NCBI GenBank assembly: GCA_947599875.1
Contig: CANQFV010000018.1
Coordinates: 1-49,588 of the forward strand
DNA: 49,588 nt
Direction: 5' to 3'
Source of the DNA: an uncultured Oscillospiraceae bacterium
GTDB taxonomy: Bacteria; Bacillota; Clostridia; Oscillospirales; Oscillospiraceae
Of the stretch, positions 1 through 49,588 are shown one piece after another. Positions within the stretch are counted from its first letter, which is position 1; each line of letters opens with the position of its first letter. A program made the position numbers and the translations under genes. The notes under the pieces are model-generated. The model ran no database searches, was not told the origin of the DNA, and saw nothing but the letters and a program-made list of their open reading frames with translations.

Positions 1-43
1 GCCGGAGGAGGAGCCTCCGGGAAAGAACATCAGGAGGGCAGAC

Positions 44-1612
44 ATGAAACAAAATTCTTCAACAGAAAAGAGCAAAAGCAGGGGCTTCACGCTGGTGGAG
101 CTGATCGTCGTCATCGCGATCTTAGCGATCCTCTCCGCCGTTGGCGCGGTGGCCTACACGGGGTACATCGAGTACACCAAAAAGGGGCTGGATAAGAAAA
201 CAGTCGGCGAGATCATGAACGCCTTGCAGCTGGCGGATTACGCAAACCCAGGCCTGATCAAAGGGCGAATCCAAATCTTCTTCACTAAAGATGACGGGAT
301 TGTGATTCCTACAGACGTCAGCGGAAAAGTAACTGACGCCCTGGAGGACACTTTTGGCGAGGGCGCACTTCCCAACACAAAACCGAGCTATGACAAGTGG
401 GGTTCTGTCAAATCGCCCAACCTTAACCTATCGGAGTTTATTGAGAATGTTCTCAATGATGACGCAAATCTTGACGAGTTGATTCAAAATTATGCATCTG
501 CTGTATCCGGCGGAGGCGCCGCCTCCTTTGCTGGGGACATTGATACCCTTTGGGATACTGTCGGTAATCTTGTTGAGCTTTCCAAAAATGCCGCCACCGG
601 TGGTTTTGGAGCCTTTTTTAAGCCGGATGATGTGGGCCATCTTTTTGAAAAAGCAATTGAGAATTCCACCCAGGAAGATACAGCAAAAACTATACTGGAA
701 AAATGGACTGCGACTGATACGCAAAGCGGCATCTTTGAGATGAACGGCAATGAGGCGGCTGCACTGGTTGCCCGAAATTATGCGTTTGCCAGCTATGCCA
801 TGAAGCATCCCGCAGCCACAAAAGAGATGAAAGACGTACTCAATGCCTATACGAATACAGACAGCTTGGGTAATAATATTGCCACACAGTATTTAACCGA
901 TACTGCCAATTTCTCTGGCGAGGCTTGGAATCGTATAAAAAGCGATTATATCACCACTGGTCAGGCCAGAATTGATGCCGAGGCGTTTCTTGGTATTATG
1001 AAAGTTGCCGGAAGTACAACTGTCACTCCGAACATCGGCGAAAGTAACGACGATGCCTATTTGAGGGTATTCAGTGACCATACCAACGAACTCAGCGCAC
1101 TGTTGAGTGACCCCTCTCTTTTATCAACTCTCCAAGAGCCGGCAGGCGGAGGAATTAAGAATGTGAACAGCGAGAACGGCATCTCATTTGCGGCACAGAA
1201 AATAAACGGCGTCCTTGTATTTTCCGATTTCAGCAATCCAGACGCCGATCCGACCGGCGGTTCAGTCGGCAAAAATACTGTCGTGGATGAAGAGGACTGC
1301 ACGGAAGCTCATAATACGGCGCTGACGATCGATTTTAATAATAAAAATCCTGTTCTTAAAGACGCGACCGAAATCAATCTGTGCAGTAAAAACTCAAAGT
1401 TTAAATCGTGTACTCTTACGATTATGAGAGATGGTTCCGTAATGACCTCTAAAAACATAAATGTCGAGGTTACAGGGGCAGCAAGGCTTGCGGAAAATAA
1501 AATCACCAGCAACGGAACATTCACCATAGAGGCAACGTCAGCAGGTGAGGCCACCTTGACTGTGACATGGGGCACGACTTGCACATTCACATGTCAAATT
1601 AAAATTCATTGA
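44..1612 (+). CDS. Prepilin-like protein with type IV N-terminal methylation motif, unusually long
   Basis: A type IV pilin/pseudopilin N-terminus is clear: a 14-residue basic leader ending in Gly, then FTLVE (Glu at +5 after the predicted prepilin peptidase cut) and a hydrophobic helix to about residue 40. An AGGAGG site lies 7 nt before the ATG, and a small GC hairpin (2-20) lies upstream. At 522 residues it is several times longer than a normal pilin. The rest is soluble and low in recognisable motifs. The last 100 residues are Thr/Ser-rich and beta-like, with paired cysteines, resembling an Ig-like surface domain (weak inference). The centre of the gene is visibly richer in A/T than its neighbours, which may mean recent acquisition or fast change. 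It would be anchored in the membrane or assembled into a pilus-like fibre. No pilus assembly genes are in the window; they could lie upstream. Exact role unknown. Confidence 0.8.
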   Translation: MKQNSSTEKSKSRGFTLVELIVVIAILAILSAVGAVAYTGYIEYTKKGLDKKTVGEIMNALQLADYANPGLIKGRIQIFFTKDDGIVIPTDVSGKVTDALEDTFGEGALPNTKPSYDKWGSVKSPNLNLSEFIENVLNDDANLDELIQNYASAVSGGGAASFAGDIDTLWDTVGNLVELSKNAATGGFGAFFKPDDVGHLFEKAIENSTQEDTAKTILEKWTATDTQSGIFEMNGNEAAALVARNYAFASYAMKHPAATKEMKDVLNAYTNTDSLGNNIATQYLTDTANFSGEAWNRIKSDYITTGQARIDAEAFLGIMKVAGSTTVTPNIGESNDDAYLRVFSDHTNELSALLSDPSLLSTLQEPAGGGIKNVNSENGISFAAQKINGVLVFSDFSNPDADPTGGSVGKNTVVDEEDCTEAHNTALTIDFNNKNPVLKDATEINLCSKNSKFKSCTLTIMRDGSVMTSKNINVEVTGAARLAENKITSNGTFTIEATSAGEATLTVTWGTTCTFTCQIKIH

Positions 1613-1621
1613 TTGAGATAC

Positions 1622-1741
1622 CGGGACGGTTCTTTTGTCCCAACTTCGTCACAGCCTGACACATCAAAAGGCGGAGAGATCATGCGATCTCTCCGCCTCG
1701 CTTTTTCATCACAAATGAACCAAAAGAACCGTCCCCGTGTA
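1622..1741. repeat. GGACGGTT inverted repeat enclosing a terminator
   Basis: The left arm GGGACGGTTCTTTTGTCC begins 9 nt after the prepilin stop. The right arm, with AAAAGAACCGTCCCC, runs into the stop codon of the convergent deacetylase gene. Between the arms sits an ordinary terminator hairpin. This is the same family as the copies near 6.4, 7.2, 14.4, 22.9, 28.8, 29.2, 45.8 and 46.4 kb. Confidence 0.85.
1669..1706 (+). terminator. Rho-independent terminator after the prepilin gene
   Basis: Perfect 12-bp stem (AGGCGGAGAGAT with ATCTCTCCGCCT), six-base loop, then CGCTTTTTC. It ends the plus-strand prepilin transcript and may also work for the convergent gene. Confidence 0.8.
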
Positions 1742-2452
1742 TCACAGCATCCCCTTCTCCGTGAGATACCGGACGATCTCCAGGGTGGTCATAAAAGCCA
1801 CGTCCGGGCAGGCGGCCACGCGGCGGAGGATGTCCTCCATCTGCCCCCACATGCCGGCCGCGTCCAGGTCGTAGGTGTGCCCCACGATCTGACAGACGGC
1901 AAGCTCCCGGTCTGTCGCCAAAAAGCCGTCTACAAAGTCCTCCAGATCAGGACTCAGGTGAAATATCCCGGCGCGCCAGTTGAACCGATCCTCCGGCGGG
2001 GCGAAGCTCCGGCTCTCCTCGGAGATCCTGGCGTACTCAAAGCCGCAGAGCCTGGCGCAATCGGCCATCTCCCGGCTCCAGAAGGTGAAGGGCGCGGCAA
2101 AGCCCCGAACCTCCCGCCCGAAGAGCCGCTCCAGCTCGTCCCTGTCCTCCCCCATCTCCCGCAGGATGACGTCCCTGCCGGCGTGATCCAGGTAGGGGTG
2201 GGTCAGCGTGTGGCTGGCCACCTCGTGACCGTCGTAGAGGCTCCGGGCGGCGGCGGGCGAAAGGCGCCTCACCACCATGCCGCTCTCGTGCGTCCAGGCG
2301 AACTCCTGCCGCATGAGCCGGGAGTTTAAGTTGAAGGTGCCCTTGACGCCGTATTTGTTTAAAAGCTCCACAAAGCGGACGTCCTGAAGCACCCCGTCGT
2401 CGTAGGAGACGGTGAACACCTTGGCCTTCCCGCCGGGGTACAGCTTTTTCAT
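1742..2452 (-). CDS. Polysaccharide deacetylase family protein
   Basis: 236 residues with the NodB-type carbohydrate esterase 4 layout. The first motif is SYDDG (residues 16-20, variant of TFDDG), holding the catalytic base and metal-binding Asp. The second is SHTLTHP (80-86), supplying the two metal-ligand His. The family removes N- or O-acetyl groups from sugars such as GlcNAc in peptidoglycan or chitin. There is no signal peptide, so the protein looks cytoplasmic or the substrate is small. The ATG is preceded by AGGTGATGGG. A sigma-A-like promoter lies about 25 bp upstream. The TGA stop coincides with the edge of a GGACGGTT repeat, so the repeat borders or supplies the 3' end. The gene is monocistronic and convergent with the prepilin gene. 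Substrate not predictable. Confidence 0.85.
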   Translation of the reverse strand: MKKLYPGGKAKVFTVSYDDGVLQDVRFVELLNKYGVKGTFNLNSRLMRQEFAWTHESGMVVRRLSPAAARSLYDGHEVASHTLTHPYLDHAGRDVILREMGEDRDELERLFGREVRGFAAPFTFWSREMADCARLCGFEYARISEESRSFAPPEDRFNWRAGIFHLSPDLEDFVDGFLATDRELAVCQIVGHTYDLDAAGMWGQMEDILRRVAACPDVAFMTTLEIVRYLTEKGML

Positions 2453-2478
2453 CCCATCACCTCACCGGTTTTTCTATT

Positions 2479-2506
2479 ATTATAGCAGATTCTTGGGGAA
2501 GGTCAA
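2479..2506 (-). promoter_or_regulatory. Promoter of the polysaccharide deacetylase gene
   Basis: On the minus strand: TTGACC (2501-2506), 16-nt spacer, TATAAT (2479-2484). The -10 lies 26 nt before the ATG. Confidence 0.7.
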
Positions 2507-2577
2507 TGTTTCCGCCGTCCTTTGCGCTTCATGCGGCCTCCCCCACGCCCCGCCGGAGTTTTCGGGGGGAGGGGAGC

Positions 2578-2606
2578 TTGAGGGGAACCGTCAGGGTTCC
2601 CCTCAA
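2578..2606. terminator. Hairpin between tRNA operon and deacetylase gene
   Basis: 12-bp perfect stem TTGAGGGGAACC / GGTTCCCCTCAA with a 5-nt loop, followed on the plus strand by AATTTAAAT. The U-tract is poor, so it is either a weak terminator or a barrier between transcription units. Confidence 0.4.
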
Positions 2607-2617
2607 ATTTAAATGGT

Positions 2618-2658
2618 AGCTCCACAAGAAAAGACCGCCTTTCGGCGGTCTTTTCTTG

Positions 2659-2665
<7 letters not shown>
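2618..2665 (-). terminator. Long terminator hairpin of the tRNA operon
   Basis: 22-bp perfect stem around a four-base loop (2640-2643), with GACCGCC/GGCGGTC at its core and A4/T4 tracts in the stem, giving a usual intrinsic terminator in minus-strand reading. The base of the stem overlaps the encoded 3' CCA end of tRNA-Thr, so unprocessed readthrough RNA could pair with the tRNA acceptor end. Confidence 0.8.
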
Positions 2666-2734
<69 letters not shown>

Positions 2735-2736
2735 AT

Positions 2737-2813
<77 letters not shown>

Positions 2814-2841
2814 GTCTCGTCTTCCTTAACGGCGCTCGATT

Positions 2842-2870
2842 ATTTTATCCTATCCGCGGCCGGTTGTCAA
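2842..2870 (-). promoter_or_regulatory. Promoter of the tRNA-Asp/tRNA-Thr operon
   Basis: TTGACA (2865-2870) with exactly 17 nt to TAAAAT (2842-2847), 28 nt before tRNA-Asp. It begins only 4 bp from the stop of the upstream rluA-like gene, so the tRNAs have their own strong promoter. Confidence 0.85.
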
Positions 2871-2873
2871 GTG

Positions 2874-3806
2874 TTAATTTGGATTTTCCCCGCATTTTTC
2901 CCACATTTTTAACAGATCCCCGCGCCTGACGGGGGCCGTCAGAGTGAGGGCTGCGTTTGTGACGGGATCGGGGAAAACAAGGGACATGGCGTGGAGCAGA
3001 TGGGCCTGGAGGCCCAGGGCCTCCGACAGCGCCAGGGATGCCTGCGTCCCATAGAGCCGATCCCCCAGCACCGGGGCGCCCAGGGCGGCACAGTGGACGC
3101 GGATCTGGTGTGTCCGCCCGGTTTTCAGCAAAAGCTCCACCTGGGAGACCGTCCCGCCCCCGGCGTCAAACACGCGCCGCGTCCGGTACAGCGTCACGGC
3201 GGGGCGGCCCGTCTCCCGGACCACACGGCGCTGAAAGCCCTCCTGCTCCCGGTCGATGGGCAGGTCAATGACGCCCTCCCGCTCCGGGAGGACGCCGTAG
3301 AGGATGGCAACATACCGCTTCTCCCCCTGCCTCAGCGCCTCCACCGCCAGGTTCTTGTGATAGGCGGATTTGGCAAACAGGGTGATCCCGCTGGTGTCCC
3401 TGTCCAGCCGGTTCACCGCGTGGCAGATGGGGGATCCGTCCCGCTCCAGCAGAAAGCCGGACACGATATTGGCCAACGTACCGGTAAATTTCCCCCGGGA
3501 GGGGTGGACGAGCATCCCCTCCGGCTTATTCACCGCCAGCAGGCCCTGATTTTCATACAAGATCTCCAGTGGGCCGCGCTCCGGCGGGAAGTCCGGCGGC
3601 GTCTCGCACCGATCCAGCGCCACGCTGACCCGGTCCCCCGGGGCCAGGAGGCGATCCATATGGACGCTCTCCCCGTTGACGTACACGGCGCCGGCATTCT
3701 TGGCCCGCCGGATCCCCTCCGCCGAGAAGCGGAGCCGGTTTTTCAGCAGGTGATAGACGCGTCTGCCCGCGTCCCCCTCCGCCGCCGTATATTCCAGGGC
3801 CGTCAC
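2874..3806 (-). CDS. RluA/RluD family pseudouridine synthase
   Basis: 310 residues. An S4-like RNA-binding segment lies at about residues 17-65 (FSAEGIRRAKNAGAVYVNGE). The catalytic domain carries NRLDRDTSG (132-140), in which D135 is the family's catalytic aspartate. The usual His of HRLD is Asn here, a tolerated variation. It converts uridines in 23S rRNA (or another RNA) to pseudouridine; the exact site cannot be read from sequence. The start is GTG, and its GTGA overlaps the murF stop by 4 nt, so translation is coupled. It is the last gene of ddl-murF-rluA, a housekeeping cell-wall/RNA cluster. The full-length family match makes the class safe; assigning RluD rather than another paralogue would be a guess. 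Confidence 0.9.
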   Translation of the reverse strand: MTALEYTAAEGDAGRRVYHLLKNRLRFSAEGIRRAKNAGAVYVNGESVHMDRLLAPGDRVSVALDRCETPPDFPPERGPLEILYENQGLLAVNKPEGMLVHPSRGKFTGTLANIVSGFLLERDGSPICHAVNRLDRDTSGITLFAKSAYHKNLAVEALRQGEKRYVAILYGVLPEREGVIDLPIDREQEGFQRRVVRETGRPAVTLYRTRRVFDAGGGTVSQVELLLKTGRTHQIRVHCAALGAPVLGDRLYGTQASLALSEALGLQAHLLHAMSLVFPDPVTNAALTLTAPVRRGDLLKMWEKCGENPN

Positions 3807-5188
3807 CGCAGCTCCTTGATGAGGTCAACGATGGTCTCAAAATCCATGCTGTGGCTGGCCTTCACCAGCACCACGTCGCCCCGCTCCACCGTCTCCCGCA
3901 CGTCGCCTGTGAAGTCCCGGCGGTCCCTGTAATACCGGGCCTTTTTGCCCCCCGCCGCCAGGTAGCCGTCATAGATAGCCCGGGCCTCCTCGCCGCAGCA
4001 CACCAGGCTGTCGATGCCGCACTCCGCCGCCAGGCGCCCGATGGTGCGATGGAGATACGCCGAGTCCGCCCCCAGCTCCTTCATGTCCCCCAGGATCGCC
4101 ACCCGCTTGCCCCTGGGGCCGCTGAGGGGATTGATGGAGCTGAGGGACCGGATGGCCGCGGCCATCGAGTTGGGATTGGCGTTGTAGCAGTCGTCGATCA
4201 GGGTGACGAAGCCCGTGTCGGACACGTTGGCGCGCCCGCCCACCGGGCGGTAATCGGCGATCCCCCGGAGGATCTCCTCCGCCCCCACGTTCATGATCCG
4301 GCCCACCGCCGCGGCGGCCAGGGCGCCGTAGACGATGTGGCTGCCGAAGGCGGGGATCAGGGCAAAGATCCGCTGCCCGTCGAAGCAAATGTCGCAGGAC
4401 ACGCCGTCAAAGCCCAGATTCTCCACATTCTCGGCCCGCACGCTGTTCCACGGGCCGGCCCCGTACATGACCTTCTGGAAGCCGGGGTCAAAATTCCGGA
4501 GCATCTCGTCGTCCCCGTTCATCACGGCGATGCCCTCCGGCTCCATAAATTCAAAGACCTCGCTCTTGGCCCGCAGGACGCCGTTCAGATCTCCCAGCTT
4601 CTCCAGGTGGCAGTAGCCGATGGAGGTGAACACGCAGATATCCGGCCGCACCATCCGGGCAAGCTCCCGCATCTGCCCGAAATCGGAGATGCCCATCTCC
4701 ACAACGGCGGCCTCGTGTTCCTCCCGCAGGGACAGAAGCGTCAGAGGTACCCCCAGCTCGTTATTGTAGTTGGCGGGGGTCTTCATGGTGAGGTACCGGC
4801 GTGAGAGGACCCGGGCCGTCAGCTCCTTGGCAGTCGTCTTGCCCACGCTGCCGATGATACCCACCACGGGGATGTCAAAAAGCCCCCGGTAGTAGGCGGC
4901 CAGATCCATCAGTGCCTTCCTGGTGGAGCGCACCCGGATGTAGGGCACCGATTTCAGCTCCCTCTCGGCCAGGCACAGCAGCGCGCCCCGCTCCTCCACC
5001 GCCTGAAGGGCAAAGTCATGCCCGTCCACGCGCTCGCCCTTGATGCAGACGAAAAGTCCGCCCCGCTCCACCTCCCGGCTGTCCATCGACACGCAGGTGA
5101 TCCGGTCGTTGCGCAGATGCCAGGGGCCGATAAACTTCCCCCCGGTGATCTCCGCGATCTTATCAACGGTCAGAGCTTTCATTTTCAT
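3803..5188 (-). CDS. murF: UDP-N-acetylmuramoyl-tripeptide--D-alanyl-D-alanine ligase
   Basis: 461 residues, normal for MurF. It has the N-terminal UDP-binding part (DSREVERGGLFVCIKGE, 36-52), the ATP loop GIIGSVGKTTAKE (110-122), the central Mur ligase motif (YNNELGVPLTLL) and the C-terminal domain with DCYNANPNSM and GDMKELG. It adds D-Ala-D-Ala to UDP-MurNAc-tripeptide in the cytoplasm, the last soluble step of the peptidoglycan pentapeptide. The ddl gene just upstream makes its dipeptide substrate. AAGGAGG lies about 10 nt before the ATG. A second in-frame ATG two codons later is possible. Confidence 0.95.
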   Translation of the reverse strand: MKMKALTVDKIAEITGGKFIGPWHLRNDRITCVSMDSREVERGGLFVCIKGERVDGHDFALQAVEERGALLCLAERELKSVPYIRVRSTRKALMDLAAYYRGLFDIPVVGIIGSVGKTTAKELTARVLSRRYLTMKTPANYNNELGVPLTLLSLREEHEAAVVEMGISDFGQMRELARMVRPDICVFTSIGYCHLEKLGDLNGVLRAKSEVFEFMEPEGIAVMNGDDEMLRNFDPGFQKVMYGAGPWNSVRAENVENLGFDGVSCDICFDGQRIFALIPAFGSHIVYGALAAAAVGRIMNVGAEEILRGIADYRPVGGRANVSDTGFVTLIDDCYNANPNSMAAAIRSLSSINPLSGPRGKRVAILGDMKELGADSAYLHRTIGRLAAECGIDSLVCCGEEARAIYDGYLAAGGKKARYYRDRRDFTGDVRETVERGDVVLVKASHSMDFETIVDLIKELR

Positions 5189-5228
5189 GGCGTGTACCTC
5201 CTTGTAGCCTCAGCCCGCAGGCCGGGCT

Positions 5229-6269
5229 TTATTTTTCATACCGCCTTAAAGACTCCTCCAGGATCCTTTGGCACAGGGTGCCGTAGTCCATCCCGGCGGC
5301 CAGCGCCTCCTTGGGGAACAGGCTGGACGCCGTCATCCCGGGCAGGGTGTTGGCCTCCAGGCACCAGATCCGCCCTTCCGCGTCCACAATGAAATCCATC
5401 CGGGCGTAGACCTCCAGACCCAGGGCATCCCAGACCCGCAGCGCCGTCTCCCGCAGGGCGGTGTCCAGCTCCCGCCCAAGTCCGGGGACCGGGCAAAGCT
5501 CCAGGGCGGCGCCGTCCTGATATTTGTTTTTGTAATCGAAAAATCCGTCCTTTGGCCGGATCTCAATGGGCGGCAGGGCCTGCCCGCCCAGAACGCCCAC
5601 ATCTATCTCCCGGCCGCGGATGTATCGCTCCACAAGAAGCTCCCTGTCACAGGCAAAGCCGTTCTCCAGGGCCTGGACGTACTCCTCCTCCGTCCGGGCG
5701 ATGCCCGTCCCCACGGAGGATCCCCCCGCCCGGGGCTTCACCACACAGGGCAGAAACGGCGCCGGGGCGTGGGCCGACGATCTGTCCACGATCCGCCCCT
5801 CCGCCACGCGGACCCCTGCCTGGGCCATAAGGCGCTTGGCCGTCTCCTTGTCCATCGCGCAGGCGGAGGCCAGATGCCCGGAGCCTGTGTACCGGACGCC
5901 GTATATGTCCAGCATAGCCTGGAGCCTGCCGTCCTCCCCGTCCCCGCCGTGGAGACCCAAAAAGACAAGGTCGGCGGCGCGGCATATGTCGAGAACGCCG
6001 TCCCCCACCCGGCAGGCGCCGGCCCGGCCGCTCTCCCGGGCAACGGCCCCCAAATCAGGGGCCTGGAGGGGGATCTGGGCCGGAGACTCCTCCGCCGGCC
6101 TTGAAAAGATCTCCTCAGGGCCGCTGTACGTCCCCCGGATCCCCAAATACACATCCACCGTCACGGCCCGGTGCCCGTTTTCCCTCAGCGCTGCGGCCAC
6201 CATCTGGCCGCTCTTTCGTGAGACGTCCCGTTCGGTTGAAAGGCCGCCGCAAAGTACGACAATGTCCAT
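5229..6269 (-). CDS. ddl: D-alanine--D-alanine ligase
   Basis: 346 residues from ATG 6269, chosen because GGAGG lies 7 nt upstream and the protein then begins MDIVVLCGGLSTERDVS, the standard N-terminus (the open frame runs 87 codons further up but through repeat DNA). ATP-grasp motifs: KPRAGGSSVG, DFIVDAEGRIWCLEANTLPGMT and the omega-loop segment FFDYKNKY, of the D-Ala-D-Ala (not D-Ala-D-Lac) type. It joins two D-alanines using ATP in the cytoplasm and feeds MurF, whose gene follows after 40 nt. That gap holds a small hairpin (about 5211-5227). No promoter was recognised; the upstream DNA is repeat-rich. Confidence 0.95.
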   Translation of the reverse strand: MDIVVLCGGLSTERDVSRKSGQMVAAALRENGHRAVTVDVYLGIRGTYSGPEEIFSRPAEESPAQIPLQAPDLGAVARESGRAGACRVGDGVLDICRAADLVFLGLHGGDGEDGRLQAMLDIYGVRYTGSGHLASACAMDKETAKRLMAQAGVRVAEGRIVDRSSAHAPAPFLPCVVKPRAGGSSVGTGIARTEEEYVQALENGFACDRELLVERYIRGREIDVGVLGGQALPPIEIRPKDGFFDYKNKYQDGAALELCPVPGLGRELDTALRETALRVWDALGLEVYARMDFIVDAEGRIWCLEANTLPGMTASSLFPKEALAAGMDYGTLCQRILEESLRRYEK

Positions 6270-6422
6270 TCCACGCCTCCGAAGCTGATATATTGAGTTC
6301 CCTTCCATTATACACCGTCCGCCGCCGGTATACAACAAAAATCCCTCCGTCCGGCGAAAAAGGATTTTGGCAGAACACACGTCCCTGCAAAAAATCTGAG
6401 CTGAGGAGGAAAGCGGAGGAAA

Positions 6423-6772
6423 GCCGGTGTTACACGGGGACGGTTCCTTTCGTCGTCGCGAAAGCCGCTTAACCTCGCCGCCACGCCAGCGTGACGGCTC
6501 AGGCGTGGGCTTTGCTCCTCCTCTCCCCACGCAATCACGATTGCGTGGGGACCCGGTATGCCGTCCCCAGGCACCCGATAAAGGCGGGACTGAGGGACGG
6601 TTTTTTTGTCACACCGCAGGTGGGACTAAAGAACCGTCCCTCTGTAACGCCGGGTCAGGGCCTGCGACGTTTGCGGAAGCCGGTGTGACACGGGGACGGT
6701 TCCTTAGTCACACCAGTGTGCGCACTGGTGGTACAAAGAAACCGTCCCCGCTGTCCCACCTCCTCAAAGAAA
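6423..6772. repeat. Array of three GGACGGTT inverted-repeat units
   Basis: Unit a (6423-6575) is a long form with about 120 nt inside, including CCCACGCAATC / GATTGCGTGGG. Unit b (about 6584-6652) has AGGGACGG arms with outer flanks GGCGGGACTGAG and TCTGTAACGCCGGGTC. Unit c (6677-6772) has GGGGACGG arms with outer flanks GCCGGTGTGACAC and CTGTCCCACCTCCTCA and a central CACCAGTG stem. The whole 1.4-kb gap from ddl to pyrI is repeat DNA with no credible gene. Confidence 0.85.
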
Positions 6773-6806
6773 CGAAAATAGAGCGTTACCATCCATCCAA
6801 TCTGTA

Positions 6807-7111
6807 CGGGCCGCCGCCCACGGCGGCCCGCGTTGGTTGAACTGCGTTGAATCGTTACCCGGTAGTAATCGAAACCCGGGCCGACGAGGTCGTCGGCCCC
6901 TACGGCAAGGACGAAGGTTTGTACGTTGACCGCGAGATGTTGGAGTATTTCGGCAGGCGGGCCGCCGTGGGCGGCGGCCCCTACAGTCTGTAAGAGCCCC
7001 TTGTAGGGGCCGATGACCTCATCGGCCCGGGTAGGTTGGGTGACAGAGCGGTTGCGTTAAGATGGAAAACTTTAAACTTTGCCGTAGGGGCCGCCGCCCA
7101 CGGCGGCCCGT
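6807..7111. repeat. Cluster of GGGCCGCC / GGGCCGATGA palindromes
   Basis: Five short palindromes in about 300 nt: GGGCCGCCGCCCACGGCGGC type at 6809, 6960 and 7088, and GGGCCGA(T/C)GA type at about 6881 and 7008. They are usually bordered by CCCCTAC or GTAGGGG. The stretch 6980-7190 is an inverted copy of 46110-46290. Confidence 0.8.
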
Positions 7112-7171
7112 GTCGCGATGATGAGGGCGGTATAATAAACGGGGAAAGGGCAGCGTCAAGCATCACCGGAA

Positions 7172-7376
7172 GCCGGTGTGACACGGGGACGGTTCTTTAG
7201 TCCCATCTCCGCACGGCTCCGATGTGACGAAAGAACCGTCCCCGCTGTCCCACCTCCTCAGAAGATGGGGAGTTCCCCCGTGAAAGGCGGGACTTGAGGG
7301 ACGGTTCTTTTGTACCACCGCAGCGAAGCGGAGGTGTGACTAAAGAACCGTCCCTCTGTAACGCCGGGTCAAGGCC
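7172..7376. repeat. Composite GGACGGTT repeat, two subtypes side by side
   Basis: A GGGGACGG unit (7172-7260, flanks GCCGGTGTGACAC and CTGTCCCACCTCC) is followed by an AGGGACGG unit (about 7283-7376, flanks GGCGGGACTTGAG and TCTGTAACGCCGG). The same paired layout recurs inverted at 29.2, 45.8 and 46.4 kb with different central stems. Confidence 0.85.
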
Positions 7377-7421
7377 TCCGGTCAACGGAGAACGCCCCGC
7401 CCCGTAACCCCAATTCCAATA

Positions 7422-7681
7422 TTTTTTGCGGGGCTTTGCCTCGCAAAAAATCCCTCTTGCCGCGCAAACGTGCGCCCTTGGGCGTGCGCTGCAGCGCGGC
7501 AGCAGAAAGACCCGGCGTGAATTCCGCAGAATTCACACCGGGTCTTTCGCACGCATCCCCTTGGCATTGAAAGGCCGCAGGGGGTTACGCAAAAGCTCGG
7601 AACGGCGCTAAAAGTTGCCCTCGCCAGAAGGCCCCTGTGGCCTTTCAAGCCAGCTAAAACCCCTGCGGTCTTTCAAGCCAG
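7422..7681 (-). repeat. 3'-end mosaic hairpin element, copy A (after pyrI)
   Basis: Read from the pyrI end: CTGGC, a long variable hairpin-1 region, GCCAAGGGGATGCGTGCG, variable hairpin 2 (AAAGACCCGG... with CCGGGTCTTT), GCTGCCGCGC framework with inner stem GGGCG/CGCCC, then GGGATTTTTT and the GCGAGGC/GCCCCGC tail hairpin. It begins 7 nt after the pyrI stop. Its hairpin 1 is the same long variant as copy E at 49.3 kb. Confidence 0.85.
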
Positions 7682-7688
7682 TTTAGCC

Positions 7689-8102
7689 TCACGCTCTCGT
7701 ATCGCAATACACGCACCGGTACACCCGGTTTTCCGGGTCGGTGAGGCGGAAGATATGCTCGATCTCCTGCTCCACGCTTGTGATGCACCTGGGGTTGCGG
7801 CACTTGATGACGCCCCGGATCTCCTGGGGCAGGCTGGGGTGGCGCTTCTCCACCCGCTCGCCGTTGCGGATGATATTCACGGTGATGTGGGGGTCGATAT
7901 AGCCCAAAAGGTCGAAATTCAGGTCGATAACCTCATTGATCTTCAAAATATCCTTCTTCCCCCGCTTACCTGAGGGGGCGTTTTTGATAAGGGCCACCTC
8001 GCACTGGAGCTTGTCCAGCTCCAGATACCGGTACAGCTCCATCCCCCGTCCCGCGGGGATGTGGTCGATGACGATGCCGTCCACGATGGTTCCGATCAGC
8101 AT
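7689..8102 (-). CDS. pyrI: Aspartate carbamoyltransferase regulatory subunit
   Basis: 137 residues, slightly shorter than the enteric PyrI. It has the nucleotide-binding N-terminal domain (IDHIPAGRG) and the C-terminal zinc domain with four Cys (CRNPRCIT... CVYC). In the ATCase holoenzyme it binds PyrB through the zinc domain and carries CTP/ATP effectors, so end-product feedback control of pyrimidine synthesis is expected. The ATG directly follows the pyrB TAA. Last gene of the pyr operon. A mosaic hairpin element follows 7 nt after the stop in place of a conventional terminator. Confidence 0.95.
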   Translation of the reverse strand: MLIGTIVDGIVIDHIPAGRGMELYRYLELDKLQCEVALIKNAPSGKRGKKDILKINEVIDLNFDLLGYIDPHITVNIIRNGERVEKRHPSLPQEIRGVIKCRNPRCITSVEQEIEHIFRLTDPENRVYRCVYCDTRA

Positions 8103-9017
8103 TTATTCCACCTCCAGAAGCATGAGTATCAGGGCCATACGGATGAATTTGCCGTTGAGGACCTGCTTGAAGTAGCAGGCCCGGGGATCCCGGTCAATGG
8201 CTACGGAGATCTCGTTCACCCGGGGCAGGGGGTGGAGGATGGCGAGGTCGGGCTTGGCCGTGTCCAGCTTGTCCGGGGTGAGGATGTAGGTGTCCTTCAG
8301 ACGCACATAGTCGGCCTCGGAGATAAACCGCTCCCGCTGGACCCTGGTCATGTACAGCACATCCAACTCCGGCATGGCCTCCTGCAGCGACTCCGTCTCC
8401 CGGTACGTCACGTTCCCCGCCTTCAGGATATCGGTGCGCACATGCTCAGGGACGCGCAGCTCCTCCGGGGAAATGAGGATAAAATCCACCCCCTCATACC
8501 GGCTCATGGCGCCCAGGAGCGAGTGGACGGTGCGCCCGAACTTCAGATCCCCGCAGCAACCCACGGTCATGTGGTCAAGCCTTCCCTTCTCCCGCTTGAT
8601 GGTGAGAAGATCCGTCAGGGTCTGGGTGGGGTGGTTGTGGCCCCCGTCCCCGGCGTTGATCACCGGAATACTGGCGTTCATGGCCGCCACCCGGGGCGCC
8701 CCCTCCATCGGGTGACGCATGGCGATGATATCCGCAAAGCAGCTGATCACCCGGGCGGTGTCCGCCACGCTCTCCCCCTTGGCGGCGGAGCTGGACTGGG
8801 CCTCGGAGAAGCCGATGACCTGGCCCCCCAGCTCCAGCATGGCGGACTCAAAGCTCAGCCTCGTGCGGGTGGACGGCTCATAAAACAGCGTGGCCAGCTT
8901 GCGCCGGCGGCACTTCTCCGCGTATTTTTCCGGGTTTGCGATGATGTCCTGGGCCTTGGCGATCAGGGCGTCGATCTCCTCAACGGAGAGGTCGGCAATG
9001 TCAAGTAGACTTCTCAT
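8103..9017 (-). CDS. pyrB: Aspartate carbamoyltransferase catalytic subunit
   Basis: 304 residues. The carbamoyl-phosphate loop [13 protein letters not shown] (45-57) and the aspartate-binding segment HPLPRVNEI are intact. It condenses carbamoyl phosphate and L-aspartate to N-carbamoyl-aspartate, the committed step of UMP synthesis. It overlaps the pyrE stop by 4 nt (ATGA) and abuts pyrI, fitting a PyrB/PyrI complex made in fixed ratio. Carbamoyl phosphate synthetase genes are not in the window. Confidence 0.97.
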
Positions 9018-9670
9018 TTCTTCGCTCCGTTCACGGCAAGATAATCTTTGATGCGCCGGACGTTCTGGGCATTCTCCGGCTTCTCCTCCAGGTATTCGAT
9101 GATGTCGTACACATCCACCACGGAGTACACCGGGAAGCCGAACTCCTCCTGGATCTCCTCCATAGCGCCCTTGTCGGTCTTGCCCCGCTCCCCGCGGTTG
9201 ACCATGATGAGGCAGGCCGCCACCTTCGTGCCCTCAAGCTGGGATAAAATCTCCATGCTCTCCCGGATGGCCGTCCCGGCGGTGATCACGTCCTCGGTGA
9301 TGACGATCTCCTCCCCGGGCTGCGGCTTCCAGCCCACGATGGTGCCGCCCTCGCCGTGGTCCTTGGCCTCCTTGCGGTTAAAGCAGAAGGGCACGCTGAG
9401 CCCCTCCCGGGCCAGCGCCCCGGCCACGGACACGGCGATGGGGATGCCCTTGTACGCCGGCCCGAAGAGGACAGTCTTCCGCCGGCCCAGATGCTCCAAA
9501 TACGCCCTGGCGTAAAACTCCCCCAGGCGCATGATCTGCTCCCCGGTCTTGATGTCCCCGGCGTTGATGAAGTAGGGGATCTTCCGCCCGGACTTGGCGG
9601 TGAAGTCCCCGAACTTCAGTACCCCCGCCGACTCTAAAAATTCGATGAATTCGTGCTTGTAGGTTTCCAT
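9014..9670 (-). CDS. pyrE: Orotate phosphoribosyltransferase
   Basis: 218 residues with the PRPP-binding motif [16 protein letters not shown] (123-138) and the flexible-loop segment [11 protein letters not shown]. It transfers phosphoribose from PRPP to orotate to give OMP, the substrate of PyrF. AGGAGG stands 9 nt before the ATG. A 343-nt spacer filled with short palindromic repeats separates it from the upstream HAD gene, the only real break in the otherwise overlapping pyr operon. A separate promoter there is possible but none was recognised. Confidence 0.95.
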
Positions 9671-9735
9671 ATGCTTATTCCTCCTGTGGATTTTGCTATT
9701 GAATGAGCTTGTCCAATTCCCCTCTGTCGTCCGGC

Positions 9736-9920
9736 AAACGGGCCGATGAGGTCATCGGCCCCTACGGCAAAACTGGGGATTGCGCGATTTTAAGGGGCAT
9801 TGTCACATAAAAAAGGTTTCTCCCAGAATTTCCATCCGGGTTGATGTAGGGGCCGCCGCCCACGGCGGCCCGCATCCCCCAAACCTCGCCGTAGGGGCCG
9901 CCGCCCACGGCGGCCCGCTT
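9736..9920. repeat. GGGCCGATGA and GGGCCGCC palindromes inside the pyr operon
   Basis: One GGGCCGATGAGGTCATCGGC palindrome (about 9740) and two GTAGGGGCCGCCGCCCACGG palindromes (9846 and 9891) lie between pyrE and the HAD gene. If transcribed they form strong hairpins that may limit or protect the downstream mRNA. Confidence 0.8.
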
Positions 9921-9926
9921 ATGGGG

Positions 9927-10571
9927 TCAATGTAAAAGGATTTCTTCCATCTCCGTCAGATCCCCGGCCAGGTACTTCGCCCCCGCCGTCTCCAGCTCCT
10001 CCCTTGTCCCGTAGCCCCAGAGGACGCCCACGGTGTCCAGGCCGTTTGCCCTGGCCCCCTCCACGTCGTGGCGGCGGTCCCCCACCATCAGCGCCCGGGA
10101 GGGGTCGGAAATCCCGCTCTCCTCAATGGCCCGGGCCACAATGGCCGCCTTCCCGGCGCGGCGCTCGTCCATCGGCGCGCCGAAGAGGCCGGTGAAATAC
10201 CGGGCCAGGTCAAACCGCTCCATGATCCGCAGGGCGAACTTCTCCGGCTTGGACGTGGCTAAAATCAGGGAAATTCCGGCCTTTTGGAGGCGCTCCAGGG
10301 CCCTCTCGATTCCGGGGTAGGGCACATTCTCCATCCAGCCCCGGGGCTCAAAATACCCCCGGAAGGCGGCGACCGCCTCCTCCATCCGCTCCTCCGGGAT
10401 GCCGTACCGCTGAAAGCTCTCGTAGAGGGGCGGGCCGATAAAGCCGGTGAGGCTCTCGGGGTCCGCCTGGATCCCGAAATGCCGGAGGGCGCAGGCGGCG
10501 GAGCGGGTGATGCCCACCTTGGGATCCGTCAGCGTCCCGTCCAGATCAAAGAGGGCAAACTCCACGGCCAT
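9927..10571 (-). CDS. HAD-family hydrolase, 5'-nucleotidase/phosphoglycolate phosphatase-like
   Basis: 214 residues. The ATG at 10571 overlaps the pyrF stop as TGATG, so the 8-codon longer frame was rejected. HAD motifs: FDLDGTLTD (8-16, nucleophile D9 and acid D11), a Ser/Thr motif with ATSKPEKF, and MVGDRRHDVEGA with paired acidic residues. A helical cap domain sits between motifs 1 and 2 (subclass IA). The closest family by sequence feel is the group of small 5'-nucleotidase-like HADs often labelled phosphoglycolate phosphatase. Being coupled inside the pyr operon right after pyrF suggests action on UMP, OMP or a damaged pyrimidine nucleotide (inference). Confidence 0.85.
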   Translation of the reverse strand: MAVEFALFDLDGTLTDPKVGITRSAACALRHFGIQADPESLTGFIGPPLYESFQRYGIPEERMEEAVAAFRGYFEPRGWMENVPYPGIERALERLQKAGISLILATSKPEKFALRIMERFDLARYFTGLFGAPMDERRAGKAAIVARAIEESGISDPSRALMVGDRRHDVEGARANGLDTVGVLWGYGTREELETAGAKYLAGDLTEMEEILLH

Positions 10572-11269
10572 CAGTCTACAAACTCCCGGACGCACCGCAG
10601 GTATGCCGCCTCCGGATCGGGGGCGGCGGTGATGGGCCGTCCCACCACGATGTAGTCGGAGCCGATGCTCTTGGCCTGCTCCGGGGTCATGACCCGCTTC
10701 TGGTCCCCCGCGTCCCCGTCGGCAAAGCGCACCCCGGGGGTGACGGTGACAAAGCCTGCGCCGCAGCTCTCGTGGACGATTCGGGCCTCCAGGGGGGAGC
10801 AGACCACCCCGTCCAGCCCTGCGGCGGCGGCGTTTTTGGCGTAGCGGATCACCGTCTCCGGCAGCTGCCCGCCGATGCCCAGCTCGTTTGCCATCACGTC
10901 CTGGGAGATGCTGGTGAGCATGGTGACGGCGATGAGCAGGGGCCGCGTCCCGTCCGGGCGCGTCAGCCCCTCCAGGGCGTACTTCATCATCTCCGTCCCG
11001 CCGCCGGCGTGGAGATTGGTCATATCCACGTCAAGGCGGGCGAGAACGGCCATCGCCTTCTTTACGGTGTTGGGGATGTCGTGGAGCTTCAGATCCAAAA
11101 AGATCCTGTGTCCCCGCTCCTTGATCTTCTTCACGATCTCCGGCCCCTCGGCGTAATAAAGCTCCATGCCGATCTTCACAAAGGGCCTGGCCGAGCCGAA
11201 TTTGTCCAGAAACGCCAAGGTCTCCCTGGCGCCGGCAAAGTCGCAGGCCACGATCACATCCTTACCCAT
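10571..11269 (-). CDS. pyrF: Orotidine 5'-phosphate decarboxylase
   Basis: 232 residues. The catalytic signature [13 protein letters not shown] (57-69) contains the Asp-Lys-Asp network around K61, and the C-terminal phosphate-binding motif is YIVVGRPIT. It decarboxylates OMP to UMP. The gene overlaps the end of pyrD by 8 nt and is followed by the coupled HAD gene. It is the short bacterial class. Confidence 0.97.
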
Positions 11270-12179
11270 GATGCGCTCCTCCTATGATATCCGTTAGATT
11301 TTCTATGTGCAGCCGCTCCATGACCAGGGGCAGCTCCTCCACGATCTTCTTTGACGCCAGGGGATCCACTAAGTTGGCGGCCCCCACCTCCACCGCCGTG
11401 GCGCCGGCCAGCATCATCTCGATGACGTCCTCCGCGGTGCTAACGCCGCCCATGCCGATAATGGGGATCCCCACGGCCTCATACACCTGCCACACCATCC
11501 GCAGGGCCACCGGGAACACCGCGGGGCCTGAGAGGCCGCCGGTTACGTTGCGGATCACCGGGGCGCGGCGTTTTAAGTCGATGCGCATCCCCATCAGGGT
11601 GTTGATCAGGCTCACGCCGTCCGCCCCGGCGTCCTCGCAGGCCCGGGCGATGGCGGCGATGTCCGTGACGTTGGGGGACAGCTTCATGTACACCGGCTTT
11701 TTCGTGACGGCCTTCACCGCTCTTGTCACCTCTGCGGCGCTCTCCGGGCTCGTCCCGAAGCTCATGCCGCCGTTGTGGACGTTGGGGCAGGAGATGTTCA
11801 CCTCGATGAGCCCGACCCCCTCCTCCCTGTCGATGCGCTCACACACCTGGGCGTACTCGTCAAGGGAGAAGCCGGAGATATTGGCCACCACGGGCTTGTG
11901 AAAGACCTGCCGCAGCCGGGGAAGCTCCTCCGAAATCACCTTGTCTATGCCGGGATTTTGCAGGCCCACGGCGTTGAGCATCCCGGAGGCCGTCTCCGCG
12001 ATGCGCGGCGGCTCGTTGCCGAAACGCGGCTCCCGGGTGGTGCCCTTGAAGGAGAAGGACCCCAGGATGTTGATGTCGTAGATCTGGGCAAACTCGTACC
12101 CGTATCCGAAGGTTCCGCTGGCGGGGATCACGGGGTTGTCCAGGGTGAGACCCGACAGCGTGACGCTTGTGTTTACCAT
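11262..12179 (-). CDS. pyrD: Dihydroorotate dehydrogenase, NAD-linked (type 1B) catalytic subunit
   Basis: 305 residues. FMN-barrel protein with the class 1 active-site cysteine in [11 protein letters not shown] (C131), and [20 protein letters not shown] for FMN phosphate binding. The neighbouring PyrK identifies it as type 1B, which passes electrons from dihydroorotate through FMN, then an iron-sulfur cluster and FAD, to NAD+. It overlaps pyrK by 7 nt. This cytoplasmic form suits an anaerobe. Confidence 0.96.
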
Positions 12180-12898
12180 GCCAGCTCCTCCTTTACAAAT
12201 ACCGGCCCGTCCTTGCAGACCCGCTTATGTCCCGTCTTTGTCCGGCATGTGCAGCCCATGCACGCCCCGAAGCCGCAGCCCATCCGCTCCTCTAAGGAGA
12301 ACTGGCCGGATGTGACGGACTTTTGAAACACCGCCCGCATCATGGCCTCCGGCCCGCAGGTGTAATAATAGGTGTAGCCGCCGTCCATCGCGTCCGTGAC
12401 AAAGCCCCTCACCCCCCGGCTCCCGTCCACGGTGGTGACGGTGACGGGGACGCCCAGGGCCTGAAATTCCTCCGGGTAGAAGACCTCGTCCGCCGTGTTG
12501 AAGCCCAGGATCGCCCGGGGGCGCTTCCCCTCCGCCAGCAGCCTCTTTGCCAGGGCGTACAGGGGCGGGACGCCCGCGCCGCCGCCGATGAGCAGCGGCC
12601 GCTCCCCGGAGGGGGCGGTGTCGTAGCCGTTTCCGAGGCCGGTGAGGACGTCAAGCGCCGCCCCCGGTGTGAGCCCCGCCATATATTCGGTTCCGTGGCC
12701 CACCACCTTATAAATCAGTGTGAGCCTTCCCGGCGCGAAGTCGCACACGGAGATGGGCCGCCGCAGGTAGTACCCCGGCAGCCGGATGTCCACAAACTGC
12801 CCCGGCCGGATCTCCCCCGTCTCCCCGGTCAGCACCATCTCATAAGTATTTTTCCCGATCTCCCGGTTGCTTTGGATGACAAGCTGGGCATCTGTCAT
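12173..12898 (-). CDS. pyrK: Dihydroorotate dehydrogenase electron-transfer subunit
   Basis: 241 residues from the ATG at 12898, which overlaps the pyrC stop (ATGA); the longer frame of 22 extra codons lies inside pyrC and was rejected. Ferredoxin-reductase fold: FAD motif RRPISVCDF, an NAD-binding part (LLIGGGAGVPPLYALA) and a C-terminal 2Fe-2S site with C208, C213, C216 and C228 in CX4CX2CX11C spacing. It partners PyrD and uses NAD+ as acceptor. Confidence 0.96.
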   Translation of the reverse strand: MTDAQLVIQSNREIGKNTYEMVLTGETGEIRPGQFVDIRLPGYYLRRPISVCDFAPGRLTLIYKVVGHGTEYMAGLTPGAALDVLTGLGNGYDTAPSGERPLLIGGGAGVPPLYALAKRLLAEGKRPRAILGFNTADEVFYPEEFQALGVPVTVTTVDGSRGVRGFVTDAMDGGYTYYYTCGPEAMMRAVFQKSVTSGQFSLEERMGCGFGACMGCTCRTKTGHKRVCKDGPVFVKEELAW

Positions 12899-14172
12899 TT
12901 CTCTTCCCTCCAGACGATCTCCCCGCCGGCCACGGTCATCAGGCACCGGCCGTAGACCTTCCACCCCGCGAAGGGCGTGGCCCGGCCCATGCTCAGGAAG
13001 GTGGACGGGTCGATCTCATATTCCTTTTCCAGATCAAATACGGCGAGATTCGCCTGCGTCCCCTGGCGGATCTCCCCGCCGGGGAGGCCGAACCGTCTGG
13101 CCGGCGCGGCGCTCATCCGGTCCACCAGCTCCGCCAGGGTCAGCTTCCGCCCCAGGACGAGCTTGGTGTAGATCACCGGGAAGGCGCACTCCAGCCCCAC
13201 GATGCCGTTCAGACTCCCGGCAAGTCCCCGGGACTTCTCCTGGGCCGAGTGGGGGGCGTGATCCGTGGCTATCATGTCCACCGTCCCGTCCCGGAGTCCC
13301 TCCAGCAGCGCCTCCCGGTCCTCCGCCGACCGGATGGGAGGATTCATGCGGAACCGTCCGTCGTCCTCCAGATCCCCGTCCGTCAGCGTCAGGTTGTGGG
13401 GCGTGGCCTCGCATGTCACATCCAGCCCCCGGTCCTTGGCCCGGCGCACAAGCTCCACCGTCTCCAGGGTGGAGACGTGGCAGACGTGGTAGGCGCACCC
13501 CGTCTCCGCCACGAGCCTGAGATCCCGTTCCACCTGCCGCCACTCGCTCTGCGGGTCGTTGCCCAGGACTCTCAGCCTCCGGGCACAGCTCCCCGCGTGG
13601 GCGGCCCAGCCGCGCAGAAGGAGCCTCTCGTCCTCCGCGTGGGCGGCGATGGGCTTGTCCAGCTCCCGGGCCGCCATCATGGCCCGGCGCATCATGTCCT
13701 CCGCCTGAACGCCCCGGCCGTCGTCGGAGAAGCCCGCCACATAGGGGGCAAGCCCCTCCAGATCCGCAAGCTCCAGGCCCCGCTCCCCCCGGGTTATCGC
13801 CCCGAAGGGCCGCACAGCCACGGCGGCGTCCCGGCGGATGATCTCCAGCTCCGCCTCCAGCGCCTCCGGCGAGTCCGGCACCGGCGACAGGTTGGGCATG
13901 GCACACACAGCCGTGTACCCGCCCCGCGCCGCCGCCATCGTCCCGGTTCGCACCGTCTCCTTGTAGCCGAACCCCGGCTCCCGCAGGTGGACGTGGGGAT
14001 CCACAAGCCCCGGCAGGGCATACGCCCCGTGAAAATCAAAAACGGCAGCGTCACCGCCAACGGAAAGGCCCAGGCCCACGGCGGCAACGATGCCATCGGA
14101 AATCCATATGTCCGCCTTGTGAAAGGCGTTGTCCTGCCGGTATACATTCAGGTTCTTGAGAAGGTAGTTCAT
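12895..14172 (-). CDS. pyrC: Dihydroorotase
   Basis: 425 residues from the ATG at 14172, preceded by AAGGAGG at 7-nt spacing; the open frame extends 47 codons upstream without a ribosome site and through leader hairpins. Amidohydrolase motifs: DPHVHLREPG (59-68; H60 and H62 bind zinc) and ATDHAPHS near the C-terminus. It closes carbamoyl-aspartate to dihydroorotate. First gene of the pyr operon. No pyrR, uracil permease or carAB gene is nearby, so regulation must be by another route or from elsewhere. Confidence 0.95.
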   Translation of the reverse strand: MNYLLKNLNVYRQDNAFHKADIWISDGIVAAVGLGLSVGGDAAVFDFHGAYALPGLVDPHVHLREPGFGYKETVRTGTMAAARGGYTAVCAMPNLSPVPDSPEALEAELEIIRRDAAVAVRPFGAITRGERGLELADLEGLAPYVAGFSDDGRGVQAEDMMRRAMMAARELDKPIAAHAEDERLLLRGWAAHAGSCARRLRVLGNDPQSEWRQVERDLRLVAETGCAYHVCHVSTLETVELVRRAKDRGLDVTCEATPHNLTLTDGDLEDDGRFRMNPPIRSAEDREALLEGLRDGTVDMIATDHAPHSAQEKSRGLAGSLNGIVGLECAFPVIYTKLVLGRKLTLAELVDRMSAAPARRFGLPGGEIRQGTQANLAVFDLEKEYEIDPSTFLSMGRATPFAGWKVYGRCLMTVAGGEIVWREEK

Positions 14173-14190
14173 AATGCCTCCTTTTTTAGA

Positions 14191-14236
14191 CGCCCCCAAG
14201 GGGGCGCGGGAAGTGCGGCGCCGGCCGTCAGCGCCG
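14191..14236 (-). promoter_or_regulatory. Leader hairpins in front of pyrC
   Basis: Two stems upstream of the pyrC ribosome site: CGCCCCC/GGGGGCG with a 2-nt loop (14191-14206), 10 nt from the AAGGAGG, and CGGCGC/GCGCCG (14216-14236). They could control entry of ribosomes or polymerase, but there is no U-tract and no recognisable PyrR-binding loop. A clear promoter was not found in 14240-14400. Confidence 0.35.
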
Positions 14237-14384
14237 GAGCTGTGAGGTCTGTGCTTTTGATGCGGGAAAAACCGCCCCCCAGTCCCGCCTTTACGGGAGT
14301 CTGGAGACGGCATACCGGGGCCCCAACATGAAGCATCGGCAGCTTACGATGTTATCAAAAAATCTTCCGTCTTTTGCGTAGGTG

Positions 14385-14457
14385 GGACAGCAGGGACGGT
14401 TTTTTTGTCACACCGCAGGTGGGACTAAAGAACCGTCCCCGCGTCACACCGGCTTCC
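14385..14457. repeat. GGACGGTT inverted repeat upstream of pyrC
   Basis: Arms CAGGGACGG and GAACCGTCCCC flank TTTTTTGTCACACCGCAGG...; outer edges GGTGGGACAG and GCGTCACACCGGCTTCC. A degenerate further copy (CCGCCCCCCAGTCCCGCC) lies at about 14272. The gap 14240-14500 shows nothing else. Confidence 0.8.
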
Positions 14458-14501
14458 GGAAAACGCACGCCGCCGCCGTTCCCCGTGCCCCAAGAACGCG
14501 C

Positions 14502-14906
14502 CACACCACCGTGTGGCTGCATAAACCAATTCGTCCAGAAAACCTCCGGGGGACTCCCCGGGGGTGTCTCCAGTAGGGGGCCGCAGCCCCCTAACTGGTC
14601 GTTTTTAAAAGGGGGTCCAGGGGGGAAGATCGAAATCCCCCCTGGTCGGTTTCTCTCTTTGGTTCTTTTCTCTCTTTGACGAAATCAAAGAGAGAAAGAA
14701 CAAATCCCCGTCCGCCCTACGGGCGGACACCTCATTCCCCCGTGGGGGGAACCACCCGGCATCAGAAACGCCCTCCGCCCTTCGGGCGGACATCTTTTTC
14801 CCCCTCCGGGGGGAAAGCCCCGTCCCCCTCCGGGGGACTTCTCCGCTCCGCCCTTCGGGCGGACATCCTTTTCCCCCGTCGGGGGAACCACCCCCCTGCG
14901 GGGGGA
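14502..14906 (-). repeat. Multi-hairpin gene-end element, copy 1 (after the aminotransferase)
   Basis: From the gene end outwards: several GTCCGCCC-TTCG-GGGCGGAC stems alternating with CCCCC/GGGGG stems, a long stem around TTTCTCTCTTTG / CAAAGAGAGAAA, a GGGGGATTTCGAT...TCCCCCCTGG segment, CCAGTAGGGGGCC/CAGCCCCCTAACTGG, CCCCGGGGAGTCCCCC, and ACACCACCGTGTGG. It touches the stop codon. Same family as 29419-29740 and 42471-42774; this copy has extra CCGCCC/CCCCC modules. Confidence 0.8.
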
Positions 14907-16157
14907 TTAACTATGCCGTTCTCTTACCACCATGAACGCCTCATCCGCAATCTCCAGCGTGTCCTCAATGTCCTCGTCGGTGAGGCTTGCGTTGATGAAG
15001 TGGTTGTGGTGGTTGGTGAAGAACACCCCGCGCTTGACGCACTCCGCGATCCACTCCTGGTGGAGCATGAGGGTGGGGTCGTCGGCGATGCGCAGGTAGA
15101 ACAGGCTGGGCACGCCGGAGACGTGCAGGTCAAAGCCGTACTTCAGGGCCGTGGTGATCAGCCCCTTCTTCAGCTTGGTGCCCTGGTCGATGAGCAGCTG
15201 GGGGCAGCCCAGGCGCTTCATCTTATTGATGCAGGCGATCCCGGCGGCGAAGGGCACGGCGCTCATCCAGTAGGAGCCGGTGAAGCTCAGGGACGACACG
15301 GAGTTCTTCAAAAACTCCCTGCCGCACAGGGCCGACACGTTGTACCCGTTGGCCAGGGCCTTGCAGAAGCAGATGAGATCCGCCTTGAACCCGAAGTAGT
15401 GGTCGGATCCCGCCAGATCCAGGCGGAAGCCGGCGCGCACGTCGTCGATGATCAGCACCGTACCTGTGTCGTCGCACAGCTTGCGCACCTTCTGCCAGAA
15501 GCCGGGGGCGGGCAGCTGGTTGTCCGCGAAGTTCCCGTGCATATAGGGCTGGGCGATGATGCAGGCGATCTCCCCCTTGTTCTGCTCGAACACCTCGGAG
15601 AGTCCGTCAAAGTCGTTCCAGTCCACATACAGGTTGTTGGCCACGTCCTCCTCCAAGATTCCGGCGTAGTCGATCTTCTGGGTCCAGGGGGAGACGCCGT
15701 GGTAGTAGCCCTTGAAGAAGACGATCTTCTTCCTGTGGGTGTAGGCCCTGGCGGTCATCACGGCGCAGGTCGTCACGTCGTTGCCGTTCTTGGCGAAAAA
15801 CGCCCAGTCGGCGCAGTCCACCGTCTCCACCAAAAGATCGGCAAAGTCGATCATCACGGGGTTGGGCAGGGTGGTGCAGTCGGAAATCGCCCGCTGACGG
15901 GCCGCGGCCTCGTCCACCTCCGGGTCGTTGTAGCCCAGCACGTTGGGGCCGTAGGCGGCCATATAGTCGATATACTTGTTTCCGTCCAGATCCCACAGAT
16001 AGCTGCCCTGGGCCTTGGAGGAGTACAGGGGGAACGCCTCCACCGGCACATAACAGCCCTCCGCCGGCCCCTGATGGCCGTAGATCCCGGAGGGGATCAC
16101 CTGGCAGGCCCGCTCAAAGGCCGCCCTGGATTTGGGGTACTCGTAAACCTTCCTCAT
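14907..16157 (-). CDS. Class III aminotransferase family protein (glutamate-1-semialdehyde aminomutase-like fold)
   Basis: 416 residues. PLP fold-type I enzyme: the Asp that binds the pyridine nitrogen is in IIDDVRAGFR (D239), and the Schiff-base Lys is K266 in FCKALANGYNVSAL. The N-terminal ...YLWDLDGNKYIDYMAAYGPNVLGYNDPE is typical of the acetylornithine/GSA group. The residue context differs from HemL (no GGGLPVGA after the Lys), and there are no heme genes nearby, so HemL is unlikely. The ribosome site GAGGTGAGG precedes the ATG. It is cotranscribed (9-nt gap) after a gene for a tandem SCP2-like protein. Substrate unknown; the partner suggests a hydrophobic or amino-acid-like ligand (inference). 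Confidence 0.8.
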   Translation of the reverse strand: MRKVYEYPKSRAAFERACQVIPSGIYGHQGPAEGCYVPVEAFPLYSSKAQGSYLWDLDGNKYIDYMAAYGPNVLGYNDPEVDEAAARQRAISDCTTLPNPVMIDFADLLVETVDCADWAFFAKNGNDVTTCAVMTARAYTHRKKIVFFKGYYHGVSPWTQKIDYAGILEEDVANNLYVDWNDFDGLSEVFEQNKGEIACIIAQPYMHGNFADNQLPAPGFWQKVRKLCDDTGTVLIIDDVRAGFRLDLAGSDHYFGFKADLICFCKALANGYNVSALCGREFLKNSVSSLSFTGSYWMSAVPFAAGIACINKMKRLGCPQLLIDQGTKLKKGLITTALKYGFDLHVSGVPSLFYLRIADDPTLMLHQEWIAECVKRGVFFTNHHNHFINASLTDEDIEDTLEIADEAFMVVRERHS

Positions 16158-16166
16158 ATCCTCACC

Positions 16167-16919
16167 TCACGCCAGATACATGGACACTCTGTCCAGTATA
16201 CGGTTCACATTGTCCACCATCGAGATCATGCCGCCGATGCGCACCTTCCCCAGGCCCACGCACACCACCGCGTTGACCTTTCCGTCAAACAGGTCCCGGG
16301 CGTCGCGCATGTTGGAGAACACCATGTAGCTTGTGGGGTTGTCCACCGGGGCGTGGATGGCGGTGAGCTTGTGGTCCCGGGCGTGAACAGCCCCCTCGGG
16401 GCCGCCCTGGATGGCCACGCGCACATCCCCGTCCACGATATAGGAGGCGCTGGCCCTGCCCACCTTGTCCACGTTGCCGATCTGTGCCACGGCGTCCAGG
16501 ATCAGGTGGAACATGATAGCGGTGCTGACGGTAAAGAAGCTCTCGTCCTCCAGGGAGCCCTCCGCCGGCCGGAGATACGCGGTGAGCTTGTCCGTCAGGG
16601 CCGTAAATTCGTGGAGGAGAAAGCCGATCTTCGTAAAGCCCTTGCTGGGGATGGGTGTCACCGTCCCGTCGATCAGGCCGTTGAATTTCCGGCAGGAAGA
16701 AAACGGCAGCCGGATATCGCACCGGTCAATGCCCGGGGTGACGGTACACGCCCCGCCGGAGAATCGGATCGTCCCCTCCGGCCCGTCCTTGACGGCGATG
16801 CCGATGGAGATCTCCTTCCCCTGGATCAGCTTCCCGCACTCCTCGTCCAGCCGGCACAGCTGCGAAAGCCCGCCCAGCACGGCGAAGAGATTGATATACG
16901 CCAATGTCCTCTCGTCCAA
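16167..16919 (-). CDS. Unknown protein with two SCP2-like halves
   Basis: 250 residues, no signal peptide or membrane helix. Not a firmly recognised family. Two halves share a layout: residues about 42-115 (KDGPEGTIRF ... FSSCRKFNGLIDG ... SKGFTKIGFLLHEFTAL) and about 171-250 (QGGPEGAVHA ... FSNMRDARDLFDG ... GLGKVRIGGMISMVDNV). Each resembles an SCP2/sterol-carrier-like fold, with a G-P-E-G turn, a region resembling the DxxxLxxGK/G helix and a closing helix. This fold holds hydrophobic ligands. The start is TTG at 16919 with GGGAGG 9 nt upstream. It is the first gene of a two-gene operon with the class III aminotransferase. A ligand-binding or scaffold role for that enzyme is inference. Confidence 0.65.
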   Translation of the reverse strand: MDERTLAYINLFAVLGGLSQLCRLDEECGKLIQGKEISIGIAVKDGPEGTIRFSGGACTVTPGIDRCDIRLPFSSCRKFNGLIDGTVTPIPSKGFTKIGFLLHEFTALTDKLTAYLRPAEGSLEDESFFTVSTAIMFHLILDAVAQIGNVDKVGRASASYIVDGDVRVAIQGGPEGAVHARDHKLTAIHAPVDNPTSYMVFSNMRDARDLFDGKVNAVVCVGLGKVRIGGMISMVDNVNRILDRVSMYLA

Positions 16920-17050
16920 AAAAGTTCGCCTCCCGTTTCATCTTGCCGCCCCGGCGCCTTGCCGGGGCGAAATGGCCCCCGCCCGAGGGCAGTGGGGCAG
17001 TTTTCCGCGCTTTTTGGCCGGCGGCGCCGCGCCGCCGGCCGGTCAAAGTC

Positions 17051-17079
17051 ATTATAGCCTGTTTGCCGGACGTTTGCAA
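17051..17079 (-). promoter_or_regulatory. Promoter of the SCP2-like/aminotransferase operon
   Basis: TTGCAA (17074-17079), 17-nt spacer, TATAAT (17051-17056) on the minus strand. The roughly 125-nt leader carries two very GC-rich hairpins (about 17019-17043 and 16948-16969), possible targets of post-transcriptional control. Confidence 0.75.
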
Positions 17080-17110
17080 GGGGCCAGGGGCAGAAAACCC
17101 TTGTCAAAGG

Positions 17111-19066
17111 TCACAAATTCCCCGCCAAAATCGCCTCCGCCCGCTCATAGGCCCGCAGGATCTCCCCCACGCTCCAGGCCTGGGCGAAGCAGCCCTTGGA
17201 TTCCCCGGGCGTCCCGCCGTCGTAGATCTCCGGGATCTGCCCGGCGCACCCCTCCCGCAGGATCTCCTCCATATCCCGAAGGCCCTCCAGCACCAGGGAC
17301 GCGGACTTGCGCGATCCGCCGTCCACCTTCATCACCGCCAGGTAGTACGCCCCCAGGGGGAAGGGCCACACCGTCCCCTGGTGGTAGGCCAGATCCCGCT
17401 GAAGCTGCGGCCCGCCGTAGAAGGGCCGGAACTCCGGATCGTCCGGGGACAGGGTCCTCAGCCCCCGCGTGGTGAAGAGCCGCTCCCCCACCGCCTGCAC
17501 GACCCGCCGCTCCCGCTCCGGCGGCAGCATGGTAAAGGGCATGGTCACGGCCCAGATCTGGTTGCACCGCAGCTGGGTGTCCGCCTTGGTGCCCGAGATC
17601 ACGTCCCGCAGATACCCCCGGTCTTCCATCCAGAACTCCCGGTTGAAGGCGCTGCGCGTCCGCTCCGCAAGACGCCCGTATCGCTCCCCGTCCTCCCCGG
17701 CCAGGGGGGCGAGCCTCTCTAAGATCCGCAGGGCGTTATACCAGTAGGCGTTGATCTCCACCGGCTTTCCGTGCCGGGGCGTGGGCAGGATGTCCCCCAC
17801 CCGCACGTCCATCCACGTCACCTGGTCAAGGCCCTCCCCGGCCCGGATCAGCCCGTCCTCATCCATGCCGATGGCGTACCGCGTCCCCTTCTCATAGGCC
17901 TCCGCGATCCTCTTCAGCACGGGGTAGGCCTCCCGGGCGAAATCCCGGTCCCCCGAGGCCCGGCAGTAGAGCCACACCCCGTTCACCAGCAGCAGCGGCG
18001 CGTCGGCGGAGTTGTAGGCCGGCGTCTCGCCCCCCTCCGGGAAGTAGTTGGGCACAAGCCCGTCCCGCTCATAGGCCAAAAAGGTGCGCAGGATGCTCCT
18101 GGCGTCCTCGAACCGCCCGGTGGCCAGGGTACACCCCGGCAGGGCGATCATGGTGTCCCGGCCCCAGTCCCCGAAGAAGGGATACCCCGCGATCACCGTC
18201 TTCCCGCCGGTGGAGCTTCTGTAGGCGATAAAGGCGTCCGCCGCCCGCACCAGCTCCCGGGCCGCGGGGGAGGTAAACTTGGCCCCGTCTAAAAGGGCGC
18301 GCTGCCGGGCGCGGCACGCCTCCACGATCCGGCCCCCGGCTTCCGGCTGTCCGTCCGCGCCGAAGGCGATCTCCAGACTCCCCGTCTGCCCCGGCAAAAC
18401 CGTGATCTCCGTCTGGCAGCAGGAGAAGGCCATGCCGCTCCCGGGCCGGCCGTCCCGGCTGTCGTGGTCGTAGCACAGCGTCTCCCACCGCACCGGCGCG
18501 GCCCGCAGCTCCCCCGTGGAGCGCACAAAGACCCGCATCCCCCGGCACTCCACCTGTCCCCCGGAGAAGACCGTCTCCGCCGCCGCCTGGGGCGGCTCCC
18601 CCTTGGGGGCGCACTGGAAAACCGGCGTCACCCGCAGGACGCAGGGCGCATCCGACCCGTTCTCCACCAGGTACACCGCGGCGGCGCTGTTCTCCCCCCA
18701 GGCCATGCCGCACCGCCGGGTCACACGCACGCCCCCCGTCTCGTAGCGCCACTCCGGAAGGTCGTCCCGGACGAAGGAGCGAAGGAGCCTCCACCCCTCC
18801 TCGGGCCTTGCCTGCGCAAAGCTCTGGCCGGAGAGGAAGTCCCGCTCCTCCCCCCGTATCAGCTCCTCCCGCAGCCGGTGGACAAGGCAGAACCTGCGGC
18901 TGGGCGAGCGGGCCGCCACCAGCATCCCCTGGTCGCACCGGGTGACGGAGAAGGCCGCCGACAGGGACATGTAACCCCCCAGCCCGTTTGTCAAAAGCCA
19001 GCAGGTGGACTCCGCCCGCTCCCGGGAGGCCAGCGCCTCCCCCTCATACACGAATTTCATGGTCAT
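17111..19066 (-). CDS. Glycogen debranching enzyme / amylo-alpha-1,6-glucosidase family
   Basis: 651 residues. N-terminal beta-sandwich of the bacterial GDE type (STCWLLTNGLGGYMSLSAAFSVTRCDQGMLVA) and a C-terminal (alpha/alpha)6 barrel with FGDWGRDTMIALPG at about 297-310, TWMDVRVGD at about 415 and VEINAYWYNAL with candidate catalytic acids at about 435. It hydrolyses alpha-1,6 branch glucose of glycogen or imported limit dextrins. No signal peptide, so cytoplasmic. It follows the pullulanase gene after a 55-nt gap holding a 12-bp hairpin, so the two may be cotranscribed. The start MTMKFVYEG has GGGGAGG close upstream. Confidence 0.9.
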   Translation of the reverse strand: MTMKFVYEGEALASRERAESTCWLLTNGLGGYMSLSAAFSVTRCDQGMLVAARSPSRRFCLVHRLREELIRGEERDFLSGQSFAQARPEEGWRLLRSFVRDDLPEWRYETGGVRVTRRCGMAWGENSAAAVYLVENGSDAPCVLRVTPVFQCAPKGEPPQAAAETVFSGGQVECRGMRVFVRSTGELRAAPVRWETLCYDHDSRDGRPGSGMAFSCCQTEITVLPGQTGSLEIAFGADGQPEAGGRIVEACRARQRALLDGAKFTSPAARELVRAADAFIAYRSSTGGKTVIAGYPFFGDWGRDTMIALPGCTLATGRFEDARSILRTFLAYERDGLVPNYFPEGGETPAYNSADAPLLLVNGVWLYCRASGDRDFAREAYPVLKRIAEAYEKGTRYAIGMDEDGLIRAGEGLDQVTWMDVRVGDILPTPRHGKPVEINAYWYNALRILERLAPLAGEDGERYGRLAERTRSAFNREFWMEDRGYLRDVISGTKADTQLRCNQIWAVTMPFTMLPPERERRVVQAVGERLFTTRGLRTLSPDDPEFRPFYGGPQLQRDLAYHQGTVWPFPLGAYYLAVMKVDGGSRKSASLVLEGLRDMEEILREGCAGQIPEIYDGGTPGESKGCFAQAWSVGEILRAYERAEAILAGNL

Positions 19067-19085
19067 TCCTCCCCGGTATCGTTTT

Positions 19086-19116
19086 CCCCCGGCCGGAATA
19101 GCGCTCCGGCCGGGGG
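19086..19116 (-). promoter_or_regulatory. Intercistronic hairpin between pullulanase and debranching enzyme genes
   Basis: 12-bp perfect stem CCCCCGGCCGGA / TCCGGCCGGGGG with a 7-nt loop, no U-tract. Likely an mRNA processing or stability element within the transcript, not a terminator. Confidence 0.5.
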
Positions 19117-19121
19117 ACAGA

Positions 19122-21035
19122 TCATCTCTTTTTCAGCATCAGCGCGGATACAGGCGCCAGGGCGATGCGCCCCCGGGCCTGGCCCAGGCTGCGCGTCCCC
19201 GCACGCTGTCCGTCCACAAAAATGTCCCACTCGCCCTGGGGCAGGTCAAGCTCCGCCTCCTCCGCCCCGGCGTTGAAGGCGATGAACAGCTCCTCCCCGT
19301 CCGGACTCAGGACCCGGAAGGCCACGGCCCCCGGCGCAAGGCCCTCCACACACTGGATGTCCCCCTCCCCGGCGCGGGGCCGGCGAAGCACGGGGTGCGC
19401 CTTGCGGAAGGAGATAAGCCCCCGGTAATACGCATACACCGCCTGCACCTCCGGGTCGTCGTCCAGGCAGTCCCACCGGATGGCGTTCACGCTGTCCGGG
19501 GCGTTGTAGCTGTTCTCCACGATGCGCCCCTCCCCGTCCCGCTTGGAGCGGAGCAGCTCCTCCCCGGCCAGGAGGAAGGGGATCCCCCGGGCGGTGAAGA
19601 TCACCGCCGCCGCCAGCCGGTTCATGGCCGCCAGCTCCCGCCGCCCGGCGTCGGGCCGGGACACGGTCAGCCGGTCAAAGAGGGTGTGGTCGTCGTGGCA
19701 GGAGACGTAATTCACCGTCTGATCCGGCCCCCGGCACCACCCGGGCGTCCCCAGAAAGCACCGGCGGACGGTTTCCTCCATCCCGGGCTTGCCGGAGACG
19801 AACCCCGGCCCCCGGTCAAAAAAGCTCCCCCGCAGGGCGTCCCGGACGGTGTCGGAGAAGTAGGCAAATCCCGGGGTCAGGCCGGAATTCGTCTGGGTGG
19901 CCAGAAGCACCCCCCGCTTTGTGGGATAGGTGCCCATCGTCCACCCCTCCCCGTACAGGAGGATGTCCGGGCGCCTGGCGCGCAGGGCGCCCACGATCTC
20001 GTTGACCGTGTCCACGTCGATGAGTCCCGCCAGGTCGAAGCGGAACCCGTCCATGTGGTACTCCTCCGCCCAATAGCACACGGAGTCCACAATAAATTTC
20101 CGCACCATGCTCCGCTCGCTGGCCGTGTCGTTGCCGCAGTTGGAGCCGTCGGCGTACTTCCCGTTCCGCCGGATCCGGGAGAAATACCCGGGGACCAGCC
20201 GGTTGAAGCAGAAGGTCTCCGCGTCATAGACGTGGTTGTACACCACGTCCATCACCACGCCAAGGCCGGCCCTGTGCAGGGCCAGGACGGCCTCCTTCAG
20301 CTCCCGGATCCGCACCGCCCCCCGCTCCGGGCAGGAGGAGTAGGATCCCTCCGGCACGTTGTAGTTCACCGGGTCGTACCCCCAGTTGTACTGGGGGACC
20401 TCCGGCCGCGCCTCGTCCACCGAGCCGTAGTCGTACACCGGGAGAAGCTGGACGTGGGTGACCCCCAGCTGCCTTATGTGGTCAAGGCCCGTGGCCGCCC
20501 CGCCCGGCGTCCTGGTGCCCGTCTCCCCAAGCCCCGCGAAAAGCCCCCGATTTTTGATGCCGGAGCTTTCATCCGCGGACAGGTCCCGCACATGGACTTC
20601 GTAGATCACGGCGTCCGTGGGGGCCTCCCCCCAGCGGGGAGGCCGATCCTCCCCCCAGCCCTCCGGGTCGGTGGAGCGCAGGTCGATGACCATCCCCCGC
20701 CGGCCGTTGACGCCAACCGCCCGGGCGTAGGGATCCACGGCCTCCCGCAGCTCCCCGTCCACCGTCACCGCGTAGGTGTAGTACACCCCGTTCAAGTCCC
20801 CCACACCGGTGCAGACCCAGGTGCCGTTCACGTCCCGCCGCATGGGGATCCGCCCCAAAAGGTCGTCCTCCCCCTCCCGGCCCCCGGCGTAGAGCCGCAC
20901 CTCCGCCTCCTGGGCCGTGGGCGCCCACAGGCGGAAATCCGTCCTCTCCGGCGTCCAGACGCTCCCCAGGCGGCCGGCGTAGGTGTATTTCTTCTCAAAT
21001 GCCTTTGTGGAGTACCCCGGCGTCACGCGCCTCAC
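19122..21035 (-). CDS. pulA: Type I pullulanase
   Basis: 637 residues without a signal peptide, hence cytoplasmic. An N-terminal CBM48-like domain (TDFRLWAPTAQEAEVRLY) is followed by a GH13 barrel. YNWGYDPVNYNVPEGSY is the type I pullulanase signature, DVVYNHVYD is region I, MDGFRFDLAGLID carries the nucleophile Asp, LLYGEGW carries the acid/base Glu and YVSCHDDHTLFDR carries the stabilising Asp. It cleaves alpha-1,6 bonds of pullulan-like and branched dextrins. With the neighbouring GDE and ABC importer it fits import of branched maltodextrins followed by debranching inside the cell. It starts 11 nt after the stop of the amylase lipoprotein gene, so it is cotranscribed with it. Confidence 0.93.
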   Translation of the reverse strand: MRRVTPGYSTKAFEKKYTYAGRLGSVWTPERTDFRLWAPTAQEAEVRLYAGGREGEDDLLGRIPMRRDVNGTWVCTGVGDLNGVYYTYAVTVDGELREAVDPYARAVGVNGRRGMVIDLRSTDPEGWGEDRPPRWGEAPTDAVIYEVHVRDLSADESSGIKNRGLFAGLGETGTRTPGGAATGLDHIRQLGVTHVQLLPVYDYGSVDEARPEVPQYNWGYDPVNYNVPEGSYSSCPERGAVRIRELKEAVLALHRAGLGVVMDVVYNHVYDAETFCFNRLVPGYFSRIRRNGKYADGSNCGNDTASERSMVRKFIVDSVCYWAEEYHMDGFRFDLAGLIDVDTVNEIVGALRARRPDILLYGEGWTMGTYPTKRGVLLATQTNSGLTPGFAYFSDTVRDALRGSFFDRGPGFVSGKPGMEETVRRCFLGTPGWCRGPDQTVNYVSCHDDHTLFDRLTVSRPDAGRRELAAMNRLAAAVIFTARGIPFLLAGEELLRSKRDGEGRIVENSYNAPDSVNAIRWDCLDDDPEVQAVYAYYRGLISFRKAHPVLRRPRAGEGDIQCVEGLAPGAVAFRVLSPDGEELFIAFNAGAEEAELDLPQGEWDIFVDGQRAGTRSLGQARGRIALAPVSALMLKKR

Positions 21036-21046
21036 CTCTTCTTCCC

Positions 21047-22699
21047 TTATTTACAGCCCAGGACGACGCTGGTCTGCCCGTCCAGGGTGAGGGTGGAGCC
21101 GTCAAGCTGGGCCCCGCCCAGGCCGATAGCGGCGTTCACGGTGTCAAAGGGGACATCCGTGACCCCGGACAGATCCACCGTGACAGGCTCCTTGGTGGTG
21201 TTGTGCAAAACCGCCACCGTCACCCCGTCATATGTGGCGGTGAAGCCGCCCAGACGCGTCCCGTCAAACACCAGCGCCGTGTACTCGCCCCTGGCGATGG
21301 CGGGATTGGCCTTGCGGATCATAATGAGCTTCTTGTAGTAGCTGTAGAGGCTGTCCCCGTCCCCCATCTGCTCTGCGGCCGTGGCGCTGACGCGGGCGGA
21401 GGCGTATGTGGCCCCCACGGGGTCTTCAATGGTGTCCCCGTCGCCCCACTCCATCTTCAGCCGCCGGTTGGCGTCTGTGTTGGAGCCGCCCCGGGATCCG
21501 GCGGCGCCGATCTCCTCGCCGTAGTAGATAAAGGGCGATCCGGAGGACAGGATATAGAGGTTGGCCGCCACCTTGATCTGGCCCGTGGCCTCGCTCAGGT
21601 AGCCCGCCGCCCGGTCGGTGTCGTGGTTGGCGATAAAGGGCACGATCATGGCCGACTCGTTCATGGCCGTGACCCTGTCCAGATACGCGTCCACATATCC
21701 GGTGTACTTGTTCACGTCCCCGCCCTTGGCCGTGCCGGCGATGAGGCCGTTGGACTGGGAGGTGAAGAAGTCAAAGCAGTTCAGGGCCGGGTAGTAGATA
21801 TCCGTCACCCCGTCGCCGTCCCAGACCTCCGCCACGGTGTACACGTCGGGCTTTATGGCCTTCAGCTCCGGGATGAACCACTCCCAGAACTCCGCGCTGC
21901 GCTGGTTGTCCCCGTAATAGATGTACTTGGCCGCGTCAAAGCGGAACCCGTCCACCCCCAGGTCAAGGTAGTATTTGGCCACATCCAGCACCGCCTGGCG
22001 CACCGCCTCGTTGTCGTAGTTAAGCTCCGGCATATCCCCGGAGAAATTGCACTCCACATAGTCCGTCGTCCCCTGCACCAGGGTGAACGTCCGCCCGCCG
22101 GGGGCCGTCTCCCCCGCGGGATACCAGGAGTAGAAGTCATAGTACGGGTCGTCCGTCTTCTTGTTGATGTGGGCCTCCCGGAAGGCGTTGTACCAGGGGT
22201 TGTTGCGCCCCGTGTGATTGAGGACAAGATCCAAAATGACCTTGACGTTCCTCTCATGGGCCAACTCCAGCAGCTCCTTCAGATCCTCCTCCGTGCCGAA
22301 TTCGGGGTCGATCTTGTAATAGTCGTCCACATCGTACTTGTGGTAGCTTCCGGAGGCGAAGATGGGGCTGAGCCAGAGGCCCTCCACCCCCAGGCTCTCG
22401 CCGGAGGCGTCCTCCCCGTCGTTTAAATAGTCCATCCGGTTGATGATCCCCCGCAGGTCCCCGGTGCCGTCCCCGTCGGAGTCGGAGAACGACCCCACGA
22501 AGATCTCATAAAACACCCGGTAGTTGTCCTGCGTGGCCTGGGCGCCCTCAAACTCCTCCCCGGTGATGACGGCCTCCCCGTCGTCGCTGAGGAAGTATTT
22601 TCCGGACTTGTCCTTTGGCCCCGAGGGCTCCTTCCGGCAGGCCCCCAGGGAGAGTCCCATCAAAAGGGCCAGCACCGCCGCGATCCATCTTTTTTTCAT
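21047..22699 (-). CDS. Alpha-amylase family lipoprotein (GH13)
   Basis: 550 residues. Lipoprotein signal peptide with lipobox LSLGAC (Cys21), so it is anchored on the outer face of the membrane. GH13 motifs: DLVLNHTGRN, DGFRFDAAKYI (nucleophile Asp), VYTVAEVWDGDG (acid/base Glu) and PFIANHDTDRAAGY. A C-terminal beta domain is present. It would cut starch or long maltodextrins outside the cell to oligomers for the ABC importer encoded upstream. GGAGGG lies 5 nt before the ATG. Upstream are an imperfect inverted repeat (22720-22741) and a 12-bp tandem repeat. Exact product specificity (amylase, neopullulanase or oligo-glucosidase) cannot be set from sequence alone. Confidence 0.9.
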   Translation of the reverse strand: MKKRWIAAVLALLMGLSLGACRKEPSGPKDKSGKYFLSDDGEAVITGEEFEGAQATQDNYRVFYEIFVGSFSDSDGDGTGDLRGIINRMDYLNDGEDASGESLGVEGLWLSPIFASGSYHKYDVDDYYKIDPEFGTEEDLKELLELAHERNVKVILDLVLNHTGRNNPWYNAFREAHINKKTDDPYYDFYSWYPAGETAPGGRTFTLVQGTTDYVECNFSGDMPELNYDNEAVRQAVLDVAKYYLDLGVDGFRFDAAKYIYYGDNQRSAEFWEWFIPELKAIKPDVYTVAEVWDGDGVTDIYYPALNCFDFFTSQSNGLIAGTAKGGDVNKYTGYVDAYLDRVTAMNESAMIVPFIANHDTDRAAGYLSEATGQIKVAANLYILSSGSPFIYYGEEIGAAGSRGGSNTDANRRLKMEWGDGDTIEDPVGATYASARVSATAAEQMGDGDSLYSYYKKLIMIRKANPAIARGEYTALVFDGTRLGGFTATYDGVTVAVLHNTTKEPVTVDLSGVTDVPFDTVNAAIGLGGAQLDGSTLTLDGQTSVVLGCK

Positions 22700-22762
22700 A
22701 GTTCCCTCCAGATCATCCGTGACAGCGCAGAGCGCCTGTCAGAAAAAAAGTAGTCATGAAGT

Positions 22763-22786
22763 ATTTCTTGCAGGATTTCTTGCAGG
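22763..22786. repeat. Tandem 12-bp direct repeat upstream of the amylase gene
   Basis: ATTTCTTGCAGG occurs twice with no spacer, about 65 bp upstream of the amylase ATG. Could be an operator; no known consensus recognised. Confidence 0.6.
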
Positions 22787-22867
22787 GCCGCCCGCCCCGC
22801 CCCCGGCGCCTTTCCGCCCCGTCCCCCGTGGGGCACGGAGAACGGCGGCGTTTCGCGCCCCCGGGCC

Positions 22868-22951
22868 TCGGCGTGACACACAGGACGGCTCTTTCGTCAC
22901 ACCAGTGTGCGCACTGGTGGTACAAAAGAGCCGTCCCCGCTGTCCCACCTT
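22868..22951. repeat. GGACGGTT-family repeat with compensatory arm change
   Basis: Arms read GGACGGCTCTTTCGTC and ACAAAAGAGCCGTCCC: the usual GGTTC/GAACC is GGCTC/GAGCC on both sides. The central stem is CACCAGTG/CACTGGTG, shared with the copies at about 6720 and 29360. Confidence 0.85.
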
Positions 22952-22990
22952 CTCAGTCAATGAGAACCTTATTAAAAAATCATTCCAAAT

Positions 22991-23163
22991 ATTTTTTCCA
23001 AGGACATGTGCCTTGGAAAAAATCCCTCTTGCCGCGCAAACGTGCGCCCTTGGGCGTGCGCTGCGGCGCGGCAGCAGAATTCTCGGAGCGAAATTCTAAT
23101 TTCGCTCCGGGAATCCGCACGCCTCCCCTTGGCATTTGAAGGCCTTCAGGCCTTCAAAGCCAG
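22991..23163 (-). repeat. 3'-end mosaic hairpin element, copy B (after malK-like gene)
   Basis: Starts 2 nt after the stop codon. Hairpin 1 is TTTGAAGGCC-TGAA-GGCCTTCAAA; hairpin 2 has GGAGCGAAATT/AATTTCGCTCC; inner hairpin 3 is the GGGCG type of copy A; the tail is CCAAGGCACATGTCCTTGG flanked by T6/A6. The gap 22700-22990 otherwise holds only the repeats listed. Confidence 0.85.
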
Positions 23164-23164
23164 A

Positions 23165-24286
23165 TTAGGTCAGGAGGTTCTTCTCCGTCTCGGGGTTGAA
23201 CAGGTGCATCGCCTTGCCCTCGAAGGTGATGTACAGCTTGGCTCCGGCCACCAGGGTCTTGCGTTGATCTTTGTCCAGATCCAGGGTGGGGACCCTGACG
23301 ATCAGGCGTGTACCGTCCTCGGTGTCCACATGCAGGTGCAGCTCGCTGCCCATCATCTCGTCCACCACCAGGGTGCAGGGGATGGCGTGATCGGCGGCCG
23401 TCGCCAGCTGGATATGTTCAGGCCGGACGCCCAGGAGGATGTCCCCGCCCGGAGCCTTCCTGTTGGCCAGCTCCTTGCCCTTGTCCCCGTCCACGGCGAT
23501 CTTGGCGCCGAAGGGGGTGACATAGTACTTTCCGCCCTCGCAGACCAGCTTCGTCTTGATGATGTTCATCTTGGGCGCGCCGATAAACTCCGCCACGAAC
23601 AGGTTGTCGGGCATATCGAACACCTCGTCCGGGCTGCCCACCTGCATGATGAAGCCGTCCTTCATGATGACGATCCGGTCGGCCAGGGTCATGGCCTCCG
23701 TCTGGTCGTGGGTGACGTAGATAAAGGTGGTGTCCAGCTTCTGCCGCAGGAGGATGATCTCGGAGCGCATCTGGTTCCGCAGCTTCGCGTCCAGGTTGGA
23801 CAGCGGCTCATCCATCAAAAAGACCTTGGAGTCACGCACCATAGCGCGGCCGATGGCCACACGCTGTCTCTGGCCGCCGGACAGTGCCCTGGGCTTGCGC
23901 ATCAGGTACTCCGTAATGCCCAGGATCTCCGCGGCGTTTGTCACCTTCTCATAGATCACGTCCTCCGGCATCTTCTGAAGCCGCAGGGAGAAGGCGATGT
24001 TGTCATACACCGTCATGTGGGGGTAGAGGGCGTAGTTCTGGAAGACCATCGCGATGCCGCGATCCTTGGGCTGCAGGTCGTTGACCACCTCGCCGTCGAT
24101 CTCCACGGTTCCCTCGCTGATATCCTCAAGGCCGGCGATCATCCGCAGGGTGGTGGACTTGCCGCAGCCGGAGGGGCCGACGAAAACCACAAACTCCTTG
24201 TCGTGGATCTCCAGATTGAAGTCGTGGACGGCCACCACGTTCTTGTCGTATATTTTCTTGACGTTCGTCAGTTTAACACTTGCCAT
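23165..24286 (-). CDS. Sugar ABC transporter ATP-binding protein, MalK/MsmK/UgpC type
   Basis: 373 residues. Walker A GPSGCGKST (37-45), Q-loop, signature LSGGQRQRVAIGRA, Walker B VFLMDEPLSNLD, H-loop YVTHDQTEAM, and a C-terminal TOBE/OB regulatory domain (LGVRPEHIQLA). It powers import of maltodextrin-like sugars together with the permeases encoded just upstream (24-nt gap to malG-like). Such ATPases are sometimes shared by several importers. Last gene of the transport operon; its stop is 2 nt from a mosaic hairpin element. Confidence 0.93.
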   Translation of the reverse strand: MASVKLTNVKKIYDKNVVAVHDFNLEIHDKEFVVFVGPSGCGKSTTLRMIAGLEDISEGTVEIDGEVVNDLQPKDRGIAMVFQNYALYPHMTVYDNIAFSLRLQKMPEDVIYEKVTNAAEILGITEYLMRKPRALSGGQRQRVAIGRAMVRDSKVFLMDEPLSNLDAKLRNQMRSEIILLRQKLDTTFIYVTHDQTEAMTLADRIVIMKDGFIMQVGSPDEVFDMPDNLFVAEFIGAPKMNIIKTKLVCEGGKYYVTPFGAKIAVDGDKGKELANRKAPGGDILLGVRPEHIQLATAADHAIPCTLVVDEMMGSELHLHVDTEDGTRLIVRVPTLDLDKDQRKTLVAGAKLYITFEGKAMHLFNPETEKNLLT

Positions 24287-24310
24287 AATCCTGTGTACTC
24301 CTTTCTAACA

Positions 24311-25189
24311 TTAACCCTTGACGGCGCCGCCGGTAACACCCTCGACATAGTACTTCTGCAGGCAGAGGAAGAGGATAGTCACCGGGATAGCCACGACCAC
24401 GCCGCCGGCGCAGAAGGTGGTATACCAGTTGCCGATCTGGTCGTTGCTCAGCCAGCTGTACATACCGACGGCCACGTTGTAGCCGGCGGAGGTGCCGAAG
24501 GCCACATACTTGGCGAACACATAGTCGCCCCAGGGGCCCATAAAGGCGGTGAGGATGGTGTAGATGACGATGGGCTTTGCCAGAGGCAGGATGATCTTGT
24601 AAAGGACCTGGAGCCTCGTGGTGCCGTCCACCCGGGCGGCCTCGTCCAGGGATTTGGGTATGGTGTCAAAGAAGCCCTTGGACACATAATATCCCATGCC
24701 GGATGAGGCGAAGCCCACCAGGATCAGGCCGGGTACGGCGTTTGCCTGGGTCAGGCCCAGGTCGGCCAGGACTCGGTACAGGATGATCATGGTCAGCATC
24801 CCGGGGAACATGCCCAGGATCAGCATGAACCGCATGAGGGGCCCGCGCATCTTAAAGCGGAAGCGGGACAGGGTGTAGCTCATGCACAGCTGGATCACGG
24901 TGACAAGCACCGCGGAGACCAGGGCGATGATGAAGGTGTTGATGTACCACCGCCGGAAATCGGAGTTCCAGAGCTTGATGTAGTTGTCAAAGCCCCAGAC
25001 CTTGGGGAGGATGTAGCCCACCATGCCGCGGTCGGTCTCACAGCGGAAGGACTGGAGCAGGATGAACACGAAGGGCAGCAGCCAGACGATGCTGATGATG
25101 GTCAGCAGGATGTAGATGGCGGTATTGCTCACGCGGTTGGCTGCCTTCAACCCCATGTGCCGCTTGGAGGTAACTTCTTTTTGGCTCAT
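24311..25189 (-). CDS. Maltodextrin ABC transporter permease, MalG-like
   Basis: 292 residues, about six membrane helices, with the EAA motif DEAARVDGTTRLQVLYKIIL near residue 195 that docks on the ATPase. It begins within the malF-like stop codon (TAATG) with GAGGAGG upstream. It forms the translocation channel with the MalF-like protein. C-terminal GGVVVAIPVTILFLCLQKYYVEGVTGGAVKG is typical for MalG/GanQ-type permeases. Confidence 0.93.
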   Translation of the reverse strand: MSQKEVTSKRHMGLKAANRVSNTAIYILLTIISIVWLLPFVFILLQSFRCETDRGMVGYILPKVWGFDNYIKLWNSDFRRWYINTFIIALVSAVLVTVIQLCMSYTLSRFRFKMRGPLMRFMLILGMFPGMLTMIILYRVLADLGLTQANAVPGLILVGFASSGMGYYVSKGFFDTIPKSLDEAARVDGTTRLQVLYKIILPLAKPIVIYTILTAFMGPWGDYVFAKYVAFGTSAGYNVAVGMYSWLSNDQIGNWYTTFCAGGVVVAIPVTILFLCLQKYYVEGVTGGAVKG

Positions 25190-26730
25190 TACTGATAATC
25201 CTCCTCATTCTTGATGGACGGCAGCACGTTGTATACCACCAGGGAGATCAGGGCCACCACAACGAACACCATGATACCGACGACGGAGGCCAGGTAATAC
25301 TGGGCCTCTGTGCCCTGGGTGATCTTAAAGAGCCATGTGATCAGCAGGTCTGTGTAGCCCACCGATCCCGCGGCGCCCGAGGCGGCGGAGTTTGTCGGCC
25401 CTCCTCCCGTCAGCAGGTAGATGACGTTGAAGTTGTTCATGTTGCCGGTGAAGCTGGTCAGCAGGTACGGGCCGGTGATGAACAGCATGTACGGCAGGGT
25501 GATCTTCCTGTACTGCTGCCAGGCGTTGGCGCCGTCGATGCGGGCCGACTCGTAGAGATCTGCCGGGATGTTCATCAAAATACCGGTGGTGATCAGCATG
25601 AGGTAGGGGATGCCGATCCAGATATTGATGATGATCACCGTGATCCTGGCCCAGGTGGCGTTCTCCCAGAAGGGCAGCGGCTCCTTGATCCACCCCAGCC
25701 CCTGTGGGCCCAGCGTCAGGTTGATCAGGCCGTTTCTGGCAAACATCTTGGAGACGTACAGCAGGGAGATGAACTGGGGGATGGCCACGGTCATGACCAG
25801 AATGGTACGCCACATCTTCTTCAGACGGATACCCTTCTTGTTGATCATCATGGCCACGAACATGCCCAGGAAGTAGTTGGTGAAGGTGGCCAGGAACGCC
25901 CAGATCAGTGTCCAGGTCAGGATCTCGCCGAAGGTGGCGGAGTAGGACTGTCCGCCCCCGGCGCTCTGCCAGGAGAACAGCGTATTGAAGTTTTGCAGCC
26001 CCACCCAGCTGAAGAGGGCGTTGGAATACCCGTTGTGGTTGCCGTCGTAGTTGGTGAAGGCCACTAAGATCATAAAGACGATGGGCATCACGGTGAACAC
26101 CAGGATACCGGTGAGGGGCAGGGCCAGAAGAGTCTTGTAGAAGTTCTCGTCCACCATGCTCCGCAGGTCGTCCTTGTCCCGCTTGAGCTTGCCGCCCTTT
26201 TTCAGGATCCCCTCCATGATCTTGTTCTGCTTCACGTTCAGGCGCCAGGTGTAGATGAACGCCACGATGAAGAAGATGGTCAGCACGCCGTAGAGCAGGA
26301 TCTTAAAGGAGTTGTCGTGATAGGTGGTGACGTTGGTGTCGTAAATGGGGTCATATTCCTTGGTGGGCCCCTGTTTGCCCAGAGATGGCAGCATACTCAG
26401 CCAGTAGCCGCCGGTAGTAACCATATAGAAGATGAAGACAAGCTCAAAGAGCAGGAAAAGGATGCCCCGCAAGACCTGTCCCCGGGCCATATTCCCGAAG
26501 CCCATGACCAGATACGACACTTTCGTCTTCCAGTCGCCGTGGGCGAAGGTGAGGCCGATGTCGCGGAACTCGTCCACGACCTTGACAAAGGCGGTTTTGA
26601 TGCCCTTGCCGATCTTGATGAAGAAATTGGCGATAGCGTGAGGGATCGCGGCGAAGAACGCCAGGAACTTGTAGCAGAACCTCTGCCACTTGGAGAGACG
26701 CAGGAACTCTAAGTCGCTGTATTGTTTCAT
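25189..26730 (-). CDS. Maltodextrin ABC transporter permease, MalF-like
   Basis: 513 residues from ATG 26730; a TTG one codon upstream is less likely because GGGGTGA is better spaced for the ATG. Long N-terminal part (amphipathic start, then a helix pair at about 75-160) before the permease core with six helices, and the EAA motif YESARIDGANAWQQYRKIT near residue 400. The extended N-terminus is common in MalF of Firmicutes. It pairs with the MalG-like protein. The malE-like gene lies upstream behind an intercistronic hairpin, which should allow more binding protein than permease. Confidence 0.92.
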   Translation of the reverse strand: MKQYSDLEFLRLSKWQRFCYKFLAFFAAIPHAIANFFIKIGKGIKTAFVKVVDEFRDIGLTFAHGDWKTKVSYLVMGFGNMARGQVLRGILFLLFELVFIFYMVTTGGYWLSMLPSLGKQGPTKEYDPIYDTNVTTYHDNSFKILLYGVLTIFFIVAFIYTWRLNVKQNKIMEGILKKGGKLKRDKDDLRSMVDENFYKTLLALPLTGILVFTVMPIVFMILVAFTNYDGNHNGYSNALFSWVGLQNFNTLFSWQSAGGGQSYSATFGEILTWTLIWAFLATFTNYFLGMFVAMMINKKGIRLKKMWRTILVMTVAIPQFISLLYVSKMFARNGLINLTLGPQGLGWIKEPLPFWENATWARITVIIINIWIGIPYLMLITTGILMNIPADLYESARIDGANAWQQYRKITLPYMLFITGPYLLTSFTGNMNNFNVIYLLTGGGPTNSAASGAAGSVGYTDLLITWLFKITQGTEAQYYLASVVGIMVFVVVALISLVVYNVLPSIKNEEDYQ

Positions 26731-26754
26731 CAAATCACCCCTTTTATGAGGTCA

Positions 26755-26780
26755 GCCGGAGCCAGATGAGTGGCTCCGGC
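26755..26780 (-). promoter_or_regulatory. Intercistronic hairpin between malE-like and malF-like genes
   Basis: Perfect 10-bp stem GCCGGAGCCA / TGGCTCCGGC with a 6-nt loop, no U-tract. In binding-protein operons such stems protect the upstream message from 3' decay and lower expression of the permease genes. Confidence 0.65.
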
Positions 26781-26842
26781 CGATCATGCCGTGTCAGGCT
26801 AAGCCAAAGCTTTATTTGTTGTCTTTGGTCTTAAGGTATTGC

Positions 26843-28468
26843 TTATTCCGCGGGGATAAGGGTCACTTCGCCGGTGGCGGCGTTGAGCTGAACCTTGTAG
26901 GTGCCGGCGGCCTCAGGCTTGATGTTGTCGCCGCCGAGAGTGGCGTTGGCGCCGTAGTTCACATCCCAGCTCTTGCCCTGGCGAACCTTAAATTCGGAGT
27001 CGGTGGTCATCTCGAAGGCGTCCTTGGAGGTCCAGATGTCGCCGTCGGCGGTCATCTCGAAGTCCACATCCCAGTTGGAGCCGCCGATGTTGCCGATAAC
27101 GGTCCAGGCGTTCTTCACATCGTCGGACATGGTGAACACGGCCTGGATGCTCTCCTCATACTTCTGGAGGGCGGCCTTCAGAGCGGTGTCGGAACCGTCG
27201 GACTCCTTAACGTCGGTGGCGATGACCTTGGCGATATCCCACCAGGAGCCGTGGATGTTGGGCTGGGAGACGGAGTACTTGTTCTGCTCCTCAAGAGCGA
27301 CGAGGGCGGGGTTGGAGCCGGCGGGGTCATTGCGGGCTTCCAGGTTGGAGGGGCCCCAGCCAAGGCCGCCGTTCTCGGCGCTTCCGTCAGGCGTCTTGTC
27401 CTTCACAGGATCGGCGGCGCGCTGGAGGGAGCATTCCTTGCCGGTGAGGTACTGGGCAAGCTGGTTGATGGCGGCGCCCTTCTTGGCATCCTCCTGGGGC
27501 TTCAGGCCCAGGAGCTTGCAGCCGGCGTAGGAGCCGATGTGATAGCTCTGGCCGTCCACCTCGAAGGAGGGCAGGTCGGTCACGCCGAAGTTGTCGCCCA
27601 GCTGGTCCTTGATGGTGCCGTAGTTCCACACGCCGGTGACCACAACAGCGGAGCCGCTGGAGAAGTCGGCATTGGAGGAGTTGACGTAGCTCTTGGAGGA
27701 GACGATCTTCCTAAGCCCCTTGGCGGCGATCAGGCCCTTGTCGGAGTTGAAGTCGTCGTCAATGGAGATGAAGTTGCCGTCGTTGTCGGTGACCCACTCG
27801 GAGTGGCAGCCAACGGCAAAGAAGAAGCTGGCGGTGTACCAGGCGTTCTCAAGCTCGAAGGAGAAGTTCTTGCCCGCAGCCTCGCAGTCGGCGACCAGCT
27901 TCTCCAGGCTGTCGATGTCCTCTTCGGGGATGACGGACTTGTCATAGTACATGAAGTAGCCGTTGTCGGCGGTGAGGGGATAGGCGTAGAAGTCGTCGCC
28001 GGCCTTGGCGGCAACCAGGGAGCTGGCTATGTTGTTGTTCTTCACAAAGTCAGCGGCGCCCTGGCCGAGCTTCATGAGAGCGCCGGCCGTGATCAGGCGG
28101 TTCAGCTGGTCCTGGGCGAAGAAGAACAGATCGCCGCCGGCGGAGACGTCGGTGGTCATCTGGGTGGCCGCGTCAGCCTCGGAAACCGGCTCGACAGTGG
28201 CCTTGAAGGTGATGCCCATCGTGTTGGACTTGTTGAAGGCCTCGACCTGGGCCTGGGTCAGCGTAACGGCGTTCTCGGGGCACCAAATGACGATGTCATA
28301 TGTACCGGCAAGCTCTCCGGTGCTGCCGCCCTGGTTGGGATTGTCCTTGTCGCCGCCGGAGGGAGGAGGATTAGGGTTGTCCCCTTCCCCGCCGTCGCCG
28401 GTGTTGTTGCAGGCCACGAGGCAGAATACCATCGTCAGGGCCAGCAGCAGCGCTAAGAATTTTTTCAT
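26843..28468 (-). CDS. Maltodextrin-binding lipoprotein with C-terminal starch-binding-like module
   Basis: 541 residues from ATG 28468 (AGGAGG at 7 nt; an ATG two codons earlier is too close to the site). Signal peptide with lipobox LVAC (Cys20), then a Gly/Asp/Pro-rich linker and a solute-binding fold of the MalE type (about 50-440: TYDIVIWCPENAV, FAQDQLNRLI). The last roughly 95 residues (WTVIGNIGGSNWDVDFEMT ... SWDVNYGAN ... AAGTYKVQLNAATGEVTL) look like an X25/SusE-type starch-binding module, unusual for a MalE. It captures maltodextrins at the cell surface for the MalFGK-like importer. First gene of the operon, with its own promoter and two leader hairpins. Confidence 0.9.
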   Translation of the reverse strand: MKKFLALLLALTMVFCLVACNNTGDGGEGDNPNPPPSGGDKDNPNQGGSTGELAGTYDIVIWCPENAVTLTQAQVEAFNKSNTMGITFKATVEPVSEADAATQMTTDVSAGGDLFFFAQDQLNRLITAGALMKLGQGAADFVKNNNIASSLVAAKAGDDFYAYPLTADNGYFMYYDKSVIPEEDIDSLEKLVADCEAAGKNFSFELENAWYTASFFFAVGCHSEWVTDNDGNFISIDDDFNSDKGLIAAKGLRKIVSSKSYVNSSNADFSSGSAVVVTGVWNYGTIKDQLGDNFGVTDLPSFEVDGQSYHIGSYAGCKLLGLKPQEDAKKGAAINQLAQYLTGKECSLQRAADPVKDKTPDGSAENGGLGWGPSNLEARNDPAGSNPALVALEEQNKYSVSQPNIHGSWWDIAKVIATDVKESDGSDTALKAALQKYEESIQAVFTMSDDVKNAWTVIGNIGGSNWDVDFEMTADGDIWTSKDAFEMTTDSEFKVRQGKSWDVNYGANATLGGDNIKPEAAGTYKVQLNAATGEVTLIPAE

Positions 28469-28499
28469 TTTCATTCCTCCTAAAGTTTTTAGCAGAAGA

Positions 28500-28543
28500 T
28501 TATCCCCACTGTGTGGGGATAACAACAAGGGGGTACCCCCTTG
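28500..28543 (-). promoter_or_regulatory. Two perfect leader hairpins before the malE-like gene
   Basis: TTATCCCCAC-TGT-GTGGGGATAA (28500-28522) and the palindrome CAAGGGGGTACCCCCTTG (28526-28543) lie between promoter and ribosome site. They may be operators or mRNA 5' stabilisers. No catabolite (cre) box was recognised. Confidence 0.6.
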
Positions 28544-28563
28544 CCCTTTTGCTATCTTTTAAC

Positions 28564-28592
28564 ATTATACCAGAGGTTTACGTCAATTTCAA
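28564..28592 (-). promoter_or_regulatory. Promoter of the malE-malF-malG-malK-like operon
   Basis: TTGAAA (28587-28592), 17-nt spacer, TATAAT (28564-28569) with an extended TGG before the -10. Strong sigma-A-like promoter. Confidence 0.8.
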
Positions 28593-28786
28593 CAGTTCAT
28601 TCCCAAAATTCCTGCTTCGTTTTCAACAAAAAGCCAAGCCCCGTTTTGTGCAGATTTCACAACAATTCGCCAGTTCGTTCACATTCTAAATATTTTCTTA
28701 ACATTTCCCCTTTTTGTCGAAAAACTCATTATTAAAATGATTAAATTTGAAATAGGGGCGCGTCCCCCGTCCCCCACCGGCTTCCG

Positions 28787-28985
28787 GGAAACGCACGACG
28801 TACCCTTCTCCGTGCCCCACAGGGGACGGTTCTTGTGAACCACCTCCGCTCGTCGTCGCTTAAAGTCGCGATAGCTCCCCGCGCCGCAAGCGGCGCGGCC
28901 CACTCGCAGACTTCGCTCCTCCTCTCCCCACGCGATCACGATTGCGTGGGGTCCCCAGGTGTCCCACAAAAACCGTCCCCGTGAG
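28787..28985. repeat. Long-form GGACGGTT repeat
   Basis: Arms CAGGGGACGGTTCTTG and AAAAACCGTCCCCGTG enclose about 150 nt, including CGCGCCGC/GCGGCGCG and the CCCACGCGATC/GATTGCGTGGG stem, similar to the units at 6423-6575 and 45957-46105. No gene is seen in 28600-29760. Confidence 0.75.
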
Positions 28986-29005
28986 GCAATGGAGGCCCTC
29001 AATCA

Positions 29006-29400
29006 TCGCGGCACGGGCCGCCGTGGGCGGCGGCCCCTACGGCAAATTTTAAAGTTTTCCGTCTTAACGCAACCGCTCTGTCATCCAACCCGCCCGGGCC
29101 GATGGGGTCATCGGCCCCTACAGGGGGACTCTTACGGACAGTAGGGACCGCTGCTGTCGATAGTGCCTTGGATGGAGGTCATTCTCGTTGAACGAGACTC
29201 TTGACCCGGCGTTACAGAGGGACGGTTCTTTGGTCACACCTCCGCTGACGCTGCGGTGGTACAAAAGAACCGTCCCTCATGTCCCGCCTTTGACGGGGGA
29301 GCTTCCCGCCTTCTGAGGAGGTGGGACAAAGGGGACGGTTTCTTTGTACCACCAGTGCGCACACTGGTGTGACTAAGGAACCGTCCCCGTGTCACACCGG
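29006..29400. repeat. Long composite repeat, near-identical to 46166-46558
   Basis: In order: GGGCCGCC palindrome, TTAAAGTTTTCCGTCTTA, CGCAACCGCTCTGTCA, GGGCCGATG palindrome, CTTACGGACAGTAGGGACCG, CTCGTTGAACGAGAC, then an AGGGACGG unit followed by a GGGGACGG unit. The copy at 46.2 kb keeps the order and almost all bases; the differences concentrate in the central stems of the two GGACGGTT units. Confidence 0.9.
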
Positions 29401-29418
29401 CTCAGTCCACAGGGCGCG

Positions 29419-29740
29419 CCACACAACCGTGTGGCTGCAAAAGCCGATTCGTCTCCTGCACCCCCGGGGGACTCCCCGGGGGTGTCTCCAGTAGGGGGCC
29501 CGCAGGCCCCCTAACTGGTCGGTTCAAGGGGGTCCAGGGGGGAAATCGAAATCCCCCCTGGCCGCTTTCCCTCTTTGTTACTTTCTCCCTTTGGCGGAAC
29601 CAAAGGGAGAAAGTAAAATACCCCGTCCGCCCTTCGGGCGGACTCCATATTCCCCCGTCGGGGAAAGCCCCCGTCCCCCTCCGGGGGACTTCTCCTCTCC
29701 GCCCTCCGGGCGGACACCTCATTCCCCCTCCGGGGAACCC
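29419..29740 (-). repeat. Multi-hairpin gene-end element, copy 2 (after mfd)
   Basis: Same module order as copy 1 but with fewer CCGCCC/CCCCC stems; the long stem is TTTCTCCCTTTGG / CCAAAGGGAGAAA, different from copy 1 but self-complementary. It ends about 20 nt from the mfd stop codon. Confidence 0.8.
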
Positions 29741-29760
29741 TGAAAAACTCCTCACGCGTT

Positions 29761-32700
29761 TTACGCGTTTTTGTAATCCCTTACGAAAGCAACGGCGGCG
29801 TTCAGCACCCGCTCCCCATCCCTGAGCTTCAGGGATATAGCCGGCTTGACGCCGGCTTCGATCTTCACCCGCCCCTTGTACTTGGGCAAAGCGTACAGCC
29901 GGCTGACCCGCTCCATTTCAAATTCCCGCAGGCCGAAGATGACCCGCCCCTGCTTCTGACTGATCTCGGAGATCCCCGTATCCGACGCCTCCCCCCGGAG
30001 CAGGGCGATGTGGATCAGGGCGTTCACCCCCGCCGGCGGGTCGCCGAACCGGTCGATCAGCTCGTCGGTCATGTCGTCCGCGTCCTCCTCGGTGCGGATG
30101 TGGGCGATGCGCCGGTACAGATCCATCCTCTGCTCCGTGGACTTGACATACGTCTCCGGGATGTTGGCGGACACGGCCAGGTCGGCGGAACACTCCGGCA
30201 TCTCCGGCACCCGCTCGCCCTTCTCCTCGTGGACGGCCTCCTCCAGGAGCTTCAGATACATATCGTACCCCACGCTCATCATGTGCCCGGACTGCTCCGC
30301 CCCCAGGATATTCCCCGCGCCCCGGATCTCCAGATCCCGCATGGCGATTTTGAACCCGGAGTTGAACTCCGCAAACTCCCGGATGGCGGAGAGCCTCTTT
30401 TCCGCCACCTCCGTCAGCACCTTGTCCCGGCGGAAGGTGAAATACGCGAAGGCCCGCCTGGAGGAGCGCCCCACCCGCCCGCGCAGCTGGTGGAGCTGTG
30501 CCAGCCCCATCTTGTCCGCGTCCTCGATGATCAGGGTGTTCACGTTGGGGATGTCGATGCCCGTCTCGATGATGGTGGTACACACAAGCACCTGGATCTC
30601 CCCGGCCTGGACGGCCTCCATCACCTCGTTCAGCCGCTCCTCCTCCATCCTGCCGTGTGCCACGGCCACGGTGACGTCCTGGACAAGCTCCCGGATCTTC
30701 CCGGCGGCCCGCTCAATGGTGTCGATCTTGTTGTGCAGGTAGTACACCTGCCCCCCGCGCCCGATCTCCCGGCGGATGGCGTCGGCCAGCACGCCCCAGT
30801 CATGCTCCATCACATACGTCTGCACCGGCTGCCTGTCGGAGGGCGGCTCCTCGATGGTGGACATATCCCGCACGCCGGACAGGGCCATATTCAGGGTCCG
30901 CGGGATGGGCGTGGCCGACAGGGTCAGCACGTCCACGGTTCTGGCGATCTCCTTCAGCCGCTCCTTGTGCTGGACACCGAAGCGCTGCTCCTCATCCACC
31001 ACCAGAAGGCCCAGCTTTTTAAACCGGACGTCCTTTTGCAGCAGCTTGTGGGTGCCGATAACGATGTCCACCGTCCCGTCCTGGATCCCCTGGAGGGCCT
31101 TTTTCACCTGGGCGGAGGAGCGGAAGCGGCTGAGGACTTCGATGCTCACGGGGAACCCGTCGAAGCGCCGCACCGCCGTCTGGTAGTGCTGTTGGGCCAG
31201 AACGGTGGTGGGCACCAGGATCGCCGCCTGCCGCCCGTCCATGACGCACTTCATCACGGCGCGCATGGCCACCTCCGTCTTTCCGTACCCCACGTCCCCG
31301 CACAGCAGCCTGTCCATCGGCGCGCGGCTCTCCATATCCTCCTTGATCTCCCGGATGGCCCGGAGCTGGTCGTCCGTCTCCTGATATTCAAAGTTGTCCT
31401 CAAATTCCCTCTGCCAGGGGGTATCCGGCGAGAAGGCGAAGCCGTTGGCCTTCTGCCGCTCCGCCTGGAGCTTTAAAAGGCCCTCCGCCAGATCCTTCAC
31501 CGCCGCCTTGGCCTTGGATTTTGCCCTGGCCCAGTCGCCGCCGCCCAGCTTGGACAGCTTCACGACGGCGTCCTCCCCGGCGCCGATGTACTTGGACACC
31601 ACGTCCAGCTGTGTGGCGGGGATGTACAGGCTGTCCGTCCCGGCGTAGGCGATCTTGATGTAGTCCTTCTGCACCCCGTCCACTTCCCGCTTCACCATCC
31701 CGGCGAAGCGTCCGATGCCGTATGTCTCGTGGACCACCAGATCCCCGGGTGACAGATCCGTAAAGCTGTCCAGCTTCTGCCGGTTGGAGGGCAGCTTCTT
31801 TTTCGCCTTCCTCCGGAAAAATCCCTGGGTCAGCTGCCCCTCGGTGATCACCGCCAGCCTCATCCCCGGGTACTCCAGCCCGGCGCTGAGAGCGCCCACG
31901 GCGATGACGCAGTCCCCCCGCTCCGGGAGCTTGGCCAGCTGAAAATCGTAGGCCGTGGGGATCCCCTTTCTCTCCAAAAACTCCTTGAGGATCTCCCCCC
32001 GCCGCCGGTCCCGCACCAGCACGATGACGGAGTACCCGGATCTTCTGTAGTGCGCGATATCACTGGCCGCCGTATCCAGGCTCCCGCCGTAGCTGGGCAG
32101 CTGCTTGGCCGTGAGCGTGGCCAGCGTCCTGGGCCGCATGGGGTACTGGCTGGCGGTGAAGCTCGCCATCATCACCACGGGGAAATCCCCCAGCCGCCGG
32201 ATCACGGACTCCCAGTCCTCCGTCAGCCGCTCCGGCCCGCCCTCCATGACGTTGGCCTCCCGGAGGCTGGTGAGATCCTGCCCCAGCTGCCAGACGGTGT
32301 TTTTCACCCGCTCGGCCAGCCTCCCCGGCTCCCCCAGGACTACCACGGCGTCCCCGGGGATGTAGTCCACGCCGCTGGCCGGGTCAAACAGCAGATCCAG
32401 ATACCGGTCGGAGGCCGGGAGGCCCCGCCCCTCCCGCACCCGGTTCACATCCGCCAAAATGCTCTCCAGCAGCTCCCGCTTTGTGCTTTTCCGCCGCAGG
32501 AGCCGCTTGCCGTACTCCTCCATGCGCTGCGTAAGGCCCGCCTCGCCCCCCTGGGCGGCGGAAACCGGCGCCTCCCTGGCCGGGAGGATCACACACTCGT
32601 CGATATTCTCCATCCGCCTCTGGCTGGACACGTCGAAGAACCCCATCGAGTCCACCGTATCCCCCCAGAACTCGCACCGCACGGGGTACTCCTCCGCCGG

Positions 32701-33252
32701 GGAGAACACATCCAGGATCCCGCCGCGCACCGCGAACTGCCCCGCGCCCTCCACCTGCTCAGTCCTCTCGTACCCGGCCCGGGTGAGCTTATCTGTCAGC
32801 GCCGCAAGGTCGCTGTCCTCCCCCACCCGGAGCCGGACAGCCAGCTCCCGCATGGTCTCCGGCGGCATGGTTCTGGTCATCAGCCCGTCGGGCGTGGCCA
32901 CCACCACCGGCGCCTGCCCGGCCAGCATAGCGTACAGCGTTCCGATCCGCTCCCGCTCCGCGTCCCGGGACACCCCCTCCGCGTTGTAGAAGATGAAATC
33001 CCGCCCCGGCAGCAGCCGCGGCACGGCCCCCGTAAAGGCCCCCAGATCCTCGGCCATCCGCCTGGCCTCCGCCTCGTCGGCGCAAATCGCCACCAGCGGC
33101 CGGCCCGTTGCCAGCTGCATCGCCGCGGCGGCGTGGGCCCTGGGCAAAGCCCCGGCGCCGCTGAGCAGAGCGGGGCACCGCCCCGCCTCGATGGCCTCCA
33201 GCACCGTCCGGACGGAGTCCTCCTTCACAATGGCCCTTGTCAGAATTTCCAT
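29761..33252 (-). CDS. mfd: Transcription-repair coupling factor
   Basis: 1163 residues, normal length. N-terminal UvrB-like part (YNAEGVSRDAERERIGTLYAM), RNA polymerase interaction domain at about 499-560 (DLSPGDLVVHETYGIGRF), superfamily 2 translocase core with Walker A LCGDVGYGKTEVAMRA, DEEQRFG and LSATPIPRTLNMAL, the TRG motif region and the C-terminal TRCF domain. It removes RNA polymerase stalled at DNA damage and recruits UvrA. GGGGGAG stands just before the ATG. Upstream (33348-33370) is a GCCCCGATAC/GTATCGGGGC stem. Monocistronic or cotranscribed with rsmG through the 412-nt repeat-filled gap. Confidence 0.97.
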   Translation of the reverse strand: MEILTRAIVKEDSVRTVLEAIEAGRCPALLSGAGALPRAHAAAAMQLATGRPLVAICADEAEARRMAEDLGAFTGAVPRLLPGRDFIFYNAEGVSRDAERERIGTLYAMLAGQAPVVVATPDGLMTRTMPPETMRELAVRLRVGEDSDLAALTDKLTRAGYERTEQVEGAGQFAVRGGILDVFSPAEEYPVRCEFWGDTVDSMGFFDVSSQRRMENIDECVILPAREAPVSAAQGGEAGLTQRMEEYGKRLLRRKSTKRELLESILADVNRVREGRGLPASDRYLDLLFDPASGVDYIPGDAVVVLGEPGRLAERVKNTVWQLGQDLTSLREANVMEGGPERLTEDWESVIRRLGDFPVVMMASFTASQYPMRPRTLATLTAKQLPSYGGSLDTAASDIAHYRRSGYSVIVLVRDRRRGEILKEFLERKGIPTAYDFQLAKLPERGDCVIAVGALSAGLEYPGMRLAVITEGQLTQGFFRRKAKKKLPSNRQKLDSFTDLSPGDLVVHETYGIGRFAGMVKREVDGVQKDYIKIAYAGTDSLYIPATQLDVVSKYIGAGEDAVVKLSKLGGGDWARAKSKAKAAVKDLAEGLLKLQAERQKANGFAFSPDTPWQREFEDNFEYQETDDQLRAIREIKEDMESRAPMDRLLCGDVGYGKTEVAMRAVMKCVMDGRQAAILVPTTVLAQQHYQTAVRRFDGFPVSIEVLSRFRSSAQVKKALQGIQDGTVDIVIGTHKLLQKDVRFKKLGLLVVDEEQRFGVQHKERLKEIARTVDVLTLSATPIPRTLNMALSGVRDMSTIEEPPSDRQPVQTYVMEHDWGVLADAIRREIGRGGQVYYLHNKIDTIERAAGKIRELVQDVTVAVAHGRMEEERLNEVMEAVQAGEIQVLVCTTIIETGIDIPNVNTLIIEDADKMGLAQLHQLRGRVGRSSRRAFAYFTFRRDKVLTEVAEKRLSAIREFAEFNSGFKIAMRDLEIRGAGNILGAEQSGHMMSVGYDMYLKLLEEAVHEEKGERVPEMPECSADLAVSANIPETYVKSTEQRMDLYRRIAHIRTEEDADDMTDELIDRFGDPPAGVNALIHIALLRGEASDTGISEISQKQGRVIFGLREFEMERVSRLYALPKYKGRVKIEAGVKPAISLKLRDGERVLNAAVAFVRDYKNA

Positions 33253-33404
33253 AGCTCCCCCTCACTGCCTGCGGGCTCCCCCGCAAAAGGGATGAGAAAC
33301 ACCCCATCCCCCGAAATTCGGAAAAAATGTTGTTCCCCACGCCGCAATGCCCCGATACAACGTATCGGGGCCGTATATTCCCAAAAAAATCTCAAATCCA
33401 AACA

Positions 33405-33674
33405 TTTTTTGCGGGGCTTTGCCTCGCAAAAAAACTCAAAATTTCAAATATTTTTTCCAAGGACATGTGCCTTGGAAAAAATCCCTCTTGCCGCGCAAGT
33501 GTACGGCCCTTCGGGCCGTGCGCGCAGCGCGGCAGCAGGGAATACGGCACAAAATTCACATTTTGGGCCGTATTCCCGCACGCATCCCCTTGGCAGGAAA
33601 AGGCCTTCAGGCCTTTTCCGCCAGCTTCCGTCCCCCTTGGCATTTGAAGGCCGCAAAGCGGCCTTCAAAGCCAG
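33405..33674 (-). repeat. 3'-end mosaic hairpin element, copy C (after rsmG), expanded
   Basis: The hairpin-1 module (CTGGC...GCCAAGGGG) occurs twice with different stems (TTTGAAGGCCGC and GGAAAAGGCC), and both known tail hairpins (CCAAGGCACATGTCCTTGG and GCGAGGCAAAGCCCCGC) are present in tandem. Hairpin 2 has GGGAATACGG/CCGTATTCCC; inner hairpin 3 has ACGGCCC/GGGCCGT. It reaches into the rsmG coding end. Confidence 0.85.
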
Positions 33675-34372
33675 TGTTTTTTGATTGCCGCCCACCGTCT
33701 GGGGTACTGCTCCGGGGTGGGCCGCACCTTCTCCACCACCGCCACCCGCCGGAGGATCCCGGTGCCGGGCAGGCTGTACTCGTACACCTGCTCCAGCCGT
33801 CCCCCCAGGGTCTCGATGGCCCGCTGCGCCCCCCGGATCTCCTCGTCGGAGTCCCCGGCCTTCATGGCCAGGAACCGTCCCCCCGGCCGCACCAGGGGCA
33901 GGCACAGCTCCGCGAGCATATCGAGCCTGGCCACGGCCCGGGACACCGCCGCGTCGTACCGCTCCCGGTATGACGCATCGCGCCCCAGCTCCTCGGCCCG
34001 GCCGCAGACACACGCCGCCTCCAGCCCCGCGCCCCGGAGATACTCCTCCAAAAACCGGATCTTCTTCTCCGTGGCGTCCAGCAGCGTCAGCTCCGCCTCC
34101 GGCACGGCGATCTTCAGCGCCACGCCGGGCAGGCCCCCGCCCGTCCCCACGTCGATGAGGCTCTTGCCCCTCAGGTCGATGCATCCCAGGACCCCCAAGG
34201 AGTCCAGGATGTGTACGGTCGCCGCCTCCTCCACATCCTCCACGGATGTGAGGTTAAAGTCCCTGTTTGCCCTCTCCAGGGCGTGCAGGTAGCGGACATA
34301 TGCCTCCGCCGCCCCCTGTGGCAGGCTGACGCCCAGGGCCTGGGCGCCCCGGGCTATGATTTTAGCCGGCAT
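33665..34372 (-). CDS. rsmG: 16S rRNA (guanine-527-N7)-methyltransferase
   Basis: 235 residues. SAM-binding motif LIDVGTGGGLPGVALKI (72-88) and NLTSVEDVEEAATVHILDSL, the typical GidB N-terminal helix region. It methylates G527 of 16S rRNA; loss gives low-level streptomycin resistance in several bacteria. It begins 2 nt after the mscL stop (TGAGATG), so it is translationally coupled. The last codons, for Trp-Leu and TGA, are read from CTGGCTTTGA, the edge of mosaic element copy C, so the native C-terminus appears to have been replaced by the repeat. Placement near parAB is usual for this gene. Confidence 0.95.
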   Translation of the reverse strand: MPAKIIARGAQALGVSLPQGAAEAYVRYLHALERANRDFNLTSVEDVEEAATVHILDSLGVLGCIDLRGKSLIDVGTGGGLPGVALKIAVPEAELTLLDATEKKIRFLEEYLRGAGLEAACVCGRAEELGRDASYRERYDAAVSRAVARLDMLAELCLPLVRPGGRFLAMKAGDSDEEIRGAQRAIETLGGRLEQVYEYSLPGTGILRRVAVVEKVRPTPEQYPRRWAAIKKHWL

Positions 34373-34373
34373 C

Positions 34374-34757
34374 TCACTTCTTGGCCAGCAGATCCCGGAT
34401 CTCGGTGAGCAGGACTTCCTCCTTGCTGGGCGCGGGGGGCGCGGGGGGCGCCTCCCCCTTCTTCCGGTGCATGGCGTTGATGACCTTCACCAGGCAGAAC
34501 ACCACGAAGGCCAGGATGATGAAGTTGAAGACGGCCTGGATAAAGTTCCCGATCATGATCTGCGCCGGCCCAATGTGGAAGCTCAGCGCCGCGAAGGTGT
34601 CCTCCCCCACGAAGATGCCGATGATGGGCATGATGATGTCGTTGATCAGGGAATTGGTGATGTTGGAGAAGGCGCCGCCTACGATGACGCCCACGGCCAG
34701 ATCCATGACGTTGCCCCGCATGGCAAAGGCCTTAAACTCGTTGAGAAACTTTTTCAT
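34374..34757 (-). CDS. mscL: Large-conductance mechanosensitive channel
   Basis: 127 residues. N-terminal amphipathic helix and first membrane helix FKAFAMRGNVMDLAVGVIVGGAF, second helix GNFIQAVFNFIILAFVVFCLVKVIN, and a cytoplasmic C-terminal helix (KEEVLLTEIRDLLAKK) after a Pro-rich hinge. The pentameric pore opens under membrane tension and releases solutes after osmotic downshock. GGAGGAG precedes the ATG. It sits between the CCC-heptad gene (26-nt gap) and rsmG. Confidence 0.96.
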   Translation of the reverse strand: MKKFLNEFKAFAMRGNVMDLAVGVIVGGAFSNITNSLINDIIMPIIGIFVGEDTFAALSFHIGPAQIMIGNFIQAVFNFIILAFVVFCLVKVINAMHRKKGEAPPAPPAPSKEEVLLTEIRDLLAKK

Positions 34758-34783
34758 CCCGTGTCTCCTCCCGTCAGGTGCCC

Positions 34784-35110
34784 TTACGCCTCTTGGGGCG
34801 CCTCAGGCTCCGCCGTCTCCACCTCGATGGTGATGTCGGTGTCGTCCCCGGCCTCCTCATCGCAGCAGCAGTCGTCCTCGCCGCAGCAGCACGCCTCATC
34901 TTCACAGCAGCACTCCTCTTTCCCGGTCTTGGACAGGGAGGGCAGCAGGCTCACGGTGATGACCGGCTGCTGGTCGTTCTTGGTGTAGGTAGCGGCCCAG
35001 GTGGCGGCTGTCACCTTCACCTTCCCGTTCTCCTCGTCCTTCTCCACCTTATACGGTGTCACCGCCGCCACGGCCGCGGCCCCGATAAGTACCTTCCAGA
35101 TTGCTTTCAT
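34784..35110 (-). CDS. Small unknown protein with three CCC heptads
   Basis: 108 residues, family not recognised. A short hydrophobic N-terminus (IWKVLIGAAAVAAV) could be an anchor. Residues 30-60 look beta-rich. At 67-69, 74-76 and 81-83 lie three Cys triplets exactly seven residues apart, separated by acidic residues (CCCEDEA, CCCGEDD, CCCDEEA). The tail is acidic. The DNA shows 21-nt periodicity there. AAGGAGG stands 10 nt before the ATG, so translation is well supported. Nine Cys in an acidic strip suggest metal binding or a cluster scaffold (inference). It lies between serS and mscL in the same direction. Confidence 0.75.
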   Translation of the reverse strand: MKAIWKVLIGAAAVAAVTPYKVEKDEENGKVKVTAATWAATYTKNDQQPVITVSLLPSLSKTGKEECCCEDEACCCGEDDCCCDEEAGDDTDITIEVETAEPEAPQEA

Positions 35111-35185
35111 AGTTTTTTTCCTCCTTGTATTGATTATGCTAAATTAAATTGACAACATCTTATCCGCCCCCGCCGGGGCGGCGGC

Positions 35186-36490
35186 TCACTTTGCCGGGAC
35201 GAGCCGCTCCTTCCCGCCCATGTAGGGCCGCAGCGGCTCCGGGATCCGGACGCTGCCGTCGGCGCACAGGTTGTTCTCCAAGAGGGCGATGAGCATCCTG
35301 GGCGGGGCCACCACCGTGTTGTTCAGGGTGTGGGCCAGGGTCATCTTCCCGTCCTCCCCCCGGATGCGGATCTTCAGCCGCCTGGCCTGGGCGTCCCCCA
35401 GGTTGGAGCAGGAGCAGACCTCAAAATACTTCTCCTGCCTGGGGCTCCAGGCCTCGATATCGCAGCTCTTCACCTTCAGGTCGGCCAGGTCGCCGCTGCA
35501 GCACTCCAGCTGCCGCACGGGGATGTCCATGCTCCGGAAAAGCTCCACGGAGTAGTTCCACATCCGCTCATACCAGGTCATGGAGTCCTCCGGCTTGCAC
35601 ATCACGATCATTTCCTGCTTCTCAAACTGGTGGATACGGTAGACTCCCCGCTCCTCCAGGCCGTGGGCGCCCTTCTCCTTCCGGAAGCAGGGGGAGTAGC
35701 TGGTCAGGGTGTGGGGCAGGCTGGCCTCCGGGATGATCTGGTCGATATACCGGCCGATCATGGAGTGTTCGCTTGTGCCGATGAGGTACAGATCCTCCCC
35801 CTCGATCTTATACATCATGGCGTCCATGTCCGACTGGCTCATGACCCCCTCCACAATGGCCCCGTGCATCATAAAGGGCGGGATCACATAGGTAAAGCCC
35901 TTTCCGATCATAAAGTCCCTGGCGTAGGCCAGCACCGCCTCGTGCAGGCGCGCCACGTCCCCCATGAGATAGTAAAAGCCGTTCCCCGCCACGCGCCTGG
36001 CGCCGTCTAAGTCGATGCCGTTCAGGCTCTCCATGATCTGGGTGTGGTACGGGATGGGAAAATCCGGCACCTTCGGCTCCCCGAAGCGCTGGACCTCCAC
36101 GTTGCAGCTGTCGTCGGGGCCGATGGGCACCGAGGGGTCGATGATCTGGGGGATGCGCATCATCACGGCCCGCAGCTCCCCGTCGTATTTCCCCTCCAGC
36201 TCCTCCAGCTGTGCCAGCCTCTCCCCGTCGGCCTTCACCTGGGCCTTCAGCGCCTCCGCCTCCCCGGCCTTAGCCGGGTCCTTTTTGGCCTGGCCCATCA
36301 GGGCGCCGATCTGCTTGGACAGCTGGTTTCGCCTGGCCCTCAGCTCGCTGGCCTCGTTGATGGCGGCCCGGTTGAGCCGGTCAAGCTCCAGCGCCCTGTC
36401 CACCAGGGGCAGCTTGGCCTCCTGGAACTTCTTGCGGATGTTCTCCCGGACAAGCTCCGGGTTTTCGCGGATCAGTTTGATATCGATCAT
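35186..36490 (-). CDS. serS: Seryl-tRNA synthetase
   Basis: 434 residues from ATG 36490 (MIDIKLIRENPELVREN, the standard start, with GGGGAGA upstream; the 21-codon extension was rejected because it lies in the preceding gene). N-terminal antiparallel coiled coil for tRNA-Ser, then class II motifs: SPCFRKEKGAHG...GVYRIHQFEKQEM (motif 2) and NTVVAPPRMLIALLENN (motif 3). It charges tRNA-Ser. It starts 1 nt after the stop of the coiled-coil membrane protein gene, so it is part of the parA-parB operon line, an arrangement seen in many Clostridia. Confidence 0.97.
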   Translation of the reverse strand: MIDIKLIRENPELVRENIRKKFQEAKLPLVDRALELDRLNRAAINEASELRARRNQLSKQIGALMGQAKKDPAKAGEAEALKAQVKADGERLAQLEELEGKYDGELRAVMMRIPQIIDPSVPIGPDDSCNVEVQRFGEPKVPDFPIPYHTQIMESLNGIDLDGARRVAGNGFYYLMGDVARLHEAVLAYARDFMIGKGFTYVIPPFMMHGAIVEGVMSQSDMDAMMYKIEGEDLYLIGTSEHSMIGRYIDQIIPEASLPHTLTSYSPCFRKEKGAHGLEERGVYRIHQFEKQEMIVMCKPEDSMTWYERMWNYSVELFRSMDIPVRQLECCSGDLADLKVKSCDIEAWSPRQEKYFEVCSCSNLGDAQARRLKIRIRGEDGKMTLAHTLNNTVVAPPRMLIALLENNLCADGSVRIPEPLRPYMGGKERLVPAK

Positions 36491-36491
36491 T

Positions 36492-36923
36492 TTATCTCTC
36501 CCCCTCCGGGATATTGGCCACATACGCCTTGTAAATATCCAGATTTTCCCCATCCAAATACGGCTCTAAGTCGTCCATGCGCCGCAGCAGCGCCTGGCGC
36601 AGCTCCGCATCGTCGGTGTTCAGCAGCTGGGAAAGCACCTGGGCCGCCTCCAGCTTCTTTTGCAGCGTCTCGTTCTCCCGCTGAAGCTCCTCCAGGTTCT
36701 TCATGGTCTCCCCGTGCTGACGGGTGATATCCGTCAGGGCCGCGTTTGTCCGGTGCTGCATCCCATAGCTCAGGCCGATGAGGGCCAGCGCCACAACAAA
36801 AAGCACCGTTGTGTAGATGATCACCGAAATCTCCCTCTTCCGGGAGTACCGGGGTGCGGACGGCTCCTGCCGCTGCTCCTGCGTCTCCCCGTCGGGGGCG
36901 CCGTTTCTCCGCTCTAACTTCAT
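36492..36923 (-). CDS. Single-pass membrane protein with coiled coil, unknown function
   Basis: 143 residues from ATG 36923, which overlaps the parB stop (ATGA) and has AGGAGG nearby; the longer frame is rejected. Layout: a charged 30-residue cytoplasmic N-terminus, one membrane helix (about 33-53, SVIIYTTVLFVVALALIGL), a coiled coil (about 65-95, HGETMKNLEELQRENETLQKKLE), then an acidic helical tail. Not a recognised family; its position between parB and serS matches where other Clostridia have a small DUF4446-type membrane protein, but the sequence does not clearly match. Might link chromosome segregation or division to the membrane (speculative). Confidence 0.75.
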   Translation of the reverse strand: MKLERRNGAPDGETQEQRQEPSAPRYSRKREISVIIYTTVLFVVALALIGLSYGMQHRTNAALTDITRQHGETMKNLEELQRENETLQKKLEAAQVLSQLLNTDDAELRQALLRRMDDLEPYLDGENLDIYKAYVANIPEGER

Positions 36924-37804
36924 TTCCTCCTGCACCTCCTGATGGCGGTACACAGGTTATAGAGGTCGTCGTCGCTGGTGTAGCTCAGCTTCATGACGCC
37001 GCCCTTCTCCGTGTGGTCGATGGTCACTTTCCGGTCTAAGATGCGCCCCATCTCCCACTCCAAGTCGGCCACATAGTCCACTCCGTCCGGCCCCAGCCGG
37101 GGATTTTTCTTCATAGCCCGGGCGGCCCTGCCCCGGGGGTCCTCCTGAGCGGCCAGCTTCTTCACCAGCTGTGTCGTGGCCTTTACGGACAGGCCCTGGC
37201 TCACCGCCCGGTCTGCCGCCTCCTTTTGCAGGGTGGGGTCGTCCAGCTCTAAGATGGCCCTGGCCTGGCTCAGGGACAGGCGCTTGTCCTCCACCATCTC
37301 CTGGACGGGGCCGGCAAGGCGCAGCAGCCGCAGGGAGTTGGCCACCACGGGCCGGGACTTGCCGATCCGATCTGCCACCTGCTCCTGGGTCATGCCGTAC
37401 TCCCGGATAAGGCCCTGGTAGCCCCTGGCCTCCTCCATCGGCGTCAGATCCTCCCGCTGGAGGTTCTCGATGAGTGCCAGCTCCGCCGTGGTCTTCTCGT
37501 CGGCCTCTAAGATGTTGGCGGGGATCTCCGTAAGGCCCGCCTCCCGGGCCGCCCGCCACCGCCGCTCCCCGGCGATGATCTGGTAGTACCCGTCCCCCAG
37601 GGGCCGCACCGCCACGGGCTGGATAAGGCCATGCTCCCGGATGGACTGGGTCAGCTCCGCCAGCTTCTCCTCGTCAAATTTCGTTCTGGGCTGTTCCGCC
37701 CTTGGCTCGATGCGCCCAATGGGGAGCATCTCCACGCTCCCGCCGGTGTCTATGGACTTGTCCCCCAACAGGGCCGCCAGTCCGCTGCCCAAGCCTTTCG
37801 CCAT
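36920..37804 (-). CDS. parB: Chromosome partitioning protein ParB (Spo0J)
   Basis: 294 residues. CTP-binding N-terminal domain with the signature IIAGERRWRAAREAG, central helix-turn-helix EQVADRIGKSRPVVANSLRLLRL for parS, and a C-terminal dimer domain. It loads on parS as a CTP-driven sliding clamp and spreads, recruits SMC and stimulates ParA. The ATG abuts the parA stop. Two parS-like sites lie about 1 kb away, upstream of parA. Confidence 0.96.
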   Translation of the reverse strand: MAKGLGSGLAALLGDKSIDTGGSVEMLPIGRIEPRAEQPRTKFDEEKLAELTQSIREHGLIQPVAVRPLGDGYYQIIAGERRWRAAREAGLTEIPANILEADEKTTAELALIENLQREDLTPMEEARGYQGLIREYGMTQEQVADRIGKSRPVVANSLRLLRLAGPVQEMVEDKRLSLSQARAILELDDPTLQKEAADRAVSQGLSVKATTQLVKKLAAQEDPRGRAARAMKKNPRLGPDGVDYVADLEWEMGRILDRKVTIDHTEKGGVMKLSYTSDDDLYNLCTAIRRCRRK

Positions 37805-38572
37805 TTATTTTCTCCCCTCGTTCCTCTCGATGATCTCCCGCCCCAGGCTCAGGTACGCCTGCGCCCCCTTGGAGGGGAAATCGTATTCCAAAACCGGCTT
37901 CCCGTGGCTGGGCGCCTCGGACAGGCGCACATTCCGGGGGATCACCGTCTTCATCACCTTGTCCCGGAAGAACTTCTTCACCTCCGCCGCCACCTGAGGG
38001 CTGAGGTTCGTCCTGCCGTCGTACATGGTGAGGACGACCCCCTCCAGCTCCAGCCCCGGGTGGAGCTTGCGCTTGATGATCCGGATGGTGCCCGTCAGAT
38101 CGGAGAGCCCCTCCAAGGCGAAGTACTCACATTGTACCGGCACCAGCACCGTGTCCGCTGCCACCAGGGCGTTGAGTGTCAACAGCTCTAAGGACGGCGG
38201 GCAGTCGATGAGGATGTAGTCGTACCGCTCCCGCAGACCCTCCAGGGCCTTTTTTAATATGTATTCCCGCTCCTGCATGTCCACAAGCTCAATGAGCGCC
38301 CCGGACAGGGACTTGTTGGAGGGCAGCAGGTCTCCGTATTTCGTCTTCACCAGGGCGTCTGGGGCCGCGCTCTCGCCGATCAGCACCTGATAGGTGCCGG
38401 TTTTTACCCGCCCCTTGTCCACGCCCATCGCGGATGTGGCGTTCCCCTGGGGATCCGCGTCCACCAGCAGCACCCGTTTGCCTTTGATTTTCAGGGCGTC
38501 CGTCAGGTTCACGGCGGTGGTGGTCTTCCCCACGCCGCCCTTCTGGTTGGCCACGGCTATGATCTTTCCCAT
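37805..38572 (-). CDS. parA: Chromosome partitioning ATPase ParA (Soj)
   Basis: 255 residues from ATG 38572 (GGAGG at 9 nt); begins MGKIIAVANQKGGVGKTTTAVNL with the deviant Walker A KGGVGKTT. Switch I DADPQGNATS and Walker B LIDCPPSLELL follow. It makes DNA-bound ATP dimers that position origins together with ParB and, in spore formers, affect initiation and sporulation. First gene of parA-parB-(membrane protein)-serS with its own promoter. Confidence 0.96.
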   Translation of the reverse strand: MGKIIAVANQKGGVGKTTTAVNLTDALKIKGKRVLLVDADPQGNATSAMGVDKGRVKTGTYQVLIGESAAPDALVKTKYGDLLPSNKSLSGALIELVDMQEREYILKKALEGLRERYDYILIDCPPSLELLTLNALVAADTVLVPVQCEYFALEGLSDLTGTIRIIKRKLHPGLELEGVVLTMYDGRTNLSPQVAAEVKKFFRDKVMKTVIPRNVRLSEAPSHGKPVLEYDFPSKGAQAYLSLGREIIERNEGRK

Positions 38573-38649
38573 CTGGTTCTTCCTCCGCATCCTGGCCCCG
38601 GCCCGGCTCCCCGGGGGAGGGCCGTCTACCGGCTCCTGAAAGCTCCCTT

Positions 38650-38678
38650 ATTATATACGATTCCCACCTGCATTTCAA
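38650..38678 (-). promoter_or_regulatory. Promoter of the parAB operon
   Basis: TTGAAA (38673-38678), 17-nt spacer, TATAAT (38650-38655), 78 nt before the parA ATG. Confidence 0.8.
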
Positions 38679-38759
38679 GATACATTTCGTGAATTCTTTT
38701 TGCTCCCCCGCCGCCTCGCCTTCCCCGTTTTCCGGCCGGTTCGCTTTAGTGGGAGAAAT

Positions 38760-38775
38760 TGTTTCGCGTGAAACA
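38760..38775. promoter_or_regulatory. parS-like site 1
   Basis: TGTTTCGCGTGAAACA, one base different from the general parS consensus TGTTTCACGTGAAACA. Target of ParB, about 85 bp upstream of the parA promoter. Confidence 0.9.
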
Positions 38776-38799
38776 TTTTCGCGTAGTAAAGCAGTAAAT

Positions 38800-38815
38800 T
38801 GCTTCACGCGAAACA
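38800..38815. promoter_or_regulatory. parS-like site 2
   Basis: TGCTTCACGCGAAACA, two bases from consensus, exactly 40 bp from site 1 centre to centre, i.e. about four helical turns, so both face the same side of the DNA. Confidence 0.8.
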
Positions 38816-38852
38816 ACGCCGGAGTACACTACCAAATCCACGAATAAAACTT

Positions 38853-39764
38853 TCAGCAGATCAGGGCGTCAATGTCCTGAACGGTGAGGCCGGGGTGGAG
38901 GGCCATGTTGATCCCGTAGCCCATGAGCCGGGAAATGGCCGCCACGCTGGCGTCGATCTCCCGGGGGGTGACGATCATCCGCCCGGCGTGGGGCCGCAGG
39001 GCCTGGGCGTCCAGGTCGGCCCCGGCCTCCCGGGCCATATCCAGGGCCAGGGTGGCGGCGTCCACCACCGTGGGCACCCCCAGGGCGATCACCGGGACAC
39101 CCAGGGTCTCCCGGGACAGGGCCGCCCTGGCGTTGCCCACCCCGGAGCCGGGGACGATGCCGGTGTCGGAGATCTGCACCGTCCGGCAAACCCGGTCCAT
39201 GCTCCGGGAGGCCAGGGCGTCCACGGCGATGACGGCGGCGGGCCGCAGCTCCCGGGCCACGGCGGATACCACGTCGGCGCTCTCCAGCCCCGTGGTGCCC
39301 AGGACCCCCGGCTCCACCGCCGCCACGGAGGACAGGGAGGCAAACTCCCGGGGCATCTGACGCAGCAGGTGCCGGGTGATCAGGGTGCTTTTCAAAACGA
39401 GATGTCCCACGGCGTCCGGGGTGACGGCGGGGTTGCCCAGCCCCACCACTAAGACCGTCCCGTCCACCGCCGCGGGATCCCGGGGCGGGGGCAGCAGGCG
39501 GGACAGGATCTCCCCGATCACCTGGGCGCACCCGGCGAAGGACTGATCCTCCCGGCGAAGGAACCGCCCCAGCTCCACGGTGACGTACACGCCCTTTGGT
39601 TTACATAATTCCTCGGCGGCCCGGTCGCCGGTGATGTGGACCTTCACGATCCGGAAGCCGTTTTTCTCAAATTCCTCCTCCCGGACGCCCTCCAGGGCGC
39701 CGATATTCTCCTCGCTCCAGATGGTTTTGGCCTCCTGGGCCAAATCGGATCGGCGTGAAAGCAA
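38853..39764 (-). CDS. gpr: Spore germination protease GPR
   Basis: About 303 residues. Core motifs VVGLGNPAVTPDAVGHLV, VPGVLGTTGLES-like segment and VDALASRSMDRVCRTVQISDTGI...PGSGVGN are specific for GPR, which degrades small acid-soluble spore proteins at germination. This shows the organism makes endospores. Start: the frame is open to an ATG at 39809, but that ATG overlaps a sigma-G-like -10 (CATACTA, 39798-39804), so a downstream start is preferred: TTG 39764 with a G-run 8 nt upstream, giving LSRRSDLAQEA near the N-terminus as in other GPRs; GTG 39770 is the alternative. Divergent from rpsT. Confidence 0.9.
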   Translation of the reverse strand: MLSRRSDLAQEAKTIWSEENIGALEGVREEEFEKNGFRIVKVHITGDRAAEELCKPKGVYVTVELGRFLRREDQSFAGCAQVIGEILSRLLPPPRDPAAVDGTVLVVGLGNPAVTPDAVGHLVLKSTLITRHLLRQMPREFASLSSVAAVEPGVLGTTGLESADVVSAVARELRPAAVIAVDALASRSMDRVCRTVQISDTGIVPGSGVGNARAALSRETLGVPVIALGVPTVVDAATLALDMAREAGADLDAQALRPHAGRMIVTPREIDASVAAISRLMGYGINMALHPGLTVQDIDALIC

Positions 39765-39797
39765 CGGCACAACCCCCCATATCTTGTGTGATGAAAA

Positions 39798-39804
39798 TAG
39801 TATG
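39798..39804 (-). promoter_or_regulatory. Sigma-G/F-like -10 element of gpr
   Basis: CATACTA on the minus strand matches the forespore sigma-G -10 consensus exactly; the -35 position 17 nt upstream (CGCACA) matches only in part. Fits forespore expression of gpr. Confidence 0.5.
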
Positions 39805-39857
39805 CCCACAACGGCGGAAAATGTGCGGAAAACCCGGCAAAAAAATCAAAAAAACAC

Positions 39858-39886
39858 TTGCCAATTCCCCCGCCTTATGTTAAAAT
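39858..39886 (+). promoter_or_regulatory. Promoter of rpsT
   Basis: TTGCCA (39858-39863), 17-nt spacer, TAAAAT (39881-39886), 113 nt before the rpsT ATG. Confidence 0.7.
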
Positions 39887-39999
39887 ATCATTCCGCACGA
39901 ATAAACGTGACCGATTTTTTGAGATAAATCCGGCCAAAACCGGCAAAACTTCAAAAAAACACGGTTAGGCGTGACTTTATAGGAGGAGGTGGCCAGGAA

Positions 40000-40263
40000 A
40001 TGCCCAACATCAAATCAGCCAAAAAGCGCGTTCTTATCGGCAAAGCTCGCAATATTCGGAACAAATCGGACAAATCTGAGCTGAAAACGGTTCTGAAAAA
40101 GTTCGACGCGGCAGTTACCGGTGGAAGCCGCAGCGATGCCGAATCTGCCTATAAAGTTGCCGTGAAGACCGTTGACAAGGCGGCGGCGAAGGGACTGATC
40201 CACAAGAACAACGCCGCTCATAAAAAGAGCGCTCTTGACGCAAAACTCAACGCAATGAACTGA
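40000..40263 (+). CDS. rpsT: 30S ribosomal protein S20
   Basis: 87 residues, Lys/Ala-rich: MPNIKSAKKRVLIGKARN, then the three-helix bundle ending in NAAHKKSALDAKLNAM. It binds 16S rRNA during small subunit assembly. AGGAGGAGGT is upstream of the ATG, and a clear terminator follows 30 nt after the stop. The gene is less GC-rich than its neighbours, as expected for highly expressed ribosomal genes here. Confidence 0.98.
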   Translation: MPNIKSAKKRVLIGKARNIRNKSDKSELKTVLKKFDAAVTGGSRSDAESAYKVAVKTVDKAAAKGLIHKNNAAHKKSALDAKLNAMN

Positions 40264-40292
40264 ATTTGTCCCTGAAAATCGCATAATGTGCC

Positions 40293-40332
40293 AAAAAGTA
40301 TCGCCAAAGTGTCCTTGGGCGATACTTTTTTT
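40293..40332 (+). terminator. Terminator of rpsT
   Basis: 13-bp stem AAAAAGTATCGCC / GGCGATACTTTTT with a 12-nt loop, continuing in T's. Confidence 0.9.
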
Positions 40333-40382
40333 CCGCCCGGAAAACGGGCCGGACGGCGCCCTCCGCCCGGAAAAAGATGTTG

Positions 40383-40430
40383 AAAAAGCCCCTGAATTTC
40401 GGGAGATCTCCCGAAATTCAGGGGCTTTTT
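40383..40430. terminator. Bidirectional terminator between rpsT and the PflX gene
   Basis: 48-nt perfect palindrome with A5 at one edge and T5 at the other and GCCCCTGAATTTCGGGAG in the arm. It separates the convergent rpsT and pflX-like genes. Confidence 0.85.
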
Positions 40431-40468
40431 CCCGCCGCCGGGCCCCCAGGGGGCGGTTTTTGCCAAAA

Positions 40469-41359
40469 TCAGGGCAGAACGCCCGTCAGATCGAAGTCCG
40501 GGGTGTACTCCTCTTTAGCGGAGGAAAGCTCCTGGTAAAATCCGTCCGCAATGGGACTTTCTTCCATGTATCGCATGGCCTGGGCGTACTCCTCCGGAGT
40601 CAGCCGCCGGTTCAGCTCCGGAAACGCCTCCGCCATGCCCATCGGCGTATACTGGCTCATCAGTGAAAAAAGTACCTCTCCCGGCCGAAAAGCCTGAGAA
40701 ACCCAGTCAATTACGCGTCTTGTGTTGTCCAGCGCGTTAGGCAAAACCAGGTGCCGGATCAGGACGCCCCGGCGCAGGAGGCCGTTTTCGTCCAGCTCAT
40801 AGGGGCCGGTCTGGCGGAACATCTCCAAAATGGCGGCCTTCGCCGTCTCCGGGTAGTCCGGCGCGGCGGAATACTTGCCCGCCAGGGCGGGATCGGCGTA
40901 CTTCATGTCCGGCAAATAGATCTGGACCCGGCCCTCCAGGCGCCGCAGGGCGGCAACGGACTCGTAGGCCGAGGTGTTCCACACCACCGGCACGGGCAGG
41001 GGCGGTGTCAGGCTCTCCACCACGGCGTCCAGGAAGTGGGAGGCGGTGATAAGGTCGATGTTATGGACCCCCTGGTCAAGGAGGCGGCGGTAGATCCGGC
41101 GCAGATCCTCCGGCGTCACGGGGACGCCGGCCTCCCCCCGGGAGAGGGCGTAATTCTGGCAGTAGACGCACCGGAGGTTGCACCCGGCAAAAAAGACGGC
41201 GCCGCTGCCGCGCTCACCGGACAGGGGCGGCTCCTCCCACATGTGGGGGGCGGCGCGGGCCACACGGGGCGTAAGGCCCTGGCCGCAGAAGCCGGAGCCG
41301 GTGAGGGCGTCCCGCGGCGCGCCGCATTTTCTGGGGCAGATAGCACAAGGAAATGGCAT
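40469..41359 (-). CDS. Radical SAM protein, PflX / PFL-activase homologue
   Basis: 296 residues from ATG 41359 (GGAGG at 9 nt; a GTG three codons earlier sits on the ribosome site itself). The 4Fe-4S radical SAM motif is FAGCNLRCVYCQN, preceded by a Cys-rich N-terminus (CAICPRKCGAPRD ... GFCGQG) that may hold another metal or cluster. The rest matches the COG1313 PflX group, related to pyruvate formate-lyase activases, whose substrates are mostly unknown. No glycyl-radical enzyme gene is adjacent. Convergent with rpsT. Function open. Confidence 0.85.
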   Translation of the reverse strand: MPFPCAICPRKCGAPRDALTGSGFCGQGLTPRVARAAPHMWEEPPLSGERGSGAVFFAGCNLRCVYCQNYALSRGEAGVPVTPEDLRRIYRRLLDQGVHNIDLITASHFLDAVVESLTPPLPVPVVWNTSAYESVAALRRLEGRVQIYLPDMKYADPALAGKYSAAPDYPETAKAAILEMFRQTGPYELDENGLLRRGVLIRHLVLPNALDNTRRVIDWVSQAFRPGEVLFSLMSQYTPMGMAEAFPELNRRLTPEEYAQAMRYMEESPIADGFYQELSSAKEEYTPDFDLTGVLP

Positions 41360-41377
41360 AAAAGTCACCCTCCCACA

Positions 41378-41405
41378 TTGACTTTCGCGGTAACAAGACT
41401 ATAAT
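41378..41405 (+). promoter_or_regulatory. Promoter of the D-2-hydroxyacid dehydrogenase gene
   Basis: TTGACT (41378-41383), 16-nt spacer, TATAAT (41400-41405). Confidence 0.75.
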
Positions 41406-41495
41406 AAAGGCTGAAACCGGCGGCGTCAAGAGCTTCTTGCCGCCACGGATTTCCGGCCGGGGGCCGAGGACAGCCCCGGCGGAAGGAGGAACCGT

Positions 41496-42446
41496 ATGAA
41501 AATCGTGATCCTGGACGGCCACACGGAGAACCCCGGTGATTTGAGCTGGGAGGGGTTCGCGGCCCTGGGGGAGCTGACGGTCTATGACCGGACGCCCAAG
41601 TTTGACACGGAGGAGATCATCCGGCGCATCGGGGACGCGCAGATCGTCATCACCAACAAGACGCCTGTGCGGGCGGCTGTGCTGGACGCCTGCCCCGGGG
41701 TGAAATATGTGGGCCTGCTGTCCACGGGGAAGGACGTGTGCGACTGCGCCTACGCCGAGAAAAAGGGCGTCACCGTCACCAACATCCCGGCCTATTCCAC
41801 TGACGCCGTGGCCCAGCACGCCATCGCCCTGCTTCTGGAGATCTGCTCCAAGGTGGGGGTCCACTCCGCCGCCGTACACGCCGGGGAGTGGCAGAGGTGC
41901 GAGGATTTTTGCTTCTGGGAGGCGCCGCTGATGGAGCTTTCCGGCCGGACAATGGGGATCGTCGGCTTCGGCCAGATCGGCCGGCAGACGGGGCGGATCG
42001 CCAAGGCCCTGGGGATGCGGGTGCTGGCCGCGGGCAGCCGGGAGACGCCGGAGGGCCGGGAGATCGGGACGTACACCGATCTTGATACACTGCTGCGCCA
42101 GTCGGACGTGGTGTCCCTCCACTGCCCGCTGAACGACGACACCCGGAAGCTCATCAACCGGGAGACCATCGGGAAGATGAAGGATGGGGCGATCCTCATC
42201 AACACGGGCCGGGGCGGCCTTGTGGACGAGAAGGCTCTGGCGCAGGCCCTGAAGTCCGGGAAGCTGTACGCCGCCGGGGTGGATGTGGTTTCCGTGGAAC
42301 CCATCACCCCTGATAATCCTCTTTTGGCATGCGCCAACTGCTTTATCACTCCGCATGTGGCCTGGACGCCCCAGACCTGCCGCCGCAGGGTGATGGACAT
42401 TGCTGTCGCGAATCTGAAGGCATACCTCGGTGAGGGGATGGCCTGA
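41496..42446 (+). CDS. D-2-hydroxyacid dehydrogenase (glycerate dehydrogenase-like)
   Basis: 316 residues. Rossmann NAD(P) motif MGIVGFGQIGRQTG at about 153-166 and the catalytic trio Arg (NTGRGGLVDE), Glu (SVEPITPDNPLL) and His (ITPHVAW). It reduces a 2-keto acid such as hydroxypyruvate, or the reverse. GGAAGGAGG precedes the ATG. The sequence style (VKYVGLLSTGKDVCDCAYAEKKGVTVTNIPAYSTDAVAQH) is nearest the HprA group. Single-gene unit divergent from the PflX-like gene. Substrate uncertain. Confidence 0.9.
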   Translation: MKIVILDGHTENPGDLSWEGFAALGELTVYDRTPKFDTEEIIRRIGDAQIVITNKTPVRAAVLDACPGVKYVGLLSTGKDVCDCAYAEKKGVTVTNIPAYSTDAVAQHAIALLLEICSKVGVHSAAVHAGEWQRCEDFCFWEAPLMELSGRTMGIVGFGQIGRQTGRIAKALGMRVLAAGSRETPEGREIGTYTDLDTLLRQSDVVSLHCPLNDDTRKLINRETIGKMKDGAILINTGRGGLVDEKALAQALKSGKLYAAGVDVVSVEPITPDNPLLACANCFITPHVAWTPQTCRRRVMDIAVANLKAYLGEGMA

Positions 42447-42470
42447 GAGGCCAGCGAAAATGGAATGATG

Positions 42471-42774
42471 GCCGCCCGGAGGGCGGAGAGGAGAAGTCCC
42501 CCGGAGGGGGACGGGGCTTTTCCCCGACGGGGAAATATGGTGTCCGCCCTGCGGGCGGACGGGGGATTTTACTTTCTCCCTTTTGATTTCGTCAAAAGGG
42601 AGAAAGTAACAAAGAGGGAAAACCGACCAGAGGGGGATTTCGATTTCCCCCCTGGACCCCCTTGAACCGACCAGTTAGGGGGCCGCGGCCCCCTACTGGA
42701 GAAACCCCCGGGGAGTCCCCCGGAGGCGCGGGGACGAATCGGCTTTAGGCGGCCACACGGTGGTGTGGCGCGCC
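42471..42774 (+). repeat. Multi-hairpin gene-end element, copy 3 (after the dehydrogenase)
   Basis: Opposite strand orientation to copies 1 and 2 but the same orientation relative to its upstream gene. Begins 25 nt after the stop with CCGCCC-GGA-GGGCGG. The long stem here is TTTCTCCCTTTTG / CAAAAGGGAGAAA, again a different but self-complementary version. Ends with CCACACGG-TGGTGTGG. The rest of 42447-42956 shows nothing clear apart from an A/T-rich stretch before the sigma gene. Confidence 0.8.
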
Positions 42775-42956
42775 CTTGGGACTGAGCTGGTGGGGATGTC
42801 GGGGGCGGTTTCCCGGGGAGGATACCTCTCTCCGTGCCCCACGGGAGATGGGTTTTACGGCGCTTATTGGCTTTTTCTCGAAAAACGGAAAAAATTTCTT
42901 TTCCTTGCAATAATTTTTCCATCTTATGCGTTACTTAATTGACAGGAGTGGATCAC

Positions 42957-43526
42957 ATGGAGTCGGAGGAAACCATTGAGGAAGCCCGGGAGGCGGCCGA
43001 ACTCGAGGGGCTGCTTTCACGGGTCGGCACGGGGGACAAGGAGGCCCTGGGGGAGCTGTACATCCGCACCCACGCGGCCGTCTACGCACTGGCTCTGTCG
43101 GTATTGGGGAACACCCACGAGGCCGAGGAGATCTGCCACGACGCGTTCCTGCGGGTGTGGGACTGTGCCGCCGGGTACAGGGCCAAGGGGTCGCCGATGG
43201 CATGGCTCATGACCGTAACGAGGAACCTGTGCCTCACCCAGCTGCGGCGGAAAAAGAGGCGGGCTGAGCTGACAGCGGAGGAATGGGACGCCATTCCCGA
43301 CCGGGACCGGGGGCTGGAGGCGGAGGACCGGGCGCTTTTACAGTGGGCGCTGGGGTCCCTGGACGGGGATTCCAGGCAGATCGTACTTCTCCACGCCGCG
43401 GCGGGCCTTAAGCACCGGGAGATCGCCAAGCTCCTTGGCCTTCCGCTGAACACCGTCCTGTCAAAATACAGCCGCGCCATTGCCAAGCTGCGTGCGGGAT
43501 TTGAGAGAGGAGAGGATGACATATGA
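42957..43526 (+). CDS. ECF-type RNA polymerase sigma factor
   Basis: 189 residues from ATG 42957 (AGGAG at 8 nt; a TTG six codons upstream rejected). Sigma region 2 (ALGELYIRTHAAVYALALSVLGNTHEAEEICHD... split over 37-70) with the DAFLRVW helix, a short linker, and region 4 (DSRQIVLLHAAAGLKHREIAKLLGLPLNTVLSKYSRA across about 140-175). It directs polymerase to a small regulon, probably including its own operon. The 3' end overlaps the RsgI-like gene by 4 nt (ATGA), the classic sigma/anti-sigma arrangement. Confidence 0.92.
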   Translation: MESEETIEEAREAAELEGLLSRVGTGDKEALGELYIRTHAAVYALALSVLGNTHEAEEICHDAFLRVWDCAAGYRAKGSPMAWLMTVTRNLCLTQLRRKKRRAELTAEEWDAIPDRDRGLEAEDRALLQWALGSLDGDSRQIVLLHAAAGLKHREIAKLLGLPLNTVLSKYSRAIAKLRAGFERGEDDI

Positions 43527-45577
43527 CGGATCAGGAAATGGAACGCAAGCTGAAAAACGCCATAGAGCGTTCGGCCCCCGACGGGCTGGAGCGGCTCCTC
43601 TCCGCTGTTGACAACGGGAAAGGAGCCATCAAGATGGAAAAGACCAATCATTTGAAAAAGAAAAACCGCTGGATCGGCCTTGTGGCCGCCATTCTGGCCG
43701 TGGCCCTGATCGGCGGGGCGGGCGGCGTCTACTACTCCCGGAACGTGGCCGTGGCCACGGTGGTATCCCTGGATGTGAACCCCAGCATCGAGCTGCGGGT
43801 CAACGCCTCCCAGCGGGTTTTGAAGTGCCTGGCCCTGAACGGGGAGGCCGGGGAGATTCTGTCCTCCATGTCGGGCGGCGCGGATCTGGAGGGGGCCAAG
43901 CTGGACGTGGCCGTCAACGCCATTGTGGGGGCCATTGTCCGGGCCGGATATCTGGACAGCCTCAGCTCCGCCATCCTCATCTCCGTGGAGGACCGGGATC
44001 AGTCCCGGGGCGCCAGGCTCCAGGCGGAGCTTGTGGCCACGGTGGACGGGGTTTTGAAAACCGCCTCCAACTCCGCCGGGGTGATGAGCCAGAGCGTGAC
44101 CGGCGGCCGGGAGCTGGATAAGCAGGCCCAGGAGAACAACATCTCCTCCGGCAAGGCGGCCCTGGTCAACCAGGTGCTGGATCTCAATTCCTCCCTGGAT
44201 TTCGCGGAGCTGTCCAAGCTCTCCGTGGAGGAGCTGCGGGACCTCATCCACATCGGCGCGCCGGCCATGCTCATCGGGCGCGACGCCGCCGCCCGCATCG
44301 CCGAGGAGAGCGCCGGGGTCAGCGGCATCGACGGTTATCTCACCCAGTTTACCCAGGTTGACCCGGAGATCGACGACCCCGTCCCCAACTACGAGGTGGA
44401 GATCAACTGGGGGGGCAAGGAGTACAAGTATGAGATCGACGCCTTTACCGGTGAGATCCTCACCAGCCGTGTGCCGCCGGAGGCCCTCCCCGACCAGGCT
44501 GTTACCACCGAGGATGAGGCCTTTAACGCCGCCGCCGAGTATTTTTCCCAGCAGCACCCGGAGCTTATCGGCAACTTCCTGAATATCGAAAGCCGGTACG
44601 ACGCCCAGGACGGCCATTTTGAGGTGGAATTCTGGTGCCGGGGATGGGAGTTTGAGTACGAGGTGGACGGCCAGACCGGGAAAGTCCTGCGGGAGGAGAC
44701 GGATTACCGCTACACCGCCCCCACACAGACGGATACGCCCTCCACGCCGGATCAGCCGGATACGCCCACCCAACCCACGCAGCCGGATACGCCCTCCCAA
44801 CCCACACAGCCGGATACGCCCGCTCAACCCACGCAGCCGGATACGCCTTCCAAACCCGCCCAGACCGGGGACATCGGGGCGGAGGCGGCCAAGGACGCGG
44901 CCCTGAAGGACGCCGGACTCTCCGCGGCGGAGGTCACCTTCCTCCACGCCAAGGCGGACTATGAGGACGGAAGGCCGGTGTACGACGTGGACTTCTACAC
45001 CGATACAAACGAGTATGACTACGAGATCGACGCCGCCACCGGGGCCATTCTCAAGGGCGAGGTGGAGAAGCGGCCCGGCGCCGTGACGCCTCCCGCCACG
45101 GATCCCGGCTCCACCGGGGACATCGGCGAGGCGGCGGCCAAGGACGCGGCCCTGAAGCGGGCCGGGATCACCGCCGCCGTGGATTGGATCCGGGTGGAAC
45201 ACGACTATGATAACGGCCGGCACTACTACGAACTGGAATTTGAGTGCGACGGCACGGTGTATGACTGCGACGTGGACGCCGCCACCGGTGACGTGGTGAA
45301 GTTCGAGTCGGAAAAATGCGACAACGTCCTGCACAACCACAACCAGGCCGGCTCCGGCCAGCCCCAGTCCGGGGACATCGGCGCCCAGGCCGCCAAGGAC
45401 GCGGCCCTGCGCCACGCCGGACTTTCCGAGTCCCAGGTCTCCCGCCTGAAGTGCGAAAAAGACCGGGACGACGGGAGAACGGTGTACGAGGTGGAGTTTA
45501 ACTCCAACGGCTGGGAGTACGAGTACAAGATCGACGCCGCCACCGGCGCGGTGCTGGAGCATGAACGGGATAAATAA
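43523..45577 (+). CDS. RsgI-like membrane anti-sigma factor with five PepSY-type repeats
   Basis: 684 residues. Short cytoplasmic N-terminus (1-48, sigma-binding), one membrane helix (50-71), then the RsgI-type juxtamembrane domain ATVVSLDVNPSIELRVN with an Asn86-Pro87 pair at the place where RsgI proteins self-cleave. Outside the cell follow two PepSY-like domains (about 272-318 and 326-395), a Pro/Thr/Gln linker of nine-residue repeats (about 405-449), and three more PepSY-like units (450-516, 532-597, 616-684), each ending YEIDAATGAIL or close. It likely holds the ECF sigma factor inactive until an envelope signal triggers cleavage. Its stop is 1 nt from mosaic element copy D. Confidence 0.85.
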   Translation: MTDQEMERKLKNAIERSAPDGLERLLSAVDNGKGAIKMEKTNHLKKKNRWIGLVAAILAVALIGGAGGVYYSRNVAVATVVSLDVNPSIELRVNASQRVLKCLALNGEAGEILSSMSGGADLEGAKLDVAVNAIVGAIVRAGYLDSLSSAILISVEDRDQSRGARLQAELVATVDGVLKTASNSAGVMSQSVTGGRELDKQAQENNISSGKAALVNQVLDLNSSLDFAELSKLSVEELRDLIHIGAPAMLIGRDAAARIAEESAGVSGIDGYLTQFTQVDPEIDDPVPNYEVEINWGGKEYKYEIDAFTGEILTSRVPPEALPDQAVTTEDEAFNAAAEYFSQQHPELIGNFLNIESRYDAQDGHFEVEFWCRGWEFEYEVDGQTGKVLREETDYRYTAPTQTDTPSTPDQPDTPTQPTQPDTPSQPTQPDTPAQPTQPDTPSKPAQTGDIGAEAAKDAALKDAGLSAAEVTFLHAKADYEDGRPVYDVDFYTDTNEYDYEIDAATGAILKGEVEKRPGAVTPPATDPGSTGDIGEAAAKDAALKRAGITAAVDWIRVEHDYDNGRHYYELEFECDGTVYDCDVDAATGDVVKFESEKCDNVLHNHNQAGSGQPQSGDIGAQAAKDAALRHAGLSESQVSRLKCEKDRDDGRTVYEVEFNSNGWEYEYKIDAATGAVLEHERDK
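44770..44853 (+). repeat. 27-bp coding tandem repeat in the linker of the RsgI-like gene
   Basis: Three copies of a unit encoding QPTQPDTP(S/A), with silent third-base differences, inside a longer Pro/Thr linker. Likely prone to length variation between strains. Confidence 0.8.
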
Positions 45578-45578
45578 A

Positions 45579-45780
45579 CTGGCGGAAAAGGGTTATGGGT
45601 TCTCTGATGAGAACCCATAACCCTTTTTCTGCCAAGGGGATGCGTGCGGAAAGGGCCCATCGAATTCTGCGGAATTCGATGGGCCCTTTCCTGCTGCCGC
45701 GCTGTGCGACCAGTCTGCGGACTGGTCACTTGCGCGGCATAAGGGATTTTTTCCAAGGCACATGTCCTTGGAAAAAATAT
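45579..45780 (+). repeat. 3'-end mosaic hairpin element, copy D (after the RsgI-like gene)
   Basis: The clearest copy. Hairpin 1 (45579-45636): CTGGC, GGAAAAGGGTTATGGGTTCTC with a perfect partner, TGCCAAGGGG. Hairpin 2 (45648-45691): a 20-bp perfect stem with tip GAATTC-TGCG-GAATTC. Hairpin 3 (45695-45739): TGCCGCGC/GCGCGGCA enclosing GACCAGTC-TGCG-GACTGGTC. Tail (45747-45777): T6, CCAAGGCACATGTCCTTGG, A6. Hairpin 1 here could work as a terminator. Confidence 0.9.
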
Positions 45781-45830
45781 TTGGATTGGGGACGCGGGAC
45801 GGAGGATTGTCCGTTGACCGGGGGCCTTCA

Positions 45831-46110
45831 CCCGGCGTTACAGAGGGACGGTTCTTTTGTCACACCTCCGCTTCGCTGCGGTGGTACAAAAGAACCGTCC
45901 CTCAAGTCCCGCCTTTCACGGAGGAACTTCCCGTCTTCTGAGGAGGTGGGACAGCGGGGACGGTTTCTTGTCGCAGGGGCCCCACGCAATCGTGATTGCG
46001 TGGGGAGAGGAGGAGCAAAGCCCGCGCCTGAGCCGTCACGCTCGCGTGGCGGCGAGGTTAAGCGGCTTTCGCAACGACGAAAAGAACCGTCCCCGTGTAA
46101 CACCGGCTTT
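45831..46110. repeat. Composite GGACGGTT repeat (two units, one long form)
   Basis: An AGGGACGG unit (from CCCGGCGTTACAG) with a CACCTCCGCTTCGCTGCGGTGG centre is followed by a long-form GGGGACGG unit containing CCCACGCAATCGTGATTGCG. No gene is seen in 45790-46660. Confidence 0.85.
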
Positions 46111-46165
46111 AAGGTGATGCTTGACGCTGCCCTTTCCCCGTTTATTATACCGCCCTCAGTCAACG

Positions 46166-46558
46166 ACGCGGGCCGCCGTGGGCGGCGGCCCCTACGGCAA
46201 ATCTTAAAGTTTTCCGTCTTACCGCAACCGCTCTGTCACCCAACCCGCCCGGGCCGATGAGGTCATCGGCCCCTACAGGGGGACTCTTACGGACAGTAGG
46301 GACCGCTGCTGTCGATAGTGCCTTGGACGGAGGTCATTCTCGTTGAACGAGACTCTTGACCCGGCGTTACAGAGGGACGGTTCTTTAGTCACACCTCCGC
46401 TTCGCTGCGGTGGTACAAAAAAACCGTCCCTCAGTCCCGCCTTTTTCGGAGGGGCTTCCCGTCTTTTGAGGAGGTGGGACAAAGGGGACGGTTCTTTCGT
46501 CACATCGGAGCAAAGCGGAGATGGGACTAAAGAACCGTCCCCGTGTCACACCGGCCTC
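46166..46558. repeat. Long composite repeat, second copy of 29006-29400
   Basis: Same order and near-identical backbone as 29006-29400. The central stem of the last unit is CACATCGGAG.../...CGGAGATGG instead of CACCAGTG.../...CACTGGTG. The upstream 56 nt (46110-46165) also match, inverted, 7135-7190. Confidence 0.9.
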
Positions 46559-46628
46559 CCATAATATCGGAAACTCTTGACCCGGCGTTACGATCTTGAT
46601 AACCCTTCTTTTCTCCGCTTTACGGGTA

Positions 46629-46637
46629 TGGTATAAT
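46629..46637 (+). promoter_or_regulatory. Extended -10 promoter before the 28-residue ORF
   Basis: TGGTATAAT (TATAAT at 46632-46637) with no good -35 at 17 nt. It could drive the short ORF and the response regulator/kinase genes. A second A/T-rich TATAAT lies at about 46776, but its -35 is unclear. Confidence 0.5.
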
Positions 46638-46666
46638 AGGATATATACGCGGCGAGGAGGGTGGGG

Positions 46667-46753
46667 ATGACCGCATTGACCGGCGCGGCCCGGCCGGTTA
46701 TCCCGCAGACCCGGTTTTGGGGAATTGACGCGGCGCTGTTCACAAAAAATTAA
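46667..46753 (+). CDS. Possible 28-residue leader ORF
   Basis: ATG with GAGGAGGG 5 nt upstream and an extended -10 promoter 30 nt further up; TAA at 46751. The product starts MTALTGAARPVIPQ and has no recognised family, signal peptide or membrane helix. It ends 128 nt before the response regulator start. It may be a regulatory leader peptide or simply chance; the good ribosome site is the only positive evidence. Confidence 0.35.
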   Translation: MTALTGAARPVIPQTRFWGIDAALFTKN

Positions 46754-46881
46754 CCCTTGCCGCGGGGAAAAAATTATAATAGATACAATCAGTTTGGGAG
46801 AGGCCATTGGCCTGTTCCCGGGCGGCCCGGGCCTTTTTGGCGGGGCCGCGGATCAACCAACCACCCAGGGGGGAAGAAAAA

Positions 46882-47580
46882 ATGGCGGAAAAGATCCTTG
46901 TCGTCGAGGACGACACCAACATAGCGGAGCTTCTTCGGCTCTATCTGGAGCGGGAGGGGTACATGACGGCCATCGCCCACGACGGGGAGCGGGGCCTGGC
47001 GGAGTTTGAGCGCTCCCGTCCGGAGCTGGTGCTGCTGGATATCATGCTCCCCAAGCTGGACGGCTGGGGCGTTCTGCGGAAAATCCGCGCCCAGGCGGAC
47101 ACGCCGGTGATCATGCTCACGGCCAAGGGGGAGACGTTTGACAAGGTGTCGGGCCTGGAGATGGGCGCCGACGACTACATCGTAAAGCCCTTTGACGTGA
47201 AGGAGGTGGTGGCCCGGATCCGGGCCGTCCTGCGCCGGTACGGCACCTCTGAGGGGGAGGGGACAAAGCGGCGGCTCGTCTTTGACAAGCTGATCATCGA
47301 CATGGAGTCCTTCGTCCTCACCGTGGACGGGAAGCCCGTGGATATCCCGCCCAAGGAGATGGAGCTTCTCTACCACCTGGCCCTGTCGCCCAACCGGGTG
47401 TACACCAGAAATCAGCTCTTGGACGAGGTGTGGGGCTTTGACTACTTCGGGGACTCCCGGACGGTGGACGTACATATCAAGCGCCTCAGGGAGAAGCTGG
47501 AGAACGTCTCCCCGGAATGGAGCCTGAAGACCGTCTGGGGCGTGGGGTACAAATTTGAGCTGAACACCACCCAGGAGTGA
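46882..47580 (+). CDS. Two-component response regulator, OmpR/PhoB family
   Basis: 232 residues from ATG 46882 (a G-run ribosome site; the 25-codon extension upstream rejected). Receiver domain with acidic pocket E9/D10/D11, phospho-acceptor D53 (LLDIMLPKLDG), switch Thr in MLTAKGE and Lys in IVKPFD. C-terminal winged helix with LDEVWGFDYFGDSRTVDVHIKRLREK split over 190-215. It regulates transcription when phosphorylated by the kinase encoded 34 nt downstream. Target genes unknown. Confidence 0.95.
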   Translation: MAEKILVVEDDTNIAELLRLYLEREGYMTAIAHDGERGLAEFERSRPELVLLDIMLPKLDGWGVLRKIRAQADTPVIMLTAKGETFDKVSGLEMGADDYIVKPFDVKEVVARIRAVLRRYGTSEGEGTKRRLVFDKLIIDMESFVLTVDGKPVDIPPKEMELLYHLALSPNRVYTRNQLLDEVWGFDYFGDSRTVDVHIKRLREKLENVSPEWSLKTVWGVGYKFELNTTQE

Positions 47581-47614
47581 TCCCGGGGAGCCGGGAAAAA
47601 GGGGGCTTTTTGTC

Positions 47615-49081
47615 TTGCGGGAGCTTCTCAGCGGCGTCTATGTCAAAAACTTCATTATTATCGTTCTGCTCATCGCCGTGTGCCTTCTCGTGATGGGTAT
47701 GGCCTTTGCCGGGATCAGCTACAGCTTTACCCTCCGGGAGCAGCTGGAGAGCATGACTCAGGCGGCGGGCACGGCGGGATCCATGCTCCGCTCCTACGCC
47801 CAGCAGTGGCAGTCGGGGCTGGACTCGCTGAACATGGGCGCCACCCTCACCTGGATGTCCGACCTTGCGGGCTACCACATGCTTGTCACGGATATCCAGG
47901 GGCAGATCCTCAACTGCTCCGACGAGGTGGCCAACTGCTACCACCTGGGGCTGTCCGTCCCGGCCGACGCCGTGGCGCGGATCAACAGGAGCGGCTTTTA
48001 CCGGGGACTCACCACCCTGAACGGCGCCTTTGAAAGCCCCCGGTATGTGGTGGGTATGGCCCTCCCCGCCGGGCGGAATGTGGGGTATATCTTCCTCTCC
48101 GACGCCGGGGGACCCCTCCGGGGCATCTGGGCGGGCTACGCCAGGATCTTTCTGTTTGCCGCCGTGGTGGTGAGCATCCTGGGCGGGGTTATGGCCTATG
48201 TGGTCATCCGGAAGACCGGCCGCCCCATCAAGGAGATGTCCGACGCGGCCAGGAGCTACAGCCGGGGGGACTTCACCCCCCGCGTCCACACCGGCGGACG
48301 CCGGGATGAGGTGTCGGAGCTGGCGGAGGCCTTTAACGTGATGGCCGACTCCCTCCAGCGCAGCGAGAAGAGCCGCCGGGAGCTGATCGCCAACGTCTCC
48401 CACGAGCTGAAGACGCCCATGACCACCATAGCCGGCTTTGCCGACGGCATTCTGGACGGCACCGTGCCCCGGGAGCGGGAGGGGGAGTATTTGCAGATCA
48501 TCTCCTCGGAGACAAAGCGCCTGTCCCGGCTTGTCCGGGGGATGCTGGATATGTCCCAGCTCCAGTCCCTGACGCCGATGGAGCTGCAAAGCCGCTCCTT
48601 TGACCTTTTGGAGGTGGTGTGCCAGTCCCTCTTGAGCCTGGAGGGGAAGATCACCTCCAGGAATCTGGACGTGGACACCGTCCTGCCGGAGGAGCCGGTC
48701 TATGTGGTGGGGGACGGGGACGCCATCACCCAGGTGGTGCATAACCTCCTGGACAACGCCGCCAAATTCGCCACCCCCGGCACAAAGATCGTCCTCAAGC
48801 TGTGGCGGGAGGAGGGCCGGGCCTTCGTCTCCGTGGCCAACCGGGGGGAGACGATCCCCAAGGAGGAGCTGCCCCTGATTTTTGAGCGCTTCCACAAGAC
48901 CGACAAGTCCCGCTCGATGGACCGGGACGGGGTGGGCCTGGGCCTGTATATCGTCAAGACCATTCTGGACAGCCACGGCAGCACCATCTACGTCACCAGC
49001 CGCGACGGCCTCACCACCTTCCAGTTTGACCTGAAGCTGTCCAAAAATCGGACGCCCCAGGCGGAGGGCGGGAAAAGCTGA
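47615..49081 (+). CDS. Sensor histidine kinase
   Basis: 488 residues starting at TTG 47615 (G-run 9 nt upstream; no closer ATG in frame with a site). Two membrane helices (about 10-35 and 165-190) flank a roughly 130-residue extracellular sensor with a PAS/CACHE-like feel (LAGYHMLVTDIQGQILNCSD). HAMP follows (about 195-245), then the HisKA box NVSHELKTPM with the phospho-His at about 265, and the ATPase domain with NLLDNAAKFA, and GVGLGLYIVKTILDSHG. It autophosphorylates on an envelope signal and pairs with the adjacent response regulator. Signal unknown. Confidence 0.94.
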   Translation: MRELLSGVYVKNFIIIVLLIAVCLLVMGMAFAGISYSFTLREQLESMTQAAGTAGSMLRSYAQQWQSGLDSLNMGATLTWMSDLAGYHMLVTDIQGQILNCSDEVANCYHLGLSVPADAVARINRSGFYRGLTTLNGAFESPRYVVGMALPAGRNVGYIFLSDAGGPLRGIWAGYARIFLFAAVVVSILGGVMAYVVIRKTGRPIKEMSDAARSYSRGDFTPRVHTGGRRDEVSELAEAFNVMADSLQRSEKSRRELIANVSHELKTPMTTIAGFADGILDGTVPREREGEYLQIISSETKRLSRLVRGMLDMSQLQSLTPMELQSRSFDLLEVVCQSLLSLEGKITSRNLDVDTVLPEEPVYVVGDGDAITQVVHNLLDNAAKFATPGTKIVLKLWREEGRAFVSVANRGETIPKEELPLIFERFHKTDKSRSMDRDGVGLGLYIVKTILDSHGSTIYVTSRDGLTTFQFDLKLSKNRTPQAEGGKS

Positions 49082-49164
49082 GTTTTTCCCCGATCCCCGG
49101 CAAAAAAATGAGGAATTTCACAAATTGTATACACTTTATTCACACTTTACTGAAGGGTATCCTG

Positions 49165-49170
49165 TATAAT
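49165..49170 (+). promoter_or_regulatory. -10 element of the candidate small RNA
   Basis: TATAAT 8 nt before the first base of the predicted terminal stem. The -35 is unclear; the region upstream is A/T-rich with TTGTATA at about 49126. Confidence 0.5.
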
Positions 49171-49177
49171 GCAACAT

Positions 49178-49340
49178 GAAGCGATTCCTCCATAAAGGCG
49201 ATAGCCCCCACTGTCGCCGAATTGCTTTACGCGGAGTTCTCCCAATCCGCAAAACTTAGCGAAAGCTAAGCGTTTCTCCCTCATTTTTGTAAAACCCCGC
49301 CCCTGGATTCTGAGGAATCCAGGGGCGGGGCTTTATTTTC
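49178..49340 (+). ncRNA. Candidate structured small RNA with C-rich single-stranded motifs
   Basis: About 160 nt from a -10-proximal start to a strong terminator, with no ORF. Predicted stems: AAGCGATTC/GAATTGCTT (9 bp) enclosing GGCGATAG-CCCCCA-CTGTCGCC (8 bp); GCGGA/TCCGC; CTTAGC-GAAA-GCTAAG (GNRA tetraloop); then the terminator. Unpaired parts hold CCTCC, CCCCCA, TCTCCC and TCTCCC, all complementary to AGGAGG-like ribosome sites, as in several Firmicute trans-acting RNAs. It follows the histidine kinase gene by about 100 nt. No Rfam family was recognised with confidence. Confidence 0.55.
49295..49340 (+). terminator. Terminator of the candidate small RNA
   Basis: 16-bp perfect stem CCCCGCCCCTGGATTC / GAATCCAGGGGCGGGG with a TGAG loop followed by CTTTATTTTC. 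One of the strongest terminators in the window. Confidence 0.9.
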
Positions 49341-49341
49341 G

Positions 49342-49588
49342 CTGGCTTGAAAGGCCGCAGGGGTTTAAGCCGGCTTGGCAGGCCACAGGGGTCTTCTGGC
49401 GCGGAAGCTTTCAGCGCCTTCCTACCCTGACGGTAAACCCCTGCGGCCTTTCAATGCCAAGGGGATGCGTGCGGAAAGGCCCGCTGGAATTCTTCGGAAT
49501 TCCGGCGGGCCTTTCCTGCTGCCGCGCTGCGCGACCAGTCTGCGGACTGGACACTTGCGCGGCAAGAGGGATTTTTTGCGAGGCAAAG
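49342..49588 (+). repeat. 3'-end mosaic hairpin element, copy E (cut by window end)
   Basis: Begins right after the small-RNA terminator with CTGGC. Hairpin 1 is the long variant also seen in copy A (TTGAAAGGCCGCAGGGGTTT with its partner about 100 nt later). Hairpin 2 has GGAAAGGCCCGC...GCGGGCCTTTCC around GAATTC-TTCG-GAATTC; inner hairpin 3 is the GACCAGTC type of copy D; the tail is the GCGAGGC type. The window ends inside the tail. Confidence 0.85.

Follow-up and report, generated by a model that had tools for sequence, protein, structure and literature searches.

What is the compact array of hairpins that recurs behind genes in an uncultured Oscillospiraceae bacterium, and what keeps its stems paired where their sequence is free to differ? 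We addressed this question from the window, meaning the whole stretch of 49,588 nucleotides analysed here, which lies on one contig (C18) of a 2.73 Mb genome assembled in 89 contigs (G000; other genomes and individual loci carry G and L numbers below). An earlier note on this DNA had described five copies of an element with a constant frame and exchangeable hairpins, and all five were recovered where it had placed them, at E-values of 2e-32 to 2e-24 with RNA model R1 and 1e-15 to 3e-4 with RNA model R2. The parts of the copy at 45579, followed by the other copies and one neighbouring hairpin, are:

45579..45633, + strand: hp1 (type T1), a CTGGC...GCC hairpin with A-run and T-run arms, beginning 1 nt past the stop codon
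45634..45649, + strand: frame AAGGGGATGCGTGCGG, common to the printed copies with small variations
45648..45690, + strand: hp2, with variable stem arms and the conserved tip GAATTCTGCGGAATTC
45691..45739, + strand: CTG linker and hp3, closing pair CTGCCGCGC/GCGCGGCA, matched by R2
45740..45746, + strand: spacer TAAGGGA (the AGAGGGA version stands in 88 of 117 copies)
45747..45777, + strand: hp4, TTTTTTCC...GGAAAAAA, where the R1 and R2 matches stop; kept in other genera
7422..7681, − strand: copy 1, with a long hp1 of type T4 (R1 7422-7553, R2 7420-7502)
22991..23163, − strand: copy 2, with a short hp1 (R1 22992-23121, R2 22990-23074)
33405..33674, − strand: copy 3 (R1 33451-33582, the R1 training sequence; R2 33449-33535)
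49342..49588, + strand: copy 5, its hp4 cut by the contig end (R1 49468-49588, R2 49519-49588)
49295..49330, + strand: terminator-like hairpin before copy 5, a 16-bp stem followed by CTTTATTTTC, a kind of target known from relatives

Copy 3 carries two hp1 modules in tandem, and a second hp4 module of another type (GCGAGGC) adjoins its own hp4 at 33405-33445. The window also holds many REP-like inverted repeats of the GGGACGGTTCTTTTGTCAC... type (e.g. 6674-7367, 29186-29402, 45812-45914 and 46341-46554), which in the printed copies often lie directly 3' of the element. The gene preceding the 45579 copy (44390-45555) encodes repeated segments and a 27-nt tandem repeat.

The window genome contains about 160 copies of the element. 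The pattern GTGCGN{33,47}CTGCTGCCGCGC matched G000 82 times on the forward and 80 times on the reverse strand (control with reversed pattern, 0 + 0), and CTGCTGCCGCGCT with one mismatch allowed gave 98 + 94 matches against 6 + 3 for its control. A search of the whole genome and of relatives, as the earlier note had proposed, thus yielded many further copies, with 162 pattern matches in G000 and occurrences in 20 other genera. For reading, 76 regions were taken from 113 listed places in G000, the places on C18 already lying within the window; of 122 anchors from a first finder, two proved spurious when read, and of 174 candidates from a second, 164 were accepted (120 in G000 and 44 in relatives), so that roughly 120 of about 160-190 G000 copies were read. 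Several G000 contigs, e.g. C5, C21, C25, C43, C49, C52 and C64, end in or near element copies, as the window does at 49588; judged by these contig ends, this suggests that the assembly breaks at element repeats.

Among 34 members of the window's genus, 22 had element matches by blastn. R1 had been trained on the window's genus, two records named 'Lapin' (taken to mean rabbit) and one window copy (33451-33582), and R2 on 28 cores (hp3 and hp4) from other genera; because the R2 training loci were found via R1, the two models are not fully independent. On the window, R2 returned the same five copies and three additional matches, each reading part of hp4 from the opposite strand. R1 gives scores of 25-31 bits to ordinary palindromes of the window as well, such as 40298-40437 (29 bits, ordinary palindromes on reading). 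Its E-values are therefore too favourable where the DNA is palindromic, and the number of family genomes matched at E 0.001, 95 of 200, is best taken as a maximum; at E 1e-9 the same 200-genome table holds 39 genomes in 23 genera (hand count). The RNA-model genome searches scored the best 15 or 16 candidates per genome, and per-genome copy counts from them are to be read as "at least". The hp3-hp4 core was present in all 48 other-genus loci taken, 42 of them by regular expression (17 genera) and the remaining six by R2 (three more genera), which makes 20 genera besides the window's. R2 matched G000, G066 and, weakly, one further genome (E 1.2e-5) among 292 drawn from the class, and a scan of the genome collection with the exact tail motif returned two records, both of them uncultured Oscillospiraceae 'Lapin'.

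The placement of copies relative to genes, as called by a purpose-made ORF scorer, is strongly skewed. In 103 of the 119 G000 copies with a called upstream feature (120 copies in all), the CTGGC end lies at a 3' end (100 gene ends and 3 tRNA ends), and the distance from stop codon to CTG is ≤15 nt in 79 of 91 measured copies; on the far side of these 3'-end copies stands a convergent gene in 48 cases and a tandem gene in 37, the remainder having no called gene. The fixed orientation that the earlier note had proposed, at 0-12 nt from the upstream feature, therefore holds as a strong bias but is not absolute, since 16 of the 119 copies face a gene start. The spacing is likewise looser than described: copy 5 begins 11 nt past the hairpin at 49295-49330 but about 260 nt past the called stop codon, and at copy 3 the stop codon called for the upstream gene falls within hp1 (33665-33674, CTGGCTTTGA; by inspection). 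Outside the window's genome, one copy (L205 in G280) was read in the opposite orientation directly after a gene end.

The likely origin of this placement is seen in relatives. In other genera and in congeners the element carries terminal inverted repeats, CAGNNTGTCRAAAA, and sits at an intrinsic terminator. The unit in other genera runs from CAGNNTGTCGAA to TTTTTYGACANNCTG and begins at the foot of a terminator hairpin, with the same hairpin repeated beyond it (e.g. L171, L155, L156); many copies are flanked left and right by direct repeats of the complete terminator palindrome, some 20-40 bp in length. By position and sequence, hp1 at 45579..45633 is the counterpart of the left terminal-repeat hairpin of these relatives (CTGTCGAAAAAG...; G179 copies compared by reading). 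A first scan, which required both ends and enough flank and could use 12 of 65 copies, found 9 of the 12 to score no lower than the 99th percentile for mismatched flank pairs; these were all nine other-genus copies (G064, G091, G245), and the three misses were G179 copies. The nine passing flank repeats also pass as inverted repeats, as expected of palindromes. An improved rule for the ends made 24 of the 42 copies from congeners testable, the other 18 having no recognisable end pair or too little flank; 14 of the 24 passed (13 of 19 in G179, 1 of 5 elsewhere) and 10 failed. Several of the non-passing copies (L095, L103, L124) stand, by reading, directly behind a stop codon with a single right hairpin, an arrangement like that in the window. 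G064 holds the core at both the L155 and the L156 site, whereas it is missing from all eight congener loci compared at the first (in one of them, G258, the sequence becomes unreadable poly-G) and from all seven at the second; by sequence comparison, this apparent insertion polymorphism counts for mobility. No clean empty site was obtained for L171, where the relatives differ downstream.

Ends of the same pattern and the same palindrome repeats were found on insertion sequences of the IS1182 family, in four of the six examined, three of them in the window's genus. The G020 element, from that genus, is 1496 bp long with ends CAGTTTGTCAAAAAA (compare CAGCTTGTCAAAAAA at the end of element copy L144, as read) and a perfect 31-bp palindrome repeat; the G066 element is 1522 bp long with ends CAGACTGTCGAARAAC and a palindrome repeat matching at 33 of 35 positions. 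Those in G171 and G176 have palindrome flanks on both sides of the ends CAGTCTGTCGACAAAC/CAGACTGTAGACAAAC, read from the alignment as the script's flank test began outside them. Some IS1182 members have long direct repeats. The two transposases tested scored 385 and 386 bits against an NCBIfam IS1182 cut-off of 270. Among PF13751 loci, 3 of 14 (L229, L233, L234) have a matching end pair, and the other 11, many of them fragments or other-ended, showed no such pair; L229 (G066, 354-aa frame) has differing hairpins on its two sides and no duplication, and the right end of the G173 insertion sequence was not found. By reading, L232 and L237 (G179) and L228 (G020) hold another IS1182-type insertion sequence, whose end (GGGGCTGTGAAAAAA) is different.

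Of the 22 congeners that bear the element, 8 have a full-score IS1182 transposase, against none of the 12 element-free ones (Fisher p 0.018, a value that ignores relatedness and sets the bearers against genomes of lower completeness); 14 of the 22 bearers are without one. All IS1182 matches in G179 lie below the cut-off, and no insertion sequence with matching ends was found there. As this one genome supplied 13 of the 14 congener copies that passed, confidence in the IS1182 connection is slightly reduced. In the window genome itself there was no PF13751 match, and the best NF033551 (IS1182) match reached 19 bits, with nothing above the cut-off.

Taken together, the ends in relatives, the terminator sites, the palindrome repeats and the likeness to IS1182 make it probable, on comparative sequence evidence, that the element is a non-autonomous, MITE-like element of Oscillospiraceae, a passenger moved in trans by IS1182-family transposases. 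The features expected of such elements are unevenly distributed. Terminal repeats matching IS1182 occur in relatives, with both ends on 24 of 42 congener copies, the right-hand one being recognisable in few window-genome copies; target duplications like those of the parent insertion sequence surround relatives' elements and four of six insertion sequences, and none is shown for the window copies. The element is small, about 170-300 bp of hairpins, and by reading has no transposase gene. Its interior does not come from the parent in the cases compared: R2 found no hp3-hp4 core in six IS1182 loci, and the element is therefore not a plain deletion derivative of the insertion sequence. The absence of any named element with this plan, as the earlier note had it, stands in so far as no Rfam RNA family covers it, but the element is of a mobile type, with IS1182-like ends and palindrome duplication. 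Nothing on Oscillospir- MITEs, palindrome duplication or covarying non-coding RNA in this group was found in the open-licence literature, which is weak evidence of absence.

Mechanistically, we infer that an IS1182 transposase acting in trans would recognise the target hairpin or cruciform, and that joining of the element at two opposite feet of the stem, followed by fill-in, would duplicate the whole stem-loop. The fixed orientation would then follow from the targeting of gene 3' ends. In G000, 8 of 120 copies have a right terminal repeat when three mismatches are allowed, whereas the reversed pattern is matched by 2 of 120, and by this comparison the G000 copies look like immobile descendants whose right ends have mostly decayed. 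As hp1 usually lies directly behind the stop codon in G000, it may now act as the gene's terminator.

This last step leads to an alternative that we hold to be possible rather than probable, and that is compatible with a mobile origin: a 3'-end element domesticated by the host, in which hp1 would terminate transcription, the modules would protect or process mRNA ends, and host selection would keep the pairing. The short distances to the stop codon (79 of 91 measured copies within 15 nt) and the pairing that is intact despite decayed ends fit such a role, as does site sharing between genomes: six of 36 congener copies, at four G000 sites, follow a gene ≥90% identical to that preceding a G000 copy, against an estimated 4% or so for random hits on about 2,500 genes. 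At one site read in three genomes (L041/L122/L116), the stems have different sequences although position and pairing are retained. A T-run is nevertheless missing from many hp1 types, GGCCTGAAGGCC among them, congener genes at the L155 and L156 sites manage without the element, and the site sharing is modest. Moreover, since terminators are insertion targets, repeated insertion can also produce shared sites; vertical inheritance and repeated use of a favoured target both fit.

Whichever agency placed the copies, their stems are held in pairing and their parts are exchanged. In an alignment of 37 diverse copies (A2, all drawn from the 49 rows of A1, 12 being left out), 96.7% of paired cells were complementary against 80.5% after shuffling, and 221 cells were double-changed against 61.6, with double changes in 22 of 36 pairs and 0 of 500 shuffles reaching the score; the shuffling takes no account of relatedness, and a single row supplied the structure. 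The double changes fall in 16 of 20 pairs of hp2 and 4 of 8 outer pairs of hp3. Pairing is thus conserved with free sequence, as the earlier note had proposed, and the stems do not drift without compensatory change. hp2 takes 90 distinct sequences in 117 copies, and the 52 T1 hairpins in G000 form 52 distinct wholes with 1237 Watson-Crick pairs against 21 mismatches, while hp3 and hp4 occur in few types each. Among T1 copies, per-base differences are 0.55 in the hp1 stem, 0.48 in the hp2 stem, 0.23 in hp4 and 0.005 in the frame between hp2 and hp3.

The types combine freely within this constant frame, bearing out the exchange of modules that had been suspected: 9 of 9 combinations of hp1 with hp3, 12 of 12 of hp3 with hp4 and 11 of 12 of hp1 with hp4 are present, as are 15 of the 24 possible hp3-hp4-tail combinations, and no association between module types was detected in five tests (p 0.18-0.67; 93-108 of 120 copies typable). 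Such independent assortment would be explained by recombination between copies inside the short invariant frames. Two other readings of T1 were rejected. Capture of the gene's own terminator was dropped, as outer arms and loop are common to T1 hairpins, and the 92 apparent solo T1 hairpins, from a scan covering element-bearing loci and judged as a group on reading, looked like opposite-strand readings of the same palindromes or edge cases. At L018, around position 2500, hp3 holds a larger nested hairpin array.

The hp3-hp4 core behaves differently from the free stems. We aligned 28 other-genus cores (A3, 28 of 32 rows; the outer-stem rule skipped six cores, L167, L172, L173, L179, L184 and L188), in which the non-Watson-Crick cells of the drawn pairs, read on the + strand, were A.C in 26 cases, G.T in one and others in 10. 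A tandem C.A/A.C is almost invariant (55 of 56 cells), and two positions hold either Watson-Crick pairs (29 cells) or mismatches, for the most part C.T/T.C (27 cells). Seen from the opposite strand, these mismatches become G.T (G.U) wobbles and tandem G.A pairs. By RNA energies, the opposite strand is the more stable in 27 of 28 other-genus, 62 of 70 G000 and 34 of 35 congener cores, against 79 of 164 control pieces. On these pairs and folding energies, the core is predicted to be a separate conserved structure that folds on the strand opposite the upstream gene, as RNA or single-stranded DNA. The suggestion of a folded RNA or DNA under selection thus finds support in the core but not in hp1 and hp2, which have no consistent strand preference (hp2 folding is unbiased in G000, p 0.30, and weakly biased in congeners, p 0.04).

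A promoter or a known family for this structure was also sought. In the 39 sequences from other genera and the 111 from G000, the best sigma-70 scores on the folding strand were equal to those of mononucleotide shuffles, and in G179 (n = 22) 14% of copies pass the shuffled 95th percentile on the folding strand and 41% on the other; a sigma-70 promoter of the core's own was rejected for want of clear enrichment over shuffles or the other strand. Rfam 15 gave only two tRNAs at gathering score on the window. A search of 12 loci, with E-values of up to 1 admitted, yielded a tRNA, a gyrA match that lay below threshold and covered the terminator side of L146, and two weak matches elsewhere, but none that fell on the core. 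A known structured RNA family was set aside, as no Rfam 15 family lay above its gathering threshold on the core. We can offer only as a speculative idea, on the doubtful side, that the core is itself a mobile entity, a structured non-coding RNA or a fold of single-stranded DNA, and as such a bacterial counterpart of SINEs that would spread via IS1182-type ends and hide at terminators. The question posed is why a passenger element should retain a core that folds on one particular strand, and do so in 20 genera other than that of the window.

The core also bears on whether the pairing of hp1 and hp2 might be kept by a mutational process, template switching between palindrome arms, in place of selection. 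The mismatches in T1 (six G.T, ten A.C) show no consistent strand preference, unlike those of a G.U-tolerant RNA helix, and in hp2 G.T and A.C stand at 21 and 13 in G000 (p 0.23) and at 6 and 17 in congeners (p 0.035); in this test hp4 could not be parsed in 9 of the 120 G000 copies and 3 of the 44 from congeners, nor hp3 in one and three, respectively. That 52 of 52 T1 hairpins differ as wholes, though the six-base middle of the stem has 27 forms in 42, would also suit template switching. We nonetheless think it unlikely, since identical non-Watson-Crick pairs recur in hp3 and hp4 from one genus to the next, which argues that palindromes here are not blindly perfected, and half-and-half hp2 recombinants persist, by reading, unrepaired.

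It is very improbable that the element belongs to an ordinary family of REP/BIME or BOX-type repeats mobilised by the tyrosine (Y1) transposases associated with REPs: it is palindromic, intergenic, high-copy and downstream of genes, as PMC3733652 describes REPs, and G000 has one weak Y1_Tnp match, but a PF01797 search across the genus found none in five element-bearing congeners (G020, G162, G163, G167 and G175, 92-99% complete), and the end pattern and palindrome duplications are common to IS1182 elements, so we rejected a Y1/RAYT origin as inconsistent. Group II introns and integron attC sites were considered and provisionally set aside.

The preferred reading, a MITE-like passenger of IS1182-type transposases, shares traits with several known systems. 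Like Rfam RNA families, the element keeps structure by compensatory change, but no family falls on its core. REP/BIME sequences are likewise palindromic and mostly downstream of coding regions, but PMC3733652 gives REPs as 20-40 bp and tied to Y1 transposases (RAYT), whereas the element has about 170-300 bp and IS1182-type ends. BOX elements of Streptococcus pneumoniae, too, are modular stem-loop repeats with IS-like ends (PMC3049150); by that description they keep a boxA, boxB, boxC order with boxB optional or repeated, whereas the element exchanges several slots, and palindrome duplication, present in the element's relatives, is not mentioned in the passages concerned. Common gut bacteria appear to carry a mobile element that remodels gene 3' ends, with about 160 copies in one genome. 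A further parallel is IS1272, which according to passages of PMC4923244 and PMC5678879 targets inverted repeats including terminator hairpins, and replaces or trims the target stem-loop with no target duplication. The targets are alike, and the transposases of the element's insertion-sequence partners belong to the same family; the element differs in having no transposase gene and a conserved multi-hairpin core, and in its case the whole stem-loop is duplicated. Joining at opposite stem feet is drawn in the IS1272 model as a possibility, pathway 'b' (PMC5678879), and the copies described here would provide natural cases, tied to IS1182, of the whole stem-loop duplication that stands there merely as an alternative.
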